A DNA stretch of 54,635 bases. It comes from Pseudomonadota bacterium. Lineage in GTDB: Bacteria; Bdellovibrionota; Bacteriovoracia; Bacteriovoracales; Bacteriovoracaceae. How positions within the stretch are numbered: position 1 is the stretch's first letter; every line of letters begins with the position of its first letter. Below, one piece after another: positions 1-54,635 of this stretch. Position numbers and translations under genes: made by a program. The notes below the pieces were generated by a model. The model saw nothing but the letters and a program-made list of their open reading frames with translations, was not told where the DNA came from and did no database searches. Where the stretch lies: positions 1 to 54,635 of the forward strand of contig JAIYDC010000013.1 in assembly GCA_027487685.1 (NCBI GenBank). The letters run 5' to 3'.

Positions 1-30
1 GAAATGAAACTCGAAAACTCAGTAGGATAG
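1..30 (+). CDS. sufB: 3' end of sufB (Fe-S assembly scaffold), partial
   Basis: The first ten codons read in frame 1 give EMKLENSVG and then a TAG stop. SufB proteins usually end in a very similar LKLEGSVG-type tail, and sufC starts four bases later, so this is most likely the end of sufB cut by the window edge. SufB is the scaffold of the SufBC2D complex. The identification rests on nine residues plus gene order. Confidence 0.7.
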   Translation, partial: EMKLENSVG

Positions 31-34
31 AACC

Positions 35-790
35 ATGATTGAAATCAAAAACCTCACCGCATCCATCGACGGCACCGAGATCCTTAAGGGCATCAACCTC
101 ACGGTCAAAAAAGGCGAAGTGCACGCTATCATGGGCCCCAACGGCTCTGGAAAATCCACACTCTCAAAAGTGATCGCCGGCCATCCTGCCTATGAAGTCA
201 CGGGCGGAGAAATCCGCTTCGACGTCAACGGCAAGATGATCGATCTCCTCGAGAAGGATCCTGCCGATCGCGCCAAAGACGGGATCTTTCTAGGTTTCCA
301 GTACCCGATTGAAGTCCCTGGAGTTTCGAACTTTACCTTCCTGAAGGAATCCTTCAACGAGATCTGTCACGCCCAGGGCCTCGAGAAGATGGACGATAAG
401 GCGTTCCTCGTGCACCTGCGTGGGAAACTCAAACTCCTCGAAATGAACGAATCGTTCCTCGAGCGCTCCGTTAATGAAGGCTTTTCTGGCGGTGAGAAGA
501 AGAAAAACGAGATCCTGCAGATGGCCGTTCTTAATCCCCGGCTTTCACTCCTCGACGAAACCGATTCGGGCCTTGATATTGATGCGCTCAAGATCGTTGC
601 CAATGGAGTGAACGCACTCAAAAGTAAATTCAATGCAACGATTCTTGTGACCCACTACCAGCGGCTCCTGGACTACATCATTCCCGACCACGTCCACGTC
701 CTCTACAACGGCCAGATTATCCGCTCCGGCGACAAGGGCCTGGCCCTCGAGCTTGAAGAGAAGGGTTACGACTGGTTAATTAAAGGGTAA
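35..790 (+). CDS. sufC: SufC, Fe-S cluster assembly ATPase
   Basis: A 251-residue soluble ABC-type ATPase of the SUF machinery. It drives conformational change in the SufBC2D scaffold during iron-sulphur cluster assembly in the cytoplasm. The Walker A loop GPNGSGKST lies near residues 34-42. A SufC-type signature SGGEKKKNEILQM lies near 150, followed by the Walker B region LSLLDETDSGLD and a late switch histidine in LVTHYQR. Length is standard for SufC and there are no membrane segments, unlike transporter ABC proteins. The gene follows the sufB stop by four bases and precedes sufD by two, so sufBCDS-nfu is one operon. Confidence 0.96.
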   Translation: MIEIKNLTASIDGTEILKGINLTVKKGEVHAIMGPNGSGKSTLSKVIAGHPAYEVTGGEIRFDVNGKMIDLLEKDPADRAKDGIFLGFQYPIEVPGVSNFTFLKESFNEICHAQGLEKMDDKAFLVHLRGKLKLLEMNESFLERSVNEGFSGGEKKKNEILQMAVLNPRLSLLDETDSGLDIDALKIVANGVNALKSKFNATILVTHYQRLLDYIIPDHVHVLYNGQIIRSGDKGLALELEEKGYDWLIKG

Positions 791-792
791 GC

Positions 793-2046
793 ATGAACAT
801 CGAGACCCTGGCCACGCTGGCCCACCACAAAATCAGTCATGCCGACCAAACGATGGGAAACTTCCGGGCGGAGAATCTGGAAGCTTTGAAGAAGAAAGGT
901 CTGCGAGAAATCGTACCGGATAGCTACAAATTCACCAGAATAGAATCCTTCCTTGAGTCAATCTCACTTGATAACGGCCCGGCCCCTACACCGCTAAAGG
1001 CCGAGGATTTTCAGGCACCAGGCATTCCGACCGTGACCTTTGTGAACGGAGAATTCCTCAGCGCTGGGACTCTCCCAGAGGGCATCAGTGTAAGGAAGAT
1101 CGGTCCTCACCTGATGGATCTGCGCGAGTTATTCACAGAAAAGAATGCCCTCTCCCACCTCCATCACGCACTTCTTAACGACGGGGTCATGATCGAGGCT
1201 TCTCCGAAAGTCGAGTCCACGACTCCAGTGCGACTCCTCCACCTCTATACCGGCCCCTCCGTGGGAGCGCCGACCATCGTCATCGTCGCCCACCCTTTCG
1301 CCCAACTAACCGTCCTTGAGGAAACCCGGGTCATCGGCGAAGCGGATCACGTGACTGTCTCTGAAACCTACATCCGTGCTCTCGAAGCATCAAAAGTCGA
1401 ACACATCACACTCCAGCTTGAGGGCCCTGGTGGAGTGAATCATAATTCAATCGTCGCTGAGGTCGAGCGGGATGCGCTTGTCCGCTCTGTCATTCTCACC
1501 GCTAGCGGAAAACTTAACCGCAACAACCTGACACTGAATCTCAATTCTCCCGGGGCCCACGGAGAAAGCCATGCGCTTTTTCTGACGAATGGGCAGGAGC
1601 ACAGTGACGTTTATACTGAAATTAACCATCGTGCACCGGATACGACCTCAAATCAGATCGCAAAGGGAATCTTAGACGGCAACTCCAAAGGGGTCTTTAC
1701 CGGCCGGATCCACATCTTCCCCAAGGCCCAGCGTGTGGCCTCGAGTCAACTCAATAAGAATCTCCTCCTTTCAAAAAAGGCCCAGGTTCACTCGCAGCCT
1801 CAGCTCGAGATTTTTGCTGACGATGTGAAATGCTCCCACGGCTCCACCACGGGTCAGCTCTCACCGGACGAGGTGTTCTACTTCCAGGCCCGAGGAATCC
1901 CTGCAGATCGTGCCCGAAATCTCATGGCCCTGGGCTTTGGTCTCGAAGTAGTTCAGAAGATCGGAAACCTTCTGGGCCGGGAGCACGTGACGGTCATCAT
2001 CCGGGAGAAGCTCGCTGAGAAGTTCTCCCTTGGAGGGACTCCATGA
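793..2046 (+). CDS. sufD: SufD, Fe-S cluster scaffold subunit
   Basis: A 417-residue SufB/SufD family protein. The C-terminal half carries the beta-helix core with typical family stretches: LNLNSPGAH, TEINHRAPDTTS, GRIHIFPKAQ and CSHGSTTGQLSPDEVFYFQARGI, the last containing the conserved Cys-Ser-His. SufD pairs with SufB and SufC in the scaffold complex and is linked to iron entry. It lies directly between sufC and sufS, and its stop overlaps the sufS start by four bases (ATGA), which suggests translational coupling. Length and motif order are normal for SufD. Confidence 0.95.
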   Translation: MNIETLATLAHHKISHADQTMGNFRAENLEALKKKGLREIVPDSYKFTRIESFLESISLDNGPAPTPLKAEDFQAPGIPTVTFVNGEFLSAGTLPEGISVRKIGPHLMDLRELFTEKNALSHLHHALLNDGVMIEASPKVESTTPVRLLHLYTGPSVGAPTIVIVAHPFAQLTVLEETRVIGEADHVTVSETYIRALEASKVEHITLQLEGPGGVNHNSIVAEVERDALVRSVILTASGKLNRNNLTLNLNSPGAHGESHALFLTNGQEHSDVYTEINHRAPDTTSNQIAKGILDGNSKGVFTGRIHIFPKAQRVASSQLNKNLLLSKKAQVHSQPQLEIFADDVKCSHGSTTGQLSPDEVFYFQARGIPADRARNLMALGFGLEVVQKIGNLLGREHVTVIIREKLAEKFSLGGTP

Positions 2047-3266
2047 GCTTGATCGAACACAACCCCTATAGAAAAGATTTTCCCGCTGCCGAACAAGTGA
2101 TTTCAGGTAAACGGCTGGCCTACCTCGACAGCGCCGCCACGAACCTGAAGCCTAGCTTGGTCATCGATGAGTTGGATCGCTATTACCGGATTGAGACCTC
2201 CAACGTTCACCGGGGTCTCTATTGGCTCTCTGAAAATGCGACGACAAAGTTCGAGGCGACACGTGACAAGATTCAGGGCCTGATCAATGCCCCGGACCGG
2301 AGTCAGGTCATTTTTACCAAAGGCACCACAGAGTCCGTCAACCTTGTGGCCCAGAGCTATGTGAGAAATTTCCTCCAACGCGGTGACACGATCCTCCTTT
2401 CCCAGATGGAGCACCATTCAAACATAGTTCCATGGCAGATCGTTGCCGAGGAGAAGGGAATATTCATCAAAGTCATCCCGATCAATCAACGCGGGGAAAT
2501 CCTTTTGGATGAGTACCGCAAGCTCCTGACTCCGGAGGTGAAGTTCGTCTCTGTGGTCTTCATCTCAAATGCGCTCGGGACCATCAATCCAGTCAAGGAG
2601 ATGACTCGACTCGCACACGAGAACGGGGCAAAGGTTTTCATCGACGCTGCACAGGCCATCTCCCATGAGAAAGTCGATGTTCAGGACCTTGATGTGGACT
2701 TCCTCGCGTTCTCAGGCCACAAAATGTTTGGGCCGACTGGGGTCGGTGTCCTCTACGGAAAACTCGACCTTTTGAATCAGATGCCCCCTTACCAGGGCGG
2801 CGGCGACATGATTGACGTCGTGACCTTCGAGAAGACGACCTACAACAATCTTCCCCATAAATTTGAGGCCGGAACTCCATCGATCTCGGCCGTCATTGGC
2901 CTGGGCAAGGCGGTCGACTACCTCCAGGACATTGGTCTCCATCGGATCCATGAAATTGAGACCCAGCTACTGGCCTATGCCACGGAAAAACTTAAATCGA
3001 TCCCCGGACTCAAGATCTACGGCGAGGCGGAGCACAAGGCTTCGGTGATCTCCTTTGGTCTGGAGGGAATCCATCCCCACGATATCGCTGCCCTTATTGA
3101 TAAGGAAGGGGTTGCGATCAGAACCGGACATCACTGTGCTCAGCCCCTGATGAAGTTCTTTGACGTCCCGGCGACCTGTCGTGCTTCTATGTCGATTTAT
3201 AATAATAAAGCAGATATCGACCAGCTCTACCTTGCGCTGGTTAAGCTCAAAAAGTTTTTTGAATAG
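2043..3266 (+). CDS. sufS: SufS, PLP-dependent cysteine desulfurase
   Basis: A 407-residue class V aminotransferase-fold enzyme that removes sulphur from cysteine as an enzyme-bound persulphide for the SUF system. The pyridoxal-phosphate lysine is K227 in FSGHKMFGPTGVG, and the persulphide cysteine is C365 in RTGHHCAQPLM. RTGHHCAQP is the group II (SufS/CsdA) form rather than the IscS form. The N-terminal AYLDSAATNLKP and HRGLYWLSE stretches are also typical. No sufE or sufU sulphur acceptor is visible in the window, so the partner is either elsewhere or replaced by the adjacent Nfu protein. Confidence 0.96.
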   Translation: MSLIEHNPYRKDFPAAEQVISGKRLAYLDSAATNLKPSLVIDELDRYYRIETSNVHRGLYWLSENATTKFEATRDKIQGLINAPDRSQVIFTKGTTESVNLVAQSYVRNFLQRGDTILLSQMEHHSNIVPWQIVAEEKGIFIKVIPINQRGEILLDEYRKLLTPEVKFVSVVFISNALGTINPVKEMTRLAHENGAKVFIDAAQAISHEKVDVQDLDVDFLAFSGHKMFGPTGVGVLYGKLDLLNQMPPYQGGGDMIDVVTFEKTTYNNLPHKFEAGTPSISAVIGLGKAVDYLQDIGLHRIHEIETQLLAYATEKLKSIPGLKIYGEAEHKASVISFGLEGIHPHDIAALIDKEGVAIRTGHHCAQPLMKFFDVPATCRASMSIYNNKADIDQLYLALVKLKKFFE

Positions 3267-3278
3267 GAAAGGGACTCT

Positions 3279-3833
3279 ATGGAAATCGCAATTCAACCGA
3301 CCCCAAACCCCAATGCCCTGAAGTTTATTCTCGAAAAAGATGTCATCGCTGAGGGTAAAGTGTCTTTTAAGACACCCCAAGACTGTAAGGACGTGCCTCT
3401 GGCCGCGTCCCTGTTTGACCTTCGTGGAGTTGACCAGATCCACTTCTTTCAGAACGTGATCACTGTCAGTAAGTTTAGCTTTGAGGACTGGGACTCCCTG
3501 GAACCAGCAGTCCAAACCTGTATTGAGTCCTTCATTGATGACCACAACCCGACTTTCAAGCTGCATGACCCTGAATCAGACCGCCGCGCTAACCTTTCAC
3601 CAGAGCTTCGTCAGATTGAGGAGATCCTCGATAAAAGGATTAGACCGGGTCTACAAGGGGATGGTGGAGACCTTGCCGTAAAAGACTTTAAAGACAATAT
3701 CCTGATCGTTAAGTACCAGGGAGCATGCGGCACATGCCCAAGCTCAACCACCGGAACTCTCGAGGCGATCCGGTCTATCCTTAGAGACGAGTTTAGTCCG
3801 GAGATTGAGGTATATCTAGCACCCGAGATCTGA
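3279..3833 (+). CDS. Nfu-type Fe-S carrier (Nfu_N + NifU C-terminal domain)
   Basis: A 184-residue two-domain protein. Residues about 1-85 match the Nfu N-terminal domain (IQPTPNPNALKFIL at the start). Residues about 110-180 form the NifU-like C-terminal domain with the cluster-binding pair in GACGTCPSSTTGTLE. This architecture resembles NFU1 and bacterial Nfu proteins that carry [4Fe-4S] clusters to targets such as aconitase and lipoyl synthase. It lies 12 bases after sufS with a good AGGAAAGGGA ribosome site, as the last gene of the suf operon. The likely client aconitase is encoded further along at 35588-38278. Confidence 0.92.
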   Translation: MEIAIQPTPNPNALKFILEKDVIAEGKVSFKTPQDCKDVPLAASLFDLRGVDQIHFFQNVITVSKFSFEDWDSLEPAVQTCIESFIDDHNPTFKLHDPESDRRANLSPELRQIEEILDKRIRPGLQGDGGDLAVKDFKDNILIVKYQGACGTCPSSTTGTLEAIRSILRDEFSPEIEVYLAPEI

Positions 3834-3949
3834 ACATAGTGACATCTTAGGCTCAGGAAGGGGACTATTCACATAATTTTTCAATAACATCTCTTTAATC
3901 TGAAGATTTTGTTTGAGTTAAGTGGAATTGAAAAAGATAATTGATCTAT
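3834..3949 (+). promoter_or_regulatory. Candidate promoter for FHA gene, leaderless arrangement
   Basis: In the gap after nfu, TTGAGT (3913-3918) and GATAAT (3936-3941) are separated by exactly 17 bases. The first transcribed base would then fall at about 3948-3949, immediately before the ATG at 3950. No Shine-Dalgarno-like sequence precedes that ATG, so the transcript may be leaderless. The match is by eye only. Confidence 0.45.
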
Positions 3950-4525
3950 ATGTTTAGGTCGCTCAAATTAACAATTAACTCCCCAACCAAGGCCTTCGTC
4001 TTCACGGCGAAAGACGAGAATGCATCGATCAAAGTCGGCCGCTCGCTGAAATGCCAGTTCAGCGTGCCACTTGAGGACCTGTCCCGAGAGCACTGCATGG
4101 TCGAGGTCAAGGGCGAAGACATTTTCATCACTGACCTGGGAAGTAGTAACGGCGTGTGGGTTAATCGCTCGCGCCTGGAACAGCATAGGCCACAGCTTAT
4201 TGATTCAGATTCGCAGATCGTACTCGCTAGCAAGTACCAGCTAAGAGTTGAGAGAGTCGAATTTGACACTCGTTCGGACATTAAAAATGAAGAACTTGTT
4301 CGTGATCCAAAAGGTGATTCCTCTCGGACGATGCTCAACCCGGTAGAACCTAGCGCGGTCTCCCTTCAGCTGGACTATCCCATCAATAAAGACAAGCGCC
4401 GCAAAAAGAAACCAGGTACAGAAACTCAGCCCGATGACTCCCCTAAGAACAACCAAGACGTCGTAAAGATGGTGGTTGGATTCCTGGTGGCCCTAGGTTT
4501 TATGGCCTATTACTTAACCAAATAA
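3950..4525 (+). CDS. FHA-domain protein with C-terminal membrane anchor
   Basis: A 191-residue protein. Residues about 5-95 form a forkhead-associated domain with the standard core: GRS near the front, LSREHC in the middle, and LGSSNGVWVN later. Such domains usually bind phosphothreonine peptides. A charged linker with many Lys and Arg (about 125-165) leads to a single hydrophobic helix near the end (VVKMVVGFLVALGFMAYYL), so the FHA domain would face the cytoplasm from a tail anchor. I chose the ATG at 3950. An upstream in-frame TTG at 3941 would sit inside the presumed -10 box. It is followed 33 bases later by a second FHA gene. The partner kinase is not encoded here. Confidence 0.85.
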   Translation: MFRSLKLTINSPTKAFVFTAKDENASIKVGRSLKCQFSVPLEDLSREHCMVEVKGEDIFITDLGSSNGVWVNRSRLEQHRPQLIDSDSQIVLASKYQLRVERVEFDTRSDIKNEELVRDPKGDSSRTMLNPVEPSAVSLQLDYPINKDKRRKKKPGTETQPDDSPKNNQDVVKMVVGFLVALGFMAYYLTK

Positions 4526-4558
4526 ATCTTTTAAAAATCCGACTAGCGATGAAACACT

Positions 4559-4915
4559 ATGAAACTAATCATCAGAGACCGAGACAACAGGTGTTACACC
4601 CACGAGATCGTAACTGAGGTCATAACGATTGGCCGCTCTTCTTCGAACAATTTCGTTATTCCTGTCGACGACTTTTCCCGTCAGCACTGCCAGGTCACAG
4701 TCAAGAATGATTTTTTCTTCATCCAGGATCTTGGTAGCAAGAACGGGGTCAAGGTCGACAGTAGGGCCCTCACTCCTCATGTGCAATACTCGATTTACTC
4801 CGAATCAATGATTATCATCGCAAATTTTTTCCAGCTTATTCTCCCCGGTGGAAAGATGCTGAAAAATGAACTCGCCACAGAAGAAATTCGCCTTCTCAAA
4901 CCACCCGTGAAGTAG
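4559..4915 (+). CDS. Small single-domain FHA protein
   Basis: A 118-residue protein that is almost entirely one forkhead-associated domain. It shows ITIGRSSSNNF, DFSRQHC and LGSKNGVKVD in the expected order and spacing, with the phosphopeptide-binding Arg, Ser and Asn positions intact. There is no signal peptide or membrane segment, so it should be a cytoplasmic phosphothreonine-binding adaptor. It lies just downstream of a membrane-anchored FHA protein and probably shares its transcript. The two are paralogous in the FHA core. No clear ribosome site is seen before the ATG, so the start is supported mainly by the domain beginning at once (MKLIIRDRD). Confidence 0.85.
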   Translation: MKLIIRDRDNRCYTHEIVTEVITIGRSSSNNFVIPVDDFSRQHCQVTVKNDFFFIQDLGSKNGVKVDSRALTPHVQYSIYSESMIIIANFFQLILPGGKMLKNELATEEIRLLKPPVK

Positions 4916-4932
4916 ACCAAAAGACAGTTCGT

Positions 4933-5820
4933 TTACCAGGCCTTGGGTGTGTAGTAACTCCACATTTTATCATACACTGAGCCCGCCTCTGGCCGGTACT
5001 GGTAACTAAACTTGCAGCGTGCTGGCAGCGAGATCAGAATAGAATCAACTCGGCCGTTGGTCTTTAATCCGAAGAGAGTCCCACGGTCGTGGAGCAAATT
5101 AAACTCGACGTAGCGACCGCGCCGATGAAGCATGAAATCCTCATCTTCCTTTGTCCAGTCTTCACCCATGCGCTGCCTTACGATGGGAAAGTAAGACTCG
5201 ATAAAATGCTCCGAAAGGTGGAACACATAGGCCATGTCCTTTTCTACATCACCGGTATTGTAATGATCGAAAAAGATCCCGCCCACACCGCGCATCTCAA
5301 TTCCTCGGTGAGCGTTATTGAAGTAGTCGTCGCAGGTCTTTTTCATCTCATCATAGCGCTCCCCGGCCGCCCGGCGCCACACGCCATGGAAAGCAGAGAA
5401 GTCTTCCTCGTAGGGATAGTAAGGGGTCAGATCCGCTCCGCCACCGAACCAAAAGCGGTCCCCCTGGTGAATCATACGAAAGTTGGCATGGACCGTAGGA
5501 ACTCTCGGATTTAACGGATGGATGATTAAAGAAATGCCCGCTGCCCAAAGCTCATCACCGGTGCCCGAGAGGTGACGGGCAAACTGCGGGTCAATCTTCC
5601 CGAAGACACAAGACGTATTCACCCCAGCGTTCTCGAACACATCGCCCTGAAAGGCCCTGGTGATACCTCCTCCCCCCTCATCGCCGGCATGATCCGTTCG
5701 TTGCCAGATATCTTCCTTGGATCTAAGGCCCGGATCGAGTGCGAGCATTTCTTGAGTGATCTTGTTCTGAAGTAGCATCACATGTGCATGAAACTTTTCT
5801 TTACTGCTGCCGATGTCCAT
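4933..5820 (-). CDS. hemF: HemF, oxygen-dependent coproporphyrinogen III oxidase
   Basis: A 295-residue enzyme that converts coproporphyrinogen III to protoporphyrinogen IX using molecular oxygen, in cytoplasmic haem synthesis. Diagnostic stretches are DEGGGGITRAF, FENAGVN, HPLNPRVPTVHANFR, WFGGGADLTPYYP, GVGGIFFDHYNT, and RRGRYVEFNLLHDRGTLFGL near the C terminus. I place the start at the ATG at 5820, because GGAGGGGAG precedes it and the protein then begins where other HemF proteins do. The frame stays open upstream to a GTG at 5907, but that adds 29 residues without family similarity. Its presence implies growth with oxygen. It is convergent with the FHA genes. Confidence 0.95.
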   Translation of the reverse strand: MDIGSSKEKFHAHVMLLQNKITQEMLALDPGLRSKEDIWQRTDHAGDEGGGGITRAFQGDVFENAGVNTSCVFGKIDPQFARHLSGTGDELWAAGISLIIHPLNPRVPTVHANFRMIHQGDRFWFGGGADLTPYYPYEEDFSAFHGVWRRAAGERYDEMKKTCDDYFNNAHRGIEMRGVGGIFFDHYNTGDVEKDMAYVFHLSEHFIESYFPIVRQRMGEDWTKEDEDFMLHRRGRYVEFNLLHDRGTLFGLKTNGRVDSILISLPARCKFSYQYRPEAGSVYDKMWSYYTPKAW

Positions 5821-5977
5821 CGCTCTCCCCTCCAGCTCTATCAAAGGCATCAAAGTACCACAAAATTTCTTAAGATTCAGCACAGGATTGGGCAAAACTT
5901 CTTCCACCGTTGCAGCGCGCTCGGAACATCATTACAATCTAGGGAACACTCAAACTGACTCTTAAGTAAGGATCATT

Positions 5978-8191
5978 GTGCTGATTAAGTTCCTCACCAA
6001 GTCGCTCCGCTCCTTGGGCCTTTTTGCCATCATTTCTTTTGCCCTCCTTTCGATCTTTTGCTCGATGATCGTTAAGGACCTCGAAAGCACGAATGTGTTA
6101 ACAAACACACTCAACAAATTCCTCCAATATACCATCTCATTTGAGAACCGGTTTTATGACACTCGTATGAAGGCCCAGCTTGACCCCAGTTTTCGGAGTC
6201 AAGATATCGCTTTGGTTAAGATCGATGACTATTCACTCGAACACCTCGGAGTTTGGCCAATCCCTCGTTCCCACCACGCCAAGATGATCGATAAGCTGCG
6301 GATCTTCGGTGCAAAAGTCGCGGCCCTCGATATTTTCTACCCCGAGAAATCTCCCGCCTACAACGGTATCTCCCAGGATGAGCTCTTCGCCCAGTCCCTT
6401 AAGAATTTCCAGACCGATGGCCGTCGCGCCTTTCTGGCCTACACCCTGGCCGATGACGAGGACCAGTCCCTTCCTGAGGCCCCGGTAGAGATGCTCAACG
6501 ATACGATCCAGATGCGAAACGTGCCTGAGATCGAGTTCACCCCGAAGCGCATTAATAAATTTACCTTTCCTATTGCTGACCTTGTGGCCTCAGAGGTTGG
6601 TCTTGGGAATATTACAACTGAAGCCGACCCCGACGGGATCTACCGGAATCACCAGATCGTGGCCAACGTAGACACAATCTATTATGGATCCCTGGCGATG
6701 AACGCTTTCCAGTCGTATACCGGGACCAACAATACCGTCAAAATTTTTGCCGACGGCACCGGTGAGCTTGAACTCAAAGGTAAAAAAATGGAGATCGGGC
6801 GCGGCGGTGAGGTCAAGATCCGCTACGTCGGTGGGGAAAATCAGTTCCCCGAGGTCTCCCTTTATGACCTTTTACAGGCCAAAGACAACGACCCCAAAAT
6901 GATCAAGCTCCTTAAGGATAAAATGGTCTTTGTCGGCAGCACCGCCCTCGGGGCCCATGACCTCCGGCACAGTCCGCTCCATCCCAAGATGCCTGGGGTT
7001 TACTCCCACATGAACATGGCCCACATGCTCATTCATCAGCACTTCTATCGAAGCTCCAATGACTCGATCAAATATTCACTGATCCTCCTTATCATAGGAG
7101 TAAGTCTATTTCTTGGAGTCCAACGGTTGGGAAATCCCTTTCTCGACGCATTGGTCGTCATTGGTGTTGTCACCGGAAGCTACTACGCCGACAAATTGTA
7201 TTTCCTGCCTGAGGGCTACGAGCTCAAGCTCTTCTACTGCTATTTCGGCTTCATCGCTTGCTACACCTGGAACACGTTCCTGCAATTCTATGAGGCCAAT
7301 AAGGAGAAAAAGCAGATTCGTGGAACCTTCGCGCGCTACGTAGCACCCTCCATTGTAGACGAGATGCTCAAGCATCCAGACAAGCTTCAAGTCGGTGGCA
7401 CGAAGATGGACATCACATGCCTCTTCTCCGACGTCAGGGATTTCACCAAGATCTCCGAGGGCCTCACGGCGACGGAACTCGCGCACTCCCTTAACTTCTA
7501 TATGGGAGCGATGACTGACATTGTCTTCGACACCAAGGGAACACTCGACAAGTACATTGGAGACGCTATCGTTGCCATCTGGGGTGCCCCCCTGCCAATC
7601 GGTAACCACGCGCAATACGCCGTCGAAGCGGCAATAAAGATGATCGACAGTCTTCCGGCCATCAACGAAGAATTCAAACGCCTAGGGAGGCCCGAGTTTC
7701 TGGTGGGTGTGGGCCTTAACTCCGGGGAGTGTTCGGTGGGCAACATGGGATCCTCGAGAATTTTCTCCTACACCGCACTGGGTGATAACATGAATCTAGG
7801 GGCGCGGCTTGAGTCGCTATGCAAGCATTATGGCGCACAGATCCTCATCTCCGATATGACCCGCGAGCGGCTGGATCTTTCGGTGATTAAAATCCGCGCT
7901 ATTGATAAGGTCGTAGTTAAAGGCAAAACCACGGCCGTAGAGATCTTTGAGGTGCTCCACGCCAACCACTGGCTCTCCAAGGATCTCTCCTCCTATGAGC
8001 GCTTTACCGAGGGCTACCGACACTACCAGGCGGCACGCTTCCGGGAAGCACTTGATCACTTCGAAGGCTTATATGCGCTCAACTCTGGCGACAAACCCTT
8101 AAAGCGCCTTATTGGCCAGTGTCAGAAGTTCCTTGCGGCCCCGGAACTTGTGACAGAGAACTTCGAAATCACGGTCATGACAGAGAAATAA
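5978..8191 (+). CDS. CHASE2-domain class III adenylate/guanylate cyclase
   Basis: A 737-residue membrane signalling protein. One N-terminal membrane helix (about 10-35) leads into a periplasmic CHASE2 sensor domain (about 45-340, with IDDYSLEHLGVWPIPR and KDKMVFVGSTALGAHD). Three membrane helices follow (about 365-435), then a cytoplasmic class III cyclase domain (about 470-660). The metal-binding aspartates are visible in LFSDVRDFT (about 484) and KYIGDAIVAIWG (about 529), and the helical hinge before them is ARYVAPSIVDEML. The tail (about 675-725) looks TPR-like. It should make cAMP or cGMP in response to an external signal of unknown identity. The GTG start follows a TAAGGA ribosome site. 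It is divergent from hemF. Confidence 0.92.
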   Translation: MLIKFLTKSLRSLGLFAIISFALLSIFCSMIVKDLESTNVLTNTLNKFLQYTISFENRFYDTRMKAQLDPSFRSQDIALVKIDDYSLEHLGVWPIPRSHHAKMIDKLRIFGAKVAALDIFYPEKSPAYNGISQDELFAQSLKNFQTDGRRAFLAYTLADDEDQSLPEAPVEMLNDTIQMRNVPEIEFTPKRINKFTFPIADLVASEVGLGNITTEADPDGIYRNHQIVANVDTIYYGSLAMNAFQSYTGTNNTVKIFADGTGELELKGKKMEIGRGGEVKIRYVGGENQFPEVSLYDLLQAKDNDPKMIKLLKDKMVFVGSTALGAHDLRHSPLHPKMPGVYSHMNMAHMLIHQHFYRSSNDSIKYSLILLIIGVSLFLGVQRLGNPFLDALVVIGVVTGSYYADKLYFLPEGYELKLFYCYFGFIACYTWNTFLQFYEANKEKKQIRGTFARYVAPSIVDEMLKHPDKLQVGGTKMDITCLFSDVRDFTKISEGLTATELAHSLNFYMGAMTDIVFDTKGTLDKYIGDAIVAIWGAPLPIGNHAQYAVEAAIKMIDSLPAINEEFKRLGRPEFLVGVGLNSGECSVGNMGSSRIFSYTALGDNMNLGARLESLCKHYGAQILISDMTRERLDLSVIKIRAIDKVVVKGKTTAVEIFEVLHANHWLSKDLSSYERFTEGYRHYQAARFREALDHFEGLYALNSGDKPLKRLIGQCQKFLAAPELVTENFEITVMTEK

Positions 8192-8217
8192 GAAACGCGA
8201 TAATACTGACTCGTGGT

Positions 8218-10044
8218 CTAGGGGGGGGCACTTTTAGACTCACGTCTGTACTCGTCTGAAAAGCACCAATGCCGCCAGGAAAGCTTCCGGTTGATACCGC
8301 CTTTACCACCGTCCGGAAGTGTGGTCTGTGAGTATACAATGATCTCAAACTTCCGCAGCGTCGTCTCTGGAACAATGCGGATCTTCCGGTCATTCCACTT
8401 CCGGCAGAGGTAGCCTCCATAATACCGAGCATAATCACTCCTATCAGACATATTGAGATAAAACTTGCGCCAGTGTTCGTTGGGGATCTGGGCATAGAAC
8501 GCCTGATCCTTGATGCTGAAGATATCTCGTGATCCAGATAAAAGCTCAAGTTCTGACCCATCACCAAGAACCGCTGGGATCTCGACCCAAATATTATCCA
8601 TCTTGGGATAAGGTGCGAACATGTTCCACTCCTGGTAGAGGTGAAGCCAGCGGGAGACCTTCTGAAAGAAGGGCGCCTGAAGGTTGTACTTCTTGATGGT
8701 TGTGAGATTCCACATGAAGAGAGTCACAAGTATAAACGCTCCCCCGATTTCAGAAATCCATCGGAGTGTGGCAATATCCTTCCTGGGCTCCCGGTAGCTG
8801 AGGAACTGTGAAACCTTTCCCATCATGGGCCTGTTGCGAGAAACCCAAAGGTAGGTACGCTCTCCAATGAAACGCATAGGCGCGAGGAGGAAAAGCCCGC
8901 GAAACACACCTCCGAAAGGTGAGTGGCGAAGAATCTCCAGGAAGCCCCCGTAATGGAAAAAGCGCTCACCGGCAGCGTTGGCCACGACCCAAGAGTGCCT
9001 CTTCTGCATGTCTTGAAAGATATCTGCCTGCTCTTGTGCCGGCAATACAGGGACATCACGGAAGAGGAGAAACTCCCGTAAAATCCTGACTCCCTTCTGA
9101 CAAAAACTGCAATCCGCGTCGTAGTAAATGGTAAGCTTTCCAAGACCCTTGCCCCTAAACCAAGTCTCGCAGCGGTCCCAGAAAGGTCCTGGCAGGAAGA
9201 TCGTCCACATGGCCTCGCAGATGAAAGTAAAGAGCCCGATATTCATCGTTAAAAAAATTCCGAGGTGAAAGCCGATAAACGCGATGACGAGGAATGTCCG
9301 GACATACCACCAGTACTTACGGAAAGTGAAGGCCAGCACCAGAAGAATCGGCCCGAGCCACTCGAAGTAAATACTCAGGAAAGTCATGACCTTGCCAATC
9401 AAGAGATAGTCCCTGAGCCAGATCCCCAGAGGAGTCGCAAAAATATCTAGACGAGAGGAGAAAAACACCGCTGTGAAGTCTCGCCGCCAAATGTCTGAGT
9501 CCTTCATCACGTAGCTCACAAAGTAAATCGCGAAGACCTGTAAAAAAAAAGCCAGTCCCCACGTCGAAAAGTGCGCCTCCTGACTATCGCGCTCTTTGGA
9601 GAGCGCGGAGTCTAACGAGAAGCGACGGTTGAGCGGAAGGAAAATCGAAAGAAAAAGGATCGCTCTGAGAACGTCGTCTCCGCCATTATTAACCAGCCAA
9701 TTCCGGTTATGGACAGAGACCGTCATCACGTAGGCCCCAAGGGTCGCCCAACGGGTCTTGTATCCCAACAGAAGCATGACTCCGAAAAGAAGGTGGAGAG
9801 AAAACATAACCACAGCAAAAGCTTCTGAACCGTTAGCGAGGTGAAAAGAAAAAGACCACGGCATGGCCATCTCGGACACAAAAAGACTCCGGGGAACGAG
9901 ACCTATATCGCTATAAAGGTTCGTCAGGTCTTCCCATCTGTAGGCAACGTCAAACATCACCACCAACCCCATCAGAAAGCGGTAGAGAGCGAGGGAGCGG
10001 TAATCTAGGCCGAACGTGGTCTTTAGGTGAGTGAACACGGACAT
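8218..10044 (-). CDS. HTTM membrane protein fused to DCC (DUF393) thioredoxin-like domain
   Basis: A 608-residue protein. The first 290 residues contain many hydrophobic helices and resemble the HTTM (vitamin K-dependent gamma-carboxylase-like) family, for example YRFLMGLVVMFD, RWATLGAYVMT and a conserved histidine in SVHNRNWLVNNGGDD. The middle (about 303-400) is a DUF393/DCC domain with IYYDADCSFCQKG, the CxxC pair being C312 and C315. Another helix lies near 440, and the C terminus has YQEWNMFAPYP as in HTTM-associated tails. HTTM-DCC fusions are known but their substrate is not. It lies upstream of and divergent from the CrtI-like/fab operon. A run of eight Gs lies in the last codons. Confidence 0.8.
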   Translation of the reverse strand: MSVFTHLKTTFGLDYRSLALYRFLMGLVVMFDVAYRWEDLTNLYSDIGLVPRSLFVSEMAMPWSFSFHLANGSEAFAVVMFSLHLLFGVMLLLGYKTRWATLGAYVMTVSVHNRNWLVNNGGDDVLRAILFLSIFLPLNRRFSLDSALSKERDSQEAHFSTWGLAFFLQVFAIYFVSYVMKDSDIWRRDFTAVFFSSRLDIFATPLGIWLRDYLLIGKVMTFLSIYFEWLGPILLVLAFTFRKYWWYVRTFLVIAFIGFHLGIFLTMNIGLFTFICEAMWTIFLPGPFWDRCETWFRGKGLGKLTIYYDADCSFCQKGVRILREFLLFRDVPVLPAQEQADIFQDMQKRHSWVVANAAGERFFHYGGFLEILRHSPFGGVFRGLFLLAPMRFIGERTYLWVSRNRPMMGKVSQFLSYREPRKDIATLRWISEIGGAFILVTLFMWNLTTIKKYNLQAPFFQKVSRWLHLYQEWNMFAPYPKMDNIWVEIPAVLGDGSELELLSGSRDIFSIKDQAFYAQIPNEHWRKFYLNMSDRSDYARYYGGYLCRKWNDRKIRIVPETTLRKFEIIVYSQTTLPDGGKGGINRKLSWRHWCFSDEYRRESKSAPP

Positions 10045-10167
10045 GAGAGCAGTCCTTTGAAGTTATACTTTTCACTAATTGTAACGGAATTCATGACTTT
10101 TTCGAGAGATTCGTCTACTCTTCCCGGATGATATTGATCAACTTAACGCTGCGCGAGGCTTTCGGTC

Positions 10168-11598
10168 ATGCTGTATAAAGTTCGGGACGAGATCACCAAG
10201 GATTACGACGTTATCATCATGGGTTCGGGCCTGGGTGGAATGACCGCTGCTAACATCCTAGGCCGCAATGGGCATGCCGTACTTCTCCTCGAGTCACACA
10301 ATAAGCTTGGTGGTTTTGCCACCTGGTTCTTTCGAGACGAGCGCAACCACGTCTTCGACATCTCCCTCCACGGCTTTCCCGTTGGTATGATCAAAACCTG
10401 CCGCAAGTATTGGAGCCGCGAAATAGCCGAATCAATCGTTCAGCTAAAAGACGTGCGTTTCGTGAACCCACAATTCTCGGTCCAAACGGATTTTACCAAA
10501 GAGCATTACACTCAGGTCCTGGTTGAGACTTTTGGGCTTACCCGCGAAACCGTAGACAGCTTCTTTGGCTACCTTGGGGCCATGAACTTCTATGACGACG
10601 CCCAACTCACCAACCGGGAGCTCTTCGACCGCTTCTTCCCAGGACGTAACGACGTCGTCCGCTTTTTGATGGAACCCATCACGTACGCCAATGGATCAAC
10701 TCTGGATGATCCCGCCATTACGTATGGCATCGTGTTCTCAAACTTCATGAGTAAAGGGGTCTACACCTTCCGCGGCGGCACGGACGTCCTTATCGCCAAG
10801 ATGAAGGAGGAGCTGCTTAAGAACAATGTCGACATTAAGCTTCAGGCCAAGGTGGAAAGGATTCTCCTCGAGGACGGAGTCACCTCAGGTGTGAAAGTTG
10901 GCGGAAAAATTGTTCGTGCTAAAACAGTGCTCTCCAACGGCAATATTAAATCAACCATCTTGAACCTCGTCGGTGAGGAGCAGTTCCCAGCAGACTATGT
11001 TGAGAAAGCTCGCGCGATCCGCCTCAATTCCTCGAGCTGTCAGGTCTACATGGGCCTAAAGGAAGGGGCGACGATTCCCTACATCGGAGAACTCGTCTTC
11101 ACTTCCAGTCACCCGACCTACGACCCTGCACGACTCCTCGACCTTAAAGTCTCGAGCAGAACTTTTTCCGTTTATTACCCCCATGAAACCAGACCTCAAT
11201 CGCCAGAGGCGCGGGTCGCTATCGTCTCTTCAACCAACTGCCATTACGACGACTGGAAAAAGCTCTCCCCCGAAGAGTATGAGACCGAGAAAAAGCGAAT
11301 GATTGAAGATACGCTCCAGGGTCTGGAGGCCTTCATCCCTGACATCCGAGATAAACTCGAAGTGGTAGAGGCCGCCACCCCCCTGACCGTTGAGCGCTAC
11401 ACTCTCCACCCCAAGGGGACTTCCTTTGGTACGAAGTTTGAAGGCCTCGACGTTTCCATGAACCTTCACAAAATAATCCCGGGACTCTTTCATGCCGGCT
11501 CCGTCGGCATCATCATGTCCGGCTGGCTAGGGGCCGCTAACTACGGCGCCATCCAGGCGAACGCCATTGAAAGTTATCTCGCAGGAAGAGGAGCCTAA
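10168..11598 (+). CDS. CrtI/CrtISO-like FAD-dependent oxidoreductase (copy 1)
   Basis: A 476-residue flavoprotein of the phytoene desaturase / carotenoid isomerase / retinol saturase superfamily. The N-terminal dinucleotide-binding motif is IIMGSGLGGMTAANIL (GxGxxG at 19-24), with the ribose-binding glutamate at E42 (LLLESHNKLGGFA). The C-terminal FAD-binding motif is AGSVGIIMSGWLGAANYGA. No signal peptide or strong membrane helix is visible. It is the first gene of an operon with FabG, FabZ and FabI-like enzymes, the fabG start lying one base after its stop. I infer that it desaturates, saturates or isomerises an acyl chain made by those enzymes, not a carotenoid, since no phytoene synthase is present. 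Substrate unknown. Confidence 0.85.
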   Translation: MLYKVRDEITKDYDVIIMGSGLGGMTAANILGRNGHAVLLLESHNKLGGFATWFFRDERNHVFDISLHGFPVGMIKTCRKYWSREIAESIVQLKDVRFVNPQFSVQTDFTKEHYTQVLVETFGLTRETVDSFFGYLGAMNFYDDAQLTNRELFDRFFPGRNDVVRFLMEPITYANGSTLDDPAITYGIVFSNFMSKGVYTFRGGTDVLIAKMKEELLKNNVDIKLQAKVERILLEDGVTSGVKVGGKIVRAKTVLSNGNIKSTILNLVGEEQFPADYVEKARAIRLNSSSCQVYMGLKEGATIPYIGELVFTSSHPTYDPARLLDLKVSSRTFSVYYPHETRPQSPEARVAIVSSTNCHYDDWKKLSPEEYETEKKRMIEDTLQGLEAFIPDIRDKLEVVEAATPLTVERYTLHPKGTSFGTKFEGLDVSMNLHKIIPGLFHAGSVGIIMSGWLGAANYGAIQANAIESYLAGRGA

Positions 11599-11599
11599 A

Positions 11600-12346
11600 A
11601 TGACCCCATTTATCAACCAGCACGTCATCATTACCGGTGGAACCCGAGGCATCGGTGCGGGCCTCTCGGAAACCTTCCTTCGTTCCGGGGCCACGGTCAT
11701 CGCCACTTATTCGGGCAACGACGAAGCCGCACAGAACTTTAAGGAAAGGCTGGCCCTCTACGGCGATAAACTTGTCCTAAAAAAGTTCAACGTCGCCGAC
11801 GCCGCAGCTGTCGAAGCATTCTTTAAAGACTATGAAGGACAGTTTCCCTCACTTGAAGTCCTAGTTAATAACGCCGGCATCCGGCGGGACAATATTGTCG
11901 CAGGCATGTCTGAGACAGACTGGGACTCGGTTCTGGATACGAACCTCAAAGGCACCTACCTCATGACTCGTTTTGCAGTCCTTCAGATGATGAAAAACCG
12001 GTACGGGCGGATTATCAACATGTCCTCCGTCGGCGGGAAACTAGGCCTTCCAGGTCAGGCGAACTATGCCGCTTCCAAGGCGGGGCAAATCGCTCTCTCC
12101 CTTTCAGTGTCAAAGGAAGTCGCCAAACGAAATATTACAATCAATAACGTCTGTCCCGGCTTCATTGAAACTGAGCTCCTGGCCGATCTTCCCGAAGATC
12201 AGGTAAAAGAATACAAGTCTCAAGTTCCAATGAAGCGCTTCGGTAAGGTCGACGAGGTTGCCCACGCAGTCCTTTTCTTTGCGGCCCGGGAGGCATCTTA
12301 TATCACTGGAGCAACTCTCGACGTTGCAGGTGGCCTCAATGCTTGA
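11600..12346 (+). CDS. fabG: FabG-type 3-oxoacyl-ACP reductase
   Basis: A 248-residue short-chain dehydrogenase/reductase of the FabG group, expected to reduce 3-oxoacyl-ACP to 3-hydroxyacyl-ACP with NADPH. The cofactor motif is TGGTRGIG (12-19), NNAG is at about 90-93, the catalytic serine is in INMSSVGG (142/143), and YAASK places the catalytic pair at Y156 and K160. The C terminus SYITGATLDVAGGLNA is typical of FabG. The start at 11600 follows GGAAGAGGAG. The frame remains open 11 codons upstream inside the previous gene, but that stretch lacks family similarity. Its stop overlaps the fabZ start by eight bases. It is probably a pathway-specific copy, not the housekeeping fabG, because fabD and fabH are not adjacent. 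Confidence 0.92.
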   Translation: MTPFINQHVIITGGTRGIGAGLSETFLRSGATVIATYSGNDEAAQNFKERLALYGDKLVLKKFNVADAAAVEAFFKDYEGQFPSLEVLVNNAGIRRDNIVAGMSETDWDSVLDTNLKGTYLMTRFAVLQMMKNRYGRIINMSSVGGKLGLPGQANYAASKAGQIALSLSVSKEVAKRNITINNVCPGFIETELLADLPEDQVKEYKSQVPMKRFGKVDEVAHAVLFFAAREASYITGATLDVAGGLNA

Positions 12347-12776
12347 AACCATCCTTGCCCACATTCCTCAGCGTGACCCTTTTCTCTTTATCGAAAACAT
12401 TGTCGACCAGACTGAGAACTCCATCACGACTTCGAAGAAACTCACCGGAGAGGAGGATTTTTTTCGAGGCCATTTTCCAGGCCGGCCGGTGATGCCTGGA
12501 GTGCTTCTGTGCGAAGCTGCTTTCCAGACTGGTGCTCTTCTGATGGCACTCAGAGGTGAGGCCGCGGGAAACTCCAAGACCGCTCTTGTGACACGGATTC
12601 AAGGCACCAAATTTAAAAACATCGCGCGCCCAGGTGACCTTCTCCACATTACGGTGGATTTTATCGAAATGCTCGCCAACGCCGCTTTCATGAAAGGGAA
12701 GATTACTTGCGAGGGGAAAACCGTTATGACCATCGAGTTCGCAGCGACACTGGTTGAGAATGGAGTAACAGAATGA
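12339..12776 (+). CDS. fabZ: FabZ-type 3-hydroxyacyl-ACP dehydratase
   Basis: A 145-residue hot-dog-fold dehydratase. It starts with IPQRDPFLFIENI, matching the FabZ opening IPHRYPFLLVD. The helix-borne active site GHFPGRPVMPGVLLCEAAFQ supplies H45 and E59. It should remove water from 3-hydroxyacyl-ACP to give the trans-2-enoyl form. I chose the ATG at 12339, which overlaps the end of fabG by eight bases. The frame is open further upstream but only within fabG. The stop overlaps the next gene by four bases (ATGA). As one of four consecutive genes it fits a dedicated acyl-chain cycle. FabA-like isomerase activity cannot be judged by eye. Confidence 0.92.
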   Translation: MLETILAHIPQRDPFLFIENIVDQTENSITTSKKLTGEEDFFRGHFPGRPVMPGVLLCEAAFQTGALLMALRGEAAGNSKTALVTRIQGTKFKNIARPGDLLHITVDFIEMLANAAFMKGKITCEGKTVMTIEFAATLVENGVTE

Positions 12777-13561
12777 ACTTTCTGGATGTCGCTGGTAAAA
12801 ACTATCTCATCTCCGGCGTCGCCAATAAGAAGTCCGTCGCCTATTTCACGGCACGGATCCTCATCGAAAATGGTGCCACCTGCCTTTTCTCCGTTCAAAG
12901 TGAGGCCCACCTGGCGGCGGTGGCGAAGCTTTTTCCAGGCTCCGAATCCTTTGTTTTTGATGTTGAAAGGGACAGGAATCTAACTGAGAAGGTCACCCGC
13001 CCTCTCGATGGTTTTGTTCACTCACTTGCGTTTGCTAATTTCTCCGAGGGCCCTAAGCCTTTTCTTGAAACCAAGCGCGACGATTACCTTCAGGCAGCAC
13101 AGATCAGTTGCTTCTCCCTGGTCGAAATGAGTCATCAACTCCGTGAGCGCTTTACCCCAACCGCAAGCATTGTGACGATTTCCATCTCTAACACCAAAGC
13201 AACGAGCTACGGGTACCTTGGACCTATCAAAGCGATGCTCGACGCAACCGTTCCCTACCTCGCGAAGTCATTCTCAGAATTTTCACGCATCAGAGTCAAC
13301 GCCGTGGGCGCGGGCCCCCTCAAGACTTCCGCCAGTGCCGGCATCCCAGACTACATCGACAACTACCTCTTCGCGGAAGCACTAACACTCAGGAAAGCAG
13401 CGCTTGAGACCCAGGAGGTGGCCAATACCATTTGCTTCCTCCTCTCACCTAAATCTAGTGGGATCAATGCCACGACACTTTTGGTAGATGCCGGCATGAG
13501 TTGCAACACCTTCGACCAGGACGTGGTTAAAACGTTCTCAAAAAAATCTAACGCTGACTAA
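12773..13561 (+). CDS. FabI-like enoyl-ACP reductase (SDR)
   Basis: A 262-residue short-chain dehydrogenase of the divergent enoyl-ACP reductase (FabI) type. The nucleotide motif is ISGVANKKSVAY (13-24), corresponding to FabI's GIANxxSIA. The active pair is Y146 and K153 in SYGYLGPIKAML, with the FabI spacing (Tyr-x6-Lys). FVHSLAFA (81-88) matches the FabI LVHSIAFA region, and VNAVGAGPLKTSAS matches VNAISAGPIRTLAA. It should complete the elongation cycle by reducing the enoyl double bond. It diverges from housekeeping FabI at several motif positions, so its chain specificity may differ. Its 3' end overlaps the convergent oleD by 14 bases. Confidence 0.85.
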   Translation: MNFLDVAGKNYLISGVANKKSVAYFTARILIENGATCLFSVQSEAHLAAVAKLFPGSESFVFDVERDRNLTEKVTRPLDGFVHSLAFANFSEGPKPFLETKRDDYLQAAQISCFSLVEMSHQLRERFTPTASIVTISISNTKATSYGYLGPIKAMLDATVPYLAKSFSEFSRIRVNAVGAGPLKTSASAGIPDYIDNYLFAEALTLRKAALETQEVANTICFLLSPKSSGINATTLLVDAGMSCNTFDQDVVKTFSKKSNAD

Positions 13562-14555
13562 GATCCCGGTGAGCGAAGGTTCGCCGGAGACCCTCTTCGA
13601 TCGAAACCCGAGGAACATAGCCAAAGTGCCGCCGCGCCTTCTCATGGGAGAAGTAATGAGATTTACCGAGGTTCAGGGCCACGAACCGGGTCATAGGCGG
13701 TTCTGGTTTATTGATTCCTAAAAGACGGAAGACTTTTTCCAGAAGCCAACCCAGCCGGTAAGCGGCGGAGACGTCAATGGCACCAGTCACGGGATCTATC
13801 TTAACCTGGGCCAGGACTTGATTGATAAAATCCCAAAGCTTTACGGGCCTTTCCTGCCCAATAAAGTAGGCCTCGCCGCACACTGGCGACCCTGGGGTCA
13901 GATGCTCCAGGGCCTGCACATGAGCGAGGGCCGCGTTCTCAACGTAAATGACATCCACGAGGTTTTCGCCATTGCCGACCATCCGCAGTTTCCCCTGACG
14001 GCCTTTTTGGATCACTCGCGGGAAGAGGTGCGGATCTCCTGGCCCCCAGATAAGGTGCGGGCGGATGGCACAGGTGAGAAAAGATTTGCCATCGTTGGCG
14101 GCAAGGACCAACTTCTCGGCCATGGTCTTCGTCTCGGAATAGCCGTTAAGAAATTCCGTTGCATAGGGCTGCTCTTCACCAACTCCTAGTAGGTCGTCCT
14201 TGTTAAAAACCACGGACGGCGTTGAAGTGTAGACGAATCGGCCGACTCCATTCTCACGGGCGACCTCGATAAGGTTCTTTGTTCCAAGGAAGTTGATGCC
14301 GTAGTACTCATCATACTTTCCCCAGACTCCCGCCAGGGCCGCCACATGAAAGATAGCATCAAAACCGTGTGCGAGGGCCCGCTCCACGTCCTTACGCTGC
14401 CGTAGATCCCCCCGGATCGTAGGAACACCCAGATCTTCGAGATGGGCATAGGTGTGACGGGAAAAGTTCGTCACTATAAAGGTCGAATTTTTAAGAAGTT
14501 CTTGGATGATGTGAGTCCCTAAAAACCCCCCCCCACCTGTTACGAGAATGCGCAT
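13548..14555 (-). CDS. oleD: OleD-like NAD(P)-dependent 2-alkyl-3-oxoacid reductase
   Basis: A 335-residue extended short-chain dehydrogenase of the 3-beta-hydroxysteroid dehydrogenase group. The cofactor loop is VTGGGGFLGTHI (5-16), the active pair is Y139 and K143 (GYSETK), and FVYTSTPSVVF (108-117) is a stretch I associate with OleD. OleD reduces the 2-alkyl-3-keto acid made by OleA to the 2-alkyl-3-hydroxy acid, the substrate for OleC. With oleA, oleB and oleC nearby the assignment is strong, although here oleD is detached, about 2.2 kb from oleC, and convergent with the FabI-like gene. The glycine loop is encoded by nine consecutive Gs followed by five Ts (minus strand). Confidence 0.87.
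   Translation of the reverse strand: MRILVTGGGGFLGTHIIQELLKNSTFIVTNFSRHTYAHLEDLGVPTIRGDLRQRKDVERALAHGFDAIFHVAALAGVWGKYDEYYGINFLGTKNLIEVARENGVGRFVYTSTPSVVFNKDDLLGVGEEQPYATEFLNGYSETKTMAEKLVLAANDGKSFLTCAIRPHLIWGPGDPHLFPRVIQKGRQGKLRMVGNGENLVDVIYVENAALAHVQALEHLTPGSPVCGEAYFIGQERPVKLWDFINQVLAQVKIDPVTGAIDVSAAYRLGWLLEKVFRLLGINKPEPPMTRFVALNLGKSHYFSHEKARRHFGYVPRVSIEEGLRRTFAHRDLSQR
14526..14534. repeat. Nine-base C/G homopolymer in the oleD start region
   Basis: Nine Cs on the plus strand (GGG GGG GGG codons 8-10 of oleD on the minus strand), followed on the coding strand by five Ts. A run this long within the first dozen codons can slip during replication and switch the gene on or off. It may equally reflect a three-glycine Rossmann loop. 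Confidence 0.6.
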
Positions 14556-14627
14556 GGCACATGTTAATTCTTCCGCCTACCTTCGTCCAGATTGACGGCG
14601 GCATCCCCACTCAAGTATTTTGGGGGG

Positions 14628-15608
14628 ATGAAAACCACCCTTGCTCTCTTTGCTCTCATGCTTAGTTCTATGGCCTTTGGCATTCCGGAGGCGACCTTCC
14701 GAACCGAATGGCGCGAGCAAGTCCTCCCTTTCTTTGATGGTCTTAACGCAAGTGTCCTTCGGAACCGGCAGGGCCTTGAACTCGCCTACTTCACACAGGT
14801 AAAGCCAGCGAATCGCAAAGTGCTCGTGGTCCTTCCAGGCCGGACCGAGCCCGCACGTAAATACGCCGAAGTCCTCTTCGATCTCCGAAACGAAGGTTAT
14901 GACCTCGTAGTGGTAGACCATCAGGGCCAAGGAGACTCGGAGCGCCTCCTTCAGGATCAAGAGAAGGGCCATGTCGCTCGCTTTGATGACTATGTCCGTG
15001 ACCTTGAGCAACTGATGAACGAAGTGGTCCGGCCTCTGGAAAAAGACATCTACCTCCTGGCCCACTCCATGGGTGGAACCATCGGCACGCTCTACCTTAA
15101 GCGCCACCCCGGCATCATTAAGAAGGCCGTCCTGGCGGCCCCGATGCTAGAGCTTGATACCACGCCTTACACTGAGCAGGTGGCACGGCTGTATGCGGGT
15201 CTCCTTGTGGTCCTGGGTAAAGGATCAACTTACGCCCCGGGGCAAGGGCCTTATGTCTACCCTCCATTTGAAGAGAATAGAGTAACCCACAGTGAGGTTC
15301 GCTACGAAGTTGAGCCAGCGCTTATCGCCCAGAGACCTCATCTGGGAGTAGCAGGCCCTACGGTTCGTTGGGTAAACCAGGCACTCAAAGTCACTCGGCG
15401 CATTGACCGTGCGAAGATCACGACTCCCGTACTCTTGCTCCAGGCCGGACAGGAGCTGGTAGTAAGGAATGGTCGTCAGAACACCTTATGTCGACCGTCC
15501 TTTTGTCGGATGATCCAATTTCCCGAAGCACGGCATGAGATCCTTATGGAAAAAGACTCTATCCGCGACACAGCACTTGCAGAGGCCCTTGCGTTTCTTA
15601 GAAATTAG
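14628..15608 (+). CDS. Secreted alpha/beta hydrolase, lysophospholipase/monoglyceride lipase-like
   Basis: A 326-residue alpha/beta hydrolase resembling PldB-type lysophospholipases and monoacylglycerol lipases. An N-terminal signal peptide is visible (MKTTLALFALMLSSMAFG), so it is probably exported. The nucleophile is S147 in LLAHSMGG. A likely histidine lies in PEARHEILME near 302-311, and an acidic residue in LLLQAGQELVV. VVVDHQGQGDSER at 94-106 is typical of the family (DxxGxGxS). I chose the ATG at 14628 because it begins the signal peptide, although its G-rich upstream stretch abuts the ATG. An upstream TTG would destroy the signal peptide. It lies between oleD and the permease gene and might release acyl chains from lipids, which is inference. 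Confidence 0.8.
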   Translation: MKTTLALFALMLSSMAFGIPEATFRTEWREQVLPFFDGLNASVLRNRQGLELAYFTQVKPANRKVLVVLPGRTEPARKYAEVLFDLRNEGYDLVVVDHQGQGDSERLLQDQEKGHVARFDDYVRDLEQLMNEVVRPLEKDIYLLAHSMGGTIGTLYLKRHPGIIKKAVLAAPMLELDTTPYTEQVARLYAGLLVVLGKGSTYAPGQGPYVYPPFEENRVTHSEVRYEVEPALIAQRPHLGVAGPTVRWVNQALKVTRRIDRAKITTPVLLLQAGQELVVRNGRQNTLCRPSFCRMIQFPEARHEILMEKDSIRDTALAEALAFLRN

Positions 15609-15611
15609 ATT

Positions 15612-16709
15612 TTACTCTGACTCATCAGATGCCCCAATTCTCGTATCCTTCCTATTATGCCATGGGCACTCGATTTGTTCCCAAAATATCGGTAACGTAT
15701 CGTAGGCATAAGAGCCGATCAGAAGCCCAATAAAAAGCCCTGGAAACCCCAGCCACAATGCTCCTCCAATGACGCAAATGAAGGCGAAGACCGGAGTAAT
15801 TTTGCTCTCTCCAAAAGTCGCGAGCCAGGGTCTTAAGAAATTATCCACTAGGCCTGTAAAGACTCCCAAACACCCCAAGATAATGGCCGCTTTGACATTC
15901 CCATTAACAAAACCCACAAGAGCGAAGACGAAGGCCACGGGAGCGGCACCGACAACAGGTATAAAAGACAAAATGAGAGTGATGAAGAACACCAAAAAGA
16001 AGTCCCCCAAGTCGAGGAGCACGACCCCCGTGGCGACTAACAGTGACTGAACTGCACCTGTGACAATATTTGAAAGGTAAACAGCTCGTGAGTCCATGAC
16101 GAGGATATGAACTAGTTCCTCCATCTTTTGATCGGAAAAGCCAAGAAGACCCTGGAAAAATTTTCGAATACTGACGGCGTGCCGTAGGAAAGAAAAAGTG
16201 CAGAGGATCATAATCAGTAACAGGACGAAGAGGGTCGGGGCTTCGGCCAAAAAATTACGAAAGAATTCGAGAAGGTACGTAATCACAACGCCGAGATAAC
16301 GTTCGATCCTTGCCTGATTCAAAAACTCCAGGAACTCATAGCGTACGGAGTAATCATGAATCGCCTCAATGACATCGTGCCGGATGATTTTAACCAGTGC
16401 ATTTACTCCTTGCTCCCGAAGTTTTTCGTTGATCGAAAACTCCTCGAGCTTTTTCGTGACGGCGACAGTTCCTTTCACAATGAAAAAAGAGAGAGGAATA
16501 CTTATAACAACCCCAAAGAGTGCCGTGAGGATTCCCGCAGCACTCCCTCCGGAAAGACCCTTCTCGATTAGCCGTGAGTGGAGCGGTTTGAGAGTCAACG
16601 CGATCGTCGCAGCGAAGATAAGAGGAATGACGAATGGCCACACTAGGACGATGAGGGCACCGACGAGGATGAGGACGTAGAGTAATCGAATAGTCATTTC
16701 TTTATTCAT
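15612..16709 (-). CDS. AI-2E family (PerM/YdiK-like) membrane permease
   Basis: A 365-residue integral membrane protein with about seven or eight hydrophobic helices. An N-terminal pair carries LIVLVWPFVIPLIFAATIAL, a central soluble stretch covers about 95-140, and the C-terminal block has LSFIPVVGAAPVAFVFAL and FPGLFIGLLIGSYAYD. The pattern FIPVxGxxP is typical of the AI-2E/PerM family, whose members export diverse small molecules or ions. The ATG at 16709 has an excellent GGAGGA ribosome site. It lies 57 bases after oleC on the same strand and may be part of the ole operon, perhaps exporting a product or precursor. It ends three bases from the convergent lipase-like gene. Confidence 0.85.
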   Translation of the reverse strand: MNKEMTIRLLYVLILVGALIVLVWPFVIPLIFAATIALTLKPLHSRLIEKGLSGGSAAGILTALFGVVISIPLSFFIVKGTVAVTKKLEEFSINEKLREQGVNALVKIIRHDVIEAIHDYSVRYEFLEFLNQARIERYLGVVITYLLEFFRNFLAEAPTLFVLLLIMILCTFSFLRHAVSIRKFFQGLLGFSDQKMEELVHILVMDSRAVYLSNIVTGAVQSLLVATGVVLLDLGDFFLVFFITLILSFIPVVGAAPVAFVFALVGFVNGNVKAAIILGCLGVFTGLVDNFLRPWLATFGESKITPVFAFICVIGGALWLGFPGLFIGLLIGSYAYDTLPIFWEQIECPWHNRKDTRIGASDESE

Positions 16710-16766
16710 GAGTCCTCCGGACAAAAAGTTTGTATTTCATTCGCGATTTGACTGATGCCACGAAGC

Positions 16767-18368
16767 TTAAGAGCTTCTGAGTCGCTCCTGGGCCCAGGAA
16801 GAGAGTCTGGTGCGATCAATCTTGATATTATGCCGAACGTCCACGGGAAGGCCTGAGTGCAGGAAAAAGTGGGCGATGCTGCGGGTGAAATCCTCTGTAT
16901 CCTTGAGCCGAAGAAGTTCTTGATAGAAATCAGTACTCATCCGAGTCGAACGGTCATGCCGCTCGATCACCAGTCCAGGAACCACTCTCGAATCGACCTT
17001 TAACTTCACCAAAGCACTCCGACGAATTTCAGGATGCTGATTAAAAATCGCCTCCATTTGGATCGAAAAGTATGTGCTGCTCTCCGTTTCAACACGATGA
17101 ACTTTCCGTCCCAGAAACCACAGATTCTTGTCCTGGTCGAGACGACCTACGTCACCCATCCGGTGCCAAAGCTTTCCGTCAGAGGTGATTTTCGAGCGTC
17201 GAGTTTCCTCTGGCATGTCAAAATAACCGGCCGTCACCTGGGCGCCTTGAACGGCGATTTCACCGACTTCACCGGGCGCGCATTCCCACAACTCATTTTC
17301 AGGAATATCCGAAGTTTTTAATATCTTTATCGCAACACCCGGGACCACTTTTCCAATGCATGTCCCCAATCCCTTCTGCATCAAGGGAAGATGGGTTTTA
17401 AGGATCTCTGTCCCGGAAGTCAGAGAAACTGGCAAACATTCGGTTGCCCCGTAAGGAGTAAAAGTGTCTCCCTTTGTTAAAACCTGACTAAACAGTTGAT
17501 GAATTTCGGCCCGCACAGGTGCACCGAACATCACGACTTGCTCCACCGATGGAAGAGTTATGCCAGCAGCAACACAGTAGCGCCCCACCCGCTCCCAGAT
17601 CGCAGGAGAACCGGCGACAAACGTCACTTTATGATCAAGGATATTGCGGACAATTTTAGCAGGATCACAGCCCGCGGGTCTGGTCGGATCCATCTCAGGA
17701 ATCACAGAGGTCATCCCCATCGCAAGGGTAAAGAGAGCAAAGAGAGGAAAGCCGGGTAAGTCGATCTTGTGCTCATCGAGGGAAAATATTTCGCGTAGAA
17801 CTTCAGTCTGGGAGTTCAAAATGCCATGGGTGTAAAGTACCCCTTTGGGGATTCCCGTTCCGCCCGAGGTGAAAAGGATCGCGGCGAGGTCGTCAGGGGT
17901 CACTGCCAGCGGTGAGAATGTAGAAGCTTCAGATAGGAGATCATCATAGAGGTAATGGGTCGATCCTCCCACGCGGTTAAGGGAGATCTTCACTTGGACT
18001 GAGGAGAAAAAGCTGCGCTTGAGTCGCCGGACCCAATGCACCAGACCCACCGAGATAAGGGCCTCAGGTCTCACCTGCTTGACCGAGTTTAAAAGGTTGG
18101 GAAGTCCCATTCCCGGATCGATGAGAACTGGAACTGCGCCAAGCTTAAAAAGAGCGAAGGTGATAATGGAAAAATCCAGGCAGGGTTTCACAAACAAAAG
18201 GGTGCGCATGCCTGGCCGAATACCCAGGCGCTTGAAGCGGTTGGCGAATCTGTTTGAGCGTTCCTCAAATTCTCGAAAAGTGTAGAAGGATTTATTCAGG
18301 GCAAAGACCACAGAAGGTTTTTCAGGTAAACGTGTGGCGACGTCGCAGATACGGCAGGCGATGTTCAC
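16767..18368 (-). CDS. oleC: OleC, AMP-dependent beta-lactone synthetase
   Basis: A 533-residue member of the AMP-forming acyl-CoA synthetase superfamily. The ATP-binding loop is ILFTSGGTGIPKGV (165-177), followed by the adenine region TPYGATECLPVS and the hinge-side motif LWHRMGDVGRLDQDKNLWFLGRK. TPYGATExLPV is characteristic of OleC rather than of generic fatty acyl-CoA ligases. OleC adenylates a 2-alkyl-3-hydroxy acid and closes it to a cis beta-lactone, with no CoA needed. The GTG start at 18368 follows GGGAGG. It lies 11 bases after oleB, in the order oleA-oleB-oleC. Confidence 0.92.
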   Translation of the reverse strand: MNIACRICDVATRLPEKPSVVFALNKSFYTFREFEERSNRFANRFKRLGIRPGMRTLLFVKPCLDFSIITFALFKLGAVPVLIDPGMGLPNLLNSVKQVRPEALISVGLVHWVRRLKRSFFSSVQVKISLNRVGGSTHYLYDDLLSEASTFSPLAVTPDDLAAILFTSGGTGIPKGVLYTHGILNSQTEVLREIFSLDEHKIDLPGFPLFALFTLAMGMTSVIPEMDPTRPAGCDPAKIVRNILDHKVTFVAGSPAIWERVGRYCVAAGITLPSVEQVVMFGAPVRAEIHQLFSQVLTKGDTFTPYGATECLPVSLTSGTEILKTHLPLMQKGLGTCIGKVVPGVAIKILKTSDIPENELWECAPGEVGEIAVQGAQVTAGYFDMPEETRRSKITSDGKLWHRMGDVGRLDQDKNLWFLGRKVHRVETESSTYFSIQMEAIFNQHPEIRRSALVKLKVDSRVVPGLVIERHDRSTRMSTDFYQELLRLKDTEDFTRSIAHFFLHSGLPVDVRHNIKIDRTRLSSWAQERLRSS

Positions 18369-18379
18369 AAGGGACCTCC

Positions 18380-19264
18380 CTACTTTACAAAGTCCCAGAT
18401 TTTAAGTGAGACCTCATCGAGGGCATCTTCCAATACGTAATGGCCTGCGCTCGCGAACCAGTGGGCCTGGGCGTTTGGATAGATCTGAACCCACTTTTCG
18501 AAGTAGTGGTGATTAAAACAAAAATCTTTTCCGCCCCAAAGGATGAGCTTGGGATGGGGGAGACTCGTCAGTCGCGCCTCAATGTCTAAGAGTGTTTGAT
18601 AAGTCTTGTGATCCTTCTCCATAGGGATATCCTGAACGAAGCGCGCCACCGCGATCCGGTTCTCCCAAGAGTTGTAAGGTAAAAGGTAGCCATCCTTGAT
18701 CGCTCGAGGAAGCTTCTTCTCAGTGGTCATAAAGGTGGCAGGCCAGGCGAAGAGGTTCAGTTTGCGGGTGAGCCACTCGCCTAAGCGCCCCTGGCGGAGA
18801 AGGTTAATCCGCTGTGGGATATGCTCTGAGGGATAAGCGGCGGTGTTCAAAATCACGATCCGGTCAAAGAGCTCAGGGTAACGAGTCACGAGTCCAAAAC
18901 CGATCGCTCCTCCCCAGTCGTGGACGATGAGGATGATTTTCTTCAGGTCCAAAAAGCGGATGAGCTTGTAGGTATTTTGAATATGGGTCTCAAGAGAATA
19001 ATCGTAGTCCTGGGGCTTATCGGACATGCCACAACCCATATGGTCCGGAACTACCGCGCGAAACTTAGGAGAGAAGGTGCGGATGAGATTTCGGTAGTAA
19101 AACGACCAAGTCGGATTCCCGTGGAGCATAAGGATCGGCTGCCCTTGCCCTTCATCAATGTAATGTAGGTTATTTCCCCCGAGACTTAGGAAATGAGACC
19201 GGAAGGGATAGTGTTCCTCAAGGCCAAGCTCTTTAATCCGTTCCCTGATTGCTGTCACATCCAC
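18380..19264 (-). CDS. oleB: OleB, beta-lactone decarboxylase (alpha/beta hydrolase)
   Basis: A 294-residue alpha/beta hydrolase of the haloalkane dehalogenase-like group. The nucleophile is D116 in LIVHDWGGAIGFG, the oxyanion region is LHGNPTWSFYYRNL (48-61), and the catalytic histidine is H275 in ASAGHYVLED. OleB opens the beta-lactone made by OleC and releases CO2 to give the cis-olefin. An aspartate nucleophile, rather than serine, agrees with this. Its GTG start overlaps the oleA stop by ten bases, and it is followed by oleC, so the three are translationally coupled. A true dehalogenase is the alternative by fold, but the gene context decides for OleB. Confidence 0.92.
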   Translation of the reverse strand: MDVTAIRERIKELGLEEHYPFRSHFLSLGGNNLHYIDEGQGQPILMLHGNPTWSFYYRNLIRTFSPKFRAVVPDHMGCGMSDKPQDYDYSLETHIQNTYKLIRFLDLKKIILIVHDWGGAIGFGLVTRYPELFDRIVILNTAAYPSEHIPQRINLLRQGRLGEWLTRKLNLFAWPATFMTTEKKLPRAIKDGYLLPYNSWENRIAVARFVQDIPMEKDHKTYQTLLDIEARLTSLPHPKLILWGGKDFCFNHHYFEKWVQIYPNAQAHWFASAGHYVLEDALDEVSLKIWDFVK

Positions 19265-20283
19265 TCCATTCCGAGCATGGTGCTCGTTAAACCGCTGCCA
19301 ATCCCTAGGAGGGCAACTTTATCACCAGGCTGCAGAAATCCTGCCTCGCTCGCCTTGATAAGCGTGAGAGGCAGCGCCGCTGACCCCGTATTTCCAAAAA
19401 GTTCATAGGTCTGAAAGTCTCGGTCCAGCGGAAGACCAAGTTGAGTCAGCATCGCCAGCCGATGGGCCGTGCCGACCTGATGAGGAATGATCCTATCTAC
19501 GCCGCTGTTATCCCAACCTAAAAGTGTGCGGCACTTTTCCCAGTTCTCCCGTGCAAGAGCTACGCCGGCCTTAAGGAGTGCTTCGGAGTCCGTTTCCATC
19601 ATGAGACCGTGAGTAGAGCCATCTCCCTGGCAGAGTTCCACCGAAGAAGAGTCCGTGAGGGAAGTCCCCCCCAAAATTTTAGGTGCTCTGGGCGCGAGAT
19701 CAGAATGAGTCAATAGAAAGGCGACAGCAGCAGAGCCGATGGTCAGTGAGGCCATATAGGGTTTAAGGCGCTTCCGGTCCATGGTCGGATCGGTCACCAG
19801 ATGCTTGAGGGTTTCGCGAATCAAAGGTCCAGCGTTCTCGCCGGAGACAATGAGTGCGGTTCTTATCGCTCCCCGCTCGATCATCTGGCCCGCCATTATG
19901 ATACTCGACAGTACTCCGAGGCAGGCGTTGGAGAGATCGGCAATCATACAGTGGGCCCCTAGCCTAAGGTTGCGATGAACCTGGGCCGCTGTGGCCGGTT
20001 CGAGGAAGTCCCGGCACACCGACGCATGAAGGAGGAGGTCAATCTTCTCCCGTGGAAAATTCTGGAGAATTTTATCCGCCGCCTCTGAAGCGATGGTCGA
20101 GGGTCTGGTTCCGTTGGGCCAAAGGCCCCGTCGCTTAATGCCAGTCTGGAGTTCAAGGCGACCATAGGGCAAACGGGCCCGGTCGTAGAGTGAAGCCAGT
20201 TCAAGTTCCATGGCATCAGAGGTGAGAAACTCCGATGGTTCTTGGTAAGCATAGGAATGAAGAGAAAGTTTTTGAAAGATCAT
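19255..20283 (-). CDS. oleA: OleA, head-to-head acyl condensing thiolase
   Basis: A 342-residue thiolase-fold enzyme of the FabH/OleA group. The triad is C121 in DLSNACLGVLSS, H268 in IIPHQVGTAHR and N298 in ELFGNTGSAALP. E95 in CRDFLEPATA lies where OleA supplies its special glutamate base, which separates it from FabH. OleA joins two fatty acyl thioesters head to head by a non-decarboxylative Claisen condensation to a 2-alkyl-3-keto acid. Its start overlaps the stop of the upstream CrtI-like gene by four bases (ATGA), so expression should be coupled to the acyl-modifying enzymes. Confidence 0.93.
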   Translation of the reverse strand: MIFQKLSLHSYAYQEPSEFLTSDAMELELASLYDRARLPYGRLELQTGIKRRGLWPNGTRPSTIASEAADKILQNFPREKIDLLLHASVCRDFLEPATAAQVHRNLRLGAHCMIADLSNACLGVLSSIIMAGQMIERGAIRTALIVSGENAGPLIRETLKHLVTDPTMDRKRLKPYMASLTIGSAAVAFLLTHSDLAPRAPKILGGTSLTDSSSVELCQGDGSTHGLMMETDSEALLKAGVALARENWEKCRTLLGWDNSGVDRIIPHQVGTAHRLAMLTQLGLPLDRDFQTYELFGNTGSAALPLTLIKASEAGFLQPGDKVALLGIGSGLTSTMLGMEWM

Positions 20284-21686
20284 TCGCCCTGCTTCGCTTC
20301 GCTCATAAGGCCATGAAGGTTTGCCATGGAGATGCCCGACAGCATGGCACCAATGATCCCCAGAAATCCTTGATCAGTGCCGATAACAAAAAGATTTTTT
20401 ACCGGCGTTCGACCATCTCGAGTTTTATCAGTGGATCCATAAACCGTGCCGTTCAGGTGGCCGGTGTAGCGCTCGATGGTAAGCGGAGAGAAGACGTCAG
20501 TAAAGAGAGGCTTCTCAACAAGGCCCGGGACCAGGGAGTGAACCAAAGCGAGTGCACTCTCCCCCACCACCTGCTTCATCTCCAAGTAACGCGACCGCTC
20601 GAGGTCCTTCCACTGCTGGTAATTGGCCATGTAGGTGACACGGACTGTGCCTTCTCCATCCCGAACATGAGGCTCGTAATTATCAGGGAAGCAGACGACA
20701 GCGGATACGTCGTCAAAGAAGTTCTGGGCGGGCCGATAAGCGTAGGTTTGAGCATTGTTGGCAAAAATAATCGTCGCCTCGTTGGCCGTGAGGGGAATTT
20801 TATGGTCGAAAACAAAAATACTTTCCAGAAAGGTCATAGCACCAACCCGGGGCTTCGCTTCGAGGCTTGGCGCCAGGGCCACGGTTTCCGGGTAACCGAC
20901 GGAGGAGAAGACCACGGGCGCCAGAAGCACCTCGCCACTAGCCACGACCCCAACCACCTCACCGTTTTTGACGAGGATCTCGGAGACGGCAGTCTTGAAT
21001 CTAACTTCTGCTCCAAGCTCCTGGAGCTTGTTCATGAGAAGTCCAATGATAGTGCGCACGCCGCCTTCGGGTCTTGAGAAGCCTTCGAAGTAGAGTGACT
21101 TGAACATGATCACAAATTGGGCGAAGTCCATGTCGTCTTCCCAAGCGGAACCATAGATCAGGAGCGGACAAAGGAGCATTTCGGCCAGGAGATCATCTTT
21201 CAGGATGCTCCGGAGGACTTGGCGGGAGGAGGAGTACCCTAAACTAAGATCGAGTTCGTTGAAGGCACGGACTTTTTCTACCAGGAGATTAAATCCGTCG
21301 ATGTCATGAGGAAACTTCTCAAAGACCTCGCTGCGAAGGAGTTCGAAGTCGTTTGAAAAGCGAAGCTGTGTCTCCGGGAAACGGATCGCGGAGTAACTCT
21401 GGGGACAGAGTTTAAAGTCATCGTAGGATAGTCGCAGCTGTTTTAAGAGCTTAGAGAAGGGTTTGCCCTTCTCTCCCTTTTTGATGAAATTAGTGAGAGC
21501 GTGGAGGCCCACGTCGAATTGCCGGATCCCTCCGCGGTCAAAATTGCGCCGCTGGTAATAGGAATTAAGGCCGCCCGGAATGGAGTGCTTCTCGAGAATG
21601 AGCACTCTCTTGTCGAACATCGCCAGCCGGATCCCGGCGGCGAGCCCCGACATCCCAGCGCCGATGACAATCGCGTCGTAGGTCAT
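20280..21686 (-). CDS. CrtI/CrtISO-like FAD-dependent oxidoreductase (copy 2)
   Basis: A 468-residue flavoprotein of the same superfamily as the gene at 10168-11598 but clearly divergent from it. The N-terminal motif is IVIGAGMSGLAAGIRL (GxGxxG at 9-14), E32 binds ribose (LILEKHSIPGG), and the C-terminal motif includes LFVIGTDQGFLGIIGAMLSG. The stretch SSRQVLRSILKDDLLAEMLLCPLLIYGS fits the helical substrate domain of the family. It sits between the ACP gene (six bases upstream) and oleA (4-bp overlap). This strongly suggests that it acts on an ACP- or CoA-bound chain destined for OleA. Desaturase, saturase and isomerase roles are all possible. No carotenoid synthesis genes are nearby. Confidence 0.85.
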   Translation of the reverse strand: MTYDAIVIGAGMSGLAAGIRLAMFDKRVLILEKHSIPGGLNSYYQRRNFDRGGIRQFDVGLHALTNFIKKGEKGKPFSKLLKQLRLSYDDFKLCPQSYSAIRFPETQLRFSNDFELLRSEVFEKFPHDIDGFNLLVEKVRAFNELDLSLGYSSSRQVLRSILKDDLLAEMLLCPLLIYGSAWEDDMDFAQFVIMFKSLYFEGFSRPEGGVRTIIGLLMNKLQELGAEVRFKTAVSEILVKNGEVVGVVASGEVLLAPVVFSSVGYPETVALAPSLEAKPRVGAMTFLESIFVFDHKIPLTANEATIIFANNAQTYAYRPAQNFFDDVSAVVCFPDNYEPHVRDGEGTVRVTYMANYQQWKDLERSRYLEMKQVVGESALALVHSLVPGLVEKPLFTDVFSPLTIERYTGHLNGTVYGSTDKTRDGRTPVKNLFVIGTDQGFLGIIGAMLSGISMANLHGLMSEAKQGE

Positions 21687-21692
21687 CTGATA

Positions 21693-21944
21693 CTAAACAG
21701 GTGCGGTAGCGAACTTGGGGCCAAGATAAGCGACGCAACTCTGGAGCGAGGCGAGCTTCGGATAATCTTCCTGAGGAACTTCAACCTTGTGCCGTTTCCG
21801 CAGTTCCATTACGATGTCGAGGAAATCCATAGAGTCGAGGTCAAGCTGCTCGCGCAGTGACTTCGCATCGTCGATGCTCGAGACGTCTTCGTCCGGAGCT
21901 ATATCTGAGATGATATCAATTACGATCTGTCTTACGTCTGCCAT
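21693..21944 (-). CDS. Acyl carrier protein, pathway-specific
   Basis: An 83-residue acidic helical protein of ACP size. The phosphopantetheine attachment serine is S38 in LDLDSMDFLDIVMEL, replacing the DSLD of housekeeping AcpP with DSMD. The C-terminal half (ELRKRHKVEVPQEDYPKL) is more basic and Pro-rich than in AcpP, pointing to a dedicated carrier with its own partners. It is ten bases downstream of the FabF-like synthase and six bases upstream of the CrtI-like gene, and should carry the growing or modified acyl chain. No phosphopantetheinyl transferase is present in the window. Confidence 0.92.
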   Translation of the reverse strand: MADVRQIVIDIISDIAPDEDVSSIDDAKSLREQLDLDSMDFLDIVMELRKRHKVEVPQEDYPKLASLQSCVAYLGPKFATAPV

Positions 21945-21954
21945 AGGTATCTCC

Positions 21955-23193
21955 TTATGCCTGATACTTCTTTACAATTAGTGCTGAGTTAATCCCCAGC
22001 ATCCCGAAGGAGTTGTTGAGGATATAGTTGACGTTGCCCACGGGCCGAGGCTCGTTGACAACGAGATTAGGAATTTCGCATTCTGGATCTAAATCAACAC
22101 AGTTCATTCCCGGATGAACCAGGCCATCGGTGAAACTCGGAATGTTCCCGGCGAGCTCGATGGAGCCGGCCGCGCCCATGCAATGACCGATATGCCCCTT
22201 CGTGAAGTTCACATAAGTCTTGTGAGAGCTCTCAAATGCCTTCCGCACCGCCTGGGATTCATTAACGTCGCCGGTGCCAGTCCCGGTAGCATGCATATTC
22301 ACGAGGTCAATATCTGATGGAGTAATGCCGGCCCGGCGGATCGCCTTGTGCATGCACTGGACCTGGCGCTCGCCGTTAGGATTCACGAAATCGGTGGCAT
22401 CTGAGTTGATCGCGTAGCCAACGATTTCAGCGTAAATTTTAGCTCCGCGCTTGACCGCATCCGGGAGACGCTCGAGAACGTAGACACAGCCGCCCTCGGA
22501 GATTGCGATCCCGTTTCGGTTCTTTTCCAAAGGTCGGGAGGCACGGGTCGGGTCCTCATGGTGAGCGAGTGCACCCTGGGCCGCGAAAGCAGCAAAAATT
22601 CCAAAAGTCTGAGAAGATTCGGAAACGCCACCCGCCAAGGCCATGTCCACTTCTCCCAAAAGGAGCTGCTGAACACCCTGGATGATGCCCACATTGCCTC
22701 CGGCACAGGCCGAGCCAAGTGTATAGTGGGGGCCCGTGATACTGAGATTTAAGGTCACTTCACCGGCCGAAGAATTGGCCACTGTCCGTGGGTTATGGTG
22801 GGGAGACCAAAGTTTCCAATCCAGACCATTCTGGTGCATCTGGTAGATCTCCTCCTCAGTCTCAACGTTTCCATGCTCAGTGATCCCGAGGTAGACACCC
22901 ACCATCGACTTATCGACACTGGCCCAGTCCAGGCCCGCATCGGCGATCGCCTCGTTGGCGCAATAAATTGAGATTGAACCGGCGCGGGTTCCACGGCGAC
23001 GAAGTTTCTTGGATTGATATTTATACTCATCAAAATCGCACATCCCGGCGACCTGCTTACCCATGTAACGGATCTCGTGATGCTTCACACCGGAGCGACA
23101 CTCAAGCAGAGACTTCCTGAATTCGGCCAAATTATTTCCGTTAGGGGCCGTCAGACCGATCCCTGTCATCACGATGCGTTGTGAGTCACTCAT
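21955..23193 (-). CDS. FabF-like beta-ketoacyl-ACP synthase II family enzyme
   Basis: A 412-residue elongating ketosynthase. The catalytic residues are C163 in LGSACAGGNVGI, H302 in NMHATGTGTGD, and H338 in FTKGHIGHCMGAAGS with K333 just before. The active-site loop SACAGG departs from the usual TACATG of housekeeping FabF, which suggests a specialised chain. I chose the ATG at 23193, where the FabF-like sequence begins (QRIVMTGIGLTAPNGN). The frame is open 26 codons upstream but through non-coding-looking sequence. It is the first gene of the minus-strand FabF-ACP-CrtI-OleA-OleB-OleC operon and should supply chain elongation by decarboxylative condensation with malonyl-ACP. Confidence 0.9.
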   Translation of the reverse strand: MSDSQRIVMTGIGLTAPNGNNLAEFRKSLLECRSGVKHHEIRYMGKQVAGMCDFDEYKYQSKKLRRRGTRAGSISIYCANEAIADAGLDWASVDKSMVGVYLGITEHGNVETEEEIYQMHQNGLDWKLWSPHHNPRTVANSSAGEVTLNLSITGPHYTLGSACAGGNVGIIQGVQQLLLGEVDMALAGGVSESSQTFGIFAAFAAQGALAHHEDPTRASRPLEKNRNGIAISEGGCVYVLERLPDAVKRGAKIYAEIVGYAINSDATDFVNPNGERQVQCMHKAIRRAGITPSDIDLVNMHATGTGTGDVNESQAVRKAFESSHKTYVNFTKGHIGHCMGAAGSIELAGNIPSFTDGLVHPGMNCVDLDPECEIPNLVVNEPRPVGNVNYILNNSFGMLGINSALIVKKYQA

Positions 23194-23224
23194 GAGAAAA
23201 AATCCTAAGCTTTTGAGAGGCAAA

Positions 23225-23249
23225 CCGATGGAAAAAATTAGCCCATCGG
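23225..23249. promoter_or_regulatory. Inverted repeat between fabF-like and histone-fold genes
   Basis: CCGATGG and CCATCGG form a perfect 7-bp inverted repeat with an 11-base AT-rich centre, located 32 bases upstream of the fabF-like ATG in the divergent control region. It could be an operator for a dimeric regulator or an RNA hairpin in the fabF leader. No regulator gene adjoins. Confidence 0.45.
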
Positions 23250-23373
23250 ACTTTGTTTGTATAGTGAACAATTAAGATTAGATACCTTGATTTCCATGAG
23301 ACCTTAAGACATGATTGACTCGATCAAAAACTGAAGCAGAAAAAGCGACCGCCAGTCTCAAGGAGTTCTCGCT

Positions 23374-23772
23374 ATGGAAAGTCTCATCGTCATCTCAAAA
23401 GTTAAGAAGTTTATTAAAGATAAAGCCGATATGAATACCTCCACCGGTTTCTTTGAGCCCTTGAACACTGACGTGGTTAAAGCTTGTCGTGACGCTGTGG
23501 CCCACGCGCAAAAACTGGGTCGTAAAACGGTCATGGGCAAGGACTTCAATCTCTACGTTGAAAAAATCAACATTGAGGAAGCTTTGGTTGTTGCGTCAAA
23601 AGTAAAGAAATTGGTGAAAGACGAGGCGAACCTGTCGACCTCCGCTCAGGCCATTGATCAACTCACTAACCGGATCCAGACGGTGTGCCTGAAGGCCATT
23701 GAGAATGCCAAGGCAGACAAGCGCAAAACGGTCATGGACCGCGACTTTGTGGCGCCGACGATGATGGCCTAA
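23374..23772 (+). CDS. Histone-fold doublet protein (bacterial histone-like)
   Basis: A 132-residue basic protein made of two similar halves, residues about 4-59 and 71-126, offset by 67. Both halves read ASKVKK/ISKVKK, then KD..N.ST, then a long amphipathic helix, then RKTVMxxDF (50-58 and 117-125). GRKTV followed by a short helix is the ending of archaeal and Bdellovibrio-type histone folds, and half-length single-fold homologues are known from Bdellovibrio (HBb). I infer a covalent pseudodimer that binds and shapes DNA. A good AAGGAG ribosome site precedes the ATG. It is monocistronic and divergent from the fabF-like operon. The fold assignment comes from motif reading, not a structure search. 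Confidence 0.8.
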   Translation: MESLIVISKVKKFIKDKADMNTSTGFFEPLNTDVVKACRDAVAHAQKLGRKTVMGKDFNLYVEKINIEEALVVASKVKKLVKDEANLSTSAQAIDQLTNRIQTVCLKAIENAKADKRKTVMDRDFVAPTMMA

Positions 23773-23835
23773 GGGCCGCCTTCAGACCGAGTTTCTCATG
23801 CAGACCTTTTCGATATTTGGTGATAAGTCAGATCG

Positions 23836-24333
23836 ATGAAATTCGAAAATCTGCGAACAGAGCGACTCCTTATTCGGCGTTTTACATCCGATGATGCTGA
23901 AGCATTGTCCAGCTATAGAAGTATCCCTGAGGTCACAAGGTTTCAGGCCGCGTACTCAATTGAAAGGGCCAATCAGCTCGTGATGGAGATGTCAGCATCT
24001 GACCCGATCATTCCAGGAAAGTGGTTTCAATTCGCGATTGAACTGACGGCCGAACACAGATTAATAGGCGATATCGGATGTTTCAATGCTGACGATGATG
24101 GAAGGAGCTGGATTGGTTTCACTCTCGACCCATGCTATTGGAATCGAGGTTATGCAGCGGAGGCAGTGAGGCAAGTCCTTGCCTATTATAGGCAAATTGG
24201 TATTACGAAAGTTTGGGCATCAACAGATTCCGAGAATGAAAATTCAATGAAGCTCTTAAGAAAGCTCGGATTTACATTGGACGATGTTAAACCTGACGGC
24301 ATGATTTTTGTCTTATCTGGGCACGGTGGATAA
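23836..24333 (+). CDS. GNAT family N-acetyltransferase (RimJ/RimL-like)
   Basis: A 165-residue acetyltransferase of the RimJ/RimL type. The start LRTERLLIRRFTSDDAEALSSY is the standard opening, IGFTLDPCYWNRGYAAEAVR supplies the acetyl-CoA loop (RGYAAEA), and WASTDSENENSMKLLRKLGF is the usual C-terminal strand and helix. The substrate cannot be told: ribosomal protein N termini, antibiotics and small amines are all possible. The region is visibly more AT-rich than its neighbours, so recent transfer is possible. No ribosome site precedes the ATG, and a TGATAAG box lies at about a -10 distance. The 3' end overlaps the convergent symporter by 21 bases. Confidence 0.9.
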   Translation: MKFENLRTERLLIRRFTSDDAEALSSYRSIPEVTRFQAAYSIERANQLVMEMSASDPIIPGKWFQFAIELTAEHRLIGDIGCFNADDDGRSWIGFTLDPCYWNRGYAAEAVRQVLAYYRQIGITKVWASTDSENENSMKLLRKLGFTLDDVKPDGMIFVLSGHGG

Positions 24334-25710
24334 AACGCTAGGTTCACGAACGAAAGGTAAGCTTGCCAGATATCCTCCTGCGCAGGTGATGATTGTCATG
24401 ATCACCGGGTATTCGAGATCCAGCGCGAAATGAAACACGGGCCAGGCGAGCAAACCTGCAGTCATGGCCACCAAAGCACTCATGGCGTTTCCTCTCTTAT
24501 CCCAAAGTGCCGCCACCGCGACCACAAAGATAATCGGCCCCCCAAGGCCCGATGCTATTTCCACCAGGCCCGTGATGGAATCAGAGGCAAAGGCGATAGC
24601 ATAGGAGACGATGCCTGCGGCGAGTGTACCTAACCGGGCCACCAACACTTTGCGCTTCTCACTCAACTTGGGGAAAGCTGGATAAATCAAGTTGTGAGAG
24701 AGCAGCGCTGAGCTCGCCAGGAGCGTTGTATCGACAGTAGAAAGAATCGCAGAGATGAGGGCGCCAATAAAAACGATGTAAAGAAAGTAAGGCAAATGGG
24801 TGCGGGCCAGGGCCGGCATAAGAGTCTCTGGGTCCTGAAGGCCTGGGTAATAACGTGAACCCAGAAGGCCCAGAACCACCGGGACCGAACCCACCAGAAA
24901 ATAAATGCCAGCGGCCCGGAAGGCGGAGTTCCGGGCAACGGTCCCCGATCGACTGGCAGCGACTCGGCCCACCAGTTCTTGTGCCATCACAGAACCAAAA
25001 ATCGGAACTAGCCAAAGTTCGAGTTTTCCAAGGAACGAGAGCTGCGGAAGCTCTCCCCCTGAAAAGCTCAGCTTTTGTATGGGTATCGTTCGCAGAGTCG
25101 CCTCGATCCCACCAAGGTCCACAACGATCGCCCCAAGTAAGAGGAAGAGTCCGATGATAATCGCGATTCCCTGGATAAGGTCCGCGTAGGCATCTGCCAG
25201 CATTCCACCAAACATGGTGTAACAAATCACTACTGCAGCTGCAACTGTGACCGCGAGCACGGGCCCCACGTCGGTCGTGGCGTGAACGATCTGGCCCAGA
25301 GCCCGGACCTGGGCACCGGACCAGATAATCGAGCTAGGAATCAAAATGAGAGCTGCGACTTTTTCCGCCGAGGCGGAATAGCGCTGTCGGAAAAGGTCGG
25401 GGATGGTGGTGATCTGCCGCTCCCAGAGGACTTTTGCGAAGAGGATTCCCATGAGAAGAAGACAGGCGGTATAACCGAGAGGATCAGCGTGAAGACTCGC
25501 CAGACCATACCGGTAAACCGCTCCAGCGGTTCCAATGCATGTCTCGGCCCCGAACCAGGTTGCAAAGATAGAAAACGTCGCCAGGTAAGGCCCCAGAGTT
25601 CGGCCCCCCAGGAAATAGTCGGCGTCGGTCTTGATCCGCCGAGAGAAAAAGATCCCCATGCCGATCATGCCGACTACGTACAAGCTAATGCCGATAAGTT
25701 CCCAATTCAT
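24313..25710 (-). CDS. Sodium:solute symporter (SSS family)
   Basis: A 465-residue integral membrane protein with about 13 hydrophobic helices, characteristic of the sodium:solute symporter family (PutP/PanF/SGLT fold). Recognisable parts are ADYFLGGRTLGPYLATFSIFATWFG near 27-49, the signature-like GGMLADAYADLIQG near 160, and ALISAILSTVDTTLLASSALLSHNL near 310-335, which lies in the sodium-site helix 8 region. The substrate is unknown. I start it at the ATG at 25710, where the hydrophobic first helix begins (MNWELIGISLYVVGMIG). The longer open frame upstream has no family similarity and would overlap the divergent gene. Confidence 0.9.
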   Translation of the reverse strand: MNWELIGISLYVVGMIGMGIFFSRRIKTDADYFLGGRTLGPYLATFSIFATWFGAETCIGTAGAVYRYGLASLHADPLGYTACLLLMGILFAKVLWERQITTIPDLFRQRYSASAEKVAALILIPSSIIWSGAQVRALGQIVHATTDVGPVLAVTVAAAVVICYTMFGGMLADAYADLIQGIAIIIGLFLLLGAIVVDLGGIEATLRTIPIQKLSFSGGELPQLSFLGKLELWLVPIFGSVMAQELVGRVAASRSGTVARNSAFRAAGIYFLVGSVPVVLGLLGSRYYPGLQDPETLMPALARTHLPYFLYIVFIGALISAILSTVDTTLLASSALLSHNLIYPAFPKLSEKRKVLVARLGTLAAGIVSYAIAFASDSITGLVEIASGLGGPIIFVVAVAALWDKRGNAMSALVAMTAGLLAWPVFHFALDLEYPVIMTIITCAGGYLASLPFVREPSVLSTVPR

Positions 25711-25840
25711 AGTTTCGCAACCTCGAGGTTTATCTGTACCAATTCGGTAGAAATTTGCAATAAGGAAAGGGTACCGCAGAGGAGTGGGGTAAAGTTTTCT
25801 CCCTCTGGAGGAACAGCGGGTGCACGGCGAGAATGAGAAC

Positions 25841-26779
25841 ATGAAAACTTTACTCGTCGCTCTCCTCCTAGGTCTCTCTCACGCTAGTGCCGGTGAACTG
25901 ACACTCTTTGTCCGGGCCCCAAAAACACCTGTGGACTGGTCGACGCCGGCAGCACTCGCTCGCTCAGCACTCCAGCACACGCTCACTTTCGGGAACTCCT
26001 TCCAGGGTTCGGCCTGGGTTGAGCTGGCCTGCGGATCAGAGCGCACACTGGCCGGAGTACGCCCCTTAAGTACTTCGTTCCTGAGTGCTTTCCTGATCCA
26101 GGGCCAGGGCCTTGGCGCCATCGCCCAGAGTTTTCCAGGAACCTTCGAAACACTTCCCAACCTTGAGGAGGAGCGGCGCCAGAAGGATGTTCGCTTTCTC
26201 GCGCTGAAACTCTCTGCCTCCCAGTGCCAGCGGGCCCTGCGCTACCTCTCGGAGTTTCGCACGAACAAAGTTGAGCGCAACTACTCAATCGCAGTCAAGC
26301 CTAGGACAGCGGATGGTGCCAGCGCGGCCTCGTTCGCGGTCAGCTTCCTTGAAGTCTTAAACCTCTTCGACCAGGAGATGCTTGAGGCCTGGACTCGTAC
26401 GATCCACGTACCCGTCTCCCTTGCCGGGCCTCCGCTGAAAGATCAAAAGATCGGAGTGCTTGTTTTGATGAGTAACCTTGGGAGCTGGGCACGTGGGAGT
26501 GAGGATTCAATCCCGATTAAATTCTTAGACCCTGAACTAATCCATGAATGGATTGGCCAGAAACTCGTGAAGAGCAAAACACCCCTACTTACAGAAGTAA
26601 AGGCCAGTGTTCAGGGAATCATCCTGAAACGCGATCATTATCCAACACCAGAAGACCCCTTCTGGCGGCAACAACTTGATCCATCGGACAAGCGCAAAAC
26701 CGCGCTCTACTCAAGGCCCGGGAGACCTCCGAAGAAGTCTCAACCTTTGACTGGCAAGGAACCAGTCATTCCTAATTAA
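25841..26779 (+). CDS. Secreted protein of unknown function
   Basis: A 312-residue protein with a clear signal peptide (MKTLLVALLLGLSHASAG) and no further membrane helix. The mature part begins ELTLFVRAPKTPVDWSTPAAL and contains several cysteines (ACGSERTL and SQCQRALRYL). I do not recognise a family. The ATG at 25841 starts the signal peptide, and the seven codons of open frame before it would spoil it. The last eight bases overlap the convergent gamma-glutamyltransferase gene. Probably periplasmic or outer-membrane associated. Confidence 0.75.
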   Translation: MKTLLVALLLGLSHASAGELTLFVRAPKTPVDWSTPAALARSALQHTLTFGNSFQGSAWVELACGSERTLAGVRPLSTSFLSAFLIQGQGLGAIAQSFPGTFETLPNLEEERRQKDVRFLALKLSASQCQRALRYLSEFRTNKVERNYSIAVKPRTADGASAASFAVSFLEVLNLFDQEMLEAWTRTIHVPVSLAGPPLKDQKIGVLVLMSNLGSWARGSEDSIPIKFLDPELIHEWIGQKLVKSKTPLLTEVKASVQGIILKRDHYPTPEDPFWRQQLDPSDKRKTALYSRPGRPPKKSQPLTGKEPVIPN

Positions 26780-28481
26780 GTCCGAGGGCCAAGCCTTCAC
26801 CCCGAGGATCACTGACCCCATGCCAGCCCTCAGGGGTTTTTCGAATCGCCTGGATAGAGCAGCCCAGTTTTTCATGAACCACGTCATGGCCCCGCTCCCG
26901 AAGGTCGGCTTCAACTGCCGGGGCCAAGAAAGGTGCTTCGACCTTGAGGATATCCGGCATCCACTGCTGATGGACACGAGTTGCGGCCACGGCCTCATAA
27001 AGGGGCATTTCAAATTCCACTGTATTCAAAATAGTTTGGGCGACACAGGTAATGATCCGAGTCCCGGAAGGAGATCCGAGGGCCATGTATGGACCCTCAT
27101 TTTTGGTGATAATGGTCGGAGACATTGACGACAATGGACGCTTCCTAGGCTGGATCAAATTATTCTGGCCCCCGACGGCCCCATAGAGGTTCTGCACCCC
27201 AATCTTCTGAGCGAAGTCATCCATCTCGTTATTTAAAATAATCCCTGTTCCTTTGGCCATAACAGCGGACCCGAACCAACCGTTGATGGTTTGAGTGGAG
27301 GCCACGAGATTTCCTGCGCGGTCAGCGATCGTAAAATGAGTGGTGTCCGAGGACTCATAGGGCAGTGGGATTGCCTTCAACTGATCGTGTTTAATCGCCT
27401 TCCGGGTTTTGATGGAACTTGCTAAGCGGGCGAGGTAGCGCTCATCGAGGAGTTCGTTGGCCGGTACTGGATGAAAATCCGGATCCCCGAGGTAGCTTGC
27501 CCGGTCAAGGAACGCTCGTTGCATAGCATTTGCGGTGAGATGAACGGCCTCAGTCGACTGAGGACCCAATGACTTAAGCTGATGCTTCTCCAGCATCTTC
27601 AAGATCTGAATCACATGAATCCCACCAGAGCTTGGCGGCGGCATCGAAAAGATCTTAAGCCCTTTGTAACTCCCGCTAACTGGAAGACGCTCGACCATGG
27701 AGTAGGTCCGGAGGTCCCGGTAAGAAAGAAGTCCACGCTTTTCACGGATGGTTTTAATAATTGCGTCAGCGACAGGCCCTCGGTAGAAGCCGTCTGCTCC
27801 CTTCGCTGCGATGACCTCGAGTGTGCGAGCGAGGTTTTCCTGGACAATGGTGGCCCCGAGAAGCGGTGTCCGCCCTTCTGGATTATAGAACGTCCTCCGC
27901 GCCTCAGGATCGAGGCTTAGCACCTCACGCTTATCCTCAAGCGCCTCATGCAGCTCTTCATAGAGTGCAAACCCTTCCCGGGCGAGCTTGATTGCTGGAG
28001 CTACCGTTTCATGCCAAGGGAGACTTCCGAAACGCTTATGGATCTCGAAGAGTCCCCGGACCACGCCCGGATTTGCCACCGCGAGGGCCCCCTCCTGAGA
28101 CAGAAGCGGTTGAGGATCACCCTTTTTGGTTAGGTACATTGTGGCGGTTGCTGCGAGCGGGGCGATCTCGCGGAAATCGAAAGCATAAACCTTGTTCTCC
28201 GCCCGGTGGTAATAGAGGAGAAAACCACCTCCCCCGATGCCAGTGGAGTGGGGCCGTTCAACCGAAATCGCGAAAGACGCTGCAACAAAAGCGTCGATGA
28301 TGTTACCGCCCCGCTGAAACGTGGCCAGGGCCGCCCGAGTAGTCCCCGCTCCTTGCGACGTGACCATCTCCCCTGCCGCCACATTCTCGTGCGCAACGCG
28401 CGGCTGGACAACCGTCGGCGCCACGATTCGCACCTGGTGGGAGCAGCCGAGAATAAACAGGAATATGAATAGGGATCGCAT
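26772..28481 (-). CDS. ggt: Gamma-glutamyltransferase, lipoprotein form
   Basis: A 569-residue Ntn-hydrolase precursor that cleaves gamma-glutamyl bonds such as that of glutathione. It is normally self-processed into two subunits. The nucleophile is T380 in SSDTTHFTIADRAGN, immediately after the expected cleavage site. Substrate-side motifs include GIGGGGFLLYYH (about 82-93), NNEMDDF and SSMSPTII. The N terminus MRSLFIFLFILGC is a lipoprotein signal peptide, with the lipidated cysteine at about 13, so the enzyme should be membrane-tethered in the envelope rather than free in the periplasm as in E. coli. It is divergent from the pterin dehydratase gene. Confidence 0.93.
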   Translation of the reverse strand: MRSLFIFLFILGCSHQVRIVAPTVVQPRVAHENVAAGEMVTSQGAGTTRAALATFQRGGNIIDAFVAASFAISVERPHSTGIGGGGFLLYYHRAENKVYAFDFREIAPLAATATMYLTKKGDPQPLLSQEGALAVANPGVVRGLFEIHKRFGSLPWHETVAPAIKLAREGFALYEELHEALEDKREVLSLDPEARRTFYNPEGRTPLLGATIVQENLARTLEVIAAKGADGFYRGPVADAIIKTIREKRGLLSYRDLRTYSMVERLPVSGSYKGLKIFSMPPPSSGGIHVIQILKMLEKHQLKSLGPQSTEAVHLTANAMQRAFLDRASYLGDPDFHPVPANELLDERYLARLASSIKTRKAIKHDQLKAIPLPYESSDTTHFTIADRAGNLVASTQTINGWFGSAVMAKGTGIILNNEMDDFAQKIGVQNLYGAVGGQNNLIQPRKRPLSSMSPTIITKNEGPYMALGSPSGTRIITCVAQTILNTVEFEMPLYEAVAATRVHQQWMPDILKVEAPFLAPAVEADLRERGHDVVHEKLGCSIQAIRKTPEGWHGVSDPRGEGLALGLN

Positions 28482-28533
28482 TTACGACTCCAGAGGTTTA
28501 GGTGATACTTCTAGTCAGTCTAGGAGAATTAAA

Positions 28534-28899
28534 ATGGAGTTAAAAGATAAAAAATGCGTCGCCTGCACAAGCTGGATTCCACCGCTACCCATGGAAGAGA
28601 AGGCGCGCTACCTCGAAATTCTCGGGTCTGGATGGGTCTTAAACCAGGAAGGTAAGCGCCTGGCCCGTCCCTTTAAGTTTAAAAACTTCCGCCGGGCGCT
28701 GGAGTTTGCCAACGAAGTAGGCCGCATCTCCGATGAAGAAAAACATCACCCGGAACTACGCCTCGGTTGGGGTTACTGTGATGTGGAAATCTGGACCCAC
28801 ACCAATAACGATCTGGTCGAAAACGACTTTATCCTGGCGGCGAAAATCACGGAAGCGTTCGCGCGCCTTTCTTCACTGCCGGGAGACAAAACTCTTTAA
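28534..28899 (+). CDS. phhB: Pterin-4a-carbinolamine dehydratase
   Basis: A 121-residue PCD/DCoH family protein that dehydrates 4a-hydroxytetrahydrobiopterin during pterin recycling. The family signature is visible around residues 63-88: EKHHPELRLGWGYCDVEIWTH, with adjacent histidines and HPEL followed by a later W-TH. The N-terminal region (CVACTSWIPPLP ... WVLNQEGKRLARPFKFKNF) matches the GW-x-L-x-R-F pattern. I start it at the ATG at 28534, preceded by TAGGAG. The open frame extends further upstream only through the divergent ggt 5' region. No phenylalanine hydroxylase is next to it, so it may act on another pterin or molybdopterin-related process. Its 3' end overlaps the convergent gene by 53 bases. 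Confidence 0.9.
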   Translation: MELKDKKCVACTSWIPPLPMEEKARYLEILGSGWVLNQEGKRLARPFKFKNFRRALEFANEVGRISDEEKHHPELRLGWGYCDVEIWTHTNNDLVENDFILAAKITEAFARLSSLPGDKTL

Positions 28900-29371
28900 G
28901 AAAACGCCTTTGCCTCAGGGACTTCCCTGCAAGATAAGACTGCGAGGGGTCAATATAGAAGTGCTTGAGTGCTCCTCGACCGATCAACATCCGGTACTTC
29001 ATCGACTCCCGATTGGTGAGTGTGAGTTCGATCCTCTTCTTAACCCCTGCAAGGATGAGCGTTGTGCGAATCACGTAACGCTCCTCGCGGTGTCCTCCGG
29101 AATCAGTCACCTGCCGTCGGTCGACCAGCAGCGCTCGACAGGCCACGATGATGGTCGCGTCCCGCTGAAGCGGATGCACTTTAAAACGGACGTAGGTCTT
29201 ATCACCAATCTCTTCAAGCTCGATATCAAAAGCATGCAAGCTTGAAGTCTTCGCTCCGGTATCAATCTTTGCCTTAACGGCGCCGAGGCGCAGATCAGGA
29301 AGCGATACCCACTCGCGCCAGCCGATAATTTTTGACTCTGTATTCGCGTCTTTATCCATACTCACCATCAT
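28847..29371 (-). CDS. RimK-associated retropepsin-like / ATP-dependent zinc protease family protein
   Basis: A 174-residue protein of the COG4067 (Zn_protease, PF05618) family. The start IIGWREWVSLPDLRLGAVKAK is typical, followed by the conserved IDTGAKTSSLHA, a retropepsin-like DTGA motif. NRESMKYRMLIGRGAL near 132-147 is the second conserved block. Family members are often found with RimK-type glutamate ligases, but none is present here. Catalytic activity of the family is debated. Start choice is uncertain: ATGs at 29371, 29368 and 29359 are in frame, and the last has a GGTGAG just upstream. The C-terminal 17 codons overlap phhB on the other strand. Confidence 0.82.
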   Translation of the reverse strand: MMVSMDKDANTESKIIGWREWVSLPDLRLGAVKAKIDTGAKTSSLHAFDIELEEIGDKTYVRFKVHPLQRDATIIVACRALLVDRRQVTDSGGHREERYVIRTTLILAGVKKRIELTLTNRESMKYRMLIGRGALKHFYIDPSQSYLAGKSLRQRRFLKEFCLPAVKKGARTLP

Positions 29372-29402
29372 ACCAAAGGAGGATTTTTCCCGTTAAGAAA
29401 TC

Positions 29403-29430
29403 TTGCAATGACCGTCTCTAATGCTACAAT
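29403..29430 (+). promoter_or_regulatory. Candidate sigma-70-type promoter for the lytic transglycosylase
   Basis: TTGCAA at 29403-29408 and TACAAT at 29425-29430 with a 16-base spacer fit a housekeeping promoter. The start of transcription would be near 29437, about 36 bases upstream of the chosen ATG at 29473. The match is by eye. Confidence 0.5.
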
Positions 29431-29472
29431 AAATTATCCGACACGATGTCTAACCCAACAAGGTTCATTTTC

Positions 29473-31158
29473 ATGAAGAAACTGTCTGTGCTCTCGACCC
29501 TCACGCTTTCATCAATGCTTCTAGCCAGCTGCGCCACAATAAAAACTCCGATCGAAAAGACTCCCCCATCCAGGGCCATGGCCAATCTTATGGAAACCGT
29601 CGAGCTGAAAGACGGGGATATGTTCGAAGAGACACCAAAGAATGGTGAATACACTCACGCTCTCGCTGAAGCGGACGCCGACGACCAGAAGATCAAGACT
29701 GCCGTAGGCTCTTCTGATATCGATCAGGAACTTCCAGACTCCGAAAACGACCGTGTCCCCTATGCCCGAAGCTTCCTTGCTCAAAAAAAGACCAAGCGGA
29801 TGCAGTTCTGGGTCGACTACTTTACCAACAAGAACCGGGACCGCTGCCAGTGCTTCATCAACAACGGTGAAGAATTCCGGCCAGCCATTGAAAAAGAGCT
29901 GGAGGCCCAAGGACTTCCAAAAGAGCTCTACTTTGTGGGCCTGATCGAGTCCGGCTACTACCTCGGCGCTCGGTCGCACGCTGCGGCCGTGGGCCCTTGG
30001 CAGTTCATTCCTGGGACGGGCAAGCGCTACGGTCTTCGGATCACACCTGAGATCGATGAACGGCAAGACCTGTTCAAGGCCACGCGGGCCGCTGCGATGT
30101 ACTTCAAAGACCTCCACAACATCTTCTCAAGCTGGGAACTCGCTCTCTCGGCCTACAATGCGGGCGAATACGGGATCATCCGGCGGATCATGAAGCATGG
30201 GACACGGGACTTCTACCAGCTCTCGCATAATAAGCAGCTTCCCTCTGAAACCATTAATTATGTCCCAAAAGTCCTCGCAGCGATGCATGTTTTTGCCAAC
30301 GCTGAGAAATACGGGTTTACCATTCCTAAGAAAAAGTACCGGCTCTTTGACCTGACGGAGTTGCGTGCCCTAAAAAAGAATGTGCCACTCAAATCCATCG
30401 CCGCTCGTTTGAATGTCAGTGTAACACTCCTCCGAAAGCTCAATCCAGAACTGCGTCGGGACTTCACTCCCCGCCACTTCGTGGGAACCTACTTCCTTCG
30501 GATACCGCAGTCACGCTATGCTTACCGGCTACCGGAAGCCGATAAGACTGTCGCCATGGTGGCCCGGCCAGAATCGAAAAAAGAAATTAAGCGCCGGACG
30601 GCCTTTACCCAAGACACGCTCTCAACATCACCCGTGGCAACTGTTGAGGAACTCAAGCCTCGAGTGCACCGTGTTCAGCGAGGGGAAACCTTTGTCGCCA
30701 TCGCTCGACGCTACAATATTCCAGCACGTAGTCTGGCCCGCTACAATGGCCTTCCGAGTTGGAAATCCTCTGTTCGTGTCGGTCAGAGTTTAAGCCTCAC
30801 AGCAGCGGCCCCTCAACGGCTGGCCACGCGCACCGTTGCCCACAAGGTGAAACTGACCAACGCACCAATCGTTTATAAGATCCGAAAGGGTGACAACCTC
30901 ACCGATTTGGCCAAGCTCTTCGATATCAAGCTTTCCAAAATCAAGCGCGCCAACAACTTGCGCCGCGGGAAGGTCTTGGTCGGCCAGCGTATTATCCTTC
31001 CCGACACAAAGAAGGGTATCTACACTGTCAGGAAGGGTGACCACCTCACGAAGGTCGCGCGGGATTTCCGCCAACCGGTAGAAGCACTCGTAAAGCTCAA
31101 CGCCCTAAGGCGCGGGGCCATCTACCCGGGACAGAAGATTATTGTGAATATGGATTAA
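29473..31158 (+). CDS. MltD-like membrane-bound lytic transglycosylase with three LysM domains
   Basis: A 561-residue envelope enzyme that cleaves peptidoglycan glycan strands. The N terminus is a lipoprotein signal (LSSMLLASC). The catalytic SLT domain spans about 140-275 with E159 in VGLIESGYYLGARS, then AVGPWQFIPGTGKRYGL and LALSAYNAGEYG. Three LysM domains follow near 398-442, 467-510 and 516-560, each opening with a VxKGD/VQRGE-type motif and ending GQ-x-I/L-x-L/V. I use the ATG at 29473, which begins the signal peptide. Another in-frame ATG lies nine codons upstream. The 3' end overlaps the convergent endonuclease-family gene by 20 bases. MltD-type proteins trim the cell's own wall, and in a predatory lineage could also be used on prey. 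Confidence 0.92.
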   Translation: MKKLSVLSTLTLSSMLLASCATIKTPIEKTPPSRAMANLMETVELKDGDMFEETPKNGEYTHALAEADADDQKIKTAVGSSDIDQELPDSENDRVPYARSFLAQKKTKRMQFWVDYFTNKNRDRCQCFINNGEEFRPAIEKELEAQGLPKELYFVGLIESGYYLGARSHAAAVGPWQFIPGTGKRYGLRITPEIDERQDLFKATRAAAMYFKDLHNIFSSWELALSAYNAGEYGIIRRIMKHGTRDFYQLSHNKQLPSETINYVPKVLAAMHVFANAEKYGFTIPKKKYRLFDLTELRALKKNVPLKSIAARLNVSVTLLRKLNPELRRDFTPRHFVGTYFLRIPQSRYAYRLPEADKTVAMVARPESKKEIKRRTAFTQDTLSTSPVATVEELKPRVHRVQRGETFVAIARRYNIPARSLARYNGLPSWKSSVRVGQSLSLTAAAPQRLATRTVAHKVKLTNAPIVYKIRKGDNLTDLAKLFDIKLSKIKRANNLRRGKVLVGQRIILPDTKKGIYTVRKGDHLTKVARDFRQPVEALVKLNALRRGAIYPGQKIIVNMD

Positions 31159-32191
31159 AGCGCGGGCCATCGATCTGGAACGTCGCTCGAAGTGGCAAGT
31201 GATCTGATGAGACCGAAGGTAAAACTTCGGCCTTCATAATTTTGGGCCCCGTTCGAAACCAGATATAGTCGAGCCGCCGGTCCGGGGCCCATGCAGGATA
31301 GGTAAAGAAGCGCGCCTCGTCCTTCACATAGACCTCATCAGCAATCACTTCAGAAAGACCCGTCGAGCGCATCAGTTCATAGCTTCGGTCGTTATCGTAG
31401 CCGTCATCAACATAGAATTTTGTTGTCTTCGAGGCCCTCGGCGGAAGCATATTAAAGTCTCCGGCCACGAAATCGATTTTCTCAGTCGCAACTTTCTTCA
31501 CTAATAGTTCAACTTGGGACATCCGGTCGACGCGGTCAAAGGCTTCAAGATGAAGGTTCACGAGCTTGAATTGTTTATCTCCAACCAGGACCGTCACTTT
31601 CTGAAAGTAGCGGTGAAGATAAAAGAGATTATACCACCAGGGCTGAGACAAAGGCTTAGGCAAAAGAGTCACCTCATGGGCCTCAAGAGGAAAGCGGCTC
31701 AGGATTGCACCACCGGAGTTCATCCGGCCAAAATTATTCTTTATGGGCCAGTAAGGAAACGGGATGTAATTTGCGCGCCAAGAGGTGGCCTCAGCGAGGT
31801 AGGGGTATCCAGCTTTCTGCGCCAGGTAGCGGGCCTGGTTGATGTCATGAGAACGACTGGAAGAGAAGTCGATCTCTTGCAGGAAAACCACATCAGCGCC
31901 CCATGAACGTAAGTCATTTGCTAGAGTCTCAAGACTTTTAAGGTAATACTCCCGGTCCCTCATTTCATAACCCGGCCCCTCTGAGCCCTGCCCATAAAGA
32001 AAGCCTAAGTTAAAAGAGAGAACCTTAAGCACAGAGGCGAACTCTTCTTGCTCTTGAGGCAATTGCGATTCCACACTCACCACCGGGGGGTTAGAGACGG
32101 ACAGAGAAATGCTCCAGGGCATCGCCGCCCAGGCAACAAGACCAACCAGACCAAGGCCCAGAACAAGGAGACCGAAAAAAGCGAGCTTCAT
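31139..32191 (-). CDS. Endonuclease/exonuclease/phosphatase family protein, membrane-anchored
   Basis: A 350-residue protein with one N-terminal hydrophobic helix (AFFGLLVLGLGLVGLVAWAA), so it is exported or anchored with the catalytic domain outside. The EEP fold motifs are in order: LSFNLGF, VVFLQEIDF, VNLHLEAFDR, VAGDFNMLPP, and SDHLPLRATF near the end, with metal and phosphate-binding residues intact. The substrate could be a phospholipid head group (sphingomyelinase-like), nucleic acid or inositol phosphate. Export points toward a lipid or extracellular DNA. It is last in a minus-strand operon and overlaps the dihydroorotase stop by four bases. Confidence 0.85.
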   Translation of the reverse strand: MKLAFFGLLVLGLGLVGLVAWAAMPWSISLSVSNPPVVSVESQLPQEQEEFASVLKVLSFNLGFLYGQGSEGPGYEMRDREYYLKSLETLANDLRSWGADVVFLQEIDFSSSRSHDINQARYLAQKAGYPYLAEATSWRANYIPFPYWPIKNNFGRMNSGGAILSRFPLEAHEVTLLPKPLSQPWWYNLFYLHRYFQKVTVLVGDKQFKLVNLHLEAFDRVDRMSQVELLVKKVATEKIDFVAGDFNMLPPRASKTTKFYVDDGYDNDRSYELMRSTGLSEVIADEVYVKDEARFFTYPAWAPDRRLDYIWFRTGPKIMKAEVLPSVSSDHLPLRATFQIDGPRFNPYSQ

Positions 32192-33453
32192 ATCTTCTTA
32201 CCACCGATGAACAATGCCTCAACCTGGCCCGGGAAAGTAATTCCAAGGAAAGGGGAGTTTTTGGGTTTAGTCTTCAGAAATTCCGATGTCACAGTGAGGG
32301 GTTTACGTCGGTTAAGCACAGTAAAGTTGGCCCGATAGCCTGGGGCGAGGTAACCGTTTCCTTTGCCAAAACCCGCGAAGATGGGAGATATCCGCGACCA
32401 TGACGGGAGGAATTGGTTAAAGAAATCCCCAGGATTTTCGGCCGCCACCTTGGCGATGAGCTTCGGATCAATCCCTTCTTGAATGAGCCAGGTGACAAAG
32501 GGAACAAAGGTATCAAGTCCTGTGAGGCCCGAGGTCCCGCGCTCTTTCTCCTCTGTGGTATGGGGCGCGTGATCGGTAGCAAGGAAGTCAATCTCCCCAT
32601 TTTTTAGTGCCTCGAAGAGCGCCTGCCGGTCATGAGAAGTACGGATCGGAGGATTCATTTGAAAATGGGTGAGGTCTGTCGCCTTAATCTGCTCCAAATC
32701 AAAGAACAGGTGCTGGGGGGTCACTTCGATGAGGACCTTGGCCCCACGTTGGCGCGCCTGGCGGATCATCGACAGGCCTTCACCAGAGCTGTAGTGACAG
32801 AGCTTTCCTCGCAGTTGGTACTTTTCAATCATCCCTAAAGCATCTCGAGTCGCAATGACCTCGGCCGAAACGGGCCGGCGCTGGTGGTGCGTTTCACAAT
32901 CCTTATGCTCTTCAAGGGTAACGGGATCTTCGCAGTGAAAGCTCACAACCTGATTCCGGTAAGGAGCAAGAGTCGTGTCGAGAGTTTCGAGGTCCTTAAA
33001 GAAAAGCTCCCCTACCGAAGGCCCCATGTAGACCTTATAAGGCACAGGGTTGCTGAGCGGTTTGGTGCCTGGCCCGATGCCGGCATAGATCCATAGCTCA
33101 CCCTCCGCCTTAAGTGCCAGCCGAAATTTATCCTCGTAGGATTTATCATCCACCGGAGGGATGGGATTGTTGGGCATGTCTCCGGCGTGGCAGAGGCCTC
33201 CGTTACGCAAGGCCTCCCGGGCAGAAGAGAAATCCTCTTTGTAAGTGTTTTTACCAGAAACGTCTTCTCGAGCGTGAATGTGCACGTCCCCCATTCCCGC
33301 AAAAAGGTAACACTCGTCTCCAAAAACATAATCAGCGGTCACGCCCGTCGAGGGTGCGATCACAGAATGAATGAGGCCCGTTGTATCATCAAAAGTAATC
33401 AGCTTCCGGGCGATTTCACTGGAGGTCACACAGACTGCGTCAATTCGTATCAT
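32188..33453 (-). CDS. pyrC: Dihydroorotase-type amidohydrolase
   Basis: A 421-residue cyclic amidohydrolase expected to interconvert carbamoyl-aspartate and dihydroorotate in pyrimidine synthesis. Metal ligands are visible in GDVHIHARED (HxH), in the lysine of PYKVYMGPS (carbamylated-lysine position), in VSFHCEDP, in LCHYSS, and in the aspartate of FLATDHAPHTTEEKERGTSGLTGL. The C terminus (KNSPFLG and VEALFIGGKKI) matches dihydroorotases. It overlaps its neighbours on both sides by four bases, so it is translationally coupled to the SDR upstream and the EEP protein downstream. Other amidohydrolases of the superfamily are possible, but the ATDHAPH-EK-G-G pattern favours dihydroorotase. Confidence 0.87.
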   Translation of the reverse strand: MIRIDAVCVTSSEIARKLITFDDTTGLIHSVIAPSTGVTADYVFGDECYLFAGMGDVHIHAREDVSGKNTYKEDFSSAREALRNGGLCHAGDMPNNPIPPVDDKSYEDKFRLALKAEGELWIYAGIGPGTKPLSNPVPYKVYMGPSVGELFFKDLETLDTTLAPYRNQVVSFHCEDPVTLEEHKDCETHHQRRPVSAEVIATRDALGMIEKYQLRGKLCHYSSGEGLSMIRQARQRGAKVLIEVTPQHLFFDLEQIKATDLTHFQMNPPIRTSHDRQALFEALKNGEIDFLATDHAPHTTEEKERGTSGLTGLDTFVPFVTWLIQEGIDPKLIAKVAAENPGDFFNQFLPSWSRISPIFAGFGKGNGYLAPGYRANFTVLNRRKPLTVTSEFLKTKPKNSPFLGITFPGQVEALFIGGKKI

Positions 33454-34211
33454 TTGAGACTCCTCGCTATTGTGGTAGGCGAGCCTTGATCCATCGGCAT
33501 CGTAATGATCTCATCAATCACGACGTGTCGCGGCTGCTCAAGCATAAACGTCATCATGCGGGCGATATCCTCTGCCATCAAGGGGGTCATTCCTGCGTAC
33601 ACCTTCTCCGCGGCTTGGGTATCTCCTCCAAACCGAACGGTACTAAACTCAGTGTTAACCATCCCGGGGGAGATTTGCATGACCCGAATATTTTTTCCAC
33701 AGGTCTCCTCCCGGAGCGCCCGAGTGAAGGCCTTCACGGCGTGCTTCGTGGCGCAGTAGACCGTTCCTCCGGCATAGGTATAGTGACCAGCAATAGAACA
33801 AAGGTTCACAATATCTCCTCCCCCGTTTCGGAGCATCCAGGGAAGAACGGTGTGGGCCAGACGGAAGTTAGCGGTGATGTTGGTTTCAATCATCTGCTCC
33901 CAGTCTTCAAAACGCGCCGACTGGGCCTTCTCACGACCAAGGGCAAGACCTGCATTATTGATCAAAACATCTATGCGTTCATCGGTGACTGACGAGAGTT
34001 TTTTCGCTAGGGCCTTATCGGTGACATCGAGTGGAACAAGGTGGGTAGAAGCCTTGGGGTAGAGCTCATGCAACTCCTTTTGCAGCTCTCTGAGCTTTTC
34101 TTCCCGACGAGCGAGAAGAAATAGCTCATGGCCTCTTGCCGCTAGAGAAAGTGCTGTGGCGCGGCCGATTCCGCTCGAGGCGCCGGTGATGAGAGTTCTT
34201 AGCTGGCCCAT
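33450..34211 (-). CDS. Short-chain dehydrogenase/reductase (YdfG-like)
   Basis: A 253-residue classical SDR. The cofactor loop is ITGASSGIGRATAL near the start, with LLARREEKL directing NADP. NNAGLALG, then NLCSIAGHYTYAGGTVYCATKHAV gives the catalytic Ser and YxxxK, and ISPGMVNTEFS follows. It resembles YdfG-type serine/3-hydroxy acid dehydrogenases, but the substrate is not fixed by sequence. I choose the ATG at 34211 with GAGGGT upstream. A longer reading to 34253 extends even deeper into the preceding gene. The start lies 86 bases inside the upstream glycosyltransferase gene, an unusually long same-strand overlap. It overlaps the pyrC start by four bases. Confidence 0.88.
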   Translation of the reverse strand: MGQLRTLITGASSGIGRATALSLAARGHELFLLARREEKLRELQKELHELYPKASTHLVPLDVTDKALAKKLSSVTDERIDVLINNAGLALGREKAQSARFEDWEQMIETNITANFRLAHTVLPWMLRNGGGDIVNLCSIAGHYTYAGGTVYCATKHAVKAFTRALREETCGKNIRVMQISPGMVNTEFSTVRFGGDTQAAEKVYAGMTPLMAEDIARMMTFMLEQPRHVVIDEIITMPMDQGSPTTIARSLK

Positions 34212-35595
34212 GGTCTTTACCCTCTGAATAAGAAAATGAGAAGAAGAGAGCATGGTTAAAACTCTCGTAGCGCTCTAAGCGCGCCTTCTCTAGTACGACG
34301 ATCGGTATATATCTATCATTACCATTCAGATCGAAAAGATTAAAGTCTTGTTTGTACTTGTGAAGTAGCATGGCCTGTTGTGAGCAGTCTTCATACTCCC
34401 GCTGAAAATAGTAGCGAAGCTGGTAAGAATTGCCACAGATGACAAGCACTCGCGAGCCGAGTTGCAGTTGCAGACGTCGGAACATTCGCACGTGGTCATC
34501 GTCCCATTCATAGTCTCCCCAAGGGCGAAGAATTGTTACGTTAAAAGCAATCAGAGAAACTGTCAAAAGCCCGATTTTGATGTCGAAAAAACGATCCACT
34601 TCGGCCAGTTCAAGCAGGAAGAAGAGGAGCACTGGGACGATATAAATGTAATACCGGTTGATACGCAGGTCAATTCCCAGAAGCAATAAAAGTTCTACCA
34701 CCATAACAGTCCCAACAAAGATAAAACTGGTACGGAGAGCGGGAGAAAAATCACGCCGAAGTGCTCCCAGATTCCTCCCCCAGATAAGGATTAAGGAAGT
34801 GAGCAGGAGAAGCAAAAAAACGGGTAGCGGGGACAGGGGATAAAATTTCTTATGCGGGAAGCTGTCCCCCCCAAAGAGAAGCACCATTGCCCCATAGAAG
34901 AGGTCAGCACTAGAGGTAATCCAACGAATGTTACTCAAGACCTTGTCCTGACCAAGGTTGAGGAATCGAAGACCATAGTAGACGCAGACAGGAAGAGCGC
35001 TCGTAGCAAAGAAGAAGAAATCTGATCTCCGCAGCCGTCTTAAGACAAGATCCGAGGCCAGGATTGATCCCACAGGGATAAGAGCAAAAGGATGGACCAT
35101 GGGATAAAGAGACAGTAGAGACCAAAGGTGCCAATTCTTTACCTGATCACGTACGGACCAGGCAATGAGCCCTAAGAGCGAAAGGTCAGCGTAGAGCGCG
35201 TAGTGCCGTGCTTGACGGGAGTATATAACGGCAAGAGGCCAGAGCCACCAAAGCACTAAAAGAAGATACGCCCTCCTGGGCGACTGATAGCGGCCGACGA
35301 GGGCCACCATAAGACCAGTGAGGAGAACATTTAAAAAGATCGAAAAGTAGCGCAGCGATAGAACCTCACCGGGGAAGAAGCTGAGCCATATCCTATTTAA
35401 AAAATAATACAAGGGGGTGTGGGATTCGCCATAGAACACTGAACCAAGATCCATGGCAAAGTACCAGCTCGCCATCTCGTCACCCCAGGCGGAGACGTCG
35501 GCAAGACCTAGAAGGCGAAAGAAAAGTCCAAAAAATAGGGCCGAAAACAAAAAGGCCCCTCCCGTGAGGGAGAGGCCTGGAAAAACATTATGCAT
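34126..35595 (-). CDS. GT39/ArnT-like polytopic membrane glycosyltransferase
   Basis: An up to 489-residue integral membrane protein with about ten hydrophobic helices. The first extracytoplasmic loop has SAWGDEMASWYF with the Asp-Glu pair expected of GT-C/PMT-type glycosyltransferases that use lipid-linked sugars, and SRQARHYALYADL later resembles this family. The acceptor is unknown (lipid A, glycan or protein). The ATG at 35595 overlaps the aconitase stop, but a strong intrinsic terminator lies within codons 6-18, so a TTG at about codon 16 may be the real start. The last 28 residues, rich in Lys, Arg and His, are encoded across the SDR start and are probably a non-conserved tail. Confidence 0.8.
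   Translation of the reverse strand: MHNVFPGLSLTGGAFLFSALFFGLFFRLLGLADVSAWGDEMASWYFAMDLGSVFYGESHTPLYYFLNRIWLSFFPGEVLSLRYFSIFLNVLLTGLMVALVGRYQSPRRAYLLLVLWWLWPLAVIYSRQARHYALYADLSLLGLIAWSVRDQVKNWHLWSLLSLYPMVHPFALIPVGSILASDLVLRRLRRSDFFFFATSALPVCVYYGLRFLNLGQDKVLSNIRWITSSADLFYGAMVLLFGGDSFPHKKFYPLSPLPVFLLLLLTSLILIWGRNLGALRRDFSPALRTSFIFVGTVMVVELLLLLGIDLRINRYYIYIVPVLLFFLLELAEVDRFFDIKIGLLTVSLIAFNVTILRPWGDYEWDDDHVRMFRRLQLQLGSRVLVICGNSYQLRYYFQREYEDCSQQAMLLHKYKQDFNLFDLNGNDRYIPIVVLEKARLERYESFNHALFFSFSYSEGKDHGPAKNSHHRRLERNRPRHSTFSSGKRP
35543..35578 (-). terminator. Intrinsic terminator after acnA
   Basis: On the minus strand AGGCCTCTCCC, loop TCAC, GGGAGGGGCCT and then TTTTTGTTTT form an 11-bp stem with one wobble followed by a U-rich tail. 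It lies ten bases after the acnA stop. It is also inside the open frame of the following membrane glycosyltransferase, so it should either separate the two transcripts or act as a partial attenuator. Confidence 0.88.
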
Positions 35596-38278
35596 TAAGC
35601 TTTCGAAGGACGTAATGGAGGATTCCAGAGTTCTTAAAATACTCCAGCTCGTTGGCCGTATCGATGCGTGACTGGAGCTTAACCTTCAGTACTTCACCAG
35701 AGCGGCGCTTGATTTCAGCGCTCAACTCCGCTTTTGGCTTCATGTCGGTCAGACCCGTGATGGTGACCTCTTCGGTGCCGTCAAGGCCCAAGGTTTTGCG
35801 GGTGTCGCCTTTAGTAAACTGAAGGGGAATAACACCCATGCCAATAAGGTTTGAGCGGTGGATACGCTCGAAGCTCTCTGTGATCACGGCCTTGATGCCA
35901 AGCAAGCGGGTGCCTTTGGCCGCCCAGTCACGGGAGGATCCGGTGCCGTATTCTTTTCCGGCCATAATCACGAGAGGCTTGCTGGCCGCCTGGTATTTCA
36001 TGGAGGCGTCATAGATCGTCGTCTCTTCACCAGTTGGAACGTAGGTCGTAAGTCCCCCTTCTTTGCCGGACTTCACCATTTCATTTTTAAGTCGAATATT
36101 CGCGAAGGTTCCGCGAGTCATGACCTCATCGTGACCTCGACGGGCACCATATTGGTTAAAGTCACTGGCCTTCACTCCGCGGCCAACGAGGTACTGACCG
36201 GCCGGTGTCTCTGGCTTAAATGAGCCTGCAGGAGAAATATGGTCAGTCGTAATAGAGTCACCAAAGACCCCGAGGATCTGAGCGCCATGGATGTCTTTGA
36301 CAACCTCCGGATCCTTTTTCATACCCTTAAAGTAAGGTGGATTATTGATGTACGTAGAGGCCGCATCCCAAGCGAAGGTTTCCCCCTCTGGTACAGAAAC
36401 CTTTTGCCAGAACTCGTCGCCTTTGAAGACGTCCGAGTAACGAGACTTAAACATCTGTGGAGTAATCTTCGCCATGGCCTCAGCAATTTCTGCTGATGAA
36501 GGCCAGATATCTTTCAGGAACACTTTGTTCCCTTTAGCGTCTTTTCCTATCGGCTCAGTCGTAAGGTCAAGTTTCACGTTACCAGCGATGGCGTAGGCCA
36601 CGACGAGAGGAGGAGAGGCCAGGTAGTTTGCTTTCACGTCTGGAGAGACCCTGCCCTCAAAGTTCCGGTTTCCAGAAAGGACGGCCGCTGCGGTTATGTT
36701 CCCGTCTTTGATGGCCTTAGAGAACTCAGGTCGCAGAGGACCCGAATTGCCGATGCAGGTCGTGCAACCATAGCCCACGAGGTTGAAGCCCAGCTTATTG
36801 AGTTCTGGCTGAAGGCCCGCAGCTTCGAGATAGTCGGTCACAACCTTAGATCCTGGGGCGAGAGAAGTCTTCACCCATGGCTTACGAGTAAGCCCAAGAG
36901 CGTTGGCCTTCTTTGCGACGAGACCCGCGGCAATGAGTACCGACGGGTTTGAAGTGTTGGTACACGAAGTGATAGCAGCGATCATCACGTCCCCGTGAGT
37001 CAGGGTGAAATCATGGCCATCAATCTTTTGTGCGGCATGAGCGTCATCGGCCTTGACCTTAAAACCACTCTCGGAAACGAGATCTTTCTTAAAGCCTTCA
37101 GCGATGTTCGCCAGGGAGACCCTGTCCTGGGGACGCTTAGGTCCCGCCAATGACGGCTCAACGGTAGAGAGATCGAGGTCGAGGGTGTCGGTGAAAACCG
37201 GATCCTTGGAGTCGTTTCTCCAGAATCCCTGCTCCTTGGCGTAGGCCTCTACCAGCTGCACGCGATCTTCGTCGCGGCCAGTGAAGCGAAGGTACTCAAT
37301 GGTCTTTTCATCAACCGGGAAAAAGCCACAGGTCGCTCCGTACTCAGGGGCCATGTTGGCGATAGTAGCGCGGTCAGCAAGAGTCAGGTCCTTCAGGCCC
37401 GGCCCGAAGAACTCAACGAACTTATCAACCACACCTTTTTTCCGGAGCATGTTGGTCACGGTCAGAACCACGTCTGTCGCAGTGACGCCTTCCCTCGCCT
37501 TGCCCGTCAGGCGGAATCCGACAACTTCAGGGATGAGCATGGTGACTGCCTGGCCCAACATGGCAGCTTCGGCTTCAATTCCGCCGACACCCCAACCGAG
37601 AACTGACAGACCATTGACCATTGTCGTGTGGGAGTCAGTGCCGACACAAGTATCACAATAGGCGAGAGTCGTGCCGCTTTCTTCTTTCGTCCAGACTGTC
37701 TGTGCGAGATACTCCACATTCACCTGGTGACAGATTCCAGTTCCCGGAGGAACGACCCGGAAATTTTTGAAGGCCTTTTGGCCCCACTTGAGAAACTTAT
37801 AGCGCTCACCATTGCGCTCATACTCAAGGTTCATATTTTTGGTGAAGGCATTTTCGTCAGCTGAATAATCGACGATGACCGAGTGGTCGATCACGAGGTC
37901 AACCGGAACGAGAGGGTTGATCTTCTGGGGGTTACCGCCAACGGCCTTCATGGCGTCCCGCATGGCCGCGAGATCCACCACGGCCGGAACACCTGTAAAG
38001 TCTTGCATGAGAACCCGGGCCGGGTAGTAATTGATCTCCCGTGTCGAGCGCCGGTCTTGAGTCCACTTCCCCATCGCCTTGATGTCTTCGCCGAAAACAG
38101 TGAAGCCATCTTCATTTCGAAGGAGATTCTCCATCAGCACTTTAAGGGAGTATGGCAGATTGTCGACATCGCCGACACCCGCGGCCTGGGCGGCCTTAAG
38201 GGAAAAGTAGTCGTAGGATTTGTTACCAACTTTGAGGGTCCGGCGGGCCTTAAAAGAATCGAGTCTTTTCTCTGACAC
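35588..38278 (-). CDS. acnA: Aconitate hydratase A
   Basis: An 896-residue aconitase that interconverts citrate and isocitrate in the TCA cycle using a [4Fe-4S] cluster. The cluster-ligand and active-site blocks are CDTCVGTDSHTTMVNGL, SCTNTSNPSVLIAAG and GYGCTTCIGNSGPL. The swivel domain has GSSRDWAAKGTRLLG. Length and order match the AcnA/IRP1 type rather than AcnB. The GTG start at 38278 follows AGGAGT. It ends at a strong terminator. Cluster supply probably comes from the suf-nfu operon in this window. It sits near the sucA-sucB-lpd operon, so TCA genes are grouped here. Confidence 0.96.
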   Translation of the reverse strand: MSEKRLDSFKARRTLKVGNKSYDYFSLKAAQAAGVGDVDNLPYSLKVLMENLLRNEDGFTVFGEDIKAMGKWTQDRRSTREINYYPARVLMQDFTGVPAVVDLAAMRDAMKAVGGNPQKINPLVPVDLVIDHSVIVDYSADENAFTKNMNLEYERNGERYKFLKWGQKAFKNFRVVPPGTGICHQVNVEYLAQTVWTKEESGTTLAYCDTCVGTDSHTTMVNGLSVLGWGVGGIEAEAAMLGQAVTMLIPEVVGFRLTGKAREGVTATDVVLTVTNMLRKKGVVDKFVEFFGPGLKDLTLADRATIANMAPEYGATCGFFPVDEKTIEYLRFTGRDEDRVQLVEAYAKEQGFWRNDSKDPVFTDTLDLDLSTVEPSLAGPKRPQDRVSLANIAEGFKKDLVSESGFKVKADDAHAAQKIDGHDFTLTHGDVMIAAITSCTNTSNPSVLIAAGLVAKKANALGLTRKPWVKTSLAPGSKVVTDYLEAAGLQPELNKLGFNLVGYGCTTCIGNSGPLRPEFSKAIKDGNITAAAVLSGNRNFEGRVSPDVKANYLASPPLVVAYAIAGNVKLDLTTEPIGKDAKGNKVFLKDIWPSSAEIAEAMAKITPQMFKSRYSDVFKGDEFWQKVSVPEGETFAWDAASTYINNPPYFKGMKKDPEVVKDIHGAQILGVFGDSITTDHISPAGSFKPETPAGQYLVGRGVKASDFNQYGARRGHDEVMTRGTFANIRLKNEMVKSGKEGGLTTYVPTGEETTIYDASMKYQAASKPLVIMAGKEYGTGSSRDWAAKGTRLLGIKAVITESFERIHRSNLIGMGVIPLQFTKGDTRKTLGLDGTEEVTITGLTDMKPKAELSAEIKRRSGEVLKVKLQSRIDTANELEYFKNSGILHYVLRKLNA

Positions 38279-38574
38279 TTGTTCACTCCTGAGTATGAAA
38301 ATTTATGAGTTATTCTATCCCGAGTGCCGACTTGTGACTATGACAAATCTTCTCGGCAGGAGGTGTTTCCGACAAAAAGGCTATGCCATGTTCAGCACCT
38401 CAAAGAGTGGAGCATCCAAAGCGACATCTATTGCTAGCGCAACGAATAATACAGGATGAACGGCATGGGATTCAGATAACTCGTGTCGCTCCCTCTGTTC
38501 TCTTCATCCCTAGCAATATTCTCTTCATCTCGGTCCACCTTCTACCGAGAAGGTAGTAGGAAGGGAGGAGATTC
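38279..38574. promoter_or_regulatory. Divergent control region between acnA and a small membrane protein
   Basis: This 296-base gap holds no convincing gene. It has an 11-base direct repeat TTCTCTTCATC at 38498-38508 and 38519-38529, spaced by 21 bases (two helix turns). A perfect 7-bp hairpin ACCTTCT-ACCG-AGAAGGT lies at 38537-38554, just upstream of the GGGAGGAG ribosome site of the plus-strand gene. These could be regulator sites or an RNA element. I could not settle on promoter boxes for acnA. Confidence 0.4.
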
Positions 38575-39000
38575 ATGGATAAAGTCACTCGGGAAAGTCA
38601 CCTTGACCACATGGTGCGGGTCGTTCCCTTTATCGTGACCGGCTACGCCTTCCAGTGCTTTATGATCCTGCAAGTGTCGCCTGGGGAATTTACTCAACGA
38701 AGTCTGAGTGTCCTGGGCGGTTTTATCGCTGCCATGATCGCAGCTTTCATCACCTATGACTTGAACCATACTGTGTCCATGGATGACACCGGTCTCACAG
38801 TCAGCTTCCTCTCCAAGAAAAATTTTGTCCGCTATTCCGAGATCATCAGCGTCGAGGTATCCGACCCTGGGCAAACATTTGCAACGGTCAAAATCTCAAC
38901 GGCCCGAGGGCAGGTTCGCCTGAGATTCGTTGACCACCCGGATGAGGTTAAGGCGTTCCTGGACCAGCGTCGTGGGACTAAGGTCCAGGTTGCGGCCTAG
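38575..39000 (+). CDS. Small two-helix membrane protein with PH-like tail
   Basis: A 141-residue protein. Two hydrophobic helices (about 14-33 and 44-62) are followed by a beta-rich soluble domain (about 68-130: VSMDDTGLTVSFLSKKNFVRYSEI, then VEVSDPG). This pattern resembles membrane-associated bacterial PH-like domains. A strong GGGAGGAG ribosome site precedes the ATG. I do not recognise a named family. It lies alone between the acnA and lpd operons, convergent with lpd. Confidence 0.75.
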   Translation: MDKVTRESHLDHMVRVVPFIVTGYAFQCFMILQVSPGEFTQRSLSVLGGFIAAMIAAFITYDLNHTVSMDDTGLTVSFLSKKNFVRYSEIISVEVSDPGQTFATVKISTARGQVRLRFVDHPDEVKAFLDQRRGTKVQVAA

Positions 39001-39005
39001 CCCTA

Positions 39006-40406
39006 TCACATGTTGAGAGCGCGGTTTTCTGTAGCGGCCAGGCAAGCTTCTTTAAAGCCTTCCGAGTAAGTCGGGTGCGCATGGGAAATACGGCCTATGT
39101 CTTCGGCACTGGCACGGAATTCCATAGCAACGACCGCTTCAGCAATCAAATCTGCGGTCCGTGGGCCAATCATATGCACCCCAAGAATCTCGTCAGTTTT
39201 CTTATGCGCGAGGACCTTGATCAGACCATTTTTCTCGTTCGACGCGGCGGCGCGACCTAAGGCAAGGAAGGGAAACTTACCCACTTTATAGTCGACACCC
39301 TTCTCTTTGAGTTCCTGTTCAGTATGTCCAACAGAAGCGACTTCAGGCCAGGTATAAACCACGCCAGGTATCAGGAGGTAGTTGATGTGAGGCTTCTGCC
39401 CAGCAATGTGTTCGGCCACGAAGACACCCTCTTCCTCGGCCTTATGGGCGAGCATCGCTCCACGAATGACATCTCCGATCGCATAAATATGCGGCTCTGA
39501 GGTCTGGAGATGATCGTTCACCGGGATTCTTCCGCGTTCGTCGGTCTTTAAACCTGCGTTTTCAAGCCCAAGACTTTCAGTGTAGGGCCTGCGACCCACG
39601 GCCACCAGGCAGTAGTCACCAATCAGCACAAGCTCCTCACCAGAGGCTTTGTTTTTCGCTTTAACCGTGACCTCTTTCCCGTTACGAGAGACACCCGTCA
39701 CGCCATAGCCCAGGTAAAAGTCCATGCCGTCTTTTTTAAGAACTTTCTGAATTTCTTTGCCCATGTCAGAGTCCATGGACGCGATACAAGAGTCGGCGAA
39801 TTCAACCACCGAGACGTTCGAACCGAGGCGCTTGAAGACTGAACCCATTTCAAGGCCAATCACCCCGGCACCGATCACGATCATGTGCTTGGGTACATCA
39901 GCAAGTTTAAGCGCTTCGGTTGATGTAATCACACGCTCTTTATCAACGGAAACTCCAGGAAGAGACGCGGGCTTCGAGCCAGTAGCGATGATCGCATTCC
40001 GGAAACCGTACTCTTTCCCGGCCACGACCACAGTATTTTTATCTTTGAAGGAGCCATGGCCCTGAAGCACTGTAATCTTGTTTTTCTTCATCAAAAACTG
40101 AACACCACCGGTAATGCCTTCGACCACCTTCGCTACACGATCAGACATTTTCTTCATGTTAAGCTTTACATCACTCACTTCAATTCCATGGAGCGCGTGA
40201 GAATGAACTGTTTCATGATAGCGCTCTGAGGAGTCAAGCCAGGCCTTTGAGGGGATACAGCCGACGTTTAAGCATGTCCCCCCCAGAGTTTTGTAGCGCT
40301 CGACGATGGCGACTTTTTTCCCAAGCTGGGCAGCGCGAATGGCAGCAATATAGCCACCGGGACCAGAGCCGATAACGATCAAGTCAAACTGTTCCATACT
40401 ACACAT
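39006..40406 (-). CDS. lpd: Dihydrolipoyl dehydrogenase (E3)
   Basis: A 466-residue flavoprotein disulphide reductase that reoxidises dihydrolipoamide with NAD in 2-oxoacid dehydrogenase complexes. The FAD loop is [11 protein letters not shown] (12-22), and the redox cysteines are C45 and C50 in [13 protein letters not shown]. The NAD loop is [12 protein letters not shown], and the catalytic His-Glu is in [12 protein letters not shown] near the C terminus. Its start overlaps the sucB stop by eight bases, and an in-frame ATG three codons later is an alternative. It is the last gene of the sucA-sucB-lpd operon, so it serves at least the 2-oxoglutarate dehydrogenase complex. Confidence 0.96.
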
Positions 40407-41613
40407 CCAAGAGGAGACGGGCCGGATCTTCGATCATCTCCTTTACAGCTTTAAGGAATGAAACGGATTCCCGACCATCGATGATCCGGTGGTCATAGGA
40501 GAGTGCCAGGTACATGATAGGGCGAATAACAACCTGACCATGAAGAGCGACCGGGCGCTCGACGATATTGTGAAGGCCAAGGATAGCCGACTGAGGAGCA
40601 TTCAAGATCGGAGTGGAAAGCATGGAACCGAAAATACCACCATTTGTGATGGTGAAAGTTCCGCCCTGCATCTCCTCGAGAGTGATCTTACCATCGCGCG
40701 CTCGGGTGGCGAGTTCGATGATCTTCGATTCAATGGCGGCCATTCCCATGGACTCAGCATTTCGGATCACCGGAACAACCAGACCGCGAGGTGTGGAGAC
40801 GGCAACGCCGACATCGGCGTAGTTATGGTAGACCAGTTCCTGCCCATCAATCATACCATTCACGGCCGGGTAGTTTTTGAGGGCCGCGCACGCCGCCTTT
40901 GTGAAGAAGCTCATAAAACCAAGGCCCACGCCGTGCTTATCTTTGAAGCTGTCTTTGTACTTTTTCCGCAATTCCATCACCGCCGACATGTCGACTTCAT
41001 TGAACGTCGTGAGCATAGCGGTTGTGTTCTTGGCCGCCACCAGGCGAGCGGCGATGGTCTTGCGCAGACCCGTCATCTTTTCACGCCGGGTTTCCCGGGA
41101 GAAAGAAGATGAAAGTGTCTCACGGGCCAGCGCCTTGAGTGGCGACTCGACGGCCGCTGCTTCGCGCTTTGGCTCCGCGGCGAGGGCATCTCCCTTGGTG
41201 ATACGTCCATCACGGCCGCTACCGGCAACTGATCCCGCGTCGACGCCCTTCTCACTCAGAATTTTAGCCGCTGCAGGCGAAGGAAAATTCTTCTGGTCCG
41301 CTGTCTCACGTCCAGCACTCGCCGCAGGTGCCTCTTTCGCTAGCGACCGAACCTCGGCCGGGGCCGCCGCGCCAGCGGTGACGGTCTCATCAATCTGGGC
41401 CACTTGAGTACCGATAGAGACGGTCTCCCCTTCTTGAATGAGAATTTTAAGCTTCCCTGCTTTAGGAGCAGAGATCTCAAGGGTCGCTTTGTCAGATTCG
41501 ATCGAGCAGATCGCCTCGTCGAGCTTCACCACGTCGCCGTCTTTTTTAAGCCAGCTCGCGATCGTGACCTCGGAGATGGATTCGCCTACACTTGGAACTT
41601 TTACATCAACCAT
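40399..41613 (-). CDS. sucB: Dihydrolipoyl succinyltransferase (E2 of 2-oxoglutarate dehydrogenase)
   Basis: A 404-residue E2 enzyme. It has one lipoyl domain (about 1-76) with the lipoylated K42 in [10 protein letters not shown] flexible Ala/Pro/Glu-rich linker is followed by a peripheral subunit-binding domain (about 110-145, [15 protein letters not shown]), and then the catalytic domain with H375 and D379 in [13 protein letters not shown] single lipoyl domain and the sucA neighbour identify it as the succinyl form. It transfers the succinyl group from E1 to CoA at the core of the complex. It lies 18 bases after sucA. Confidence 0.95.
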
Positions 41614-41631
41614 AACTTATCCTTTTATCTC

Positions 41632-44379
41632 TTATACGGATTCGATCTTCTCTGAGAAGGCATTGTTGACTATCCTTGCCTGCTCCTGGGCGTGAACACT
41701 GGCGTAGCCTGTCGCCGGAGACGCTGATGACTTTCGTGCGATAAGCTTAAAATCGTCAAACTGCGTATAACGGCGAAGGAACGTAAACGCCCCCATGTTT
41801 TTCGGCTCTTCCTGAACCCAAACTTTCTCAGCGTGCTTATATTTTTCAAGAAGCTTCCAGCTTTGCTCTTCCGGCATCGGGTACAGCTGCTCAAGGCGCA
41901 CGATCGCCACGTCCTTGCGCTTGTCCTTCTGTTGGCGTGCCTTCAGGTCGTAGTAAACCTTTCCGGTACACATCAAGACCCGCTTCACATCCTTGGCAGC
42001 AACACTTGAGTCATCAATGATTTCCTGGAAGGCGCCCTCGATGAGATCTTTAGTAGGAGAAACACAATCCGGGTGACGTAGCAGAGACTTCGGCGTGAAG
42101 ATCACCAGAGGCTTTCGGAAGTCCCACTTCACTTGCCGCCGAAGGGCGTGGAAAATGTTCGCCGGTGTTGTGAGGTTGGCCACAACAATATTCCACTCCG
42201 CCGCGAGCTGGAGGAAGCGTTCAGGCCGGGCATTAGAATGCTCGGGCCCTTGCCCCTCATAGCCGTGTGGAAGCAAGAGCACCACGCCACTCTGACGCTG
42301 CCACTTGGACTCTCCCGATGAGATGAATTGGTCGATGATGGTCTGGGCGCCATTGGCGAAATCACCAAACTGAGCTTCCCAGATGTTAAGTGAGCTTGGT
42401 GAGCCCAGGGAATAGCCATATTCGAAGCCAAGGACAGCATACTCTGAGAGGAGCGAATTATAGATTTTGTATTTCGCCTCCTTCTGAGCAACGGAGTTTA
42501 GAAAGATATAGCGAGTATTTGACTGCTCATCCACGACTCCCGCGTGACGGTGAGAAAAAGTACCACGGATACAATCCTGCCCTGACATCCGGACACTGAT
42601 GCCTTCCTGCAGGAGAGAGCCGTAGGCCATGTTTTCTGCCAGCGCCCAGTCCACCTGCTCGTCCTGCCACCTTTTAGTCCGCTCCTCGATGAGCTTCTCG
42701 ATTTTCTGAATCGGCTTAAAATCGGCCGGCAATGTCGTGAGTGCCTTAAGGGATTTTTCGAGAAGATCCCGGGAGACTGCGGTCTTTGGTGAATAGTCGA
42801 AGTCCTTCGGCGTTGAACGTCGGAATGATTTCCATTGCTCCTCAGGCTTCTGATAGAGGTAGGGCAAAGGCTTTTGCTTGACCATATTGAAGCGGTCCTG
42901 GAGGAGGTTCTTAAACTGCTCTTCCATCTGCACCGCCAGCTGGGCCTCGATCTGCTTCCCCTCGATCAGCTTATCTTTATAAACTTCCCGCGGATTGGCG
43001 TGCTTTGAAATCTGTGAGTAGAACTTGGGCTGTGTGAAGCGAGGTTCGTCGGACTCATTGTGGCCATGCTTTCGGTAACAGACCATGTCAACAAAGATGT
43101 CCTTGTGAAACTTCGCCCGGAACTCAGCCGCGAGTTCCACGGCGTAGACCACCGCCTCGGCGTCATCGCCGTTGACGTGAAGAATCGGAGTCTCCAACAC
43201 CCTTGCCACAGAAGTTGAATAGATAGACGAGCGTGCGTCGTCAAAATCCGTGGTGAAGCCGATCTGGTTATTGATCACAAAATGGATGGCGCCACCGACA
43301 TTGTAGCCTTTGAGCGCTGACATCTGAACCGTCTCATAGACGATACCCTGGCCTGCGACCGCAGCATCGCCGTGGATAATGATAGGCAGCAGTTTTTCAG
43401 GGTTCTCACCATAGAGCGTGTCACCTTGGGCCCGGGTGTAACCCAGGACGACGGCGTCTACTGCTTCAAGGTGCGACGGGTTCGGCATGAGCTTGAGATA
43501 GACCTTCTGTCCGCCCAGTGCGGTGACCTGAGAAGCGTACCCCATGTGGTACTTCACATCGCCGTCACCCATCGTGAGGTCCGGCTGTGCTGTTCCTTCA
43601 AACTCATTAAAAATATACTCATAGGTCTTTCCCATGATGTTAGCAAGAACGTTCAAACGCCCTCGGTGGGCCATGCCGATCACGACTTCCTCGACTCCAT
43701 GAGAAGCTGAAGCGTTGATGATCGCATCGAGGGCTGGGATGGTGTTCTCACCGCCTTCGAGAGAGAATCGCTTCTGACCCACATACTTAGTATGGAGAAA
43801 ATTTTCAAACGCTACCGACTCATTAAGCTTGGCGAGGATGCGTTTCTTTTTCTCTATACCAAATGCTTTATCCGCAGCGCCGTTTTCGATCTTTTTCTGG
43901 AACCACTCACGGATATCGGAATCATTTGAATGCATGTACTCGGCGCCAAGGGTGCCACAGTAAATTGCCCGAAGATGGGCCACAATGTCCTTCAGTTTCG
44001 CATTCTTGAGCCCAAGGGTTTCGCCAATAGCAAAGGTCTCATCAAGATCCGCAGTCGAGAGCCCCTGATCTTCGAGCTCGAGCCGCGGGTTACGGTTCAC
44101 GCGCTCCCGGATAGGGTTGGTTGTCGAAACCAAGTGCCCTCGGGAACGGTAAGCCTCTATCAAGCGGTAAACTTTAAATTCCTTGGAAAGGTTCCCAGGG
44201 GCGACGGCCGCTGCCTGACCGGAGGCTTCCGGTTTGGCGAGGGCAAACTCTACCCCACGGAAGAACTGCCTCCAAGATTGGTCAACCGACTCAGGATTTC
44301 GTTTGTAGTCGAGGTAGAGACCATCAATGAAAGCATTATCAGAAGACGAGACATACGAATAATCGTGGGAAACAGTCAT
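41632..44379 (-). CDS. sucA: 2-oxoglutarate dehydrogenase E1 component
   Basis: A 915-residue thiamine-diphosphate enzyme that decarboxylates 2-oxoglutarate. The N terminus YVSSSDNAFIDGLYLDYKRNPESVDQSW is the E2-binding segment typical of SucA. Core motifs are GMAHRGRLNVLANIMGK, HGDAAVAGQGIVYETVQMS and HFVINNQIGFTT, followed by RKHGHNESDEP and LLPHGYEGQGPEHSN. Start chosen at the ATG at 44379, preceded by AAAGAGAACC. An open frame runs 27 codons further upstream without similarity. With sucB and lpd it encodes a complete oxidative TCA step, consistent with aerobic respiration. Confidence 0.96.
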   Translation of the reverse strand: MTVSHDYSYVSSSDNAFIDGLYLDYKRNPESVDQSWRQFFRGVEFALAKPEASGQAAAVAPGNLSKEFKVYRLIEAYRSRGHLVSTTNPIRERVNRNPRLELEDQGLSTADLDETFAIGETLGLKNAKLKDIVAHLRAIYCGTLGAEYMHSNDSDIREWFQKKIENGAADKAFGIEKKKRILAKLNESVAFENFLHTKYVGQKRFSLEGGENTIPALDAIINASASHGVEEVVIGMAHRGRLNVLANIMGKTYEYIFNEFEGTAQPDLTMGDGDVKYHMGYASQVTALGGQKVYLKLMPNPSHLEAVDAVVLGYTRAQGDTLYGENPEKLLPIIIHGDAAVAGQGIVYETVQMSALKGYNVGGAIHFVINNQIGFTTDFDDARSSIYSTSVARVLETPILHVNGDDAEAVVYAVELAAEFRAKFHKDIFVDMVCYRKHGHNESDEPRFTQPKFYSQISKHANPREVYKDKLIEGKQIEAQLAVQMEEQFKNLLQDRFNMVKQKPLPYLYQKPEEQWKSFRRSTPKDFDYSPKTAVSRDLLEKSLKALTTLPADFKPIQKIEKLIEERTKRWQDEQVDWALAENMAYGSLLQEGISVRMSGQDCIRGTFSHRHAGVVDEQSNTRYIFLNSVAQKEAKYKIYNSLLSEYAVLGFEYGYSLGSPSSLNIWEAQFGDFANGAQTIIDQFISSGESKWQRQSGVVLLLPHGYEGQGPEHSNARPERFLQLAAEWNIVVANLTTPANIFHALRRQVKWDFRKPLVIFTPKSLLRHPDCVSPTKDLIEGAFQEIIDDSSVAAKDVKRVLMCTGKVYYDLKARQQKDKRKDVAIVRLEQLYPMPEEQSWKLLEKYKHAEKVWVQEEPKNMGAFTFLRRYTQFDDFKLIARKSSASPATGYASVHAQEQARIVNNAFSEKIESV

Positions 44380-44552
44380 GGTGAAGGTTCTCTTTAAAGA
44401 TGGAGTTAATGATGGGTGAATTATATGACAGGCCAAAGCTTGTGAAAATGCCAAAACCAAGAAATTTCATGAGTTAGTTTTCTTGTACGCCGCAACATGA
44501 CCAGCTCGTTTTTGATTGACCGATACGCTCTCTTAAAGGAACCTTACGGTCT

Positions 44553-45560
44553 ATGAAAAACATCTCCCTATTATGCGCTTCACTCCTACTCTTCTCATTC
44601 ACTCTTGGGGCCTCAGTCCATAGCGCAGATCGTCGCTCAAACCTTCTCCTCAAGTTTATCTCCCAGCTGGGGGGCCCACGGGATTTCGCTCTTCACCAGG
44701 TGATTGGTACGCGCTGCAACCGCTACCTTCCCCAGTCTCGTAAGGAAGCATGCCGCTTAGGTGTCAAAAAATTGATAGCTGTCCTGGACTATGACGTTAT
44801 TTTCTCTGATAACATCCTCCCCCCCTGGAATCCGAATAACACCTGGACCCCCAGCTCCTTCGTCTTTGTTGCCTTTAAGACCATCCTCATCGATCTGCTC
44901 TCAAATTCGGTGACTGAAGTTTTCCTCGATGACCTGAACGAGGAGCTCTACCGCTTCATCTCGGGCACCAAGCGCGAGCTGAACATCTGGAGCGTGACAA
45001 AGAAGTACTTTCAGACTGATCACGATGCAGCGCGAGTGATGGCAGCACTTTTTCAGGACACGAGTAGCAGGAAGCTACACCTCGCCTACCTAGAGACCGC
45101 AGGAACGGAAGGTAGTGAGCAGTTTCAATCAAACAAGGAACTTCTTTCTCGGGTAATCGACACGATTAATCTGGTGCTGGACCTGTCGGAAGATAACTAC
45201 CGAATGCTTTTCTATCCACGGGAACTCCAGCAGGATCTGAACCGAAACATTTACCATTTTTACGTGCCCCTCTATCTTGCAAAAGCTCTGGCGGCCTCGG
45301 GCCAGCCGGAAGACATCGCTTTTGCCGCTCCGTTAATGCTGACTCTGTCCTATGAGTTTGTGACCGCCTCCCAAGATTACCGCTACCTCTTTTCTGACCC
45401 AGACTCAGTGACTCTGGTCTCCAAGGTCAAGGATATTTACGCCGGATACGCTGGTACCAAGCTCGGCACCCGTGGCATGGGATTTATCCCCTTTGAGAAT
45501 GTTCGCTCGGCGTTCGAAAGAACCAGCCGAGAGGGTGTCACGTTACTTTTGGGTCTCTAG
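44553..45560 (+). CDS. Secreted protein of unknown function
   Basis: A 335-residue protein with an N-terminal signal peptide (LLCASLLLFSFTLGASVHS) and a mature part that looks mostly alpha-helical (for example NLLLKFISQLGG and FVAFKTILIDLLSN). Two cysteines, in GTRCNRYLPQSRKEACRLG, could form a disulphide. No family is recognised. AAAGGA lies 12 bases upstream of the ATG. It is divergent from sucA, with about 170 bases between, and convergent with the esterase gene, whose stop it overlaps by four bases. Confidence 0.75.
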   Translation: MKNISLLCASLLLFSFTLGASVHSADRRSNLLLKFISQLGGPRDFALHQVIGTRCNRYLPQSRKEACRLGVKKLIAVLDYDVIFSDNILPPWNPNNTWTPSSFVFVAFKTILIDLLSNSVTEVFLDDLNEELYRFISGTKRELNIWSVTKKYFQTDHDAARVMAALFQDTSSRKLHLAYLETAGTEGSEQFQSNKELLSRVIDTINLVLDLSEDNYRMLFYPRELQQDLNRNIYHFYVPLYLAKALAASGQPEDIAFAAPLMLTLSYEFVTASQDYRYLFSDPDSVTLVSKVKDIYAGYAGTKLGTRGMGFIPFENVRSAFERTSREGVTLLLGL

Positions 45561-46234
45561 ATGAATTGACGGAGAAACGACTTAACCTCACCGAGGACCG
45601 ACGGTGGGATTTCGTGCCCACCCGAAAATTCTGTGAGTGTCCCCTGGAATTGAAGAGACCGAAGCCGCTCTTCCAAATCCCGAGCACCGCCGATTGAGAG
45701 AATCGGATCCTGCCGTCCATGAGATTGGTAGAATGGGATGCCTCTTGCCTTACTCGGGACGCGCTCTTCAGCCAGGAGTGCACCAGAGAGAAGAACCAGA
45801 CCATCCGGATGCAGGGAGGGACGCAACGCCAGGTGAGCGGCGCACATAGCACCTTGAGAAAAACCTCCGAGAATAATAGTCTTGTGCCGTGTGGAGAGCT
45901 CGGCCACAAGGTTATCCAGAGTCATCAGAGTGCTGTCAAACTCAGGAGGGACACTGTTCTTCAGATCCCGGGCGCGTCCTTCGCGGTTCGCTCGATCAAG
46001 CTCTTCAAGATCGATCGAGAACCAGGCACGGCCTCCATAAGGGCCCATGGATAACGGCTGAAGGCCATTAGGAAAATACCAGTTAAACTTTTCCGCATGC
46101 CAAAGTTCCCAGAGGGGAAAGAGATCGTGCATATTTGCACCATAGCCATGGAGAAAAACAATCCCAACGCTGAAATCCTGGCCGAGTACCTGCAAGAGTT
46201 CTACACCGGCAACGGTCTCTTTACTGGTGTTCAT
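45557..46234 (-). CDS. Phospholipase/carboxylesterase family serine hydrolase
   Basis: A 225-residue alpha/beta hydrolase of the small carboxylesterase (YpfH/acyl-protein thioesterase-like) group. LHGYGANMHDLFPL supplies the oxyanion region, S126 lies in LGGFSQGAMCA, D in SHGRQDPILSI and H in FSGGHEIPPSV. It is cytoplasmic as there is no signal peptide. Substrate is not predictable beyond short esters or acylated proteins and lipids. I use the ATG at 46234, with GGGGAAAC upstream. Another in-frame ATG lies six codons earlier. It overlaps the upstream gene's stop by 14 bases, so the two are co-transcribed. Confidence 0.87.
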   Translation of the reverse strand: MNTSKETVAGVELLQVLGQDFSVGIVFLHGYGANMHDLFPLWELWHAEKFNWYFPNGLQPLSMGPYGGRAWFSIDLEELDRANREGRARDLKNSVPPEFDSTLMTLDNLVAELSTRHKTIILGGFSQGAMCAAHLALRPSLHPDGLVLLSGALLAEERVPSKARGIPFYQSHGRQDPILSIGGARDLEERLRSLQFQGTLTEFSGGHEIPPSVLGEVKSFLRQFI

Positions 46235-47042
46235 AGAGTTTCCCCAGGCCAATGCGAACGAACGGTGGTGTGACCTTCACATCAGCACCACGGGTGAGTT
46301 CCTGGAGTGTCCGAAGAAAAAGACCCGTGACCTGGAGCTCACCCACGCGGACCTCATCGACCCGGAGCACGAGTGTGCGGTAGTCATCCTCGTAGCTGAG
46401 TTCACCTTTCACCCGAAGGGCGGCAGTGAAGACGAGCTTAACAAAGAGTTCGAGGGCAAATCGACCCTCGCTCACGCTTAGGGTTAAGTTTCGTGCGGGG
46501 ATGGCGGTATTTTGAGTCGCAGGAAGGGGTAGCCTGGAAATGATGCGGGAGAGGATGAAGTCTTCCGGCACATCGATCCTTCGAGCAGAGATTGAGAGTT
46601 TGTTCCGGCAGTCCTCGAACAGGCGCTGGTGCAGAGGTCCCCTGGCAGCACCTTCGCAGCTTCCGCGCAATTCCTGGACCCGGTACTCGTTGCCCTGGCC
46701 AGTGGTCAGAGCGAGGTCTTGGCCTTCTACGGAGTGGGCCTTTGTTCCAACCGCGGCACTCATGCCACGAACCGAGAGGGTCTTTAGGTCGTAGACAAGC
46801 TTTAAAGGTTTCGTCCAAGTCAGGTCCGCGAACGGAGTCACGACCTCGATGGCCTCCTCACGCCGAGTCACATGAAACGAGTGTGGCCCGTTATCGAAAC
46901 CCATCCCTACTCCTAAACGTTCGAAAGATCCGGACCCAACTGGAGCGGTGTAGTCGAGGTCAAGCTTTGTGACGGTGATCTTTTCAAGAGCTGCACTGGC
47001 GGCGGTGGAGAGGAAAACAAAAAAGATCAGGCAAAGACGCAT
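46221..47042 (-). CDS. Secreted protein of unknown function
   Basis: A 273-residue protein with a signal peptide (MRLCLIFFVFLSTAASA) and a beta-rich mature part. Two cysteines occur in LRGSCEGAARGPL and LFEDCRNKL. It ends in GADVKVTPPFVRIGLGKLYEHQ. I do not recognise a family. It might be an outer-membrane or periplasmic lipid-binding-type protein, but this is only an impression from composition. It is upstream of and overlaps the esterase gene. Confidence 0.75.
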   Translation of the reverse strand: MRLCLIFFVFLSTAASAALEKITVTKLDLDYTAPVGSGSFERLGVGMGFDNGPHSFHVTRREEAIEVVTPFADLTWTKPLKLVYDLKTLSVRGMSAAVGTKAHSVEGQDLALTTGQGNEYRVQELRGSCEGAARGPLHQRLFEDCRNKLSISARRIDVPEDFILSRIISRLPLPATQNTAIPARNLTLSVSEGRFALELFVKLVFTAALRVKGELSYEDDYRTLVLRVDEVRVGELQVTGLFLRTLQELTRGADVKVTPPFVRIGLGKLYEHQ

Positions 47043-47071
47043 AGAAGTTCATCCCGGTAAGAGGTAATGAA

Positions 47072-47623
47072 CTATTTTCTTTTTTTTGCGGTGAAGTCGG
47101 CAAGAAGCTTTTTGATCATGAGCACTTCATTCTTCATATCGGGGTGCTTGGCGTTAATACGGATGAGGAGTTGATTGACCTGATGGTCAACGAGTTTGAG
47201 GTCGCTCAAGAGTTCAGTAAGGTATTCAGTTTTAAACTCGGCGACGGCCACCTTGACTTGGGATTCGAGTTCGATTTTTCGCACCTGTTCGCGCAGCTCT
47301 ACCACCTGCTGGGACTCGAGGTCGTAGCCTTGTTCGGATTTAAGAGCACTACTGCCGACGGCCCGCGGCGCAGAGGCCCCAGGCGGTGCACCCGGTCGCG
47401 GTTGTGAAGCGCGAGCGTCTTGAATGTTTCTCACCGGTGCGGGAGCTGTCGAAGGTCGCGCTGGTGCGGACCCCTGTGGCGGCGGCTTTTGCGGGACAGG
47501 TCGAGCCTTGACGCTCTCGGATGCACCAAAATCGAGATCGACGTCGACATCGACGGTCTCTTTTTTCTTTTTCTTAGACTCTTCCTCGTCTTCGAACTCG
47601 AGGTCTAAATCATCAAAGGCCAT
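47072..47623 (-). CDS. Acidic/Pro-rich coiled-coil protein of unknown function
   Basis: A 183-residue soluble protein with three parts. It has a very acidic and Lys-rich start (FDDLDLEFEDEEESKKKKK, then alternating Val-Asp). A low-complexity Pro/Ala/Arg linker spans about 45-95. A C-terminal coiled coil spans about 100-180 (SQQVVELREQVRKIELE ... LLIRINAKHPDMKNEVLMIKKLLADF). The layout suggests an adaptor or scaffold. I start at the ATG at 47623, with AGGTGA ten bases before it. No catalytic motif is seen. It is divergent from the pseudo-receiver gene, which also begins with an acidic, Lys-rich stretch. Confidence 0.75.
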   Translation of the reverse strand: MAFDDLDLEFEDEEESKKKKKETVDVDVDLDFGASESVKARPVPQKPPPQGSAPARPSTAPAPVRNIQDARASQPRPGAPPGASAPRAVGSSALKSEQGYDLESQQVVELREQVRKIELESQVKVAVAEFKTEYLTELLSDLKLVDHQVNQLLIRINAKHPDMKNEVLMIKKLLADFTAKKRK

Positions 47624-47787
47624 TTTTAAAGTCACCTATCCTTACCTTACTTATCGGAATTCATGGCCTAACCTTGAGTTTTCCCCGGGACCGGTTGGAG
47701 TCAACGAGCAGGGCAAAGCTAAAGCTTCCTAGGGTTCTGACCGATATAGCTAAGGATTGATAATAGGTGCACCCCAAGGAGTATCCG

Positions 47788-48357
47788 GTGGCCATTGATG
47801 ATGATGATAAGCCGACCGTCGTTCTAGACCTAAACGCGCTGAAAAAACAGAAGCTCAAGCAAGAAGAAGAACTCGCGAGTATGGTCGATGACCTCGAGTT
47901 CGCCGTGCCCCCTCAGGGCGAAGAAGAAGACGTAGCACAGGCCCCTCGGAAAGAGATCACAGGTCCTAAGACGGCCGAAAGCATCAGGGTCATCCTCTTT
48001 GACCTTCAGAGCGATTTCTTTCAGAAGGCCATCAATCATCTTCCCAAAGGCTTTGATTATGTCATCGCCAAAGATCTCAGTGAGCTTAACCGCTACCTCG
48101 GGGCCAGAACCTTTCAAATCGTCATGTTTAACTACGACGCCAATCCCAAGGCCGTGAACCATCTTTGTGGGCAAGTGAAAAAGAAATTCCCTTCGACTAA
48201 AACCATGATTATAGCGCGCAATATCTCTCCGGAAAAAGCGCGCGCACACGCCCAAACACCTTCGGGAGCTAACGGCTATTATCAGTTGCCGATTGATTCC
48301 AAAAAACTCTTAGCGGAGATACACAAGATTCAGTCAGGGGTAAGGAAGGCAGGCTAG
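47788..48357 (+). CDS. Pseudo-receiver-like regulatory protein
   Basis: A 189-residue protein. The first 70 residues are acidic and Lys/Glu-rich (DDDDKPTVVLDL, then LKQEEELASMVDDLEF). Residues about 75-185 have the alternating pattern of a response-regulator receiver (IRVILFDLQSDF, then FQIVMFNYDANP, TMIIARN and GYYQLPIDSKKLLAEI). The usual phosphate-accepting aspartate position is Asn, and the conserved lysine position is Leu, so it probably cannot be phosphorylated normally. The GTG at 47788 has AAGGAG at the right distance, whereas the GTG seven codons upstream has none. The fold call is moderate. Confidence 0.65.
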   Translation: MAIDDDDKPTVVLDLNALKKQKLKQEEELASMVDDLEFAVPPQGEEEDVAQAPRKEITGPKTAESIRVILFDLQSDFFQKAINHLPKGFDYVIAKDLSELNRYLGARTFQIVMFNYDANPKAVNHLCGQVKKKFPSTKTMIIARNISPEKARAHAQTPSGANGYYQLPIDSKKLLAEIHKIQSGVRKAG

Positions 48358-48358
48358 G

Positions 48359-48394
48359 AATAGGGGCCCCCGAGGTCAAGACGAGGGCCCTATT
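48359..48394. repeat. GC-rich inverted repeat after the pseudo-receiver gene
   Basis: AATAGGGGCCC and GGGCCCTATT form a strong, slightly bulged stem with a loop of about 15 bases, directly after the stop at 48355-48357. There is no T-run, so it is not a classic intrinsic terminator. It may protect the mRNA end, act bidirectionally with its AATA flanks, or control the small ORF that follows. Confidence 0.5.
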
Positions 48395-48413
48395 AAATCT
48401 GGGAGGTGAAATC

Positions 48414-48488
48414 ATGGCTGATGATTTCGAACCAATCATCTTTGAATCCCCGACTTCTCGTCAACAGAGCAAATTACTTTTTTCATAA
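48414..48488 (+). CDS. Possible 24-residue small protein or leader peptide
   Basis: An ATG preceded by a near-perfect ribosome site (GGGAGGTGA, five bases upstream) opens a 24-codon frame that starts MADDFEPIIFES and ends in TAA. The acidic start echoes the two neighbouring acidic proteins. No family is recognised. The strong ribosome site, in a gap that otherwise lacks genes, is the only evidence. It could be a real microprotein or a remnant. Confidence 0.35.
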   Translation: MADDFEPIIFESPTSRQQSKLLFS

Positions 48489-48523
48489 CACCGAATCCCA
48501 ATCAGAATGTTAGAAAAGGCGAG

Positions 48524-48552
48524 TTGACCTTTCCTCTCACCCTTCTGATCAT
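48524..48552 (+). promoter_or_regulatory. Candidate promoter for the dihaem cytochrome gene, leaderless spacing
   Basis: TTGACC at 48524-48529 and GATCAT at 48547-48552 with a 17-base spacer predict a transcript start at about 48559, which is the A of the ATG. The -35 box is a good match and the -10 weaker (4 of 6). Confidence 0.4.
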
Positions 48553-48558
48553 CATAGG

Positions 48559-50238
48559 ATGATAAATCAACTACTTAAACTTTTTCTATTTACTCTTAGT
48601 ACTCCAGTCTTTGCCGCATCCCCCGATTGGTCACGGGATGTCGAAGTCCGCGGTCCGCGGGAAAACCTCTATGAACTCTCTCCCCGGGAGTTTCAACGAA
48701 CCGTCATGGCGGGACGCCGTCACGCACTCTTTTATCCTGTCACTGTAAGTGAACTTCGCATCCCCTATTCACCGTTAAAAACTTTTTTTGAAAGCGATCC
48801 CGATCATCCCGTGCGAAAGCTCCTCTTTGACCTCACACGAGTGGTATCACCCTTTAAAAGTATGAAAGAGGTGTACTCTTGGTTGGGTGTCCATGACTTT
48901 CCCACGACGATCCAGCCAGAGACACCAAACCCATTGCCGAACCTCTCTCCTGAAGAGCGCGCGTTGCCGATGGGAGCAACACTTATGACATCGGAGAATG
49001 GCACCGGGCTCACTTTTGGCTGTGCCACCTGCCACACAGGAGACCTCTTTGGTGTGAAGGTCATGGGACTCACAAACAGATTTCCACGAGCGAATGAATT
49101 CTTTCGTCGGGGGGCCCAGCTCGCACCTTATGTGAACTCTTTTGTCTTCCGGGACGTCCTCGAGGCAACCGAGGGAGAGCGGCTCATGCTGGTCAAGGCC
49201 AAGGAGCACTTGCGCTACGTGGGAGCGAAGCCTCCGGTGGTGCTGGGGTTAGATACATCCCTCGCCCAGGTCGCTCTCTCTCTGGCAAAACGGGAACCCG
49301 ACAATGTTGCGACTCGGACAGAGCGTGCTTCCCGAAGACCACGGCCTAATAAGCTCGAGACTCTGGTCGCTGATTCGAAGCCGGCCGTATGGTGGAACTT
49401 AAAGTATAAAAACCGCTGGCTCTCCGACGGATCCATCGTCTCGGGAAATCCCGTGCACACGAATTTCCTGTGGAACGAGATCGGCCGGGGCACTGACCTG
49501 GTCGCCCTTGAGCAGTGGCTTCTGGAGAATCAAAAAACCATCAATGAACTAACAGCAGCGGTCTTTGCCTCTAAGCCTCCTCGCTATGAGAAATTCTTTG
49601 GTGCCGACGCCATCGATCTGGCGCGGGCCCGGCGCGGGGAAGTCCACTTCGTCACTTCGTGCCAACGCTGCCATGGCGTGTACGAAAAGGCTTGGAACTC
49701 TCCGGTAGCACAGAGTCTGTCTAAAGAAGCTCTCCTCCAGACCACCAGAGTGACTTACCACAAGAAGACTCCTATTCGAGATGTCGGCACGGATCCGGGG
49801 CGCTACCTCGGGATGCGTGAATTCGCCAACGAGCTCAACGGGCTTAAAATCTCACGGGCCATCGGTGCCGTGGTTGAGCCCCAGAAGGGCTATGTCCCCC
49901 CGCCCCTGGACGGGATCTGGTCCCGGTGGCCCTATTTCCATAACAACTCGGTCCCGAACCTCTGTGCTCTTCTCACTCCAGGTTCAGCGCGACCCGCTTC
50001 TTATTGGGCAGGTCCGGCAGTCGACCGGCGGACAGACTTCGACTCAGAATGTGTAGGCTACCCCTTAGGGAACCAGACACCGGTAGCATGGAAAACGAAT
50101 CGTGAGCACTTCTACGATGCCCGTAAAGCCGGACTCTCAAACCGAGGTCACGATGAGGGGATTTTCCTAAAAGACGGTGTAGAAATCTACAGCAGGGAAG
50201 AGAAGCGCGAGTTGATCGAGTTTTTAAAAACTCTCTAG
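48559..50238 (+). CDS. Secreted dihaem cytochrome c, RoxA/MauG-like
   Basis: A 559-residue exported protein with a signal peptide ending near STPVFAA. Two haem-attachment motifs are visible: C155-ATC-H159 in FGCATCHTGD and C368-QRC-H372 in TSCQRCHGVYE. The stretch PPPLDGIWSRWPYFHNNSVPNL (about 440-461) strongly resembles the RoxA-type rubber/isoprenoid dioxygenases and related MauG/cytochrome c peroxidase-like proteins. It may oxidise a lipid or isoprenoid in the periplasm or outside. Catalysis cannot be assigned by sequence reading. It is convergent with an FHA gene, with a 4-base overlap. No electron-transfer partner adjoins. Confidence 0.85.
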   Translation: MINQLLKLFLFTLSTPVFAASPDWSRDVEVRGPRENLYELSPREFQRTVMAGRRHALFYPVTVSELRIPYSPLKTFFESDPDHPVRKLLFDLTRVVSPFKSMKEVYSWLGVHDFPTTIQPETPNPLPNLSPEERALPMGATLMTSENGTGLTFGCATCHTGDLFGVKVMGLTNRFPRANEFFRRGAQLAPYVNSFVFRDVLEATEGERLMLVKAKEHLRYVGAKPPVVLGLDTSLAQVALSLAKREPDNVATRTERASRRPRPNKLETLVADSKPAVWWNLKYKNRWLSDGSIVSGNPVHTNFLWNEIGRGTDLVALEQWLLENQKTINELTAAVFASKPPRYEKFFGADAIDLARARRGEVHFVTSCQRCHGVYEKAWNSPVAQSLSKEALLQTTRVTYHKKTPIRDVGTDPGRYLGMREFANELNGLKISRAIGAVVEPQKGYVPPPLDGIWSRWPYFHNNSVPNLCALLTPGSARPASYWAGPAVDRRTDFDSECVGYPLGNQTPVAWKTNREHFYDARKAGLSNRGHDEGIFLKDGVEIYSREEKRELIEFLKTL

Positions 50239-51446
50239 TAAATTCGCATGGAATCAAGAAGAAAATTTAAGCCCTGCAATCCGTGTGTCCTGACCAGTGG
50301 TAACGAGTCTTCTGAGACCAGCTTAGGCAGTTGAGACAGGATTTCTGGCCTGAGTGCGATCACCTGGTAAACTTCGCGACCGGTCTCCGTCTGCCGAGTG
50401 AGAGCGATGGATATGGCCATATCCTTGAGCGATGAAACGTCGATAGGTTTTTCCAGCTTTGTGAGCTTCAAGAGGTAGACGTAGGCAGCTACCCGCTCCT
50501 GAAGAGTTTTATACTCATTCGTCGATCCTTCAGCGACTTCTGCCGGAGGTGGTACGAGCCTCCTTGCTTCCTCTAAATACGCCGCTCCGTTCACTAGGAC
50601 ATGAACCGTGAGCCGAATTTGTGTTACGCCGAAGTCCTGTTCTCGAGCGCCAGGAAAGGCATCACATAATGATATTTCCACCTCCGTCGTACACTTGAGA
50701 TCATTTAGGATCGTTGCATAGTCTTCCTTCTTTACGAGCTCCTCCTTAGGGATAAGGCCAGGGTTCTCAGGGCCCTCCTGGATAGTATTTGGCCGGGCCA
50801 CGTTAATGATTTTACCTACCACTTCAATCTTCTTGGGCGGGGGTTCTGATTTTAACATGTAGTAGTTGTAGGCCCCACCTGCAATCAAGATGAAAAGAGA
50901 GAGAGCTGGGATGTACCCAGAGGAACTCTTCTTCTTAACCGGAGGTTTGACCTTCTGGATCTTCCCTTTCAGTGCTGTTGATCGCTTTATGTCCCTGGTC
51001 TGGATGAGACTTTCAGTTTTAACTTTATTAAGATCTTTAAGACTTATGACCGTCGTTTTCCCACGATCCTCGCCATCCGACTCTTTCGGGAGACTTATCT
51101 CCCGGAACTTCTCCGGCACTTCGATTTTCTCAAAAGTTTCTTCCGCCTCCTCATCTGAGAGGAGCGAGACCAGAACCGCATCCCCGAGCCGAACAGGGAA
51201 AAACGAAGTCAATTCCACGCGCCGCCCGGGGACGAGCCGCTGTTCGTTTATGAAGGAACCGTTGGTGCTCCCCTGGTCAACCACGAAGTAGTTGTCGCCC
51301 TCGTTGATGATGATAAGGTGCTTCCGACTCACACCGTCGGCATTGATAAAAATATCACAGTGCTCAGATGATCCCAAGCTGACCTTCGCCGAATTCAAAG
51401 GGTAGATGATCGGCTCGTCGTTACCCACTAAGACTTCTATGCGCAT
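50235..51446 (-). CDS. FHA-domain protein with single membrane helix
   Basis: A 403-residue protein. An N-terminal FHA domain (about 1-95) contains VSLGSSEHCDIFI, GVSRKHLII and DQGSTNGSFINEQRL. A charged linker with a KPPVKKKSSS stretch leads to one membrane helix (about 185-203, IPALSLFILIAGGAYNYYML). The C-terminal domain (about 210-400) lies on the other side and is of unknown family, containing one cysteine pair in DLKCTTEVEISLCD. At the position of the usual GR the FHA domain reads GS, so phosphothreonine binding may be altered. It is 44 bases upstream of the pseudopilin genes in the opposite reading order and could help assemble or regulate the pilin-like system. Confidence 0.85.
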   Translation of the reverse strand: MRIEVLVGNDEPIIYPLNSAKVSLGSSEHCDIFINADGVSRKHLIIINEGDNYFVVDQGSTNGSFINEQRLVPGRRVELTSFFPVRLGDAVLVSLLSDEEAEETFEKIEVPEKFREISLPKESDGEDRGKTTVISLKDLNKVKTESLIQTRDIKRSTALKGKIQKVKPPVKKKSSSGYIPALSLFILIAGGAYNYYMLKSEPPPKKIEVVGKIINVARPNTIQEGPENPGLIPKEELVKKEDYATILNDLKCTTEVEISLCDAFPGAREQDFGVTQIRLTVHVLVNGAAYLEEARRLVPPPAEVAEGSTNEYKTLQERVAAYVYLLKLTKLEKPIDVSSLKDMAISIALTRQTETGREVYQVIALRPEILSQLPKLVSEDSLPLVRTHGLQGLNFLLDSMRIY

Positions 51447-51489
51447 AGTGCTATTTTAGCTTAAGAATCAAATACTTCAACTCAATACT

Positions 51490-52371
51490 TTAAGGAGCGC
51501 AGAACACCTGAAGCTTACCAGCAACAACTTGAAAACTAAATTTATTTGTATTGGCACATGAAGCAGTTTCGTCGAAGATTGTATTAAGTTGAATAACCTG
51601 CTCAACCGGGCGGCAAATCGCCTGACCAAGACTAGTGAGCGATGTCGGGACCTGTCCAGTGGGGCAATTCATCGTAGTCTTCAAATCACATTTCTGCAAC
51701 AGACTATTCCAATCCGCCGCGCCTCCGAGCGATTTACAAACCTTTTCCTTCGCGGCGAGGTTTGTATCCGTTTGAGCAGCCACACAGTCTGTAATCTGAG
51801 TCTTTGCCGCATTAAGTGTAAAGATAATGGGCATCATCTTTCGGATGAGCCTCTTCTTGCTGGCCTCAACGTTACTTTGTCCCCAACTGATGGTTGACAC
51901 CCTCCGTGTTTCAACGACGAAATTTATCTGGAATCGACCCATCGCCTGAGTTGTGATGGATGGGCTCGCAACGCCCGGTATCCTCACAGAAATAGTGGCA
52001 ACATCAAACATGGGGTAAGACGTTGAGCTCTGGAATAGTACTTGATATTGTCCGTACGTTCCAGCCCTGCTCGTGCCCGTGCCCGTGGTCGTATAGCTCG
52101 ACTTAACGGGAACTTTAATATCTGCCATATTGACCCAGCCATCAGAGGCGCTGACTCCGGCGAAGACGCTTCGGCAGTTTTCCCTATCTGAAAGAAAAGT
52201 CTTTGCAAGAGCAAATGAGTTCTCAACTTCCGCGACGGTCTTAAGCCATCTTTGATCCTCTGATTGCTGACTTAAAAGATTGGCCGTGACCAAGGAGAGA
52301 CCGCCCGTGATGCTCATTGCGATGAGAATTTCCGTAATCGAGAAGCCCTTCTGGGATTTTAGGGTACGCAT
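51490..52371 (-). CDS. Type IV pilin-like (pseudopilin) protein A
   Basis: A 293-residue prepilin-like protein. A short basic leader (MRTLKSQKG) precedes FSITEILIAMSITGGLSLVTANLL: cleavage after G9, Phe at +1 and Glu at +5 as in type IV prepilins. The large C-terminal domain contains CRSVF, TDCVAAQTD, MNCPTGQ, AICRPV, and the terminal QVFCAP. Two neighbours share these C-terminal features. It is much larger than a major pilin, so it may be a tip-located minor pilin or adhesin. Its start overlaps the upstream pseudopilin stop by 13 bases. Confidence 0.82.
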   Translation of the reverse strand: MRTLKSQKGFSITEILIAMSITGGLSLVTANLLSQQSEDQRWLKTVAEVENSFALAKTFLSDRENCRSVFAGVSASDGWVNMADIKVPVKSSYTTTGTGTSRAGTYGQYQVLFQSSTSYPMFDVATISVRIPGVASPSITTQAMGRFQINFVVETRRVSTISWGQSNVEASKKRLIRKMMPIIFTLNAAKTQITDCVAAQTDTNLAAKEKVCKSLGGAADWNSLLQKCDLKTTMNCPTGQVPTSLTSLGQAICRPVEQVIQLNTIFDETASCANTNKFSFQVVAGKLQVFCAP

Positions 52372-53300
52372 TCGACTCTCATCTTCCTTGTCCCCGGATC
52401 AAACTTCAACACAGGCCTCTGTAAGGGTGAACAATTGGCGGTCGTTCCCCCGTTAAGGTCTGTTGCGTCGTTGGAATTAGTTATACTCCTGCAGGTCGCG
52501 ACCCCATTATTCCCAACGGAGACCTGCATATTGGGAGGGCATGTCGACTTACTTCCGGTGAACTCACATTGCTGAGTTGTCGGATTCCAGACCGCCAGAA
52601 CTCCATGCCCGACCCCAGTGCTTGTGATCACCCCGGGGTTCATGGTGTTACAAAGAGTATTTTGCATATTGTTTACTGAGGATTCCTGCGAATCTATGCA
52701 TTCCTGGAAATTCGATCCATCAAATCGAGTCGAGAGAGTAATATCCTTAGTCACCAATTTCCCAGGTCCATTCGCAGTATCACGCCCCCGGTAGTGCATC
52801 CGGATCACAACCGGACCAGAATTGGATCGGCCGATAAGCTGCATCCGTTCTATACGCCAGCGAGTATGGTATCCTGCATCATTCCCGTTGCCTGGGTCTA
52901 CGAAATCGTTAACGTCAAGGTACGCATTTGGGATATAAACGCCCGGGGTAAAAGCATTCCTTAAGAGAGCACCATTCTCCCGACAAGCTGTATCACTGTG
53001 TTTATTGCAAGTATACAATGTACCAATATCTTGGCTGGGAATTGGTGCGGGAGATGAGCCGACATAAGACTTGATGGTCACGTTGCAGTTCGCGGATGAG
53101 GAGAGAAGCTTCTTTAAGGTGTTGTGGTGGTCATTGAGTTTAGCATATTCCGTGATCGCCTGCTGTGAAGCGAGCTGGTCTTTATAAATTTTTGCTCCGG
53201 CCAGACCAACTCCCGCCATTATTCCACCGCCTAGCATGACTTCCATGAGAGAAAATCCTCCCTCGCGCTTGAAAAGCTGCAAGAGCGTCTTAGTACCCAC
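52359..53300 (-). CDS. Type IV pilin-like (pseudopilin) protein B
   Basis: A 313-residue prepilin-like protein. The leader LLQLFKREGG precedes FSLMEVMLGGGIMAGVGLAG, with Phe +1 and Glu +5. The mature domain has conserved features shared with A and C: SANCNVTI soon after the helix, STCPPNMQVS, ATCRSIT, and the terminal RVECVP. I choose the GTG at 53300, which has GGGAGGA just upstream, over the ATG at 53318 and a GTG at 53345. It is co-transcribed with pseudopilin A and divergent from pseudopilin C. Its role is probably in a type IV pilus or secretion tip complex. The assembly machinery is not in this window. Confidence 0.82.
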   Translation of the reverse strand: MGTKTLLQLFKREGGFSLMEVMLGGGIMAGVGLAGAKIYKDQLASQQAITEYAKLNDHHNTLKKLLSSSANCNVTIKSYVGSSPAPIPSQDIGTLYTCNKHSDTACRENGALLRNAFTPGVYIPNAYLDVNDFVDPGNGNDAGYHTRWRIERMQLIGRSNSGPVVIRMHYRGRDTANGPGKLVTKDITLSTRFDGSNFQECIDSQESSVNNMQNTLCNTMNPGVITSTGVGHGVLAVWNPTTQQCEFTGSKSTCPPNMQVSVGNNGVATCRSITNSNDATDLNGGTTANCSPLQRPVLKFDPGTRKMRVECVP

Positions 53301-53488
53301 TATTCCTCCCTCAATCATATAGCAAAGTTTAAGGCTTATCGGCACTTTCTCCCCATGACTTAAGGATTACGAGAGTCTACAGACAGAGAAAGATGACCTC
53401 CCACCTTAAAGAGTTGCCACCGCTAATCTTCGATTCAAGTGTTTCCAATGAATTACCGATAGGAAAATTAAAAAGCTCAGTCAGGGCG

Positions 53489-53494
53489 TATAAT
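53489..53494 (+). promoter_or_regulatory. TATAAT box immediately upstream of pseudopilin C
   Basis: A perfect TATAAT lies eight bases before the ATG at 53502, so transcription would begin at or one base before the start codon. No -35 match is found at 16-18 bases. No ribosome site exists before either candidate ATG (53493 or 53502). Confidence 0.45.
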
Positions 53495-53501
53495 GTTAGC
53501 A

Positions 53502-54356
53502 ATGAATAGGTTTCTTCGAAATTGCGATGGCTTTTCTCTGATTCAAGGAATGATTATTTCGGCCGTCGTCGCGGGCTCTGGTCTCGTGATTACCAAACTC
53601 ATAACAGATCAAAAGCTAGCTCAGGTAGGCGCAGAAACCAGAACCGCAGTTGAGGAACTACACGAACAAATCGAAGGAATCTTAAGCGATCGTCAACACT
53701 GCTCTGCCACAATTTTAAATAATACTGGTGCTGCCACCAACATCGTCACTGCTAGTCCGGTCACTCTAAACAGCATCTGGCAAGCCAATGCAACCTCGGG
53801 CACCATAGTAGTAGGCAACTCCTACATTGGGAACAGTGTACTCCTCAAATCCATGGTTCTCTCGGCTCCTACTAGTGGTACCAGAACACTGACCTTAACG
53901 TACGAACGACTGACCAACAGTAGCCGAACAAAGCAGGGTTATGGGGCCAAGCAAATCTCAAAATCATTCACCCTAAGGGTTCAGCAGGCAGCAACGAGCA
54001 CCACCTTCGTCGGATGCTACATCATCTCTTTGAGAAAGGATTCCTTGAACAGTACCTCATCTCAAGACCAGGGTAACGACATCACCAAAGAAATGTGCAA
54101 TGAGCTCTCAGCTACAGCGAGCAGAAAGGCCTTCAGGTGGGACGAGGCCAAGAGTATGTGTCTACTCGAAACTGAATGCCCTACTGGTCAAATCTATTCG
54201 GGCATTGATAGCAGTGGCGATGTCAAATGCCGAAACATCGAAGAATGGGTCGATTTTAATCAGGTTATCGATACAAACCCAACCACCTGCGCCCTTGGTA
54301 AGCAGGTAAGATTTAAAATTGTCGGTCAGAAAGTCAAAATCGAATGCGACCCTTGA
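53502..54356 (+). CDS. Type IV pilin-like (pseudopilin) protein C with Glu5 replaced
   Basis: A 284-residue protein homologous in layout to pseudopilins A and B. The leader MNRFLRNCDG precedes FSLIQGMIISAVVAGSGLVITKL, but the +5 residue is Gln in place of Glu. The mature domain has DRQHCSATI, TECPTGQIYSG, VKCRNIE and the terminal KIECDP, matching the other two. Loss of Glu5 is seen in a few special minor pseudopilins that sit at the tip. Start: the ATG at 53502, which places the TATAAT box upstream. The in-frame ATG at 53493 overlaps that box. It is divergent from B across a 200-base gap. Confidence 0.8.
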   Translation: MNRFLRNCDGFSLIQGMIISAVVAGSGLVITKLITDQKLAQVGAETRTAVEELHEQIEGILSDRQHCSATILNNTGAATNIVTASPVTLNSIWQANATSGTIVVGNSYIGNSVLLKSMVLSAPTSGTRTLTLTYERLTNSSRTKQGYGAKQISKSFTLRVQQAATSTTFVGCYIISLRKDSLNSTSSQDQGNDITKEMCNELSATASRKAFRWDEAKSMCLLETECPTGQIYSGIDSSGDVKCRNIEEWVDFNQVIDTNPTTCALGKQVRFKIVGQKVKIECDP

Positions 54357-54526
54357 GGCAGAGAACACCCGTACAAAGCTCCTCTAACTGCCATCTAAAA
54401 TTGGTGGCAACAAGACCCATTGCGGGATTTTTTTCGATCAAAAATTTTGACTAGCATTGTCGATCTCCTTCAGAAACGACGACTTAGTTTTTTCTTCTTG
54501 GGATGAGGTTTTGCAGAGCTGAGGGA
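54357..54526. other. Intergenic sequence before a transposase-like gene
   Basis: This 170-base stretch has no gene I can support. It contains AT-rich runs such as GGATTTTTTTCGATC, and it may include the left end of an insertion sequence if the next gene is a transposase. No inverted repeat can be tested, because the other end lies outside the window. Confidence 0.3.
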
Positions 54527-54635
54527 ATGAGAATTACCTGCCCCAATAAATCCTGCGCATCTCCCCAAAACTTTAACCGAGACGGATTCTTCCGTCGAAA
54601 AGAGGACTCAAAACTCATCCAACGCTACCGCTGCA
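54527..54635 (+). CDS. Zinc-ribbon protein, probably transposase N terminus (partial)
   Basis: The final 109 bases open a frame MRITCPNKSC ... FNRDGFFRRKEDSKLIQRYRC, preceded by GAGGGA. Cysteines at 5 and 10, and a further one at 36 just before the edge, look like half of a zinc ribbon. The phrase RRKEDSKLIQRYRC resembles the N-terminal DNA-binding part of IS1-like and other zinc-ribbon transposases. The gene is cut by the window end, so the family cannot be fixed. Confidence 0.45.
   Translation, partial: MRITCPNKSCASPQNFNRDGFFRRKEDSKLIQRYRC

Follow-up and report, generated by a model that had tools for sequence, protein, structure and literature searches.

A conserved histone-fold doublet of Bacteriovoracaceae related to the bacterial histone HBb

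Can a bacterial protein hold two histone folds on one chain, and what would such a fused pair do with DNA? The question is raised by a small gene in the window analysed here (the whole stretch of 54,635 nucleotides from a member of the Bacteriovoracaceae). The gene lies at 23374..23772 on the plus strand, starts with ATG and encodes a basic protein of 132 amino acids (pI 9.4); a Shine-Dalgarno sequence, AAGGAG, is located 5' of it at 23360..23365 on the same strand, and a scan for sigma-70 promoters gave no match. Compared with the nearest relative, the gene shows a dN/dS of about 0.04 (dN 0.042, dS 1.16; a comparison with L012 was discarded, its start being placed too far upstream), which argues that the gene is real and strongly constrained by purifying selection. 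Contamination was ruled out, since all 26 genomes of the genus contain the doublet with conserved neighbours, and a phage origin was also rejected, since viral contigs contained no relative.

Two histone folds in one chain

The protein consists of an N-terminal fold (residues 1-61, 23374..23556), a short linker (residues 62-67, 23557..23574) and a C-terminal fold (residues 68-128, 23575..23757), all encoded on the plus strand. Each fold contains one copy of the RKTVMxxDF motif, RKTVMGKDF at residues 50-58 (23521..23547) and RKTVMDRDF at residues 117-125 (23722..23748), both also on the plus strand; the first copy lies in loop L2 with the RD clamp and is a predicted DNA contact. The offset of 67 residues between the copies, reported in a preliminary description, was found again, and it is the same in 43 of 45 distinct homologues (66 in the other two). 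When the two halves were aligned without gaps, 24 of 61 residues were identical, and the alignment score was 109, compared with a mean of -18 (sd 9, maximum 22) for 2000 shuffles. Inspection of this alignment also agreed with the earlier remark that the halves have diverged at the middle helix, which has about 4 identities in 24 positions against 20 in 37 elsewhere, and which contains FFxPLN in the N-terminal fold and QxxxQL in the C-terminal fold. Mean column entropy is 0.97 and 0.99 in the two halves, and this equal conservation suggests that neither half is decaying.

An AlphaFold2 model calculated with a 25-member alignment of doublets reached a mean pLDDT of 92 and a pTM of 0.85, with helices at residues 7-18, 24-47, 74-85 and 91-114. 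In a Foldseek search, the whole chain aligned to single-chain double histone folds (Methanopyrus kandleri 1F1E, H2A-H2B chimeras, Sos and 1WWI), and the single halves aligned to HBb at 0.6-1.5 Å. By its model, the protein belongs to the structural class of double histone folds; a pseudodimer of two such folds had been proposed beforehand, and no other arrangement arose. The model also predicts that the two folds pair within one chain. Pairing between chains, which would give a bridged tetra-fold assembly linking two DNA segments, is compatible with the sequence alone, and the linker is the internal block of lowest confidence in the model. However, the pTM covers both halves, the whole chain aligns to known intramolecular doublets, and the tetramer residues of face-to-face (FtF) histones, R48 and N52, are missing from most N-halves, which have H/L there, and from most C-halves, which have N/D, so that we regard this assembly as highly improbable. 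Membership of the FtF class was rejected because of the same residues and because the doublet halves do not cluster with FtF histones in the tree described below. One homologue (L018, match from 1013) has a Thr/Glu/Ser-rich N-terminal extension, MENTTENTSETTTEGSTES, ahead of the first fold.

Relation to HBb and retention of DNA-contact residues

The closest known relative of each half is HBb (Bd0055) of Bdellovibrio bacteriovorus, a known DNA-bending histone of the 'bacterial dimer' (alpha3) type. In a phmmer search against the PDB, the C-half, which is the half closest to HBb, matched it at E 4e-16, and the family profile matched it at E 7e-19; the other matches were weaker single-fold histones, including HmvA and 9qt0 (HLp, PMC12701072). 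Identity to HBb is 55-59% in the aligned half (Foldseek), the sequence alignment to HBb is free of gaps, and the two proteins have in common a short middle helix, a one-turn alpha3, RKTxxxD, the alpha1 lysines, the RD clamp and the DNA-contact residues. In the model, alpha3 has 3 residues and alpha2 has 24 in both halves, and bacterial dimer histones are recognized by an alpha3 of 3-4 residues and a short alpha2. HBb has only one fold per chain and forms homodimers, whereas the present protein has two unlike folds on one chain, and it can therefore be described as a fused variant of the HBb type rather than a plain member.

For the DNA-binding face, the HBb contacts given in PMC11317129 were mapped onto 26 diverse doublets. 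In both halves, S9, K10, K12, K16, T23, S24, K52 and T53 (HBb numbering) are invariant or nearly so, with the RKTxxxD motif, the three alpha1 lysines among these positions and the RD clamp (R51/D58) being invariant. Position 57, R in HBb, is conserved as K or R in the N-half (mostly K), and at position 22 most N-halves have N and most C-halves have S. T8, among the stronger HBb contacts, is the sole contact lost in both halves, most of which have a hydrophobic residue or alanine there, and the clamp residue D49 is lost in the N-half, unlike in HBb. The contact residues rank among the most conserved columns of the doublet alignment, and the pI is 8.5-9.7 in all 45 doublets. An unusual and possibly asymmetric DNA-binding surface had been suggested for this protein; asymmetry holds for the protein core at the middle helix, but the contact residues are nearly alike in both halves, which makes the DNA-binding face close to pseudosymmetric. 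From these residues, binding and bending of DNA by the doublet appear likely.

Bacterial doublets of the DUF1931 type, reported without DNA-binding residues and with an unclear role (PMC12701072, PMC13088155), offer a precedent for a histone fold with no role on DNA, for example as a protein-interaction module. The present protein has in common with these pseudodimers (Aq_328 and T. thermophilus 1WWI) that it is bacterial and has two histone folds per chain. However, its contact residues are kept twice and its pI is strongly basic, and we consider such a role very unlikely. Membership of DUF1931 itself was rejected, with no Pfam match (PF09123) in the own genome; of 25 doublets, 3 gave a match, none with an E value below 0.02. 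The general histone profile PF00808 scores the window protein at 17.9 bits, under the cut-off of 21.4, although each of the 25 aligned doublets is matched with an E value no higher than 1, so a survey using Pfam cut-offs could miss this protein.

Archaeal doublets (Methanopyrus kandleri 1F1E and halobacterial HstA) are similar in tandem fusion, in the handshake within the chain and in the whole-chain structural match, the present doublet being known from its model. They have nucleosomal-type folds with a longer alpha3, and the two kinds of doublet are most likely independent fusions. Archaeal doublets are also acidic, with a median pI of 4.7 (PMC13260811) compared with 9.4 for the window protein. 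ZZ histones contain an HBb-like histone domain, as the doublet does, but in them a zinc-binding domain at the N-terminus is joined to a single fold.

Distribution, origin and the neighbouring operon

Of 129 genomes in the class, 46 have the doublet, and they span 12 genera; the search of 369 genomes from the phylum Bdellovibrionota gave no further case. Profile scores in these 369 genomes were at least 193 bits for doublets and at most 84 for single folds, and the gap between them was empty. ZZ histones and singlets resembling FtF occur in other members of the class; the idea that the doublet strictly replaces FtF singlets was ruled out, since 8 doublet genomes contain both. In the own genome, the search for single-fold paralogues suggested in the preliminary description gave neither an HBb-type nor an FtF singlet, and besides the doublet there is one ZZ-type histone and one HU-family gene. 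This ZZ histone (L002 1228-1674, G000:C59) shows a cysteine-rich, zinc-finger-like N-terminal domain followed by an HBb-like histone domain.

In a single-domain tree, the 26 N-halves formed one group and the 26 C-halves another (support 96/79 and 98/92), and the two groups fell within the HBb/ZZ part of the tree, separate from FtF histones; the tree was built on 61 columns, which limits its finer forks, and the placement of ZZ histones as sister group of the C-halves is weakly supported. The grouping of the halves indicates that a single fusion preceded the divergence of the 12 genera, with no later exchange between halves, and by this sequence comparison one ancient fusion followed by divergence of the halves is well supported.

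In 11 of 12 genera, the doublet gene adjoins a divergent operon which begins with a KASII-like ketoacyl synthase (21955..23193, minus strand), and L024 and L074 lack this arrangement. In the window (16767-23193), the operon encodes the ketoacyl synthase (KASII), an acyl carrier protein, an FAD oxidoreductase, KASIII, an alpha/beta hydrolase and an AMP ligase; we take the order of the last three to resemble that of OleA/OleB/OleC in olefin synthesis. The same operon occurs in relatives without the doublet, with 61-73% identity in the first gene, and in 16 of 19 such operons (L122-L140) a TrmB-like helix-turn-helix regulator lies directly upstream on the same strand. No such regulator was found at the operon head among the doublet loci. 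Among the 129 class genomes, the regulator is present in 55, namely 55 of 83 without the doublet and 0 of 46 with it; the doublet occupies the place of the regulator, and no genome has both.

This exchange at one locus hints at a local rather than a global role, in which the doublet would regulate the ketoacyl-synthase operon in place of the helix-turn-helix protein, with genome architecture secondary or absent. Two further observations point the same way. First, an imperfect palindrome, TTGTATAGTGAACAA, lies in the divergent intergenic region (23257..23271, no strand assigned) about 110 bases before the doublet gene, and 21 of 48 doublet loci contain a match to its pattern, compared with 2% of shuffles. 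Second, codon usage of the doublet gene is ordinary: its CAI of 0.52 equals the window median (0.52), compared with 0.68-0.75 for ribosomal genes and 0.58 for HU, so there is no sign of an abundance like that of HBb, and high expression is unsupported. However, the known contacts of HBb are with the DNA backbone only, so that sequence specificity is not expected; the palindrome matches are all in the own genus, and the palindrome may be a promoter or operator or the site of another protein; and the two loci mentioned above lack the arrangement. In addition, regulator-bearing operons form one clade in the ketoacyl-synthase tree, where three operons with neither doublet nor regulator fall near the basal doublet lineages, so the mutual exclusion may reflect one event in either direction. 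On balance, we judge regulation of the operon as the main role to be unlikely. A stronger form, in which the histone has swapped places with the regulator and controls the divergent operon while no other stand-alone histone exists in the cell, is quite improbable; if true, a bacterium would be using a histone as an operon-linked regulator, for an operon of lipid or polyketide type.

A GNAT acetyltransferase gene (23836-24333) lies next to the doublet gene, with a GC3 of 0.44 against about 0.6, and no homologue was found in any other doublet locus examined. It is therefore a local and probably foreign neighbour, and a link to histone acetylation was ruled out on the same grounds.

Proposed function and meaning

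We propose that the doublet is probably a covalent pseudodimer of the HBb type (alpha3 family), with its handshake within the chain, which binds and bends DNA nonspecifically. A single head-to-tail fusion or duplication in the ancestor of about 12 Bacteriovoracaceae genera would have created it, and the halves would then have specialised. The two folds of one chain would pair in a handshake to give an obligate heterodimeric unit of the size of an HBb dimer. As both basic ridges are kept, this unit would most likely bind to the backbone of DNA at minor grooves, regardless of sequence, and bend it as HBb does, and we infer a role in the nucleoid. The ordinary codon usage, the loss of T8 and the exchange with a regulator at the operon count against this explanation.

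In conclusion, the doublet is a conserved variant of the bacterial histone HBb and has apparently not been described before. Singlet and doublet size classes of histones are given in the parts of PMC10627809 consulted, and the bacterial dimer, FtF and ZZ groups are defined in those of PMC11390915; no HBb-type doublet was found in literature searches or in the main texts of these two papers, PMC12701072 and PMC13088155, and an earlier listing in survey supplements is possible. The DNA-binding histones described from bacteria have a single fold, and the bacterial doublets described, of the DUF1931 type, are without DNA-binding residues; a conserved doublet with the HBb DNA surface present twice fills the gap between them. 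It is one small protein that can be compared with the well-studied HBb, and it is carried by relatives of the predatory bacterium Bdellovibrio. A transition from homodimer to obligate heterodimer through fusion has been discussed for the histones of eukaryotes, archaea and viruses, and it has most likely occurred independently in bacteria as well.
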